Positions 1 through 36,645 of a DNA stretch of 36,645 nucleotides are shown here, piece after piece; the first letter of the stretch is position 1; each line of letters starts with the position of its first letter. Below the pieces are notes generated by a model. The model did not search any database, had not been told where the DNA came from, and saw nothing but the letters and a program-made list of their open reading frames with translations. The stretch comes from Bacilli bacterium (GTDB taxonomy: Bacteria > Bacillota_I > Bacilli_A > RFN20 > UBA1709), in NCBI GenBank assembly GCA_028693955.1, contig JAQUUH010000009.1, positions 1-36,645 of the forward strand, in the 5' to 3' direction. The position numbers were made by a program, and so were the translations under genes.

Positions 1-23
1 TCATTTACTATCGCACCTGTCAA
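1..23 (-). promoter_or_regulatory. Probable rRNA-type promoter P2, cut by the left edge
   Basis: On the minus strand a consensus -35 TTGACA (18-23) is followed by exactly 17 bases before the window ends, so its -10 would lie just outside. The upstream DNA (24-60) is richer in G and A than its surroundings and carries a nonamer GAAAAAAGG twice. A second consensus -35 lies 97 bases upstream. A tandem pair with this spacing resembles B. subtilis rRNA operon promoters. That it drives an rRNA operon is inference. Confidence 0.5.
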
Positions 24-91
24 GAACTTTGTTTCCTTTTTTCAGCCTTTTTTCGACCTTTTCTCCAAACTCCTCACCAAAGCGCTTCTCT

Positions 92-120
92 ATCTTAATA
101 TTTTCCTTTTTACTTGTCAA
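92..120 (-). promoter_or_regulatory. Probable upstream promoter P1 of a tandem pair
   Basis: The minus strand has -35 TTGACA (115-120), a 17-base spacer and -10 TAAGAT (92-97). It points left, in the same direction as the partial promoter at 1-23. No open frame on this strand between here and the edge could be its target. The rest of 121-312 is AT-rich and I see no gene in it. Confidence 0.5.
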
Positions 121-251
121 TATGTTTAATCAAAACCCCAATAATATTTCTATTTATTTCATTTACAATTATGTGAATTATATTTACAGAGAGACAAATA
201 TTCTTTATTAGAATAAAAAGTCATTTAATTATCGCATTTTAAACTCAAAAC

Positions 252-294
252 TATAATTTTCACAATTTTGTGTATATATTTATTTTGTATACAA
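252..294 (+). promoter_or_regulatory. Promoter -10 and candidate operator of the Xre regulator
   Basis: A TATAAT at 252-257 precedes the small regulator. Its -35 is poor. A perfect 10-base palindrome TTGTATACAA occupies 285-294, about 20 bases past the expected transcription start and 18 bases before the ATG. A related half-site (TTGTGTATA) begins at 268. The position suits an autoregulatory operator, but no binding evidence exists in the sequence. Confidence 0.4.
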
Positions 295-312
295 GGAAAG
301 AGAGGCGATATC

Positions 313-585
313 ATGTCGTTTGGATCACAGTTAAGAAAAGCTCGTCAGAATAAATTGATGACTCAAGAGGGAGTTGCAAAACAAATTCCAATGAATCAAT
401 CAAACTATTCAAAAATTGAACGTGACTGCCAAGAACCAAGTCTATATCAACTTCGCCGCATTTCTGAAATATTGAAAGTAAGCACGGACTTTCTACTCGA
501 AATCAATCAAAATCATATTGAAAAAGAGAAAAAAGATAAATTTGCAGAAGAAGTTAAAACTTTATTAAATAAGTATTTCTTCTAA
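313..585 (+). CDS. Small Xre-family helix-turn-helix transcriptional regulator
   Basis: This 90-residue protein is essentially one Cro/C1-type (HTH_3) DNA-binding domain. It opens with FGSQLRKARQNKLMTQEGVA, has the recognition-helix region NQSNYSKIERDCQEPS, and closes the domain with LRRISEILKVSTDFLL around residues 48-63. A charged tail follows (KEKKDKFAEE). I chose the ATG at 313 because AGAGAGG lies 8 bases upstream. An in-frame TTG at 268 would add 15 residues across the predicted operator and has no ribosome site. No sensor or dimerisation domain is visible, so signal and targets are unknown. It is monocistronic, with a terminator just after it. Confidence 0.85.
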   Translation: MSFGSQLRKARQNKLMTQEGVAKQIPMNQSNYSKIERDCQEPSLYQLRRISEILKVSTDFLLEINQNHIEKEKKDKFAEEVKTLLNKYFF

Positions 586-629
586 GTACTTACATTATAT
601 CAGAAAAAATAGAATTGATTTAAGACATC

Positions 630-666
630 ACCCTTTAACATTTATGTGAAGGGTTTTTATTTTTTC
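630..666 (+). terminator. Intrinsic terminator of the Xre regulator gene
   Basis: The arms ACCCTT (630-635) and AAGGGT (649-654) pair, with an inner ACAT/ATGT helix, and are followed by a T-rich run on the plus strand. On the minus strand the hairpin lies just past the dtd stop but has no T run, so it mainly serves the plus-strand gene. Confidence 0.7.
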
Positions 667-1112
667 AAAAAATCACTATCTATCATAATAGTTACTGGGC
701 CATCATTTATTAACTCTACCTGCATTTTAGCACCAAAAACACCTTTTTCTACGTTCACACCAGTATTTAATAAACTAGCATTAAAATAATTATACATTTT
801 TATAGCATCCTCATATTTTAATGCATCTTGAAATCCTGGTCTTTTACCAGAAGTATAGTCAGCATATAAAGTAAATTGTGAAATAGAAAGTATCGAGCCC
901 CCAATATCTTTTATGCAAAGATTCATTTTATTACTAGCATCTTCAAATATACGAAGATTGATTATTTTATTAATCACCTTATCGACCGCTATTTTATCAT
1001 CACTTTTAGAAAAACCAACTAAAAGCAAATATCCTTTATTGATAGTTCCTACAGTTTTATCTTCTATCTTGACATTAGCTTTTGACACTCTTTGAATTAA
1101 GACCCTTACCAT
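657..1112 (-). CDS. dtd: D-aminoacyl-tRNA deacylase
   Basis: This enzyme hydrolyses D-aminoacyl-tRNAs (such as D-Tyr-tRNA) and glycyl-tRNA-Ala, a cytoplasmic proofreading step acting in trans. The 151-residue protein begins MVRVLIQRVSKANV, the usual N-terminus. It carries both family signatures: SQFTLYAD, with the active-site Ser-Gln-x-Thr, and NDGPVTIMI, the cross-subunit Gly-x-Pro region near the C-terminus. The ATG at 1112 follows GAGGTGAGGGT, a good ribosome site. A start 7 codons upstream (1133) lacks one. In many Bacillota dtd follows rel, but here it stands alone, divergent from rarA. A minus-strand TATAAT lies at 1139-1144. Confidence 0.93.
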   Translation of the reverse strand: MVRVLIQRVSKANVKIEDKTVGTINKGYLLLVGFSKSDDKIAVDKVINKIINLRIFEDASNKMNLCIKDIGGSILSISQFTLYADYTSGKRPGFQDALKYEDAIKMYNYFNASLLNTGVNVEKGVFGAKMQVELINDGPVTIMIDSDFLKK

Positions 1113-1213
1113 ACCCTCACCTCTAGCAGTCAAACATAATTATAATCGATATGAGATAATTTAGACATTTAATTTTAATAAATATGTTGTATAATTTAAA
1201 AGGAGTTGATAGC

Positions 1214-2488
1214 ATGAACCAACCATTATCATATAAAATGCGACCAGATAACCTAAATAATTTTTTTGGTCAGAAACACTTATTTAAAGAAAATAGTTTA
1301 ATTAATAAAATAATAAAAGAGAAAAAAATAGTATCTTTAATATTGTTTGGACCTCCTGGAATTGGCAAAACATCACTTGCAACTATTATATGTAAAAACT
1401 TAGATATTCAATATAGATTTTTAAATGCTACAACATGTACAAGAAAAGATATGGAAGAAATACTATTAGATGCAAACATGTATGGAGAAATTGTTTTAAT
1501 TCTTGATGAAGTTCATAGACTAAATAAGGATAAACAAGATTTTTTCTTACCACATATAGAAAGTGGGTTAATTACTTTAATTGGTATGACAACCGCTAAT
1601 CCTTATCATTATATAAATCCAGCAATTAGATCTCGTTGCAATTTGATTGAGCTTTATCAACTTACAACAAGCGATGTAGTAGATGCACTAAATTATGCTA
1701 TATCATCCCCCAAAGGACTAAATAATGAATACATAGTTGAAGAAGATGCAATTAAAATAATAGCAGAACTATCAGGAGGCGACATTAGATTTGCGCTAAA
1801 CCAATTAGAGGTTGCTGCAATATCTTGTACAGAAAAAAATATTAGAATTAGTGATGTTAAAACCAATACTAAAGTTCCTCAATATCTAATAGATAATAAT
1901 GAAGATGGACATTACGATGCTGTAAGTGCTCTTCAAAAATCCATAAGAGGCAGCGATGTAAATGCTAGTCTTTATTATTTAGCTAGATTAATTGCTGCAA
2001 ACGATTTGTCTTCAATTGAACGTCGGCTTAGTGTTACTGCTTATGAAGATATTGGATTAGCCAATCCTGCTGCAGTTGATAGAACAATAAAAGCAATTGA
2101 GACAGCAAAAATGCTTGGATTTCCAGAAGGAGCAATCCCTTTAGGGTTTGCCGTGGTTGATTTAGCCCTTTCTCCAAAATCTAAAAGTTCATGTAATGCT
2201 ATTCAAGCAGCAATTAAAAATGTTGAAGAAAATATCTTTTCAATGCCAAAATATTTAAAACTTACTCCGCATAATATTAAAAGCGAAGCCAAATATCCTT
2301 ACGATAGACCTGATTTATGGGATAAAATACAATATCTTCCTGATGAAATTAAAAAAATTGAATTTTTTAAAGGTAGCTTAAATAGTAAATATGAAAGAGC
2401 ATTAGTTGAAAATTACACAAAATTAAAATCATGTGAAAGAAGTAATGATATACCTCTACTTAAAAAAAAATACAACAAAAAAGGCTAA
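1214..2488 (+). CDS. rarA: Replication-associated recombination protein A (AAA+ ATPase)
   Basis: RarA/MgsA is an AAA+ ATPase of the clamp-loader clade that acts at stalled or damaged replication forks. The 424-residue length is normal. Visible motifs in order are an N-terminal segment MRPDNLNNFFGQKH, Walker A GPPGIGKTS, Walker B LILDEVHR, the sensor-1 region GMTTANPYH with the arginine-finger context AIRSRC, and the RarA-specific C-terminus, including YDRPDLWDKIQYLPDEIKK. The ATG at 1214 has AGGAG 8 bases upstream. A frame opening 30 bases earlier is less likely. A TATAAT at 1190-1195 sits so close that a promoter there would leave only about 12 bases of leader. It converges on the ECF gene across a shared terminator. 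Confidence 0.95.
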   Translation: MNQPLSYKMRPDNLNNFFGQKHLFKENSLINKIIKEKKIVSLILFGPPGIGKTSLATIICKNLDIQYRFLNATTCTRKDMEEILLDANMYGEIVLILDEVHRLNKDKQDFFLPHIESGLITLIGMTTANPYHYINPAIRSRCNLIELYQLTTSDVVDALNYAISSPKGLNNEYIVEEDAIKIIAELSGGDIRFALNQLEVAAISCTEKNIRISDVKTNTKVPQYLIDNNEDGHYDAVSALQKSIRGSDVNASLYYLARLIAANDLSSIERRLSVTAYEDIGLANPAAVDRTIKAIETAKMLGFPEGAIPLGFAVVDLALSPKSKSSCNAIQAAIKNVEENIFSMPKYLKLTPHNIKSEAKYPYDRPDLWDKIQYLPDEIKKIEFFKGSLNSKYERALVENYTKLKSCERSNDIPLLKKKYNKKG

Positions 2489-2500
2489 ACTAGCCTTTTT
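2478..2500. terminator. Bidirectional terminator between rarA and the ECF S-component
   Basis: A 10-base perfect stem, AAAAAGGCTA (2478-2487) with TAGCCTTTTT (2491-2500) and loop AAC, has A-tract/T-tract flanks that work on both strands. It contains the rarA stop codon and ends inside the stop of the convergent gene. Confidence 0.85.
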
Positions 2501-2993
2501 AAATATCCAAATTTTTTAACATTCTTTTGACAAGAGGAAGCAATCCGAGAGCAATAAAAGCTGAAATCACTAGTGTGATAGTGTCACTCAATAATGAAGC
2601 TAATGCAACATAGAAATTGGATATTAATAAAGATTCATATAAATAATACATTAATGCACATACAATAGTTCCAATTAGCATTGATGCAATTATACGAATA
2701 ATATTATTAGATTTATATGCCAATTTATTAACAATGTATGCCATTAAAAATCTTGATACAAAAGTCACTGGAGCCCATATAGTATAACTATTTAATAAAT
2801 CAAATAAAGTTAGTCCAATTGCTCCACTTAGTGAATATTCTTTATCCATAGTTAAGGCAATTAAAAATATAAAAATGTTACCAAAATGAATAAGTCCTCC
2901 TGTCGAAGGGAAAACTGGAATATTTATAAATGTAGTTGTAACAAATATTAAAGCACTTAACATTGCAGTAACAACAATTTTTTTAATACTCAA
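2499..2993 (-). CDS. ECF transporter substrate-binding (S) component
   Basis: This is a roughly 164-residue, very hydrophobic integral membrane protein with five or six predicted helices. It has the features of the ECF S-component family that Pfam groups as ECF-ribofla_trS: GGLIHFGNIFIFL near the N-terminus, then GAIGLTLFDLLNSY and WAPVTFVSRFLMAYIVNK. Such proteins bind a vitamin or similar substrate and work with a shared EcfA/EcfA'/EcfT energising module, which is not in this window. I prefer the TTG start at 2993, 8 bases after AAGGGAG. The GTG at 3002 touches that ribosome site. It lies 21 bases downstream of pdp on the same strand, so co-transcription is likely. A nucleoside-related substrate is possible but unproven. 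Confidence 0.85.
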   Translation of the reverse strand: MSIKKIVVTAMLSALIFVTTTFINIPVFPSTGGLIHFGNIFIFLIALTMDKEYSLSGAIGLTLFDLLNSYTIWAPVTFVSRFLMAYIVNKLAYKSNNIIRIIASMLIGTIVCALMYYLYESLLISNFYVALASLLSDTITLVISAFIALGLLPLVKRMLKNLDI

Positions 2994-3014
2994 AATTGAC
3001 ACTCCCTTTTGATT

Positions 3015-4316
3015 TTAATAAATAATATCATAAACTATTGGAATAAGGTCAACTTTTTCATTTTTAAAATGAAAAGATTCAATAATATTTCTAATCTCAT
3101 CATTATACTCTTTATGATTTGTATGTAAAACTGCTAGAATGTCACCAACTTCAACATAGTCTCCACACTTTTTTTCTATTATAATCCCTGCTTGATAATC
3201 TATTTTATCTTCTTTTTTTTCGCGACCAGCTCCCAAGTTCATGGCAGCAAGACCTAGGTTTTGAGTATCAATTTTTGCTATATATCCTGCAAAGGGTGAT
3301 TTTACTTCAATTACATTTTCTGCAACTCCAAATTTTGATGTATCTTCAATATAATTTAAATCTCCTTTTTGGTATTTTACAAATTTTTTAAACACTTCAA
3401 AAGCTTTTCCGTTTTTTAAATTCTTTTTTAATAATTCAATAGCTTCTTTTTGATTATCAGTAATTTTTGCCTGCATTAACATTACACTTCCTGCTTGTAA
3501 ACATAATTCAATTAGATCCTGAGGACCTTCGCCTTTTAATGTTTCTATTGCCTCTTTTACTTCTAAAATATTGCCAATTGCTTTACCTAAGGGTTGATCC
3601 ATATTAGTAAGAAGTGCTCTTGTATCTTTTTTCATGAAATCACCAATTTTAACCATTGCTGTCGCAAGAATTTTTGCTTCTTTTGAATCTTTACAAAAAG
3701 CTCCAGAACCAAATTTAACATCTAAGCATATAGCATCACTTCCAGTTGCTAACTTCTTTGACATAATTGATGAAGCGATTAAAGGAACAGATTGCACCGT
3801 TCCTGTAACATCACGGAGTGCATACATTTTCTTATCAGCTGGAACAAGATTTGCGCTTTGACCAACAATTGCCATTCCAATTTCATTAACTTGTTTAATA
3901 AACTTATTACGACTTTCTTCTACTTGAAAACCCGGTATTGATTCGAGTTTATCTAATGTACCACCAGTATGTCCAAGACCCCTTCCTGACATTTTTGCAA
4001 CTTTCGCACCGCAAGAAGCAACTAATGGCCCTAATACCAAAGAAGTTTTATCGCCAACTCCTCCAGTAGAATGTTTGTCAACTTTTATTCCTGAAATTGA
4101 AGTTAAATCTATAACATCTCCACTATTCATCATAGCAAAAGTCAAAGCTGCAACTTCTTTTTCTGACATTCCATTAAAAACTATAGCCATAAGCAAAGCA
4201 CTAACTTGATAATCAGGAATAGTTCCTTTAACATATCCATCAATAAAATATGATATTTCATCCTTTAATAATTCTTCATTATTTCTTTTTTTAAGTATAA
4301 TATCTGTCATTTGCAT
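3015..4316 (-). CDS. pdp: Pyrimidine-nucleoside (thymidine) phosphorylase
   Basis: It catalyses phosphorolysis of thymidine, deoxyuridine or uridine to free base and (deoxy)ribose-1-phosphate in pyrimidine salvage. The 433-residue length is that of Bacillus Pdp. Seen are the N-terminal MTDIILKKRN helix region, the phosphate loop KHSTGGVGDKTSLVLGP, the family signature SGRGLGHTGGTLDKLE, the pyrimidine-binding region LRDVTGTVQSVPLIASSI, and the C-terminal domain with FAGYIAKID and GAGREKKED. The start at 4316 (MQMTDII) follows AGGTGATTAAA. The longer frame upstream has no ribosome site and crosses the promoter. It probably forms a two-gene operon with the ECF S-component. The gene runs divergently from the RsmF-like methyltransferase. 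Confidence 0.94.
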   Translation of the reverse strand: MQMTDIILKKRNNEELLKDEISYFIDGYVKGTIPDYQVSALLMAIVFNGMSEKEVAALTFAMMNSGDVIDLTSISGIKVDKHSTGGVGDKTSLVLGPLVASCGAKVAKMSGRGLGHTGGTLDKLESIPGFQVEESRNKFIKQVNEIGMAIVGQSANLVPADKKMYALRDVTGTVQSVPLIASSIMSKKLATGSDAICLDVKFGSGAFCKDSKEAKILATAMVKIGDFMKKDTRALLTNMDQPLGKAIGNILEVKEAIETLKGEGPQDLIELCLQAGSVMLMQAKITDNQKEAIELLKKNLKNGKAFEVFKKFVKYQKGDLNYIEDTSKFGVAENVIEVKSPFAGYIAKIDTQNLGLAAMNLGAGREKKEDKIDYQAGIIIEKKCGDYVEVGDILAVLHTNHKEYNDEIRNIIESFHFKNEKVDLIPIVYDIIY

Positions 4317-4335
4317 TTTAATCACCTGCACGTTA

Positions 4336-4360
4336 ATTATACTATCATTTGTGATATAAT
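4336..4360. promoter_or_regulatory. Divergent promoters between pdp and the RsmF-like gene
   Basis: On the plus strand an extended -10, TGATATAAT (4352-4360), precedes the methyltransferase. On the minus strand TATAAT (4336-4341) precedes pdp. Neither has a convincing -35. The intergenic gap is only about 60 bases, so the two transcription starts lie close together. Confidence 0.5.
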
Positions 4361-4376
4361 AAAAGCGGTGAATAAA

Positions 4377-5702
4377 ATGGATTTTAAAGAACATATTATG
4401 AGTCTATTAGGAGAAGAAAAATTCAAAAAATTAATTGATAGTTTCGCTGAAAAGCCTTTTTCTGCTATCCGCATTAATACAAGTAAATTTGATATTAACA
4501 GTGATGCATACCAAATATTTACATCTAAGTTCAAAAAACATTCTATAGTTGAGAATGCTTTTTATATTAATGAAAAAATGGGAAATCATCCCTATCACAT
4601 GGCTGGAGCTTTTTATATACAAGAACCAAGTGCAATGTTAGTTGGAGAACTTATTCCAATAGAAAATAATGATATGGTGATTGATGTTTGTGCATCTCCT
4701 GGAGGTAAATCATCTCACATTGCAAATAAACTTTCCCAAAATGGTCTTTTAGTTTCAAATGAAATTAGTTATCCTAGAGCAAAAATTCTAAGTGAAAATA
4801 TTGAAAGACAAGGAATAAAAAATTGTGTAGTACTTAATGAGAATATAGATAATTTATTGTGTTTTTATGCTGGAACTTTTGATAAAGTCATATTAGATGC
4901 CCCTTGTTCTGGAGAAGGTATGTTTAGAAAAAATGATCTAGTAAAAAATGATTGGTCATATGAAAAAGTAATAAAATGTTCGAGATTACAAAAAGAATTG
5001 ATTCTGAAGTCATATAAACTACTTCGAAAAAACGGTTTAATGATTTATTCAACTTGTACTTTTTCAAAAGAAGAAAATGAAGAAGTAATCAACTATTTGC
5101 TTGAAAACACTAGAGCTTCTCTTATTAATATAAAGTCCATTAACAATACAAATAGAGGAATAAACATGCAAGAAGCACTACGCATATTTCCCTTTAACTT
5201 TCAAGGTGAAGGACATTTTATATCCTTAATAATGTGTAACGACAATAACGTAAATATAAACACAAAATATCATCTTAATAAAAAAATATCTTCGCAAACA
5301 TTAAAATTAATAGATTCTTTTTGCAAAGATAATTTGACATATAATTTTGATTATAAAAGGATATATATTAAAAATGATGATATTTACTATTTACCTGAAA
5401 AAATTATTAATTTTAGAGATTTGAAACATCTTCGTGTTGGGCAACATATTGGAAAAATTTTGAAAAATAGAATTGAGCCAAGTCATTCTTTTGCTATGTC
5501 ATCAAAAAAAGAAGATTTTCAAAGGATAATAAATTTTACTCTTGATGATAAATTATTAACAAAATTCCTTCATGGCGAAACTTTTAAAGTTGACTTAAAA
5601 AATGGATATTGTCTTGTTCTTGTTGATGGCATGAGTATTGGGCATGGTAAAGTAGTTAATAATATTTTTAAAAACTTATTTCCTAAAGGATTAAGAAAAT
5701 AG
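4377..5702 (+). CDS. RsmF/RsmB-like 16S rRNA (cytosine-C5) methyltransferase
   Basis: This is a SAM-dependent m5C methyltransferase of the NOL1/NOP2/Sun group, 441 residues. The SAM-binding loop reads VCASPGGKSSHIA, motif IV is LDAPCSGEGMFRK with the PC cysteine, and motif VI is STCTFSKEENEEV with the catalytic TC cysteine. The C-terminal third ends in a PUA-like segment (LVDGMSIGHGKVVN, then FPKGLRK), the layout of RsmF-type proteins with an extra C-terminal domain. The target base cannot be told from sequence alone. The ATG at 4377 follows GCGGTGA, whereas the frame upstream runs through the promoter. It is monocistronic and convergent with plsC through a shared terminator. Confidence 0.88.
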   Translation: MDFKEHIMSLLGEEKFKKLIDSFAEKPFSAIRINTSKFDINSDAYQIFTSKFKKHSIVENAFYINEKMGNHPYHMAGAFYIQEPSAMLVGELIPIENNDMVIDVCASPGGKSSHIANKLSQNGLLVSNEISYPRAKILSENIERQGIKNCVVLNENIDNLLCFYAGTFDKVILDAPCSGEGMFRKNDLVKNDWSYEKVIKCSRLQKELILKSYKLLRKNGLMIYSTCTFSKEENEEVINYLLENTRASLINIKSINNTNRGINMQEALRIFPFNFQGEGHFISLIMCNDNNVNINTKYHLNKKISSQTLKLIDSFCKDNLTYNFDYKRIYIKNDDIYYLPEKIINFRDLKHLRVGQHIGKILKNRIEPSHSFAMSSKKEDFQRIINFTLDDKLLTKFLHGETFKVDLKNGYCLVLVDGMSIGHGKVVNNIFKNLFPKGLRK

Positions 5703-5727
5703 AAACCAATTATTTGGTTTCTATTTT
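5696..5727. terminator. Bidirectional terminator between the RsmF-like gene and plsC
   Basis: A perfect 14-base stem, 5696-5709 paired with 5714-5727 (core AGAAACCAA / TTGGTTTCT), has loop TTAT. The flanking A and T tracts fit termination both ways. The rsmF-like stop lies in the left arm and the plsC stop begins in the loop. Confidence 0.85.
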
Positions 5728-6447
5728 ATCAATATTATGAACAAACATAATCTCCTTTTCAATATCATCATGCATCTGCTTAGACAAATCGAAATTTGAA
5801 ATATCTTTATATTCATCGAAAGAAATTGGTTTTAAAAATGTAACATAAACATTATTAACCAATTGTTTCTTTTTTATATCAAGACAATTATAATATCCAT
5901 CTAATGCAACAGGAACAATAGTTGCCCCACTATTATATATTGGCTTTAGTCCACCTGGCTTAAATTCATTTAAACTCCTATTATTGTTTTTTGAACGAGT
6001 CCCTTCTAAAAATATCAATAAATTAATATTATTATTTAGAAGTTCTGTCGCTTCTTTTATTGTTTTATAAGATGATTTTAAATTATCACGATCCAAATAT
6101 AGTGACCCCATTATTGCTGAAATTTTTCCAATAAAGGGCATTCTTTTAGTTTCTATTTTTGCAACAGGACATGCTTTTTGACTAACTAAAGATAAAATTA
6201 AAGGATCAAGATAGGATTGATGATTTGGGCAAAAAACAATTTTTCCAGATTTAGGAACATTTTCTAGTCCTTTCACAATATAATTAACTTTAAAAGATTT
6301 TTCTAACTTTTTAAATAAAGTTAAAATATAATTGTATCTTTTTTCAAAAGGAATTTTTTTTCTATTTATATAATAGTAAAGAATTTTTGGATAACTAAAA
6401 AGAAGGTATAGTCCAAATGTGAAAATTACTCTTATATATTTTAACAT
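5710..6447 (-). CDS. plsC: 1-acyl-sn-glycerol-3-phosphate acyltransferase
   Basis: It probably converts lysophosphatidic acid to phosphatidic acid at the membrane. The 245-residue protein has a hydrophobic N-terminal segment (residues about 4-26) and the acyltransferase block I HxxxxD as NHQSYLDP, block II with GSLYLDRDN, block III as FLEGTRS (Leu in place of the usual Pro), and block IV as IVPVALDGY. The ATG at 6447 has AGGAG 8-9 bases upstream, inside the end of folA, so translation is probably coupled. It is the last gene of the ssb-thyA-folA-plsC unit. Another lysolipid acyltransferase activity is possible, because several paralogues share these motifs. Confidence 0.88.
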   Translation of the reverse strand: MLKYIRVIFTFGLYLLFSYPKILYYYINRKKIPFEKRYNYILTLFKKLEKSFKVNYIVKGLENVPKSGKIVFCPNHQSYLDPLILSLVSQKACPVAKIETKRMPFIGKISAIMGSLYLDRDNLKSSYKTIKEATELLNNNINLLIFLEGTRSKNNNRSLNEFKPGGLKPIYNSGATIVPVALDGYYNCLDIKKKQLVNNVYVTFLKPISFDEYKDISNFDLSKQMHDDIEKEIMFVHNIDKIETK

Positions 6448-6452
6448 AATAC

Positions 6453-6920
6453 TTATTTTCTCCTGTAATAGTAGACATCAAAATCATCATGATTTTCTAT
6501 ATTATAAACTCTAAATAAGTCTTCAAATTCTGGAAAATAAATATTTCCTTCATAATCTCCCTTAATATAGGATACTACCATCTCTGAAGTATATGGTAAA
6601 AATAATTTATAAATTTGAGCTCCCCCAATTACGAATAAAACATCTTCACTTTTTTCATATCTTTTTACTATTTCATTAAAATCATTTTGAACTTTGACTC
6701 TATCACTATGAGGATCATAACCCTTAACTAGGGTTAAAACAACATTTTCTCTATTTGGAAGTGGTCTTCCTAGTGATTCATATGTTTTTTCTCCCATAAT
6801 AATTGTATGATTCAGAGTTGTTTTTTTAAAATGATTTAAATCACTTTTTATATCCCAAGGCAAACTATTGTCTTTACCAATTAATCTATTTTTCCCTAAA
6901 GCAACAATAATTTTAATCAT
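6453..6920 (-). CDS. folA: Dihydrofolate reductase
   Basis: It reduces dihydrofolate to tetrahydrofolate with NADPH, regenerating the cofactor oxidised by ThyA next door. The 155-residue protein starts [20 protein letters not shown], followed by PWDIKSDLNHFKKTT with the active-site Asp. It has the NADPH-binding segments IIMGEKTYESLGRPLPNR and FVIGGAQIYKLFLP. I place the start at the ATG at 6920, whose A is shared with the thyA stop (TGATG). The frame can be opened one codon earlier at TTG, which is less likely. AAGGTGAG sits about 7 bases upstream within the thyA end. The overlap indicates translational coupling. Confidence 0.95.
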   Translation of the reverse strand: MIKIIVALGKNRLIGKDNSLPWDIKSDLNHFKKTTLNHTIIMGEKTYESLGRPLPNRENVVLTLVKGYDPHSDRVKVQNDFNEIVKRYEKSEDVLFVIGGAQIYKLFLPYTSEMVVSYIKGDYEGNIYFPEFEDLFRVYNIENHDDFDVYYYRRK

Positions 6921-7792
6921 CAAACACTCACCTTCCCTTTTATAGCTGGATATGGATTGTAATCTACTAATTCAAAATCTTCAATTTTGAAATCTACTAT
7001 ACTATTAACATGCCTTTTTATTTTCAACATAGGTAATTTTCTTGGAATTCTTTGCATTTGAGTTTTTATTTGTTCAAGATGATTTTGATAAATATGAACA
7101 TCACCAAATGTATGGACAAATTCACCAACAGCATAGCCACAAACATCTGCTAGCATAATTAATAAAGCAGCATACGAAGCAATATTAAAAGGAACGCCTA
7201 AAAACAAATCTGCACTTCTTTGATATAATTGACAAGATAATTTTTTACCATCACCAGAAACATAAAATTGAATAAAAGCATGACATGGAGGAAGTGCCAT
7301 ATCTGGAATATCTTTAGGATTCCAAGCACTTATTATGTGCCTTCTAGAAAATGGATTTTCCTTTAATCCTTTTTCCAAATCTAAAAGTTGGTCTACCCCC
7401 ATAAAATCTCGCCATTGTTTACCATAAACAGGACCTAAATCACCATATTTATTAGCAAATTCTAAATCTTCATTTATTTTTTCAACAAATTCATCAATGG
7501 TTTCACCATTATAATCAATGGATTTTTTAAATTTTTCATATGGCCACTCATTCCATATTTTAATTTTTTGCTTTACAAGTGGCCTAATATTCGTACTCCC
7601 ACTTATAAACCAAAGCAATTCACCAATCACTGCCTTAAAAAAAACTTTTTTTGTGGTTAAAAGAGGAAAGCCTTCATTCAAATTAACTCTAAATTGATAA
7701 CCAAAAGTAGAAATAGTGCCAGTACCTGTTCTATCTTTTTTTATAGTTCCTTTTTCTAAAACATATTTACAAAGATCCAAATACTGTTTCAC
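6920..7792 (-). CDS. thyA: Thymidylate synthase (ThyA type)
   Basis: It makes dTMP from dUMP using methylene-tetrahydrofolate. The 290-residue length lies between the short E. coli and long Lactobacillus forms. Seen are the phosphate-binding RTGTGT near residue 21, the catalytic Cys in [30 protein letters not shown], and the C-terminal [11 protein letters not shown]. The start is GTG at 7792, 8 bases after AAGGAGG, which lies at the end of the ssb-like gene. An out-of-frame ATG sits between them. The stop is TGA and the C-terminus is the family's normal one, which argues that UGA is a true stop in this organism. Confidence 0.96.
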
Positions 7793-7795
7793 ACA

Positions 7796-8095
7796 TTACT
7801 CCTCCTTAAAAATTCCTCTAGATAAACGAGATATAAAGTTTACCTTTTCACCAACAACTACAAGCTCTTCTTCAATATTCTCTAAACGACCTGTTATTTG
7901 TAAAAACTGACCAGGATGATAATACTGATTAATCGAATCCGCAATACCTTTCCATAAAGTACACTTTATTAATTCTTCTTTTACACTTCCATCAATTTCT
8001 CTAAAATCTTTTTCAACAGAAAGAATTAAATAATATTGATTCCCGCTTTTAAATACCTTTACTACTTTACCAAATAAAGCAACGATATTTAACAT
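7796..8095 (-). CDS. Short single-stranded-DNA-binding-like OB-fold protein
   Basis: The 99-residue protein looks like one SSB-type OB fold: MLNIVALFGKVVKVF, ELIKCTLWKGIADSI, and a strand-rich centre with PGQFLQITGRLENIEE. It lacks the glycine-rich linker and acidic tail that canonical SSB uses to bind partner proteins, so it is more like SsbB/YwpH-type or PriB-like short proteins. The start at 8095 has GGAGG 5 bases upstream. The ATG at 8107 is part of that ribosome site. A TATAAT sits upstream on this strand in the 71-base gap before acpS. It heads the thyA-folA-plsC unit with 3 bases to thyA, which suggests a link to DNA precursor supply. Confidence 0.75.
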   Translation of the reverse strand: MLNIVALFGKVVKVFKSGNQYYLILSVEKDFREIDGSVKEELIKCTLWKGIADSINQYYHPGQFLQITGRLENIEEELVVVGEKVNFISRLSRGIFKEE

Positions 8096-8166
8096 AGTCT
8101 CCTCCATAATTATGACATATATATATTATACATTAGTAATAATATATATGCGATAATAAATGTTTT

Positions 8167-8490
8167 TTATTCCTCAATTATTACAAAAGCAATAACATAT
8201 TCTCCATCATGAGAAATTGATAAATGTGCTTTTGGATCACTTATTATAACTCCAAGTTTTTTATCATCTAATATTTCAATATCATGATATCCAAGATCTC
8301 TATTTTTTTTAGCCTTATAATATGCCTCTTTAGCACAAAACCTACCGGCTAGATATTCAACTTTTCGTAAATCACTTAATTTAGTGTATTGAGAAAATTC
8401 TATTTCACTTAAAATCTTTTGAACAAACTTCCCATCCTTTGAAAAAAACCTTTTTATTAATGCAATATCTACACCTATTCCTTTAATCAT
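8167..8490 (-). CDS. acpS: Holo-[acyl-carrier-protein] synthase
   Basis: It transfers phosphopantetheine from CoA to acyl carrier protein, activating fatty acid synthesis. The protein is 107 residues, slightly short for the family. The motifs are GIGVDIALIKR with the Mg-binding Asp, AGRFCAKEAYYKAKK with the second metal ligand Glu, and LSISHDGEYVIAFVI. The ATG at 8490 follows AAAGGAG with 6-base spacing. The longer frame to 8520 adds a basic stretch unlike AcpS. Its start overlaps the end of ymfH by 8 bases, so it is probably the last gene of the ftsK-ymfF-ymfH-acpS unit. Confidence 0.92.
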   Translation of the reverse strand: MIKGIGVDIALIKRFFSKDGKFVQKILSEIEFSQYTKLSDLRKVEYLAGRFCAKEAYYKAKKNRDLGYHDIEILDDKKLGVIISDPKAHLSISHDGEYVIAFVIIEE

Positions 8491-9784
8491 TTTTTTTCTC
8501 CTTTTGAGGTTTAATAACAAAAGTGGCTTTTGAAGCTTTTTTAAATTGTTTTCCTACATAATCTATATCTTCTACTGATATTGATTTAATTAAAGATATT
8601 TCCTCCATTAAATCTAAATTATTAATATATCCATCAACATAACTTATTGCATAATCTAATGGACTCTCTAATTTCTTTAAAGAAATCCCTACATATAAAT
8701 TCTTGATCCTTTCTATTGCTAGTATATTACTTTGAGCATCAAAAGAAGATATAGCTTCTTCAATCTCTTTTTGATACTTATCATAATCTAGAACCTCACT
8801 AAGCAATATTGAAAAGTTACATTTTTTCTTGTTCTCGTGCATAAATTGAATTGGAGAAGTTATAACATTTTTTGAATACAATTTCTCATTAAGTGCAGAA
8901 CTTTCGGAAAAAATACAATTCATATATATAGAAAAAGCTATTATTAACTTGTTTTTTGTTACTGCACCCAAGGATTTGTCAAATTCTGGAAATTTGTATC
9001 CTAAACTAACAATCATTGTCGAAATTGGCATTTCTATTTCTTTATAATTTTCTAACACTTTATTTGATTCATAATAATCATAATCTTTATACAAAAATCT
9101 TTTTTCAAAGTTCTTCTTGTTTTGATTATTTTTTATAGTATCTTCTATAGAATCAGGATCAACATTACCAACAATTACTAATATCATATTGCTAGGATGA
9201 TAAAAAGTTTTATGGCAAACTTCTAAGTCTAAAAGAGATGTACACTTAACATCACTTGGAGAACCACCTATATCTAATCTAATAGGATTATACTCGTATA
9301 AACAGTTTAATATTCCTTTAATTGCTCTTGATTCGGGATTATCCTCGTACATATTTAATTCTTCAACAATTATATTTTTTTCTTTTTCAACACTTTGGGG
9401 AGTTATATTTAATTCTTGAACAAAATCTAAAAGCAAATTTACATTTTCTTCAATTTTATCAGATGTTAAAAAATAATAAGCTGTTTTATCATATGTTGTA
9501 AAAGCATTAGAAATAGCTCCAATTTCTGAAAAAAGATCAAAAACTTGCCCTTTTTTATTATCAAACAATCTATGTTCTAAAAAATGAGCAATTCCTGGTT
9601 TTACAACTATTTTTTTATTATGATAGTTTATAATACCATTTGAATATAAAGAGCCAAATTTAGTAGCTATAATACCTGCGCATTTTGTATATCCTTTTTT
9701 AGGAATAACAATAACTTTCAGACCGTTTTCTAAATCTGTAGTATAAACTTTTTCATTCAATTTTTCGTAACTTTTTTTTAGCAT
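8483..9784 (-). CDS. ymfH: M16-family zinc peptidase, catalytic member of the pair
   Basis: The 433-residue protein is an M16 (pitrilysin/processing-peptidase-like) metalloprotease. The inverted zinc motif HxxEH is intact as His67-Phe-Leu-Glu70-His71. The distal Glu ligand lies in the segment EKNIIVEEL around residue 141. GAISNAFTTYDKTAYYF is the substrate-pocket strand region. It corresponds to YmfH of B. subtilis, which follows YmfF as here. M16 enzymes of this type act as pairs with one catalytic and one non-catalytic partner. The natural substrate is unknown. The ATG overlaps the ymfF stop by one base (TAATG), with AAGGTGAG upstream. Confidence 0.9.
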   Translation of the reverse strand: MLKKSYEKLNEKVYTTDLENGLKVIVIPKKGYTKCAGIIATKFGSLYSNGIINYHNKKIVVKPGIAHFLEHRLFDNKKGQVFDLFSEIGAISNAFTTYDKTAYYFLTSDKIEENVNLLLDFVQELNITPQSVEKEKNIIVEELNMYEDNPESRAIKGILNCLYEYNPIRLDIGGSPSDVKCTSLLDLEVCHKTFYHPSNMILVIVGNVDPDSIEDTIKNNQNKKNFEKRFLYKDYDYYESNKVLENYKEIEMPISTMIVSLGYKFPEFDKSLGAVTKNKLIIAFSIYMNCIFSESSALNEKLYSKNVITSPIQFMHENKKKCNFSILLSEVLDYDKYQKEIEEAISSFDAQSNILAIERIKNLYVGISLKKLESPLDYAISYVDGYINNLDLMEEISLIKSISVEDIDYVGKQFKKASKATFVIKPQKEKKND

Positions 9785-11058
9785 TAATCTCTCACCTTAC
9801 CTTGCTTTAAACAATATTCAAGCATAAAATAAGCTTTTTTCGCTACCCTAATAACATCTTCTAAATTCACTTTACTTATGTTTTCATAATATTCTTCTAA
9901 ACTATATGTCTTTTTATAATTTTGATTGCTTGAAAGAAAATCTATTGTATTGCTTGCACTGTCAAAACTACCTTTAATTGTTGATAGATATAGTTTGCGA
10001 TTAAGTTCTAAATCTTCTTTAGTAAATTTTCCTTCCTGAATATCATTTAATTGCTTTTTTATTAATTCTTTTGTTTTTTCATAATTTGAATAATCAATTC
10101 CTGAAGATACAATTATACAACCACTACTAGCAACGTAATTAGAAGAAATACTATAACAAAGACTATTTTCTTCTCTAATATTTTTAAAAAGTTTGGAAAG
10201 AGGTGTTCCACCAAAAATAGCATTAAAAAGAATTCCCGCAAAAAAGTCATTACTATCTCTTGTTATAGGAAAATGAATTATTTGTATTAATTGTGTTTGA
10301 TTGAAGGCTCTTTTTTCTTGTATTTCTTGATAATCAAGTCTTGGTATTTGGTAATCTGAAAATATTTTTTTGCTATTTTTAAAATTTTCTTTATAAAAAT
10401 GTTCTTTTATCAAATTCTCAATTTTTTTACTATTAAAGTCTCCAACAATATAAATTTCTATTGGTCTAGAGGTTACTTTCTTATATTGCGCATAAACATC
10501 TTCATTTTTTAATTTTTTAATATCTTTTAAAGAACCAAAAACAGATATTTTTATTGGATGAGAAACTTTTAAATATGATAAAGCTCTTTCCAAAGAATAT
10601 GCTTCCTTGTCATTTTTTCTAGAAAGTAAGGAATAATATTTCCTGTTTTTAACATTTAAAAAGGTATCCTCATCAAAAAGATTGTTTTCAACCAAAGGAT
10701 TATAAATAATTTCGTGTATAAAATCAAAAACTTTATTAAAAAAAGAATCATCTTCCTGAACATATTGAGTATTGACAAAATTTGCCCGTATCCCAAAAAT
10801 ATTAATTCTGCCGACATTGCTAACATATGTGTCTACATCTGTTCCATATAATTCTTCTTTTTTTTCTGACAATCTTTTAACACTAGGATATTTTTTTGAA
10901 CTTTCATTTAAAATTGAAGATAAAACAGATAAAGCAGTAGACTCTTTTTTTATTGCCTTATCTTTAAACAAAATTTTAAGTGTAATAGTTTTAAATTTTT
11001 GAGTATGAACTAAATTAAGAATAAGATTTTTATTTATTTGTATTTTGTCAATTTTCAT
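9784..11058 (-). CDS. ymfF: M16-family peptidase-like protein, non-catalytic partner
   Basis: This 424-residue M16 homologue lacks the zinc motif. Where HxxEH is expected it reads SVLSSILNESSKKYPS. The fold features remain: SEKKEELYGTDVDTYVSNVG, the hinge, and a C-terminal half with FFAGILFNAIFGGTPLSKLF and IREENSLCYSISS, which resembles the basic/Tyr substrate-binding patch of non-catalytic M16 subunits. By position and sequence it is YmfF. It probably dimerises with YmfH. The ATG at 11058 has AGGAGG 7 bases upstream. It is 19 bases downstream of ftsK. Confidence 0.87.
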   Translation of the reverse strand: MKIDKIQINKNLILNLVHTQKFKTITLKILFKDKAIKKESTALSVLSSILNESSKKYPSVKRLSEKKEELYGTDVDTYVSNVGRINIFGIRANFVNTQYVQEDDSFFNKVFDFIHEIIYNPLVENNLFDEDTFLNVKNRKYYSLLSRKNDKEAYSLERALSYLKVSHPIKISVFGSLKDIKKLKNEDVYAQYKKVTSRPIEIYIVGDFNSKKIENLIKEHFYKENFKNSKKIFSDYQIPRLDYQEIQEKRAFNQTQLIQIIHFPITRDSNDFFAGILFNAIFGGTPLSKLFKNIREENSLCYSISSNYVASSGCIIVSSGIDYSNYEKTKELIKKQLNDIQEGKFTKEDLELNRKLYLSTIKGSFDSASNTIDFLSSNQNYKKTYSLEEYYENISKVNLEDVIRVAKKAYFMLEYCLKQGKVRD

Positions 11059-11077
11059 TAAATTACCTCCTGATAAG

Positions 11078-13783
11078 TTATTGATTTAAAAAAGCTTTTA
11101 TTGAGTTACAATAAACCTCACGAGGCTTGGATCCATTTGGTGGACCAACAAATCCTTCTTCTTCTAAACGATCAATAATTCTTGCAGCTTTTGGAAATCC
11201 AATAGTAAATTTCCTTTGTAAATATGAAACACTAACTGTATTTTGAGATTGTAAAAACTCAAGAATTTGTTTATAAAATTCATCGGCTGAACTATCAGAG
11301 AATCCTTCTCCATTAAAACTCATTTGCCCTGATGAAGTGTTTGGTTCAAGATTCATAAAATCTTGATTATATTCTGGAGAGCCTTGTCTACATATAAATT
11401 CTACAATTCGATCAATTTCTTCATCTTTGACAAAAGCTCCTTGAACTCTTTGCATTGGAGAATAACCTTGGATATTAGCAAACATATCTCCTTTTCCAAG
11501 TAGTTCTTCAGCTCCGCCTTCATCAAGAATTGTTCTTGAATCAATTTGTGAAGCCACTGCAAAAGCAATTCTTGATGGTATATTAGCTTTTATAACACCT
11601 GTTATTACATCTACTGATGGCCTTTGAGTTGCTACAATCATATGAATACCTACTGCTCTAGCCAATTGTGTTATTCTACGAATGCTTTCTTCAACTGCAC
11701 CTTGAGCAATTAACATTAAATCAGCAAGTTCATCAACTATAACAACTAGATATGGTAATTTTTCTTCATTAAAATCAGCTGCAGAAGAGTTAAATAGTTC
11801 AATATTCTTTTTCCCGTATTTTTCAAATAATTCATATCTTTTTTCCATAAGTTCAACAACTTTCCCTAATGCTACCGCCGCTTTTTTTGAATCAGTTATA
11901 ACAGGACAAATAAGGTGAGGTAAATTTGCATATGCACTCATTTCCACTCTTTTTGGATCTATAATCATTAATTTAACCTCATCTGGTGTTGCTCTCATTA
12001 ACAAAGAAACAATAACTGTATTCATACATACAGATTTACCAGAACCAGTTGCACCAGCAATTAGTAAATGCGGTGTTTTATTGATTTCAAAAACTATTGT
12101 TTGACCTGTGACATCTTTACCAATTGCAGCCAATAGTTTCTCATCTTTTTTAGAAAAAGGAACATCGCTAATGACTTCTTTAAAAGATACATTACTTCTT
12201 ATTATATTAGGTATTTCTATTCCCACATAAGACTTACCCGGAATTGGAGTCAAAATATTAATTTTTTCAGCGGAAACAGCCATCATTATATCATTTTTTA
12301 TTTGATTGAATTGACTTACCTTAACATCACTATCAACATCTATTTCAAACCTTGTAAATGATGGTGCAGTTATAAAGTTTATAACTCTAGCCTTAATCCC
12401 TAAACTTTGAAATTTATTATTTAATCTAATTACATTTAGTTGTGCTGCTTCTTTATTTTTTGTTATATCACTCATAATAGGTTCATCTAATAAACTAATA
12501 CTTGGTAAATGATAGCTTTTTCTGGATGATTTTTTCAACAAAACTTCATCATTATTTTTAGTATCATCTATGTTATCTTTTTCTAAAGAAGCAAAACCAG
12601 TATTAAATTTTTCTTCATTAGTTTCCTTTTCAATGTTAACTTGTTTATTATCATCTTTTTTAATTTTAAAATTATCTTCACCATTATAAAAATCATCTAT
12701 TACCTCTACAACGCCTTCTTTATTAGAAACTTTTCGAGTTTCTTTTGAAGGGGCAAATACACCACCTTGAGTATTATCATAATCTTTATCAATATCAAAA
12801 TTACTCTCATGGTCTATATTTTTTCCAGTGTTAGCTGCTTGATAATCATCTTCAATAACACTCTCTTTAAATATATTAAATTTTTTACCAGCACTTTTAA
12901 GAGCACTTGTATTTTGAGAATCCAAATCATTTGCAGAAGCATTATTATTAAAATCTACAGGATTATCTTTAAAAATATTAAATGCAGATTTTGAACCAGA
13001 AACTTTATTTTCGCGAGGCGGAACATAATTGTTTTTATAAAATGAATTTTCAGGATGAACTGGTTCTTCTTCTTCAACCCTAATACCTGTAGAATATTTT
13101 TGTAATTCTTCTTTTTCATCTAGAAAAACATTTTTATTCTCATCAAAAAATTGACTAAATTGCCTCTCTCTCATCTCTTTCTTCTTTTTTTCTTTTGCTA
13201 CATATATATCCTTACGATGAATTATTTTTTCTCCTACAAAATATACAATTGGTTTTAAAACTAAAAATGCCATCAATATCAAACCAATTAAATAAATAAA
13301 TCTAGTTATACTTGTACCCATAAGACTAGAAAATAATGAAAAGAAGAAAAAACCAATTATACCTCCACCAATTTTAGAATTTAAAATAGAAGAATAACTA
13401 TTTTCAAGCAAAGAGAATCTAGCACCATATTCCTTGAAAACCGATTTAAATTCTATTGCATAATCACTTAAAGCAATTAATCCAAAAAATATTATCAAGA
13501 TAAAAGCCAAAAGTGTAATATTAAATTTAATTTTTATAAATCTCTTTTTAAATATGAAAATTAATCCTAGCGATAACAATATCAAAAAAATCAATGGATA
13601 TAACATGCCAAAAAGATAAATAAATATATATGAAAAAATTCTTCCTATATTAATCAATGGTTCCACAAAAACTATTAAAGAAACTAGAACCATTAACAAT
13701 CCAACTAGGAATGCTCTTGTAGAATCACTAAAGAGTAGTTTATCTTTATTTATCTTGGAATTTATCTTATTGCCTTTTAGCAT
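11078..13783 (-). CDS. ftsK: FtsK/SpoIIIE-family DNA translocase
   Basis: This is a membrane-anchored hexameric ATPase that pumps chromosomal DNA through the closing septum. The 901-residue chain has an N-terminal domain with about four membrane helices (residues roughly 20-190). A long acidic, low-complexity linker (about 200-430) follows, then the alpha/beta motor with Walker A GATGSGKSV near residue 577 and Walker B VVIVDELADLM. A C-terminal winged-helix gamma domain (SVSYLQRKFTIGFPKAARI) would read KOPS/SRS-type polar sequences. The ATG at 13783 follows AGGTGA; a GTG 9 bases upstream overlaps that site. A TATAAT lies at 13802-13807 on this strand. Whether it serves sporulation (SpoIIIE) or only division cannot be told. 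Confidence 0.95.
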   Translation of the reverse strand: MLKGNKINSKINKDKLLFSDSTRAFLVGLLMVLVSLIVFVEPLINIGRIFSYIFIYLFGMLYPLIFLILLSLGLIFIFKKRFIKIKFNITLLAFILIIFFGLIALSDYAIEFKSVFKEYGARFSLLENSYSSILNSKIGGGIIGFFFFSLFSSLMGTSITRFIYLIGLILMAFLVLKPIVYFVGEKIIHRKDIYVAKEKKKKEMRERQFSQFFDENKNVFLDEKEELQKYSTGIRVEEEEPVHPENSFYKNNYVPPRENKVSGSKSAFNIFKDNPVDFNNNASANDLDSQNTSALKSAGKKFNIFKESVIEDDYQAANTGKNIDHESNFDIDKDYDNTQGGVFAPSKETRKVSNKEGVVEVIDDFYNGEDNFKIKKDDNKQVNIEKETNEEKFNTGFASLEKDNIDDTKNNDEVLLKKSSRKSYHLPSISLLDEPIMSDITKNKEAAQLNVIRLNNKFQSLGIKARVINFITAPSFTRFEIDVDSDVKVSQFNQIKNDIMMAVSAEKINILTPIPGKSYVGIEIPNIIRSNVSFKEVISDVPFSKKDEKLLAAIGKDVTGQTIVFEINKTPHLLIAGATGSGKSVCMNTVIVSLLMRATPDEVKLMIIDPKRVEMSAYANLPHLICPVITDSKKAAVALGKVVELMEKRYELFEKYGKKNIELFNSSAADFNEEKLPYLVVIVDELADLMLIAQGAVEESIRRITQLARAVGIHMIVATQRPSVDVITGVIKANIPSRIAFAVASQIDSRTILDEGGAEELLGKGDMFANIQGYSPMQRVQGAFVKDEEIDRIVEFICRQGSPEYNQDFMNLEPNTSSGQMSFNGEGFSDSSADEFYKQILEFLQSQNTVSVSYLQRKFTIGFPKAARIIDRLEEEGFVGPPNGSKPREVYCNSIKAFLNQ

Positions 13784-13824
13784 TCTTATCACCTAATTAA
13801 TATTATAAAACATTAGAATAAATT

Positions 13825-13848
13825 AAAAAAGTCAAAACTGACTTTTTT
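13825..13848 (-). terminator. Terminator downstream of the RNase J gene
   Basis: A 10-base perfect stem, AAAAAAGTCA (13825-13834) with TGACTTTTTT (13839-13848) and loop AAAC, lies between the RNase J stop and the ftsK start. It marks the end of the upstream unit, so ftsK needs its own promoter or read-through. Confidence 0.8.
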
Positions 13849-13858
13849 AATGATATTA

Positions 13859-15526
13859 CTATACTTCTACTATAACTGGTAAAACCATCGGATCTTTACC
13901 TGTTGCTTTTCTTACAAAGAAATTTACTTTATCTCTTATTTTCACTTTTGTTTCATCAAACTTTATATTCCCAGATTCTAGAGATTCAAGAACTAATGTT
14001 TGAAATAGTTGAGTTAATTCCTTTAAAAAATCATCTGCATCTTTCAAAAATATTAACCCTCTCATTTGAACATCAGGACCAGCAATAATCTCTTTCTTTT
14101 TAGTATCAACAGTAATTCCTAAAATCAATACTCCGTTATCTGACAACTTTTGACGATCATTTATAGCTTGACTTCCAACATCACCAATTCCTAATCCATC
14201 TATCATTACCTCACCAACAGGAACAGAATCAGCAAGCCCTTTATATACACCATCTTCAAATGTAACAACCATTCCATTATCACAAACAAAAACATTTTTA
14301 TGATTATATCCTTGTTGCATCCCAACAGCAATCTGAGCATTAGCAATTAAATGTCTATATTCCCCCTTAACTGGCATGTAATATTTAGGATGAAAAATAC
14401 TTAACATCATTTTTATATCTTCTTCATGAGCATGCATTGATGATAATTGTTTTTTCTTAATATTCAAGATATTAGCACCTGTTTTATAAAGTTCATCTAT
14501 GGCTCTTGTAGAAATCACTTCTAACCCTGGAATTGATGGTGACCCAATGATAAACATATCTGTTGATTTTATCTTTAATCCCACATCACTCTCACCACCA
14601 GCAATTTGTTCTAAAGTTCTAAATAAATATTCTCCGATTCCTGAAATAATAATTACAGCATCTTCATTACCGGGACGATTTAATTCATCTTTACTAAGTT
14701 GCAATGTAGGTGGTATTGATAAAATACCGAACTTTGAAACTGCTCCTAAAACATGTTTCATCTCTTCATCATATATAACTATTTTTCTTTGATATTTGAC
14801 TGCTAAATCAATGATTTCTCTAATCCCAAAAAGATTTTGAGTGTAAAATGTTGCAAGTATTCTCCCCTTATGTTCACTAAATATATTTTCAACAATTGGT
14901 GTTAATTTATGGTTTGGTGATGTGTGCCCAGGTTTATCGCAATCAACAGATTCAGTAAGTAAAACTAAAACTTTCTTATCCCCTAACTGAGATAACATAT
15001 TAACATCTGTTCTATATTGTGGTAATGCTCCATAATCTATTATAAAATCACCCGTATAAACAACTAATCCTGATCCAGTATCAATTGCTATTCCTAATGA
15101 TTCTCCAACAGAATGGGTTGTAGAAAAATAATAAACATCATACTTATCAATTTTTGATTTAGAGTTTGGCGCCGCTATACGAAAATCAAAATTAACATTA
15201 AGTTTATAACGCTTTGCAGATGACATTATTAATTCTGCTGTAATACGACTGCAATATATTGGAGCAGGAACATCATTTAAAACATATGGTAAAGCTCCCA
15301 TAATATCATCGTGACCATGGCTAATAAAATAACCCTTCACTCTTTTTTTATTTTTAATTAAATAACCAACATCAGGAATAATCATATCTATTCCTGGCAT
15401 TGAACTCTCTGGATATTTTATTCCAGCCTCTAGAACAAAAATATCATCATTTATTTCGACTACATACATATTCTTACCATTTTCGTCTAGCCCACCTAGA
15501 GCAAAAATTCTTAATTTATTTGGCAT
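13859..15526 (-). CDS. rnjB: RNase J-family protein with an altered metal site (RNase J2-like)
   Basis: This 555-residue metallo-beta-lactamase/beta-CASP protein belongs to the RNase J family (5' exo- and endonuclease of mRNA and rRNA). The key HxHxDH motif reads His70-Gly-His72-Asp-Asp74-Ile75, so the last metal ligand is Ile. Other ligand positions remain: His138 (TTHSVGESLG) and Asp160 (YTGD). The C-terminal HGEYR reads KGEYR and the SGHA loop reads SMHAHEED. Such erosion is typical of the J2 paralogue that partners an active J1. Position also fits rnjB, since B. subtilis has it between pnpA and spoIIIE. The ATG at 15526 follows GGGGG. The gene has its own promoter and a terminator on each side. 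Confidence 0.85.
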   Translation of the reverse strand: MPNKLRIFALGGLDENGKNMYVVEINDDIFVLEAGIKYPESSMPGIDMIIPDVGYLIKNKKRVKGYFISHGHDDIMGALPYVLNDVPAPIYCSRITAELIMSSAKRYKLNVNFDFRIAAPNSKSKIDKYDVYYFSTTHSVGESLGIAIDTGSGLVVYTGDFIIDYGALPQYRTDVNMLSQLGDKKVLVLLTESVDCDKPGHTSPNHKLTPIVENIFSEHKGRILATFYTQNLFGIREIIDLAVKYQRKIVIYDEEMKHVLGAVSKFGILSIPPTLQLSKDELNRPGNEDAVIIISGIGEYLFRTLEQIAGGESDVGLKIKSTDMFIIGSPSIPGLEVISTRAIDELYKTGANILNIKKKQLSSMHAHEEDIKMMLSIFHPKYYMPVKGEYRHLIANAQIAVGMQQGYNHKNVFVCDNGMVVTFEDGVYKGLADSVPVGEVMIDGLGIGDVGSQAINDRQKLSDNGVLILGITVDTKKKEIIAGPDVQMRGLIFLKDADDFLKELTQLFQTLVLESLESGNIKFDETKVKIRDKVNFFVRKATGKDPMVLPVIVEV

Positions 15527-15557
15527 ATTATAACCCCCAATTAATCTTAACTAATTT

Positions 15558-15586
15558 ATTATAACCAATTTATAAAAATATCACAA
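15558..15586 (-). promoter_or_regulatory. Promoter of the RNase J gene
   Basis: The minus strand has -35 TTGTGA (15581-15586), a 17-base spacer and -10 TATAAT (15558-15563). It lies between the pnp terminator and the RNase J start, giving a leader of about 25 bases. Confidence 0.7.
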
Positions 15587-15607
15587 CATTTTTACCGTTT
15601 ATTGATA

Positions 15608-15641
15608 CGAAAATAAAAAGGAAGATTTTTTTACTTCCTTT
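15608..15641 (-). terminator. Intrinsic terminator of pnp
   Basis: On the minus strand AAAGGAAG (from 15641) pairs with CTTCCTTT (ending at 15617) around a 9-base A-rich loop. A T-rich run follows down to about 15608. The pnp stop codon is 15 bases upstream. Confidence 0.8.
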
Positions 15642-15655
15642 AAATATAAAGCTAA

Positions 15656-17812
15656 TTAATTATTTTTTGGCTTCATTTCTTCATTTTTCTTTTCTGGCTT
15701 AGGAAGTAAATCTTTTCTTGAAACATTCACTTTACCTTTTTCATCTATTCCTGTAACAATTACTTTTATAAAATCGCCTAGTTTGAACAAATCTTTTGGA
15801 TGATTTACTCTTTCATGAGCTATTTTTGACACATGGCATAATCCCTCGCATCCAGGAAATAATTCAACAAAAACGCCATAAGCTTCTATTCTTGTTATTT
15901 TACCTTCATAGATTTCACCAACCTTAGCAACTCTTGCAATATCTTCTATCATTTTTGTTGCTTTTCTTAGTGGGTCATAATCTTGATGATATAAAACAAC
16001 ATGACCGTCTTGTCCAATATCTATTTTTACATTATCACATTTTGCAATAATATCATTAATGACTTTTCCTCCAGGACCAATTACATCTCTTATTTTATCA
16101 ATTTCAATATCCATTTGATGAATTTTAAGAGCATATTTTCCTACTTCTTTACGAGGTTGTTTAATTGTAGATTCAATAACATCAAGAATTTCCATTCTTG
16201 CTTTTTTAGCTTGTTTTAGTGCTTTATCAATTATTTCTTTGTTAATTCCTGTAATTTTTATATCCATTTGTAAAGCACAAATTCCATCCCTAGTACCTGC
16301 AACTTTAAAATCCATATCACCTAGATGATCTTCCATTCCTTGAATATCAGTTAAAATCGTATATGGAGCTCCAGAATCAATTGGTCCTTGAGTAATTAAC
16401 CCCATCGCAATTCCTCCAACTGGTGATTTAATAGGTACTCCAGCAGCCATTAAAGCCATTGTGGAAGCACATATTGAAGCTTGAGAAGATGAACCATTAG
16501 ATTCAACAACTTCAGAAACAACCCTAATTGTGTATGGAAAATCTCTTTCATTTGGTATTACTTGGAATAAAGCTCTTTCACCTAAAGCTCCATGTCCTAT
16601 CTCTCTTCTTCCTGGCGAACCCATTCTTCCTGTTTCACCAACAGAAAATGGTGGAAAATTGTAATGATGCATAAAACGTTTATTTTCTTCATCTGTAACA
16701 TTGTCAATAAGTTGAGCATCTCCTAAAGCACCTAAAGTACAAACAGAAATTACTTGAGTTTCACCTCTAGTAAACATTGCTGATCCATGAACTCTAGGTA
16801 GCAAATCTATTTGAGCATCTAATGGTCTAATTTCTTCTATTTTTCTGCCATCAGGACGTACTTTATCTTCAGTAATCAGTCTTCTAACTTCATCTTTTAC
16901 TATATCATGAAGAGCATCTTTTACTTGCTTTAGTGTTTTAGTTTTAAGTTTTTCATCTTCATAACTTTGTTCTTCAAAATGTTTTATTACTTCTTCATTA
17001 ATTTCATCTATTTTTCCGTATCTTTCTAGCTTTTCTTTAATTCTTACTGCATTAATTAAACGATCTTTTGCTTGTTTATTAACTTCAGTTTTAATTTCAG
17101 AAGATACTTCATATAATTCAATTTTACGTTTTTCTTTGCCGACTTTTTTAATTATTTCTTCTTGAAATTCAATTAATTTCTTAATGTGTTCATGTCCAAA
17201 CATTATTGCCTCTAGCATTACTTCTTCACTAACTTCATTTGCGCCAGCCTCAACCATATTAATTGCTTGTTTTGTACCAGCAACAGTTAATTGAACGTCA
17301 GATTTATCATTTTCTTCAATGCTTGGATTAATAATGAACTTTCCATCTACTCTACCAACTTGTACACCAGCTATTGGTCCATTAAATGGAATATCTGAAA
17401 TACACAATGCTAAAGAAGAACCCATCATCGCTGCCATTTCAGGAGAAGCATCTTTATTTACCGATAAAAGTGTATTAACTACTTGGACTTCATTTCTAAA
17501 ACCTTCAGCAAACAAAGGTCTTATTGGTCTATCTATTAAACGAGAAGTTAGTGTTGCGTGTTCACTTGGTCTACCTTCTCTTCTTAAAAAACTTCCTGGA
17601 ATTTTTCCAACAGCATATAACTTCTCTTCAAAAGAAACTGTCAAAGGGAAAAAATCTATGTCTTTTGCAACATCAGACCCTACTGCTGTTGATAAAACAA
17701 CTGTATCATCATATCTAACTAAAACAGCCCCGTCGGCTTGTTTGGCAATCTCACCTATTTCAAAAGTTAGTGTGCGCCCACAAAAATCTTTTGAAAATAC
17801 TTGCTTACCCAT
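15656..17812 (-). CDS. pnp: Polyribonucleotide nucleotidyltransferase (PNPase)
   Basis: A 3'-5' phosphorolytic exoribonuclease of mRNA decay, 718 residues, full length. The first RNase PH domain includes [20 protein letters not shown] and [20 protein letters not shown]. An alpha-helical linker is followed by the second, catalytic RNase PH domain with RTRGETQV-like [11 protein letters not shown] and [18 protein letters not shown]. The KH domain ([15 protein letters not shown]) and S1 domain ([18 protein letters not shown]) close the protein. The ATG at 17812 follows AAGAGGTGATTTA. The downstream terminator is clear, but no promoter is clear upstream, so expression may come from read-through of the rpsO unit. 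Confidence 0.97.
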
Positions 17813-17871
17813 TAAATCACCTCTTATTTTTCACTATTTTTAATTTTAACACACAATATCTTTAAAAGATA

Positions 17872-18204
17872 TTATTTTCTATTTGAATCTTTATCAGTAT
17901 TTATCTCATTATTTACCTTCTTAAGGTGTGGTATTAAAGTTATGAAAAAAATCAAATCTATGAAAACAGATATAGCCAAAGCTATAGCAAATAATGTTGT
18001 TCCATAATTTTCTATTTGAAAATCAGATACAATCAATAAAAACCCATTTATTATTGATATTATTTGAGTTCTTTTCCCCATTTTTTCAAATCTTTCATCT
18101 TTATCTTTTTTGCTTCTTAGACGTGCTCCAAAAAATAATAATCCCATGACAATTACACCAACTATTATTTTTCTAACTACCTCATTTTCAAACAAATTAG
18201 ACAC
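17872..18204 (-). CDS. Small membrane protein of unknown function
   Basis: I do not recognise this 110-residue protein. It has a hydrophobic segment at about residues 11-27 (KIIVGVIVMGLLFFGA), then a basic loop (RSKKDKDERFEKMGKR), probably cytoplasmic. Two further hydrophobic stretches follow (about 47-60 and 67-92, the latter with LFAIALAISVFIDLIFFI), and then a charged tail (NEINTDKDSNRK). The ATG at 18204 has AAGGTG upstream. It sits between the rpsO terminator and pnp, with no room for a normal promoter after the terminator, so it is probably expressed by read-through. Confidence 0.75.
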   Translation of the reverse strand: MSNLFENEVVRKIIVGVIVMGLLFFGARLRSKKDKDERFEKMGKRTQIISIINGFLLIVSDFQIENYGTTLFAIALAISVFIDLIFFITLIPHLKKVNNEINTDKDSNRK

Positions 18205-18227
18205 CTTCTTTCAATAAAATTGATATA

Positions 18228-18252
18228 AAAACAAAAAACCAGCAAAGCTGGT
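18228..18252 (-). terminator. Intrinsic terminator of rpsO
   Basis: The minus strand reads ACCAGC-TTT-GCTGGT (18252 to 18238) followed by TTTTTTGTTTTT, five bases past the rpsO stop codon. Some read-through is implied by the genes immediately downstream. Confidence 0.88.
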
Positions 18253-18257
18253 CCATT

Positions 18258-18527
18258 TTACTTTCTAATATTTAGTTCAGTAATTGTTTTTGTATAACGT
18301 TCCAAAGAGATTCTCTTCAAATAATCTAGCAAACCTCTTCTTTTACCTACAAGAACCAACAATCCACGACGTGAATGATTATCATTCTTATGAACTTTTA
18401 AATGTTCTGTAAGAGTGCTAATTTGCTCTGTCATTATTGCAATTTGAACTTCTGGGGAACCTGTGTCTCCCTCTTTCAATCCAAATTTTGCAACTAATTC
18501 AGCTTTTTTATCTTTTGATAATGCCAT
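18258..18527 (-). CDS. rpsO: Small ribosomal subunit protein uS15
   Basis: This 89-residue ribosomal protein binds 16S rRNA helices 20-22 early in 30S assembly. The sequence is typical, with [38 protein letters not shown] and [18 protein letters not shown]. The ATG at 18527 follows the strong ribosome site AAGGAGG (18542-18536). It has its own promoter, a structured leader and a terminator, which suggests an independently controlled gene inside the larger co-directional block. S15 represses its own translation in many bacteria, and the leader here has a structure that could do this. Confidence 0.98.
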
Positions 18528-18604
18528 TTTCTTTTCCTCCTTAAATTCACTTGACTATATCCAAGAATATTGTTGGAGATTCAATATTCATAGAAATAGT
18601 TGCA
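18528..18604 (-). promoter_or_regulatory. Structured rpsO leader, candidate S15 autoregulatory element
   Basis: In the roughly 76-base leader GAATATTG (18589-18582) pairs with CAATATTC (18572-18565), leaving a 9-base loop AATCTCCAA. The central TCTCC (18579-18575) can pair with GGAGG of the rpsO ribosome site (18540-18536), forming an H-type pseudoknot that would hide or trap the ribosome site. An alternative hairpin, TCCAA/TTGGA (18577-18573 with 18564-18560), excludes the first. Pseudoknot-based S15 control is known in E. coli. This particular structure is inferred from pairing only. Confidence 0.55.
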
Positions 18605-18609
18605 TTGAC

Positions 18610-18638
18610 ATTTTACATTAATTAGTAACTTTTATCAA
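18610..18638 (-). promoter_or_regulatory. Promoter of rpsO
   Basis: The minus strand has -35 TTGATA (18633-18638), a 17-base spacer and -10 TAAAAT (18610-18615). It lies immediately upstream of the rpsO leader, overlapping the very end of the preceding intergenic region after the UDG-like gene. Confidence 0.65.
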
Positions 18639-18646
18639 CTACTTTA

Positions 18647-19993
18647 TTATTCTAGTTCCCAATTTATTTCATCAAGATCTTTTTCTTTTAAAAACTCATT
18701 TATTTTCGTAAATGGCTTACTTCCATAAAATCCTTTTGCTGCTGATAAAGGAGATGGATTAGTAGCAGAAATTACTAAATGTATATTTTGATTAATAAGT
18801 GGCTCAAATTCTTTTGCATGTTCTCCCCATAAAACAAAAACTTTTGGACTTTCATCTTCATTTAAAACACTGATTATATTATCAGTAAATATTTTCCAAT
18901 GCTCACAAAGATGATTAGCTGGTTTATCGCTAGGGGAAGTAAGAGCTGAATTTAGCAAGAAAACACCTTGCTTTGCCCAATTTATTAAACTCCCACTAGT
19001 AGGTTTAGATATTTTAACATCATCCATTGCTTCGTTTATAATTATTTGAGTTGTTTGATTAATTATTACGCCATTTCTTGTTGAAAATGCTAAACCATCT
19101 GCTTGATTTTTTCTATAAAAAGGAATTTTACCTATTATTACTACCTTAATATCTGAAAAATTCGTATATTGAAATGCCCTAAAAATTTCTTCTTTACTTG
19201 GATAAACTTTTTTATTATCATATTCACTTTTAATAAAACTAGAAAGAGAAGCAAAATATGGCTTTACCTTTTCAATATTAAATATTTTTTCCCAATCTTT
19301 TGGTAAATAAAATCTTAGTTCTTGCCAAAATTCAAATTCAAAAACATCTTGAGTCATATATTTTTCATCATCAATTGTACTTACCTTAATAATCTTTTCT
19401 GGATTATCTTCAACAATTTGCTGAATTAATTCCTTCTCTTCTTCTGTAACATCTAGTGATAAATTCTCTTTTGCAGTAATATTATTTTCTTCTTTAAAAA
19501 ACTCACTACTATCATTTTGAATTTTTCCTTCTTTATTTCCTACTTCTATAACTGGCTTTGGAACTAAATCAGAAAGCTTTGAATTCAATAAACTTTGAAT
19601 AGGATCTTCACTATTATCTATAGTTAAATCCGCCGTTGGATCTAACTTTTTATCTGTATAAACAATATTTGGTTGAATAGATGCTTTTTTCAACAAATAC
19701 TCTGCTCTTTCAACATCACTAAAAACTTCGCGGCCAGAATCTCTATTTCTTCTTTTAAATCCTAAATTTATATTTAATGAAGAAACATCATCATATACTC
19801 CCACTTCATATCTATATAAAAATATTAAAAAGTATATTATCACGCAAGCAGTAAATATTGCATATGCAAGAAGGAAATAATCATAATTGTTTCCTAGTAT
19901 TTCTTTGAAAGAATCAACAAAAAAACTAGGTATCATATATATACTAAAACCCAACCATATCACAGAAAATGTTATAACAATTGCTTTCTTCAT
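18647..19993 (-). CDS. Membrane-anchored uracil-DNA-glycosylase-like protein lacking catalytic residues
   Basis: The 448-residue protein has two hydrophobic N-terminal segments (about residues 3-24 and 39-60) and a long acidic, low-complexity linker (about 70-215). The C-terminal domain (about 218-448) clearly matches family-1 uracil-DNA glycosylase, yet the active site is changed. The water-activating loop GQDPYH reads GKIPFY (288-293), putting Ile290 where the catalytic Asp belongs. HPSPLSA reads NPSPLSA, with Asn412 for the catalytic His. Uracil-pocket residues remain: Phe303 in GLAFS and Asn348 in LLNSALT. Normal Ung is about 220 residues and soluble. This one is probably inactive as a glycosylase and membrane-tethered. 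AAGGTGG precedes the ATG. It lies 23 bases after ribF, so is probably co-transcribed. Confidence 0.85.
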   Translation of the reverse strand: MKKAIVITFSVIWLGFSIYMIPSFFVDSFKEILGNNYDYFLLAYAIFTACVIIYFLIFLYRYEVGVYDDVSSLNINLGFKRRNRDSGREVFSDVERAEYLLKKASIQPNIVYTDKKLDPTADLTIDNSEDPIQSLLNSKLSDLVPKPVIEVGNKEGKIQNDSSEFFKEENNITAKENLSLDVTEEEKELIQQIVEDNPEKIIKVSTIDDEKYMTQDVFEFEFWQELRFYLPKDWEKIFNIEKVKPYFASLSSFIKSEYDNKKVYPSKEEIFRAFQYTNFSDIKVVIIGKIPFYRKNQADGLAFSTRNGVIINQTTQIIINEAMDDVKISKPTSGSLINWAKQGVFLLNSALTSPSDKPANHLCEHWKIFTDNIISVLNEDESPKVFVLWGEHAKEFEPLINQNIHLVISATNPSPLSAAKGFYGSKPFTKINEFLKEKDLDEINWELE

Positions 19994-20016
19994 TGTTTCT
20001 TCCCACCTTTAATAAA

Positions 20017-20946
20017 TTATATATTTTTTTGATTATCTATGCAACTAACTGCATTTTTTCTATCTATATCCATTTGATGGATTAATTCATCAATACTAGA
20101 AAACTTAACTTCATCTCTCATATAATATAAAAACATTACTTCGATTACTTTTCCATATATATCTTTATCAAAATCAAAAATATTTACTTCTAATAATAAT
20201 TGTTTAACTTCTGAAACCGTTGGATGGTTACCAATATTTGCCATTCCACCATATATTTTCCCATCTACTATAACTTTAACAGCATATACCCCTTTTTTGG
20301 GAATAACATAATCATTAGTATCAATATTTGCTGTAGGATATCCAAATTTCTTGCCATTTCCATAACCTCTGACAACCTTGCCTCTGATTTTATAATCATA
20401 ACCTAAAAGTCTATTTGCCTGTTCTAGAAATCCATTAATCAACAATTGGGTAATTCTTGTTGTAGAAATTTTTTCTCCTTCTTTAATAACTTCTGGTATC
20501 TCTATTACTGAAAATTTTTTTGATTGTAATTTTTTCAAAGTATTAGCATTACCTTCCCCATTTTTTGCAAATCTAAAATCAAAACCAAATATTAATGTTT
20601 TTATTCCTAAAGGATAAATAATTTTTGACATAAATTCTTCTATTGAGTAATTTGCAATTATTTCATCAAACTCTAAAATAATCATTTCTTCAATTCCTAG
20701 TTTTTCTGCCATTTCTATTTTATCTTCATTTGTTGTTAAATATGCTACTTTTTCTTTTTTTAAAACTTCTTTTGGAGATTTTTCAAAAGTAAAAATAGCT
20801 GACTTAGAACTTGTTTTTTTAGAAACTCTAATAGTTTCTTTTATTAATTCTTGATGTCCTAAATGAACACCATCAAAAAAACCAATACACGCAACTTTAT
20901 TATCGTTTAAATATGGTGATTCATATTTTATCTTAAGAATTTTCAT
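20017..20946 (-). CDS. ribF: Bifunctional riboflavin kinase / FAD synthetase
   Basis: It phosphorylates riboflavin to FMN and adenylylates FMN to FAD. The 309-residue protein has the N-terminal nucleotidyltransferase domain with GFFDGVHLGHQEL and the ISTTRI motif. The C-terminal kinase domain carries GKKFGYPTANI and GVYAVKVIVDGKIYGGMANI. The start at 20946 lies inside truB (14-base overlap). Its ribosome site is weak (only GGGGG 13 bases upstream), so translation is probably coupled to truB. The truB-ribF order is that of B. subtilis (truB-ribC). Confidence 0.95.
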   Translation of the reverse strand: MKILKIKYESPYLNDNKVACIGFFDGVHLGHQELIKETIRVSKKTSSKSAIFTFEKSPKEVLKKEKVAYLTTNEDKIEMAEKLGIEEMIILEFDEIIANYSIEEFMSKIIYPLGIKTLIFGFDFRFAKNGEGNANTLKKLQSKKFSVIEIPEVIKEGEKISTTRITQLLINGFLEQANRLLGYDYKIRGKVVRGYGNGKKFGYPTANIDTNDYVIPKKGVYAVKVIVDGKIYGGMANIGNHPTVSEVKQLLLEVNIFDFDKDIYGKVIEVMFLYYMRDEVKFSSIDELIHQMDIDRKNAVSCIDNQKNI

Positions 20947-21799
20947 GACTTACTTGTAGCCCCCTTAAACATCTATATTCATTGCCATTATCTTTATAAT
21001 ATATGGCAATTGGATTATCTTTACAATCAACAAGCAATAGCTTAGCAAATTCACTTTCAATGTTCAAACTTTGGCCATTTATTGCTTTTTTTTCTTCTTC
21101 TTTTTTTAAAAAATATTTAGGCATGCTACTTAATGCCTCATATATAGAAGTCATTTTGCTATCTTTATTTATTGAATCTAGAACAAGTGCATTTTTAAGA
21201 TCAAATTCTCCTATTTTTGTTCTTTCAAGTTCAACTAAGTGACCACAAGTATTTAGTTTATTAGCAATATCTTCTCCAAGAGTACGAATATAAGTTCCTT
21301 TTGAACATTTGACTAAAAATTTTATACTTTCTTCATCTTTATCAATAAGTTCTAAATTATAAATTTCAATTTTTCTTTTTTTCCTATCAATTTCTATTCC
21401 TTTTCTAGCTAAATTATACAACTTTTCACCATTGATTTTTATTGCTGAATACATTGGAGGTATTTGATATGATTCTCCAATAAAGGATTGAAAAACACTT
21501 TTAATTTCACTAACACTATAATTTTTAAAACTTTTATTCTCAATTATTGTGCCCATTAAATCACCAGTATCTGTTTTCTCACCAAGTTTTAGTTTTGCAA
21601 TATATGTTTTTTCTTGTGCCTCAATGAATTGAACAATTTTAGTCGCAGAATTGATTGCTACTATAAGCAAACCTGTAGCAAATGGATCTAAAGTTCCACA
21701 ATGCCCAACTTTTTTAGTCAAAAATATTTTTTTAATTCTTGATACAACAGCAAAAGAAGTAATTCCAGAAGGTTTTTTTACTAATAATATACCATCCAT
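20933..21799 (-). CDS. truB: tRNA pseudouridine-55 synthase
   Basis: It converts U55 of the tRNA T-loop to pseudouridine. The 288-residue protein starts MDGILLVKKPSGITSF and carries the catalytic Asp in GHCGTLDPFATGLLI. Later segments include AKLKLGEKTDTGDLMG, PPMYSAIKINGEKLYNLAR and KCSKGTYIRTLGEDIA. I prefer the ATG at 21799, 8 bases after AAAGG. The ATG at 21808 is one base from that ribosome site. In most Bacillota truB directly follows rbfA. Here a plus-strand gene separates them, and truB has its own extended -10. Confidence 0.95.
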   Translation of the reverse strand: MDGILLVKKPSGITSFAVVSRIKKIFLTKKVGHCGTLDPFATGLLIVAINSATKIVQFIEAQEKTYIAKLKLGEKTDTGDLMGTIIENKSFKNYSVSEIKSVFQSFIGESYQIPPMYSAIKINGEKLYNLARKGIEIDRKKRKIEIYNLELIDKDEESIKFLVKCSKGTYIRTLGEDIANKLNTCGHLVELERTKIGEFDLKNALVLDSINKDSKMTSIYEALSSMPKYFLKKEEEKKAINGQSLNIESEFAKLLLVDCKDNPIAIYYKDNGNEYRCLRGLQVSHENS

Positions 21800-21823
21800 A
21801 ATATTCATCCTTTCAACTTTTTT

Positions 21824-21832
21824 ATTATATCA
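21824..21832 (-). promoter_or_regulatory. Extended -10 promoter of truB-ribF
   Basis: The minus strand reads TGATATAAT (21832-21824), a perfect extended -10, 25 bases before the truB ATG. The -35 is weak. It would supply expression after the operon was split by the inserted TtcA-like gene. Confidence 0.6.
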
Positions 21833-21902
21833 TAAAATATATTTCTTAATGAAAAAGATTATTTAAAATAGTATAATATTCCCACTAAAGGATGTGCTTT
21901 TT

Positions 21903-23009
21903 ATGTCAATGAGAAAAATTTTGGGTTGTTTAAAACAGGCAGATATTGATTATGACCTTATAAAAGATGGCGATAAAATAGCTGTAGGAATTTCCGGAGG
22001 CAAAGATTCTTTTGTTTTACTAGAAGCATTAAATCTTTATAAGTTTTTTTCGAAGAAAAAATATGAAATAGTTGGCATAAATATAATAATGGGATTTCCA
22101 AACATGAAGTTTTTTGAAATACGCAAATGGTGTAAAAATAACAACATTGAATTTCATCAAATAAAATCAAAACCATTAATCTATGATGTTTTGAAACTTA
22201 ACAAGACAAAAGATGGAAAATTGCCGTGCTCAATTTGCTCAAAAATGAAAAAAGCTGCAATTAATCAAGCAGCAAAAAAATATAAATGTAATAAAGTAGC
22301 TTTTGCTCACCATAGTGATGATGCAATAGAAACATTATTTTTAAATATGACACACGGAGGAAGAATTGCCACTTTTTCTCCTAAAATGTTTCTAAGTAAT
22401 GAGAAAATGACTTTTATTAGACCATTAGTATACTGTCATGAGAAAGATATTGCTAAAACCGCTTTACAAAACAAGTTACCATTATGCATCTCAACATGTC
22501 CAAATGATAAAAATACCAATCGTGAAGAAATTAAATTATTACTAAAAAAATATTATCATCTTTTCCCACAAGCAAGGAACAATTTCTTAACAATGTTATC
22601 TAATACTTCTAAAATTGACATTTGGCAAAAAAAATATCCTGATGACTATTCTTTTATTAAAAACTCCAAAAAACATTTGCTTGAAAATAAATTAAATAAT
22701 GTAGAGAATATATCTTTTACAAGAGATGATAAATTTGGCAAAAAAATTGCAGGGTTAAATGCAACTATTGAAGATAATATCTTACAAATAAATGATGTAT
22801 TTGTTTCTCAAGATTTTTATAATAAAAACATTGAAAAAGAATTATATTATGATGTTGAAAAATATGCAAAAACCAAAAATATATCGACAATAATTCTTAA
22901 TATATATTCTTTTCAAAATCATAAAGCCTTTGAAGAGATGGGATTCATAAAATTTAGTTCATTCAATGGGAAAAACTATAATAAATTATTCTATAAAAAA
23001 TTAATATAA
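21903..23009 (+). CDS. TtcA-like tRNA thiolation enzyme fused to a GNAT-like domain
   Basis: Residues about 1-240 of 368 form a PP-loop ATPase of the TtcA group. The ATP-binding motif is SGGKDS (31-36). A CxxC is present as CSIC (Cys109, Cys112), and a third Cys in STCP (Cys199), matching the three-cysteine Fe-S site of TtcA, which makes 2-thiocytidine-32 in tRNA. Residues about 265-365 look like a GNAT acetyltransferase: LQINDVFVSQDFYNK, then an alpha helix, STIILNIYSFQNHKAFEEMG and FIKF. The acetyl-CoA loop (normally Q/RxxGxG/A) is eroded (FYNKNI). The start ATG at 21903 has AAAGGA 10 bases upstream; a GTG at 21894 is possible. TATAAT lies at 21872-21877. It is the only plus-strand gene in the 5.7-27.6 kb block. 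Confidence 0.82.
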   Translation: MSMRKILGCLKQADIDYDLIKDGDKIAVGISGGKDSFVLLEALNLYKFFSKKKYEIVGINIIMGFPNMKFFEIRKWCKNNNIEFHQIKSKPLIYDVLKLNKTKDGKLPCSICSKMKKAAINQAAKKYKCNKVAFAHHSDDAIETLFLNMTHGGRIATFSPKMFLSNEKMTFIRPLVYCHEKDIAKTALQNKLPLCISTCPNDKNTNREEIKLLLKKYYHLFPQARNNFLTMLSNTSKIDIWQKKYPDDYSFIKNSKKHLLENKLNNVENISFTRDDKFGKKIAGLNATIEDNILQINDVFVSQDFYNKNIEKELYYDVEKYAKTKNISTIILNIYSFQNHKAFEEMGFIKFSSFNGKNYNKLFYKKLI

Positions 23010-23016
23010 ATAACAA

Positions 23017-23048
23017 AAAAATAGAACTAAATTACTAGTTCTATTTTT
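23017..23048. terminator. Bidirectional terminator between the TtcA-like gene and rbfA
   Basis: A 13-base perfect stem, AAAAATAGAACTA (23017-23029) with TAGTTCTATTTTT (23036-23048), has a 6-base loop. The rbfA stop codon lies inside the right arm. Confidence 0.85.
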
Positions 23049-23379
23049 GCTTAATATCTTTTAATATTTTTTCTATTTTTTCGCCTTTTTCATACGAATC
23101 ATCATACACAAATATAAGCGTTGGAACTTTTCTTATAGTTAATTTTTGTGCAAGCGAGGAACGAATAAACCCTTTTACTCTTTCTAAAGCTTCCATTCTT
23201 AAATTAACCTTACTTTTATCAAGAAAAGAAACAAATATTTTGGCATAAGATAAATCATTTGTAACCTCTACACCGGTAACAGTAATAAACCCAATATCCG
23301 GACTTTTTACTTCAAATTGCAAAATATCAGAGACGTACTTCAAAATAGAAACGCTAATTTTATCTTGCTTATATGCCAT
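23041..23379 (-). CDS. rbfA: 30S ribosome-binding factor A
   Basis: It helps late maturation of the 16S 5' end, with a KH-like fold. The 112-residue protein shows the family pattern: ISVSILKYVSDILQFEVKSP, ITVTGVEVTNDLSYAKIFVS, RVKGFIRSSLAQKLTIRKVP and LIFVYDDSYEKGEKIEKIL. The gene begins 11 bases after infB. B. subtilis has ylxP between these two, and it is absent here. The ribosome site overlaps the infB stop (AGGAGAG). It now ends the rimP-nusA-rnpM-infB-rbfA unit. Confidence 0.94.
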   Translation of the reverse strand: MAYKQDKISVSILKYVSDILQFEVKSPDIGFITVTGVEVTNDLSYAKIFVSFLDKSKVNLRMEALERVKGFIRSSLAQKLTIRKVPTLIFVYDDSYEKGEKIEKILKDIKQK

Positions 23380-23390
23380 ATAAATCTCTC

Positions 23391-25268
23391 CTAATCCTTT
23401 TTAATTTCTTCCATAGTGTAGCCCTCAACAATATCTCCTTCTTTAATATCATTAAAATTATCAATTGTTAGACCACACTCATAACCAAGGTTCACTTCTT
23501 TTACATCATTTTTGAATCTTTTTAATGAAGATAATTTCCCTTCATATACTATACTACCATCACGCATCAATCTAATACTACTATTAGCTTTTATAAATCC
23601 GCTTGTTACATAACATCCAGCAATTGTTCCAATCTTCGAAACTTTGAATAATTGACGAACTTCTGCTTGACCAGTAACTACTTCTTGATATTCTGGTTTT
23701 AGCATTCCTTTCATTGCTGATTCCATTTCTTCGGTTAAAGCATAAATTATTCTATGTAAACGCAAATCAACTTTCTGTTCACTAGCAAGTTGTCTAATGG
23801 TTGCATCAGGACGAACATTAAAGCCATAAACTATTGCATTTGAGGCACTCGCCAAAAGTATATCAGATTCAGTAATTTGACCAGCTTGGAAGCGAATTAT
23901 ATTTATTTTCACACCATCAACATTAAGTTTTTCTAAAGCACCTTTTACAGCCTCTGCAGATCCTTGGACATCAGCTTTAATAATAACATTGATAGTAACT
24001 ACGTCTCCTTTTTTAATTTGATTATATAAATCATCCAAGGACATAGCACTACTTCCTTTACGTTCTTGCTCTTTTTTCTTTATCATCCTTTTTTCTGCAA
24101 TATCTTTTGCTTGATGTTCATCTTTAAATGCCATAAATTTATCTCCAGCATTAGGAACCTCATTAAGACCAGTAACAGAAACTGGGGTTGATGGAGTTGC
24201 AACTTTACATAATCTTCCTAGATCATCATACATTTGTCTAACTCTACCAAAACTAGCTCCAACAACTATGGAATCACCAACTTTTAATGTCCCATTTTGT
24301 ACTAAAAGAGTAGCAACTGGCCCCTTACCTTTTGTAAGTTCAGCTTCAATTACTGTTCCCATAGCATATCTTTTAGGATTTGCTTTCAATTCTTGCATTT
24401 CAGAAACAACAACAATTGTTTCTAATAACTCTTCAATCCCTGTTCCTACTTTTGCCGAAATGTTTCTATATATGGTATCTCCGCCCCACTCTTCTGGCAT
24501 TAAACCAACATCTGATAAAGCATATTTTATTTTCTCTGGATCTGCACCTTCTTTATCAATTTTATTAACAGCAACAATAATTGGAACATTAGCGGCTTTT
24601 GCATGATCTATAGCTTCTCTTGTTTGTGGCATAACTCCATCGTCTGCTGCAACAACAATTATTACTATATCAGTAACCTGTGATCCTCTTGCGCGCATTG
24701 CTGTAAAAGCAGCATGTCCTGGTGTATCAAGAAAAGTAATTTTTTTATTATTAACTTCAACTTGATATGCACCTATTGCTTGAGTTATTCCTCCAAATTC
24801 TCTTTCCGCTACTTTTGAGCTTCTAATTGAATCAAGAAGTGTTGTTTTACCATGGTCAACATGACCCATTATTGTAACAACTGGTGGGCGCTCTTTGAGT
24901 AAAGATGGATCATCATTAATTTCAATGTTTTCAAAATTAACTTCATCAACAACCTTTTCTTTTTTAAAATCATATCCATAGTTCAAACAGACAATGCCTA
25001 TAAGTTCATCATCTAAAGTTGAATTTATGTTTACCATTTTGCCTTCCATAAATAGAAATTTTACAATCTCTGTTGGGTTTAAATCCAATTTTTCTGCTAA
25101 ATTCTTTACACTTGTTTCTCCAGAATAAGTGAAAACACCATCATTCAATTTTTCTTTCGGTTGAACTTTTTTCATATTTTTTTGATGAAAGAAATTAGAT
25201 TGACGCTTATCATCACTTTTCTTTGAATGATTGTTTCTTTTTTTTGGACTAATAATATCTTTTGCCAT
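23391..25268 (-). CDS. infB: Translation initiation factor IF-2
   Basis: This GTPase brings fMet-tRNA to the 30S and promotes subunit joining. The 625-residue length is short among IF-2s because the N-terminal region is minimal, as in Mollicutes-like lineages. The first 35 residues are basic. An IF2_N-like segment follows ([20 protein letters not shown], about 53-72). The G domain has GHVDHGKT (G1), DTPGHAAF (G3) and NKID (G4), followed by domains II-IV and a C-terminal segment with [18 protein letters not shown]. The ATG at 25268 has AAGGAGGGTG upstream. The 28-base gap to rnpM is where B. subtilis carries ylxQ. Confidence 0.97.
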
Positions 25269-25296
25269 ATATTATTCACCCTCCTTTTCATACTTA

Positions 25297-25554
25297 CTAA
25301 CTAATACTCTTCAATAATTCTTCATATATTTCATCAGGAATATCTGCCTCTAAAGCTCTCCCTAATGAGTTTTTCTTTTTTGCTATTTCTATAGCCTCAA
25401 TACTTCTTTTTAAATATGCTCCACGTCCATTTTTTTTGCCAGTTAAATCAATAAAAATTTCTCCTTCATTGTTTTTAACAACTCTAATTAATTCTTTTTT
25501 AGGTAATTGTTCTAAAGTTGCAACACATTTTCGCATTGGAATCTTTTTATTCAT
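25297..25554 (-). CDS. rnpM: RNase P modulator RnpM (YlxR family)
   Basis: This small basic RNA-binding protein of the YlxR family (85 residues) has been reported to bind RNase P RNA and modulate RNase P. Seen are the family start IPMRKCVATLEQLPKKEL and GRGAYLKRSIEAIE. The ATG at 25554 lies two bases past the nusA stop (TAA-tt-ATG), with no clear ribosome site, so it depends on coupling to nusA. The position between nusA and infB is conserved across Bacillota. Confidence 0.92.
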   Translation of the reverse strand: MNKKIPMRKCVATLEQLPKKELIRVVKNNEGEIFIDLTGKKNGRGAYLKRSIEAIEIAKKKNSLGRALEADIPDEIYEELLKSIS

Positions 25555-25556
25555 AA

Positions 25557-27104
25557 TTATTTATCATAGTATTCATCGAATTCATCATAGTCGATGTCAT
25601 CTTCATACTTGTTCTTTTCTGCTGCTTTCTTTTCGCTTTCTTCAAGCTCGCGAAGTTCTTCATCAGTGTAAACTGGCATATAATTAATTGATTTCTTGTC
25701 CTCTTTTTCTTTTTCAGCCTTTTTAATTGCTTTTTTAGAAATAGTATCCTTTTTCGGAGTAGTCTCTTTAGGAGTTACTTCAATTGGTTTTGTTTCTTCT
25801 ACAACACTTACTCTTGGCATTATTGGAATATCAAACTTTTCAGTTGAAACATATACTTCTTCTTTTACTGGTTCAACTTTTTCTTTTATAACTTCTTTTT
25901 TAATTTCTTTTTCCTTTACTTGTTCAATAACCAAATTTTCAGGTTGTACATTGACATCACTTATAGAAGGTTCTACTACTTCTTCAATTTTTTTGTTAAT
26001 GTTTTCTAATTCAATATTTTCATATTCATTTCTAATATCATTAACAGTTTTGAAAATAACTTTATCTTGCAATGCTGTATCTACTGTTTTAATGTCTATT
26101 TTCCATCCTGTTAATTTTACAGCCAAACGGGCATTTTGACCTTTCTTACCGATTGCTAATGATAATTCTTCATTTGGTACGACAACTATTGCACTATGAG
26201 TATCTTTATCAATAGCTATACCATATACATTTGCAGGTTTTAATGATTCTGCTATGTATAATTCAGGTATTTCATGATACTCAACAACATCAATCTTTTC
26301 ATTTGAAAGTTGATTTGTAATTTTTTGAATTCTCATTCCCTTGACACCAATACATGCACCTGTTGGATCAACATTTTTATCCCTACTTGAAACAGCAACT
26401 TTTGCTCTTTCTCCAGGATCACGTGCTATTGAGCGAATTTCTACTGTGCCATCATATATTTCAGAAATTTCATTTTCAAATAATCTTTTCAAAAAATTAG
26501 GTTCTGTTCTTGAGACTATTACTTGTGCTCCTTGAGAAGCTTTATCAACTTCAACTACATATACTTTTAAATGCTGACCAACATAATACCTTTCATTTGG
26601 AATGCTATTACTTGCTGGCATCAAAGCATTTGTTTTACCAATATTAATCAAACTGTAGTTGTTCTCAACCCTTTCAACAATTCCCGTGATTATATCATCT
26701 TTCAAATTAATATAAGCATCATAAACATATTGCTTTTCTGCTTCACGAATTTTTTGACGAAGAACCTGCTTCACATAAAGTGCCGCCATTCTATCAAATT
26801 GATCAGTATCAACTGCTATTTCAAATATATCTCCTAACTTATAATCTTTATTTATTTCTTGAGCATCATGTAAAGATATTGTTAAAACATCATCAACACA
26901 TTCTTCAACAACCTCTTTTTGATTAAACATTAATATTTTACCTTTTTTATCGTCAATCTCTACTCTAACTCTTGCTTCCTTGCCATTTTCTTTTTGATAA
27001 GCACTTATTAATGCTGATTTTAATAAATCTATTACCATTTCAGGTGAAATGTTTTTGCTATCTTCAAATGCTTTCAAGGCTTTTATAAACTCTTTTGGGT
27101 TCAC
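25557..27104 (-). CDS. nusA: Transcription termination/antitermination factor NusA with C-terminal extension
   Basis: It binds RNA polymerase and nascent RNA, modulating pausing and termination. Residues 1-340 form the usual core: the N-terminal RNAP-binding domain, S1 (about 135-200), and two KH domains including VDPTGACIGVKGMRIQKI and LSLAIGKKGQNARLAVKLTG. Residues about 341-515 are a long, highly charged extension (repeated V/E/K/P segments, then an acidic end DEFDEYYDK) not present in B. subtilis NusA (about 370 residues). The start is GTG at 27104, 8-9 bases after AGGAGGA. The upstream rimP leader has a hairpin that could be a NusA-dependent attenuator. Confidence 0.95.
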   Translation of the reverse strand: MNPKEFIKALKAFEDSKNISPEMVIDLLKSALISAYQKENGKEARVRVEIDDKKGKILMFNQKEVVEECVDDVLTISLHDAQEINKDYKLGDIFEIAVDTDQFDRMAALYVKQVLRQKIREAEKQYVYDAYINLKDDIITGIVERVENNYSLINIGKTNALMPASNSIPNERYYVGQHLKVYVVEVDKASQGAQVIVSRTEPNFLKRLFENEISEIYDGTVEIRSIARDPGERAKVAVSSRDKNVDPTGACIGVKGMRIQKITNQLSNEKIDVVEYHEIPELYIAESLKPANVYGIAIDKDTHSAIVVVPNEELSLAIGKKGQNARLAVKLTGWKIDIKTVDTALQDKVIFKTVNDIRNEYENIELENINKKIEEVVEPSISDVNVQPENLVIEQVKEKEIKKEVIKEKVEPVKEEVYVSTEKFDIPIMPRVSVVEETKPIEVTPKETTPKKDTISKKAIKKAEKEKEDKKSINYMPVYTDEELRELEESEKKAAEKNKYEDDIDYDEFDEYYDK

Positions 27105-27117
27105 TTTTATAATCCTC

Positions 27118-27591
27118 CTAAATCTTTACCGTTGTCATTGACTTTTCAACATTTGAAAAATCAATTTCGAGTTTTTTTGCTCTTGTTTTGATTTTCATTT
27201 CAATAATAAATGAATCCTCTTTAATTTCAACTAACTTACCTACTACCTGCTTGTAACTATCTTGCTCACTTTTCAAAACTACTAATACTTGTTTATTAAT
27301 TGCTTTTTGAAATTGTTCTTTAGTTTCTAGAGGCCTTTCCGCACCAGGAGACGATACTTCCAAAATATATTCTTCTCTCAAAAAATCAAGTTCATCGAGT
27401 TTATTTGAAATTTCTTCAGAAATACCGACACAAGTATCTAAATCTGTATTACCATTATTTTTTTCAACAAGAACTCTTAATATCCAAGACTCATTTTCAA
27501 ATACATATTCCAATTTATACAAATAACTATCGTTGGCTTGAATAATAGGAACAATGATATTTTTTATTTTTTCAATTTGTACTTTTTCCAT
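27118..27591 (-). CDS. rimP: Ribosome maturation factor RimP
   Basis: It is needed for 30S assembly. The 157-residue protein is of normal size. The N-terminal domain includes LEYVFENESWILRVLVEK, and the signature YILEVSSPGAERPLETKEQF is intact. An Sm-like C-terminal domain follows. I place the start at ATG 27591 after GAGGTG. The longer frame to 27663 crosses a GC-rich hairpin and the promoter. It is the first gene of the nusA unit. Confidence 0.94.
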   Translation of the reverse strand: MEKVQIEKIKNIIVPIIQANDSYLYKLEYVFENESWILRVLVEKNNGNTDLDTCVGISEEISNKLDELDFLREEYILEVSSPGAERPLETKEQFQKAINKQVLVVLKSEQDSYKQVVGKLVEIKEDSFIIEMKIKTRAKKLEIDFSNVEKSMTTVKI

Positions 27592-27614
27592 AGCACACCT
27601 CATTTCAAAAGTAA

Positions 27615-27634
27615 GAGTGGGGTTTCCCCCACTC
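27615..27634 (-). promoter_or_regulatory. GC-rich GAAA-loop hairpin in the rimP-nusA leader
   Basis: GAGTGGGG pairs with CCCCACTC around a GAAA tetraloop (minus strand 27634 to 27615), starting about 13 bases from the predicted transcript start. An interrupted T-rich stretch TTACTTTTG follows, then the rimP ribosome site. Such a strong helix is rare in this AT-rich DNA. It could be a weak, possibly NusA-stimulated terminator or a 5' stabilising element. Autoregulation of nusA by a leader terminator has been reported in B. subtilis. Confidence 0.6.
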
Positions 27635-27653
27635 ATAAACTTATTGCACGAAT

Positions 27654-27683
27654 ATTTTAGCACATTTATCTATTAAAATACAA
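27654..27683 (-). promoter_or_regulatory. Promoter of the rimP-nusA-rnpM-infB-rbfA unit
   Basis: The minus strand has -35 TTGTAT (27678-27683), an 18-base spacer and -10 TAAAAT (27654-27659) with an extended TG (TGCTAAAAT). It predicts a transcript start near 27647 and a leader of about 56 bases. Confidence 0.65.
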
Positions 27684-27741
27684 GTATTTAAATAACTTTG
27701 GATATATTTCAGCCAAGTGTATATTTATAAATAATAATTTA

Positions 27742-27750
27742 TGATATAAT
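27742..27750 (+). promoter_or_regulatory. Extended -10 promoter of tex
   Basis: TGATATAAT lies at 27742-27750, 24 bases before the tex ATG. The -35 region is AT-rich without a consensus. The same nonamer appears before truB and the RsmF-like gene. Confidence 0.55.
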
Positions 27751-27773
27751 TTTACATGATTTGGGGTGATTAT

Positions 27774-29942
27774 ATGAATCTAGAAATAATAGTGAAAGTA
27801 GCCAATGAATTAAGTCTAAATTCTGAAAATGTAAAAAGTGCTATAGAATTACTTTTAGATGGAGCAACCATTCCTTTTATTGCACGCTATCGGAAAGAAA
27901 AAACTAAAAATTTAGACGAAGAACAATTAAGAAAAATTCAAAAAAGATATGATTATTTAACAAAACTTGAGGAAAGAAAAATAGAAGTTTTAAAATTAAT
28001 TGATGAAAAAGGTAAATTAACGGATCAATTAAAAAATGACATAATCGAAGCAGAAACGCTCAATGTTGTTGAAGAGTTGTATTTACCATATAAAGAAAAA
28101 AAGAAAACTAGAGCTACTATAGCAATTGCGAAAGGTCTAGAACCACTTGCAAATTTCATGTTGCTTTTTAATGATAAAGATGCAGCCATAGAAGCTCAAA
28201 AATATTTATCAAAAGAAGTTGAAACGATTGATGATGCTTTAAAAGGGGCAAAAGATATTCTTGCCGAAAGTTTTTCAGATAATCATATTTATCGTGAATT
28301 TTCAAGAAAGTCAATACTTTTCAATGGGAAAATTGAAACTAGCTTAAAAAAAGATGCAAAAGATGATAAGAAAATATATGAACTTTACTATGATCATCAA
28401 GAATTGTTAAGATTTGTTCCTAATCATAGAATACTTGCAATAAATCGAGGAGAAAAAGAAGGTTTTTTAAAAGTAAAAATTGTTACTGCTGATGAAGAAA
28501 TAATAAACTTCATGAAACGAAAAATTATTAAAAAAATAGGATGTATTAGTAATAAATATGTAATTGAAGCAATTGAAGATACTTATAAAAGACTTCTTTT
28601 CCCTTCTATTGAAAGAGAGATAAGAAATCTACTAACCAGTAGAGCTGAAGAAAAAGCAATTGAATTATTTACAATAAATCTTGAACAATTGCTCTTGACT
28701 CCTCCTTTTAAAAATCTAAATATGTTAGGAGTCGATCCAGCTTTTAGAACCGGTTGTAAACTTGCCGTAATTAATGGTAACGGCGACTTTGTTTATAAAG
28801 ATGTTATATATCCTCACGAAAAATATATTGGTGAAAATGTTAATGAAAAAAGAATTAAAGATGCAAAAGAAAAAGTTGTGAATCTAATAAAAAAATATGA
28901 CATAGAATTAATTGCAATAGGAAATGGTACTGCAAGCAGAGAAACCGAATCTTTCATCGCAAAAACTTTAAAAGAATATGAATTAAAAACAAAATATATT
29001 ATTGTTAGTGAAGCAGGAGCAAGTGTATACTCTGCAAGTGAACTTGCTAAAAAGGAATTTCCTGATTTAGTCGTTGAAGAAAGAAGCGCTATATCAATAG
29101 CAAGAAGAGTAATAGATCCTCTTTCAGAATTAATTAAAATTGACCCAAAATCTATTGGAGTCGGTCAATATCAGCATGATGTTAATCAAAACCTTCTTGA
29201 AGAAGGACTTGATTTTACCATTACTAAAGTTGTCAATGCTGTTGGAGTAAATCTCAATAGTGCCTCGTCACCACTACTAAGTTATATTTCTGGACTCAAT
29301 AAAAAGACAGCAGATAATATTATAGATTATCGTCAAAAAAATGGAAATTTCAAAAATCGTCGCCAATTAAAAGAGGTAAAAGGCATCGGGGAAAAATCTT
29401 ATGAACAGGCAATCGGATTTTTAAAAATTCTTGATAGTTCCAATCCTCTCGATAAAACTTTTATTCATCCTGAAGATTATGAAAAGGTTAATCAGTTAAT
29501 GGAAGACTATAATCTTAATTATGAAAATATGGGTTCAAACGAATTCTTAGAAAAATTAGTCAATTTAGATAAAAAGAAAAATATTGAAAAATACAATTTA
29601 GGAGAATATACATATGATGATATTATTAACGAGTTATCGAGGCCTCTTAGAGATATTCGTGATAACTATCCTGCTCCAATATTAAAAAGTGATATCTTAC
29701 ATCTAGAAGATTTAAAACCAGGAATGATGCTTCAAGGCACAATAAGAAGTATTGTTGACTTTGGAGCTTTTGTAGATATCGGACTTAAAAACGATGGATT
29801 AGTTCATAAATCTAAAATGTCTTTAACAAAAGTAAATCATCCTTTAGAAATCGTAAGTGTTGGTCAAGTAGTAAATGTCTATGTACTTGAAGTACTACTA
29901 GATAAACAAAGAGTTCAACTTTCATTAATAAAACAAAATTAA
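27774..29942 (+). CDS. tex: Tex-family S1 RNA-binding protein (transcription accessory protein)
   Basis: This is a nucleic-acid-binding protein related to eukaryotic Spt6, 722 residues. In order are an N-terminal helical part with the typical LLDGATIPFIARYRKEKT, a YqgF-like domain (GVDPAFRTGCKLAVI, and ELIAIGNGTASRETE), and the segment VGQYQHDVNQ. A helix-hairpin-helix pair follows (GVNLNSASSPLLSYISGLN and LKEVKGIGEKSYEQAIGF), and finally an S1 domain near residues 650-720 (GTIRSIVDFGAFVDIGLKND). The ATG at 27774 follows GGGGTGATTAT; an ATG at 27756 has no ribosome site. It runs alone, divergent from rimP and convergent with typA. Confidence 0.94.
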   Translation: MNLEIIVKVANELSLNSENVKSAIELLLDGATIPFIARYRKEKTKNLDEEQLRKIQKRYDYLTKLEERKIEVLKLIDEKGKLTDQLKNDIIEAETLNVVEELYLPYKEKKKTRATIAIAKGLEPLANFMLLFNDKDAAIEAQKYLSKEVETIDDALKGAKDILAESFSDNHIYREFSRKSILFNGKIETSLKKDAKDDKKIYELYYDHQELLRFVPNHRILAINRGEKEGFLKVKIVTADEEIINFMKRKIIKKIGCISNKYVIEAIEDTYKRLLFPSIEREIRNLLTSRAEEKAIELFTINLEQLLLTPPFKNLNMLGVDPAFRTGCKLAVINGNGDFVYKDVIYPHEKYIGENVNEKRIKDAKEKVVNLIKKYDIELIAIGNGTASRETESFIAKTLKEYELKTKYIIVSEAGASVYSASELAKKEFPDLVVEERSAISIARRVIDPLSELIKIDPKSIGVGQYQHDVNQNLLEEGLDFTITKVVNAVGVNLNSASSPLLSYISGLNKKTADNIIDYRQKNGNFKNRRQLKEVKGIGEKSYEQAIGFLKILDSSNPLDKTFIHPEDYEKVNQLMEDYNLNYENMGSNEFLEKLVNLDKKKNIEKYNLGEYTYDDIINELSRPLRDIRDNYPAPILKSDILHLEDLKPGMMLQGTIRSIVDFGAFVDIGLKNDGLVHKSKMSLTKVNHPLEIVSVGQVVNVYVLEVLLDKQRVQLSLIKQN

Positions 29943-29985
29943 AGGAGAGATTATTCTCTCCTTTCTATTTATTATTATTTTTTCT
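29941..29985 (+). terminator. Intrinsic terminator of tex
   Basis: AAAGGAGAG (29941-29949) pairs with CTCTCCTTT (29956-29964) around ATTATT. A T-rich run follows on the plus strand, which overlaps the Asn-rich 3' end of typA. It can also act weakly on typA transcripts. Confidence 0.75.
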
Positions 29986-31791
29986 ATAACTATCGTATTT
30001 TTTTCTTTCTGTAGTATTAAGAATTTTCTTTCTTAATCTAAAACCTTTTGGAGTAATTTCAACTAATTCATCAGTATTAATATAATCTAAAGCAATTTCT
30101 AAAGACATTTTTCTTGGTCTTTTTAAAACTACTGTATTATCTTTTCCTGCAGAACGCATATTGCTCAAATTTTTTACTCTTGCAACATTACATGTAAGAT
30201 CCATATCATATGCATTTTCACCAACTATCATTCCCTCATATACTTGAACACCTGGTTCAATAAATAAAGTCCCTCTTGGCTCTAATTGTTCAATAGCATA
30301 ATGAGTAGCCATTCCTTGATCTGTTGCTACCATGACTCCTATCTTTCTTTCTCCAACTTGAGCCCCTTTTGTAGGTCTATATTCTTTATATGTATGATTT
30401 ATTATTCCATATCCTTTAGTCAATGTCATAAAATCAGTCATAAATCCTAACAATCCTCTAGATGGTATTAAATAATTAATTCTTACTTGATTTTCGGTAT
30501 TTATCATATTTACTAACTCTGCACCTCTTGGTCCTAAAGATTCCATAACATTCCCTAAATATTCCTCAGGAACATCAATTTGCAATTCTTCATATGGTTC
30601 ACAGTTTTCACCATCTATTTGCTTTATAATTACCTCTGGTTTTGATACTTGAAGTTCATAGCCTTCTCTACGCATATTTTCTATCAAAATGGAAAGATGA
30701 AGTTCTCCTCTTCCAGAAACAATCCAAGATTCAGAATTTTCTATTCTTTTTACTTTTAATGAAACGTCTTTTTGCATTTCTTTAAACAAACGTTCTTCTA
30801 TTTTTCTAGCTGTTACAAATTTACCTTCTTTTCCCGCAAAAGGTGAATTATTTGAAGAAAAAGTCATTTGTAATGTTGGTTCATCAATATGAATAGGCTC
30901 TAAAGCTTCTAAGTTATTAGAATCACAAATTGTCTCACCAACACTTATATCTTGTAAACCAGCAATAGCAACAATATCGCCCGCTTGTGCTTCTTCAATT
31001 TCAATTCTTTTTAAACCTAAAAAACCAAATAATTTTTGAATTCTAAAACTGACATTTGAACCATCTAAGCGCATGCATACAACATTATCATTTACTTTTA
31101 CTTTACCTCTTGTAATTCTGCCAATTCCTATTCTTCCTAAATAATCATTGTAATCAAGAAGAGCAGGTTGAAACTGAAAACTTCCATCAATATCTACTTT
31201 TGGTTCTGGAATATATTTAATAATTGAATCGAAAATAGGTTCCATTGTATCTTTTTGAGTGGAAATATCGGCAGAATATGAAGAAGTCCCTTTTAATCCT
31301 GAAGCATATACAACAGGAAATTCTAGTAATGATTCATCTGCGCCAAGTTCAATAAATAATTCTAATGCTTCATCAACTACTTTTTCTACATCAGCATTAG
31401 GTCTATCAACTTTATTTACTATAACAATTGGTTTTACTTTTGCTTCTAATGCTTTTTTTAAAACAAATCTTGTTTGGGGCATCGTTCCTTCAAAAGCATC
31501 AATAACCAAAAGAACACCATCAACCATCTTCATTATTCTTTCTACTTCTCCACCAAAATCTGCATGACCTGGGGTATCTAAAATATTTATTCGATAATCT
31601 TTATAATAAATTGCTGTTGTTTTAGCTAAAATAGTAATTCCTCTTTCTCTTTCAATGTCATTACTATCTAGTGCTCTTTCAACAACATCTTCATTTGCTC
31701 TAAAGGTCCCTGATTTTTTCAGCAATTGGTCAACCAAAGTTGTTTTCCCGTGGTCAACGTGGGCAATAATTGCAATATTTCTAACATTCAT
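29965..31791 (-). CDS. typA: Translational GTPase TypA/BipA
   Basis: This ribosome-binding GTPase of the EF-G group is linked to 50S assembly and stress growth. The 608-residue length is normal. The motifs are G1 AHVDHGKTT (residues about 10-18), the switch region RGITILAKT, G3 DTPGHADFGG and G4 NKVD. A C-terminal domain specific to BipA includes PSRGLLGFMTDFMTLTKGYG. It ends in an Asn/Lys-rich tail. The start at 31791 follows AGGTG, with ATG rather than an in-frame codon at 31800. It has its own promoter and is convergent with tex. Confidence 0.96.
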   Translation of the reverse strand: MNVRNIAIIAHVDHGKTTLVDQLLKKSGTFRANEDVVERALDSNDIERERGITILAKTTAIYYKDYRINILDTPGHADFGGEVERIMKMVDGVLLVIDAFEGTMPQTRFVLKKALEAKVKPIVIVNKVDRPNADVEKVVDEALELFIELGADESLLEFPVVYASGLKGTSSYSADISTQKDTMEPIFDSIIKYIPEPKVDIDGSFQFQPALLDYNDYLGRIGIGRITRGKVKVNDNVVCMRLDGSNVSFRIQKLFGFLGLKRIEIEEAQAGDIVAIAGLQDISVGETICDSNNLEALEPIHIDEPTLQMTFSSNNSPFAGKEGKFVTARKIEERLFKEMQKDVSLKVKRIENSESWIVSGRGELHLSILIENMRREGYELQVSKPEVIIKQIDGENCEPYEELQIDVPEEYLGNVMESLGPRGAELVNMINTENQVRINYLIPSRGLLGFMTDFMTLTKGYGIINHTYKEYRPTKGAQVGERKIGVMVATDQGMATHYAIEQLEPRGTLFIEPGVQVYEGMIVGENAYDMDLTCNVARVKNLSNMRSAGKDNTVVLKRPRKMSLEIALDYINTDELVEITPKGFRLRKKILNTTERKKYDSYRKNNNK

Positions 31792-31820
31792 AAATAACAC
31801 CTGCTTTTAACACGAGTATG

Positions 31821-31850
31821 ATTATAGCACGATTTATTTATAATTGTCTA
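31821..31850 (-). promoter_or_regulatory. Promoter of typA
   Basis: The minus strand has -35 TAGACA (31845-31850), an 18-base spacer and -10 TATAAT (31821-31826) with an extended TG (TGCTATAAT). Confidence 0.7.
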
Positions 31851-31871
31851 AAATTTTTACTTATAAATTAA

Positions 31872-31907
31872 AAGTAGATAAGATTTTAAAAATATCTTTA
31901 TCTACTT
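31872..31907 (-). terminator. Hairpin downstream of the fic gene
   Basis: A 13-base stem with one bulged base joins 31872-31884 and 31894-31907 (AAGTAGATAAGAT with ATCTTTATCTACTT), just past the fic stop codon. The following tract on the minus strand is only moderately T-rich, so termination is likely but not certain. Confidence 0.6.
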
Positions 31908-31918
31908 ATTTAAGTATC

Positions 31919-32656
31919 TTATTCAACTTTTAGGCATTTTATTCTTTTATTCAATTCATCTTTTAATGCATTAATTAATATCTCTACCATGGGTTCAATA
32001 TCTAATTCACGATTATACTTTTCAAAAGCCTTAATATATGCTTTTTTATCTTCTGCTTTTATAGCAATTGGAGGATAACCAGCTCTAATTAATTGATAAT
32101 TTATAATTAAGCGTCCTACTTGCCCATTACCATCTTGGAATGGGTGAATATTTTCAAATTTAATATGAAATAAAGCGATTCTTTCAATAATATCTAACTG
32201 CCCCATTTCTTTGTATTCATCAAATAATTTGTTCATAAAATAAGAAATGTGACGAACTGGTGGCAAATTTTGAGCATGTGGGATGGTAATGAAATCACTT
32301 CTATATTGACCTTTAAAATCATTACTTGCTCCAACATACAATATGCTATGCAATTCTTTAACAATGCTCTCTGATAAATTGATATCATCATCAATCAACT
32401 TATTTACATAATTCATAGCATCATTTAATCCTGCTGTTTCCAATTCCTCACGATTATCCATACTAACAGTCGTAACGCCGTTTTCAATAACATTTTTTAC
32501 TTGTTCGAACTCCAAACTATTTCTTTCAATAGCATTGCATTCAAACACAAACTCTATTTGACCATTATGATCACACTCTTTTGCACCTTTTGGATTTTGA
32601 TGGCGAAGAACTTGATATTCACCAAGTAGTCCAAAAAGTTCACTATGTTTTGCCAT
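31919..32656 (-). CDS. Fic-domain protein (probable AMPylase or related transferase)
   Basis: Fic proteins transfer AMP or another nucleotide-derived group to protein hydroxyls. This 245-residue protein carries the Fic core HPFQDGNGQVGR with His171, Asp175, Asn177 and Arg182. The first Arg of the usual GNGR is Gln179. An N-terminal inhibitory-helix motif (S/TxxxEG/N) is recognisable as CNAIERN (40-46). The Glu44 is kept, but the usual Ser/Thr and Gly are Cys and Arg. That arrangement suits a self-inhibited class II protein. No antitoxin gene lies beside it. The start at 32656 follows GGGAG with 5-base spacing. It has its own promoter and looks like a single-gene unit, and it is the most accessory-like gene here. 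Confidence 0.88.
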   Translation of the reverse strand: MAKHSELFGLLGEYQVLRHQNPKGAKECDHNGQIEFVFECNAIERNSLEFEQVKNVIENGVTTVSMDNREELETAGLNDAMNYVNKLIDDDINLSESIVKELHSILYVGASNDFKGQYRSDFITIPHAQNLPPVRHISYFMNKLFDEYKEMGQLDIIERIALFHIKFENIHPFQDGNGQVGRLIINYQLIRAGYPPIAIKAEDKKAYIKAFEKYNRELDIEPMVEILINALKDELNKRIKCLKVE

Positions 32657-32717
32657 AATAACTCCCCCCATATCTTTATTTCATATAATAGTATATATAT
32701 TTATTTAACTTGGATAT

Positions 32718-32746
32718 ATTATACCAATAATATTTAATAATTTAAA
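32718..32746 (-). promoter_or_regulatory. Promoter of the fic gene
   Basis: The minus strand has -35 TTTAAA (32741-32746), a 17-base spacer and -10 TATAAT (32718-32723), giving a leader of about 55 bases. Confidence 0.5.
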
Positions 32747-32762
32747 GCCCTAAAAGATAAAT

Positions 32763-33536
32763 TCACACTCTTTTCATAAAAGCTTCATAAATTACTATTG
32801 AAGCTGCAATACTTACATTAAGAGATGTCATTTTACCAATCATTGGTATAAAGACTCTATTATGCTTATAATCGTACCAAGATTTATCAATACCATATCT
32901 TTCACTACCAACAACAATTGCTATTTTCCCGTCATATTTATAATACTTATAATTTTTACCATCAATAGGTTCTGCTAAAAAAATGTCAAAACCATTTGAT
33001 GTTAAAAAATCATTTGCTGATTTAAAATCTGTTTCAATAATATTATTAAAAAACTGCATCCCTCTACTTGCTTGCATTACTTTAGGATTAAATATCCGTG
33101 CTCTTGTATTTATAACTAAAATTAAATCCACTCCACAAGCATCACAAGTCCTCATAATAGAACCAACATTGCCTGGAGTTTCTAAGCCATCTAGAACAAC
33201 AACAAATTTAGCATTTTTAAAATCCCCAATTTCTTTTTTTAAATACTTAAATGTTCCTATTAATCCTTGAGCATTATCTTTAGAAACTAAATTATTATAA
33301 GACTTTTTATTAATCTTGTTACAAATTCTACTGTTAATCTTATAATAGCCTACTATTTCTTTTGCTTCATCACTATAAATTAATTCATCACAATAAAAAA
33401 AAGTATCACAAAAAAGTTTAAAATCTTTTGTTAATTTAAAAATTGAAAGATCTTCAACAACATAATATGTCTTATTTGAGGTATCATTTTTTAGCTTCTT
33501 CATTATATTTATAATCTCTTTGGTGTTATTGGTCAT
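32763..33536 (-). CDS. SpoU/TrmH-family RNA 2'-O-methyltransferase
   Basis: This is a SAM-dependent, knotted (SPOUT) RNA ribose methyltransferase, 257 residues. The N-terminal about 95 residues form a substrate-binding region of the L30e-like type. The catalytic domain carries motif 1 LDGLETPGNVGSIMRTCDA (conserved Asn and Arg), motif 2 IAIVVGSERYGID and motif 3 IPMIGKMTSLNVSIAASI. Which RNA it methylates (23S rRNA or tRNA) cannot be told. The ATG at 33536 follows GAGGTAATTACT. The stop is TGA. It lies just downstream of tRNA-Thr on the same strand. Confidence 0.9.
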   Translation of the reverse strand: MTNNTKEIINIMKKLKNDTSNKTYYVVEDLSIFKLTKDFKLFCDTFFYCDELIYSDEAKEIVGYYKINSRICNKINKKSYNNLVSKDNAQGLIGTFKYLKKEIGDFKNAKFVVVLDGLETPGNVGSIMRTCDACGVDLILVINTRARIFNPKVMQASRGMQFFNNIIETDFKSANDFLTSNGFDIFLAEPIDGKNYKYYKYDGKIAIVVGSERYGIDKSWYDYKHNRVFIPMIGKMTSLNVSIAASIVIYEAFMKRV

Positions 33537-33586
33537 AGTAATTACCTCACTGATTTAATCATATCATAAATTTTAAAATAAAAAAA

Positions 33587-33660
33587 TGGTGCCACATGGC
33601 AGAATCGAACTGCCAACGGATCCTTACCATGGATCTGTTTTACCATTAAACTAAAGTGGC
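33587..33660 (-). tRNA. tRNA-Thr (anticodon GGU)
   Basis: The 74-base cloverleaf includes an encoded CCA (33587-33589). The anticodon loop is ATGGTAA, with U33 followed by GGU. D stem GTTT/AAAC, anticodon stem GATCC/GGATC and T stem GGCAG/CTGCC are all paired. The acceptor GCCACTT/ATGTGGC has one U6-U67 mismatch. G1-C72 and C2-G71 fit threonine identity. A consensus promoter precedes it. Confidence 0.9.
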
Positions 33661-33671
33661 ACAGCAAAATT

Positions 33672-33700
33672 ATTCTACAATATAAAATATTCAATGTCAA
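33672..33700 (-). promoter_or_regulatory. Promoter of tRNA-Thr
   Basis: The minus strand has consensus -35 TTGACA (33695-33700), a 17-base spacer and -10 TAGAAT (33672-33677). The predicted start is only a few bases before the mature tRNA 5' end. Confidence 0.8.
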
Positions 33701-33721
33701 TTAAGCATATATCATGGAATA

Positions 33722-35017
33722 TTATATTATTTCTCCAAGCAAATCATAAACATAATAACCTACTATTTTTACTTTTACCTCATCTCCAGAATTTAATTTT
33801 CTATCACTATCAAGATATATCCAACCATCTACTTCATCTCCAGCAAATGCATAACTTCTTGCTTTATATTTTTTCATAGAACTATCATAACTTTCAATAA
33901 ATGCTTTATGAATCTTACCAACTTGTTTTTTAGAATTTTTAATTGCAATTTTTCTTTGGACTTTTAAAAGTTCTTGATACCTTTTATTTTTTGTTTCTTC
34001 GTCTATATCACCATGCATCATAGCTGCTGGAGTATCTTCCTCTTTCGAAAACTTAAAAACACCTAATCTATCAAATTTTGCATCCTCAACAAACCCTATC
34101 ATTTTATCAAAATCTTCATCGGTTTCATAATCAAAACCAACCATCAAAGTTGTTCTAAATATAGCATTGGGAACTTCTTTTTTTATGTAATCAATAAGTT
34201 CTAATGCTTTTTCTGTGGTTCCTCTTCTATTCATTAATTTCAACATTCTATTTGAACCATGTTGCATAGGTATATCGAAATAAGGTGCAATATTATCATG
34301 ATTTTTTACAACTTGAATTAGCTCTTTTGTTACATCATCAGGATATAAGTATAAAAAACGTAAAAGTTTTAAATCTTTAATACTAGATAACTTTTCAAGT
34401 AATTCTTCTATAGAAGTGTTGATATCTTTACCATAACGAGTTGTATCTTGAGATATCAAAACTATTTCTTTATATCCGTTTTTCACTAAAGAATCAACTT
34501 CTTTATATATATCGTCTAATTGTCTAGATTTATATTTTCCACGAATCAATGGGATTGCACAGTATGAACAATGGTTATCACATCCATCTGCAATTCTAAC
34601 ATATGCCCAGTGATTTGGAGTGCCAATAACGCGTTGATTATATGATAAAAATTTTTGATTATTAGTTTTTGTCCCCATCAATTGTAAAACAATTTCTCCA
34701 AAATTATGATATTCATCAATAGCTACAAAACGATCAACTTCAGGTATTTCATTTTCTAAAATATCTTTGTATCTTTGAGAAAGACATCCCATTACCATTA
34801 TTTTTTTATTTTCTTTTTTATATTTAAGCATGTTAAAAATCATATTTATGGCTTCTTCTTTTGCAGATTGAATAAATCCACATGTATTAATGACAATTAA
34901 ATCCGCTTTTTCTAAATTATTAGTAATTTGATAACCATCTTTTTTAAAAAGTCCTAATGCCATTTCTGAATCAACTAAATTTTTTGCACAACCTAAAGAT
35001 ATTAAAGCTACTTGCAT
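33722..35017 (-). CDS. rimO: Ribosomal protein uS12 methylthiotransferase RimO
   Basis: This radical-SAM enzyme adds a methylthio group to the conserved Asp of ribosomal protein S12. In order in its 431 residues are an N-terminal UPF0004 domain with the three auxiliary-cluster cysteines (SLGCAKNLVDSE, INTCGF, MGCLSQ), the radical-SAM CxxxCxxC as CDNHCSYCAIPLIRGKYKSR, and a C-terminal TRAM domain (about 370-431, with DEVDGWIYLDS). SLGCxKNLVDSE and the IPLIRGK context are typical of RimO rather than MiaB. The ATG at 35017 follows GGAGTGATAAA. It lies divergent from the CLC gene, across a 201-base spacer with hairpins. Confidence 0.93.
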   Translation of the reverse strand: MQVALISLGCAKNLVDSEMALGLFKKDGYQITNNLEKADLIVINTCGFIQSAKEEAINMIFNMLKYKKENKKIMVMGCLSQRYKDILENEIPEVDRFVAIDEYHNFGEIVLQLMGTKTNNQKFLSYNQRVIGTPNHWAYVRIADGCDNHCSYCAIPLIRGKYKSRQLDDIYKEVDSLVKNGYKEIVLISQDTTRYGKDINTSIEELLEKLSSIKDLKLLRFLYLYPDDVTKELIQVVKNHDNIAPYFDIPMQHGSNRMLKLMNRRGTTEKALELIDYIKKEVPNAIFRTTLMVGFDYETDEDFDKMIGFVEDAKFDRLGVFKFSKEEDTPAAMMHGDIDEETKNKRYQELLKVQRKIAIKNSKKQVGKIHKAFIESYDSSMKKYKARSYAFAGDEVDGWIYLDSDRKLNSGDEVKVKIVGYYVYDLLGEII

Positions 35018-35095
35018 TTTATCACTCCATTACATTTTAAGAGTATATACAAAAATCAACATTTTTTCAAATAATATAATCAATTATTTTATACT

Positions 35096-35161
35096 AACAA
35101 AAAAGCAATATATGAATTAGTATTCATATTAATTTTTGTTATAGATGCCCAAAAAGGGTAT
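35096..35161. other. Two inverted repeats between rimO and the CLC gene
   Basis: The outer arms AACAAAAA (35096-35103) and TTTTTGTT (35133-35140) enclose ATATGAAT / ATTCATAT (35110-35117 with 35122-35129, loop TAGT). A second hairpin follows, ATGCCC / GGGTAT (35145-35150 with 35156-35161) with an A5 loop. They lie in the only sizeable divergent spacer of the window. They could be protein-binding sites or part of the CLC leader; the function is not evident. Confidence 0.5.
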
Positions 35162-35218
35162 ACAAAATAATAATAATTGTGGTAGTATTATAGAGAATAA
35201 AATTTAAGGGGAATTATA

Positions 35219-36475
35219 ATGAAATCTTTTTGGAATGGACTTGCAAAATATACGCTATTAGGAGCCTTGATTGGTTCTTTAATTGGTGTTTACCAATTAG
35301 TTGCGAGAATTGTTGTAAGATTTTCTAATAAAATTATTTGTTTACCTAATTATGATTGTATAATAGTGGCTATCATTGGTTCCCTTTTTCTTGCCTATTT
35401 TGCAAGAGTTCTTACTACAATAGATAAAAACATTGCTGGTGGTGGTGTTCCAATGATTGAACTCGCTATAAAAGGCAAAAACAAATCAATTCACCCCATA
35501 AGAAGCATAATATTTATGTTCATAAATTCATTATTTTCATTCATGACAGGTGTAGGTATTGGCAGTGAGGGCCCTTCTGTTTATATGGGAGGATGTGTCG
35601 GTGTTGCTGTCAACAAACTTTTTAAAAAAGATGATAAAGATCTAATAGGTATTTCTTGTGGTGCAGGGTTTGGTTGTGCTTTTCTTTCTCCGCTTGCTGG
35701 ATTTATTTATATATTTGAAGAAGCATTACATAAATTTAATTATAAGTTAATTTTAAAAGCATTATACACTGTCGCTATAGCTTATCTTATAGTTCATTTT
35801 ATAACTCCAAATAAATTTTTGTCATTTAATATAAACATTGAGCTACCTTTTAAATATTATTATGTATTTATAGGTATAATAATTGTTAATATTATTGTGG
35901 GAACTCTATTTACAATATTTGTTGTTAAAATTAAAGATTTCTTTTCAAAAAACAAAAATAATGTCATTGTAAGAAATAGAATATTCATAATGTTTGCAAT
36001 AGCTGCTGTTGTATCTGTTTTTCTTACTGAATATCGTGGCGCTGGGTCTGCCATTATTAATAACATTATGAATTATGATTCAATAATATTAATATTATTA
36101 ATCTTGGCATTCAGATTCTTTTATACGATAACAAGTGCTAATTCCAATGCAAGTGGAGGATTTATTGTTCCAATGATTACATTTGGGGCTTTAACTGGTA
36201 TCCTTGTTTGCAATCTTTCTACAATTTGGTTTAATTTACCAGTAGAGCATTATCCACTAATAATATTAGTATCAACATTTTCTATGATGCCAATAATTAC
36301 AAGATCTCCACTTACTGGAATAGTTGTTGCAATATCATACGCTGGACTAAGTAATTTCTCTATTGTTGTGATTCCTGTAATAATTGTTCTTGCTATTTCA
36401 TATTTTGCAGCCAAAAAGTTTACAAAAGTTAATGATATTTATGAAGAATTAATCTCTAGAACACAATTAGTTTAA
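35219..36475 (+). CDS. CLC-family chloride/anion channel or proton antiporter
   Basis: This is an integral membrane anion transporter of the CLC superfamily, 418 residues with about ten or more membrane helices and no CBS domains. The first anion-filter motif, usually GSGIP, reads AGGGVPMIE, so the Ser is Gly. The gating-glutamate motif, usually GREGP, reads GIGSEGPSVYMG, keeping the Glu expected of an antiporter. AFLSPLAGFIYIFEEA keeps the internal proton-glutamate context, and GGFIVPMITFGALTG is the third filter motif. The altered first motif leaves the anion unclear. The ATG at 35219 follows AAGGGGA. It is monocistronic with a strong terminator. Confidence 0.9.
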   Translation: MKSFWNGLAKYTLLGALIGSLIGVYQLVARIVVRFSNKIICLPNYDCIIVAIIGSLFLAYFARVLTTIDKNIAGGGVPMIELAIKGKNKSIHPIRSIIFMFINSLFSFMTGVGIGSEGPSVYMGGCVGVAVNKLFKKDDKDLIGISCGAGFGCAFLSPLAGFIYIFEEALHKFNYKLILKALYTVAIAYLIVHFITPNKFLSFNINIELPFKYYYVFIGIIIVNIIVGTLFTIFVVKIKDFFSKNKNNVIVRNRIFIMFAIAAVVSVFLTEYRGAGSAIINNIMNYDSIILILLILAFRFFYTITSANSNASGGFIVPMITFGALTGILVCNLSTIWFNLPVEHYPLIILVSTFSMMPIITRSPLTGIVVAISYAGLSNFSIVVIPVIIVLAISYFAAKKFTKVNDIYEELISRTQLV

Positions 36476-36505
36476 TTAACATCAGAATAATACTAAAAAT
36501 AAATT

Positions 36506-36532
36506 AAAAAGAGTTCATAATGAACTCTTTTT
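36506..36532. terminator. Bidirectional terminator between the CLC gene and the tRNA cluster
   Basis: GAGTTCA (36511-36517) pairs with TGAACTC (36521-36527) around TAA, extended by AAAAA/TTTTT on both sides. It ends the plus-strand CLC transcript and also the minus-strand tRNA transcript coming from the right. Confidence 0.87.
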
Positions 36533-36540
36533 TATATAAG

Positions 36541-36616
36541 TGGTGGCGCAGGCCGGAATCGAACCGGCGACACAAGGATTTTCAGTCCTTTGCTCTACCA
36601 ACTGAGCTACCGAGCC
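36541..36616 (-). tRNA. tRNA-Phe (anticodon GAA)
   Basis: The 76-base cloverleaf has an encoded CCA (36541-36543) and anticodon loop CTGAAAA within the stem AAGGA/TCCTT. The 5' half matches the usual Bacillota tRNA-Phe. The acceptor pairs GGCTCGG with CTGCGCC, leaving a U4-C69 mismatch and a G6-U67 wobble where CCGAGCC would be expected. Confidence 0.93.
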
Positions 36617-36628
36617 AATAAAATCAAG

Positions 36629-36645
36629 TGGCGGTCTCGACGGGA
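36629..36645 (-). tRNA. 3' end of a tRNA cut by the window edge (probably Asp)
   Basis: The minus strand gives CCA (36629-36631), discriminator G73, acceptor strand CGAGACC and the T-stem strand CCCGT before the edge. G73 with a predicted GGTCTCG 5' strand fits tRNA-Asp. Only 17 bases are present. It lies 12 bases upstream of tRNA-Phe, as in a tRNA cluster. Confidence 0.5.

Follow-up and report, generated by a model that had tools for sequence, protein, structure and literature searches.

A Conserved, Predicted Membrane-tethered Paralogue of Family-1 Uracil-DNA Glycosylase That Lacks Both Classical Catalytic Residues in a Family of Uncultured Bacilli

RESULTS

Gene Layout and Domain Organization of X

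The stretch of DNA analyzed here (the window) comprises positions 1 to 36,645 of contig JAQUUH010000009.1 and belongs to a Bacilli genome, G000, that is assembled as 910 kb in 47 contigs and is 95% complete. It encodes a predicted membrane-tethered pseudo-uracil-DNA glycosylase (pseudo-UDG), which we call X, and a small membrane protein near rpsO, which we call Y. Three other genomes of the same family, G001, G002, and G003, are used for comparison, G001 and G002 representing two different genera. The features of the locus are as follows.

20017–20946, minus strand: ribF, ending 23 bases before X
18647–19993, minus strand: X gene (pseudo-UDG), open frame of 448 amino acids
19802–19990, minus strand: N-terminal membrane hairpin of X, about residues 2–64 (hydropathy, AlphaFold helices, and alignment)
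19346–19795, minus strand: linker of X, residues 67–216 (mostly at pLDDT below 50)
19301–19345, minus strand: added β-hairpin of X, residues 217–231, directly before the UDG domain (AlphaFold)
18650–19300, minus strand: family-1 UDG domain of X, residues 232–448 (Pfam, NCBIfam, PDB match, and Foldseek)
19115–19132, minus strand: GKIPFY (residues 288–293), a degraded water-activating loop in place of GQDPYH (comparison with canonical Ungs)
18920–18940, minus strand: TxPxDKP (residues 352–358), specific to X, at motif 3 (comparison of three X proteins)
18743–18760, minus strand: NPSPLS (residues 412–417), catalytic His replaced by Asn, remainder of the Leu-intercalation loop kept (alignment)
18258–18527, minus strand: rpsO, the downstream neighbor of X
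17872–18204, minus strand: Y, a small membrane protein of 110 amino acids and possible partner of X, encoded between rpsO and pnp

The reading frame named in the original prediction is open over all of its 448 codons, to which we add that it lies on the minus strand, and a ribosome-binding-site-like sequence, AAAGGTGGGA, stands directly 5′ of its ATG. Its location between ribF and rpsO is likewise as first described. ribF and X are likely co-transcribed, and in G002 ribF also precedes X, with a gap of 17 bases.

Two hydrophobic segments had been proposed at the N terminus of X, and these are evident as hydropathy peaks at about residues 4–22 and 41–59 and as AlphaFold helices spanning residues 2–33 and 39–64. 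The hairpin motifs FSIYxIPSFFxxSFKxxLGxxYD and YRYEVG are conserved in the alignment with the G002 protein, and a search of 56 other relatives returned no X-like N-terminal hairpin at a convincing E-value. When G002 X was modeled separately, this region was drawn as a single long helix (residues 2–91), so the fine details of the membrane part of X are uncertain. Positively charged N-terminal residues together with the two hydrophobic segments suggest an N-in, C-in topology, which would place the UDG domain in the cytoplasm.

The membrane hairpin is followed by a linker that is predicted to be disordered across most of residues 67–208 (AlphaFold). It had been described as an acidic linker of about 150 residues; the length holds, as does the acidity in G000 (net charge −15 over residues 67–231) and in G001 (−37), but the G002 linker is basic (+11), and acidity is therefore not a conserved trait of X. 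The G002 linker (L005:1213–1560) is rich in Lys, Pro, and Ala, an unusual flip of charge relative to the acidic G000 and G001 homologues. The UDG domain of X also differs in charge from canonical Ung, with −2 versus +4 in G000 and −8 versus +8 in G001, the two genomes in which both proteins are known. Between linker and UDG domain the models add a short β-hairpin, with strands at residues 217–223 and 226–231 in G000 X and at residues 175–180 and 183–188 in G002 X.

That X contains a full family-1 UDG domain, as originally proposed, was confirmed by profile, sequence, and fold searches. Pfam PF03167 matches residues 275–436 with 47.3 bits (cut-off 24.3), the NCBIfam ung equivalog NF003592 matches residues 230–447 with 236.9 bits (E-value 2.3e-70, cut-off 162), and TIGR00628 scores 194.4 bits (cut-off 185.75). 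The top match in a PDB sequence search is a Bacillus Ung (8ail, E-value 1.6e-54). The AlphaFold model of the domain is confident (pLDDT mostly above 90) and, in a Foldseek search of the PDB, has TM-scores (by target) of 0.92–0.94 at 1.6–1.8 Å to the closest bacterial family-1 UDGs, with an E-value of 9e-24 against 3zoq. X is not closer to UDG families 2, 4, 5, or 6: each of the five NCBIfam matches is an Ung model, and the PDB sequence matches and the best 50 fold matches are Ung-type UDGs. By descent and fold, X is a family-1 UDG. Because the equivalog score lies well above its cut-off, automatic pipelines would name X an active uracil-DNA glycosylase, which is an annotation hazard.

Active Site Residues Lost and Kept in X

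Residues 288–293 and 412–418 read as the original prediction had them, with GQDPYH changed to GKIPFY (Asp to Ile290) and HPSPLSA changed to NPSPLSA (His to Asn412), and the uracil-pocket residues Phe303 and Asn348 are indeed kept. The list of altered active site residues was incomplete, however. In E. coli numbering, which for the X loops follows the loop table in PMC1936997, Gln63 has become Lys289, Tyr66 Phe292, His67 Tyr293, and Ser88 Thr314, and the prolines of the Pro-rich loop are gone. The kept residues are Phe77 (Phe303; Tyr in G002), Asn123 (Asn348), and the PSPLS stretch including Leu191 (Leu416). Read from its residues, X as an enzyme lacks the two catalytic features that define an active family-1 UDG.

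The same changes recur in all three X proteins. Motif A is GKIPFY in G000, GKIPWY in G002, and GKFPFY in G001, motif B is NPSPLS in each of them, and the stretch GK[IF]P[FW]YRKNQADGLA, Thr314, and NPSPLSAA are common to the three. At the four changed motif-A positions the 29 canonical Ungs that were compared from across the order all have Q, D, Y, and H, as they have H in motif B, an invariance that arises partly by selection because these 29 were chosen by their motif-A Asp and HPSP; the three X proteins have K, I/F, F/W, and Y at the same motif-A positions. Residues Pro354, Asp356, and Lys357 of the X-specific motif are identical in the three proteins, all of which have Glu as the residue of the Gly-Ser loop. 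Among 58 positions that are near-invariant in the canonical set, 34 are unchanged throughout the three X proteins. Positions that have changed in every one of them make up 8 of the 18 in the functional (catalytic and phosphate) loops versus 3 of 40 elsewhere (Fisher p = 0.002, a descriptive value given that the loop set was picked from the literature and the three X sequences are related), a pattern that looks focal rather than one of diffuse decay.

Distribution and Origin of X

A second, canonical ung, which the original prediction had advised looking for, is present on contig 27 of G000 and encodes both GQDPYH and HPSPLSA; G001 also has a canonical ung with both motifs. No canonical ung was found in G002, an absence that need not mean loss, since the assembly also lacks the usual neighbor of ung. 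G003, the fourth member genome of the family, has a canonical ung only and is without X. The X gene of G002 (JAQUTO010000044.1) is full length, and that of G001 (JAAZGG010000100.1) is a fragment that begins in the linker at a contig end.

A profile search detected X in 3 of 279 genomes of the order, scoring 520–792 bits, versus 255 bits or less for all other Ungs. A pattern-dependent scan of GTDB r220 returned X only in the G001 and G002 records, and a DNA pattern for NPSPLSA..GF searched over 395 genomes of the class matched none but that of the window. All homologues found share the Ile/Phe and Asn changes and the rpsO-adjacent site. Homologues of the same architecture that keep Asp and His, which had been named in advance as counterevidence, were sought among them and none was found. 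A sequencing error or a lone pseudogene is ruled out, as three genera share X. We also rejected a phage origin, a scan of viral contigs having yielded no relative and phage matches reaching only ∼41% identity over the UDG domain alone.

The three X domains form one clade with support of 100/100. Grouping X with the family's own canonical ung clade is allowed (p-AU 0.52), and the tree itself leaves the duplication unplaced. Between G000 and G001 the identity is 51% for X and 66% for canonical ung, X evolving faster. Between G000 and G002 the amino acid identity of X (50%) resembles that of its neighbors ribF (46%) and truB (51%), and the differences at the three codon positions of X are 0.46/0.32/0.58; from these two observations we conclude that the X gene is under constraint.

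Genomic Neighborhood and Protein Y

The gene order is ribF-X-rpsO-Y-pnp in G000 and G002 and X-rpsO-Y-pnp in G001, where the ribF side is off the contig. In G003 ribF lies directly before rpsO, followed by pnp without Y, and ribF adjoins rpsO also in two genomes of other families (G006 and G008). X had been placed in a translation/RNA operon; the location is real, but X is an insertion into a standard ribF-rpsO-pnp order, and its site alone is thus no pointer to a role in RNA or translation. A terminator-like stem with a T-run (18254–18236, minus strand) directly follows rpsO and may partly separate the transcription of Y and pnp.

Y has two or three hydrophobic segments, measures 100–112 amino acids over the three genomes, and has no Pfam family match. 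It occurs in exactly the three X-bearing genomes (G000, G001, and G002) and is absent, at a convincing E-value, from 55 other relatives. Y may be a partner of X, which we take as a lead and not as proof because a single event on one branch could account for the co-occurrence. Neither X nor Y matched the PADLOC models of anti-phage defense at E-values up to 1.

DISCUSSION

X shares the whole fold of the bacterial Ungs, for which E. coli Ung, B. subtilis UDG (3zoq), and Coxiella Ung (3tr7) may stand, with TM-scores of 0.92–0.93 and 1.6 Å to the latter two, and it shares their sequence family (NCBIfam ung above cut-off), uracil-specificity Asn, and PSPLS wedge. It differs from them in being without Asp64 and His187, in its altered GQDPYH and Pro-rich loops, and in its membrane hairpin, long linker, and extra β-hairpin. 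UDGs of families 2 (MUG/TDG), 4, 5, and 6 and UdgX resemble X in lacking at least one of the two catalytic residues of family 1, and motif 2 of E. coli MUG is NPSGLS, with Asn where X has it. These enzymes are active and belong to other sequence families, whereas X has a family-1 sequence, a bulky hydrophobic side chain in place of the Asp, and an anchor in the membrane. In human UNG2 and other Ungs the UDG domain likewise carries a long N-terminal tail that is disordered (PMC9266487), but there the tail serves to bind partners rather than to anchor the protein in a membrane, and the domain is active. A limited keyword search of the open-access literature, which as such carries little weight, returned no precedent for a membrane-anchored or catalytically emptied bacterial family-1 UDG.

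The original prediction was of a repurposed fold that no longer cuts. The part of it that stands is a conserved, membrane-tethered Ung paralogue without both catalytic residues; that X does not excise bases, and what it binds, are matters of interpretation. We rank first, with a probability of roughly 40%, that X is a membrane-anchored, non-cutting binding module, probably for nucleic acid or a base. The loss of the cutting residues combined with the retention of the pocket Asn and the wedge loop is the pattern that such a binder should show. X is a duplicate of ung in a small family of uncultured, reduced-genome Bacilli; a predicted membrane hairpin of two helices, a long flexible linker, and a short β-hairpin have been added to it, and the water-activating Asp and the leaving-group His have been lost. 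The canonical ung of G000 and G001 would leave X free to specialize. The product would reside in the membrane, with a long tether leading to a UDG domain on the cytoplasmic side. The base pocket (Asn348 and the aromatic residue 303) and the PSPLS wedge could there engage a flipped base, or else a nucleic acid site that is single-stranded or damaged, and X would hold the engaged site at the membrane, perhaps together with Y. A more specific form, in which X and a partner membrane protein make up a base-reading receptor or tether at the membrane, recognizing flipped or uracil-bearing nucleic acid and leaving it uncut, is speculative, and we think it unlikely in this full form. If the reading is real, X documents the conversion of a DNA repair enzyme into a membrane protein and serves as a natural test that separates the binding residues of a UDG from its cutting residues.

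Several observations weigh against a binder. In G000 and G001 an acidic linker adjoins a UDG domain that is less positive than that of canonical Ung, which argues against bulk DNA binding, and the phosphate-gripping Pro-rich loop is lost, with Glu as the Gly-Ser loop residue. The kept loops could instead serve the fold or a protein partner. The stretch around the PSPLS loop is modeled at low confidence (block pLDDT of ∼59 in G000 X and 54–72 in G002 X), and the evidence on X comes from three sequences, that of G001 ending at a contig edge.

Ranked second is a role as a protein adaptor or regulator, in which the pseudo-UDG would bind canonical Ung's partners, Y, or, as a decoy at the membrane, phage-encoded UDG inhibitors, and in which the pocket would be vestigial; we regard this as a possible but rather doubtful account. 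A catalysis-independent protein role does exist for a UDG in vaccinia D4, the poxvirus processivity factor, which has altered motifs (PMC1936997), although D4 keeps Asp68 and His181, is active, has no membrane anchor, and has lost the Leu wedge, whereas X retains the wedge but not Asp and His. Proteins are known to target UDG surfaces, and complexes with p56, Ugi, SAUGI, and SSB are among the fold matches of X. The surface bound by UDG inhibitors includes GQDPYH, and a decoy should then have kept that motif. The reduced positive charge, the acidic linkers of G000 and G001, the long tether, and the strict co-occurrence of X with Y, a membrane protein, across three genomes would all suit an adaptor, but the co-occurrence may be that single event on one branch, and an invariant uracil-specificity Asn and PSPLS wedge exceed what an adaptor needs.

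It is improbable, in our estimate, that X is a re-routed glycosylase that cuts another base, or cuts slowly, with Asp356/Lys357 of motif 3 replacing Asp64, the third-ranked reading. The catalytic set is shifted in other UDG families: families 4, 5, and 6 are without the motif-1 Asp and families 2 and 6 without the motif-2 His, all are still glycosylases, and in families 4 and 5 a motif-3 Asn positions the water (PMC5387724). In UdgX a catalytic His has been newly acquired in a separate loop that lies outside motifs A and B (PMC10359453). With the shifted catalysis of families 4 and 5 and UdgX as precedent and an invariant TxPxDKP at motif 3 of X, sequence alone does not dismiss such an enzyme. 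Yet both classical residues are gone, a bulky Ile or Phe occupies the water site, Tyr66 and His67 are altered too, and the Pro-rich loop is lost.

Slightly less probable again, and ranked fourth, is a plain tether for chromosome, mRNA, or ribosomes that binds undamaged nucleic acid without base flipping. A membrane hairpin with a flexible tether, the basic G002 linker, and the Lys289, Arg294, and Lys295 added by the invariant GKxPxYRKNQ would fit it, as would an operon with ribF, rpsO, and pnp; the linkers and domains of G000 and G001 are acidic, however, and the operon order is the usual one into which X is inserted. A relic or annotation artifact, whether a decaying copy of ung or an error of assembly, might be read from the faster evolution of X relative to canonical ung but is very improbable in view of three independent assemblies whose open frames share both the new residues and the site, the codon-position constraint, and change that is focal rather than diffuse.

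Other Features of the Window

Rfam models matched only two tRNAs over the window. A Fic/DOC domain protein is encoded at 31919–32671 on the minus strand. Between truB and rbfA (21894–23009, plus strand) lies a gene for a fusion of a PP-loop (TtcA/TilS-like) domain with a C-terminal GNAT acetyltransferase, which is conserved in G002 (L037:1895–2977).
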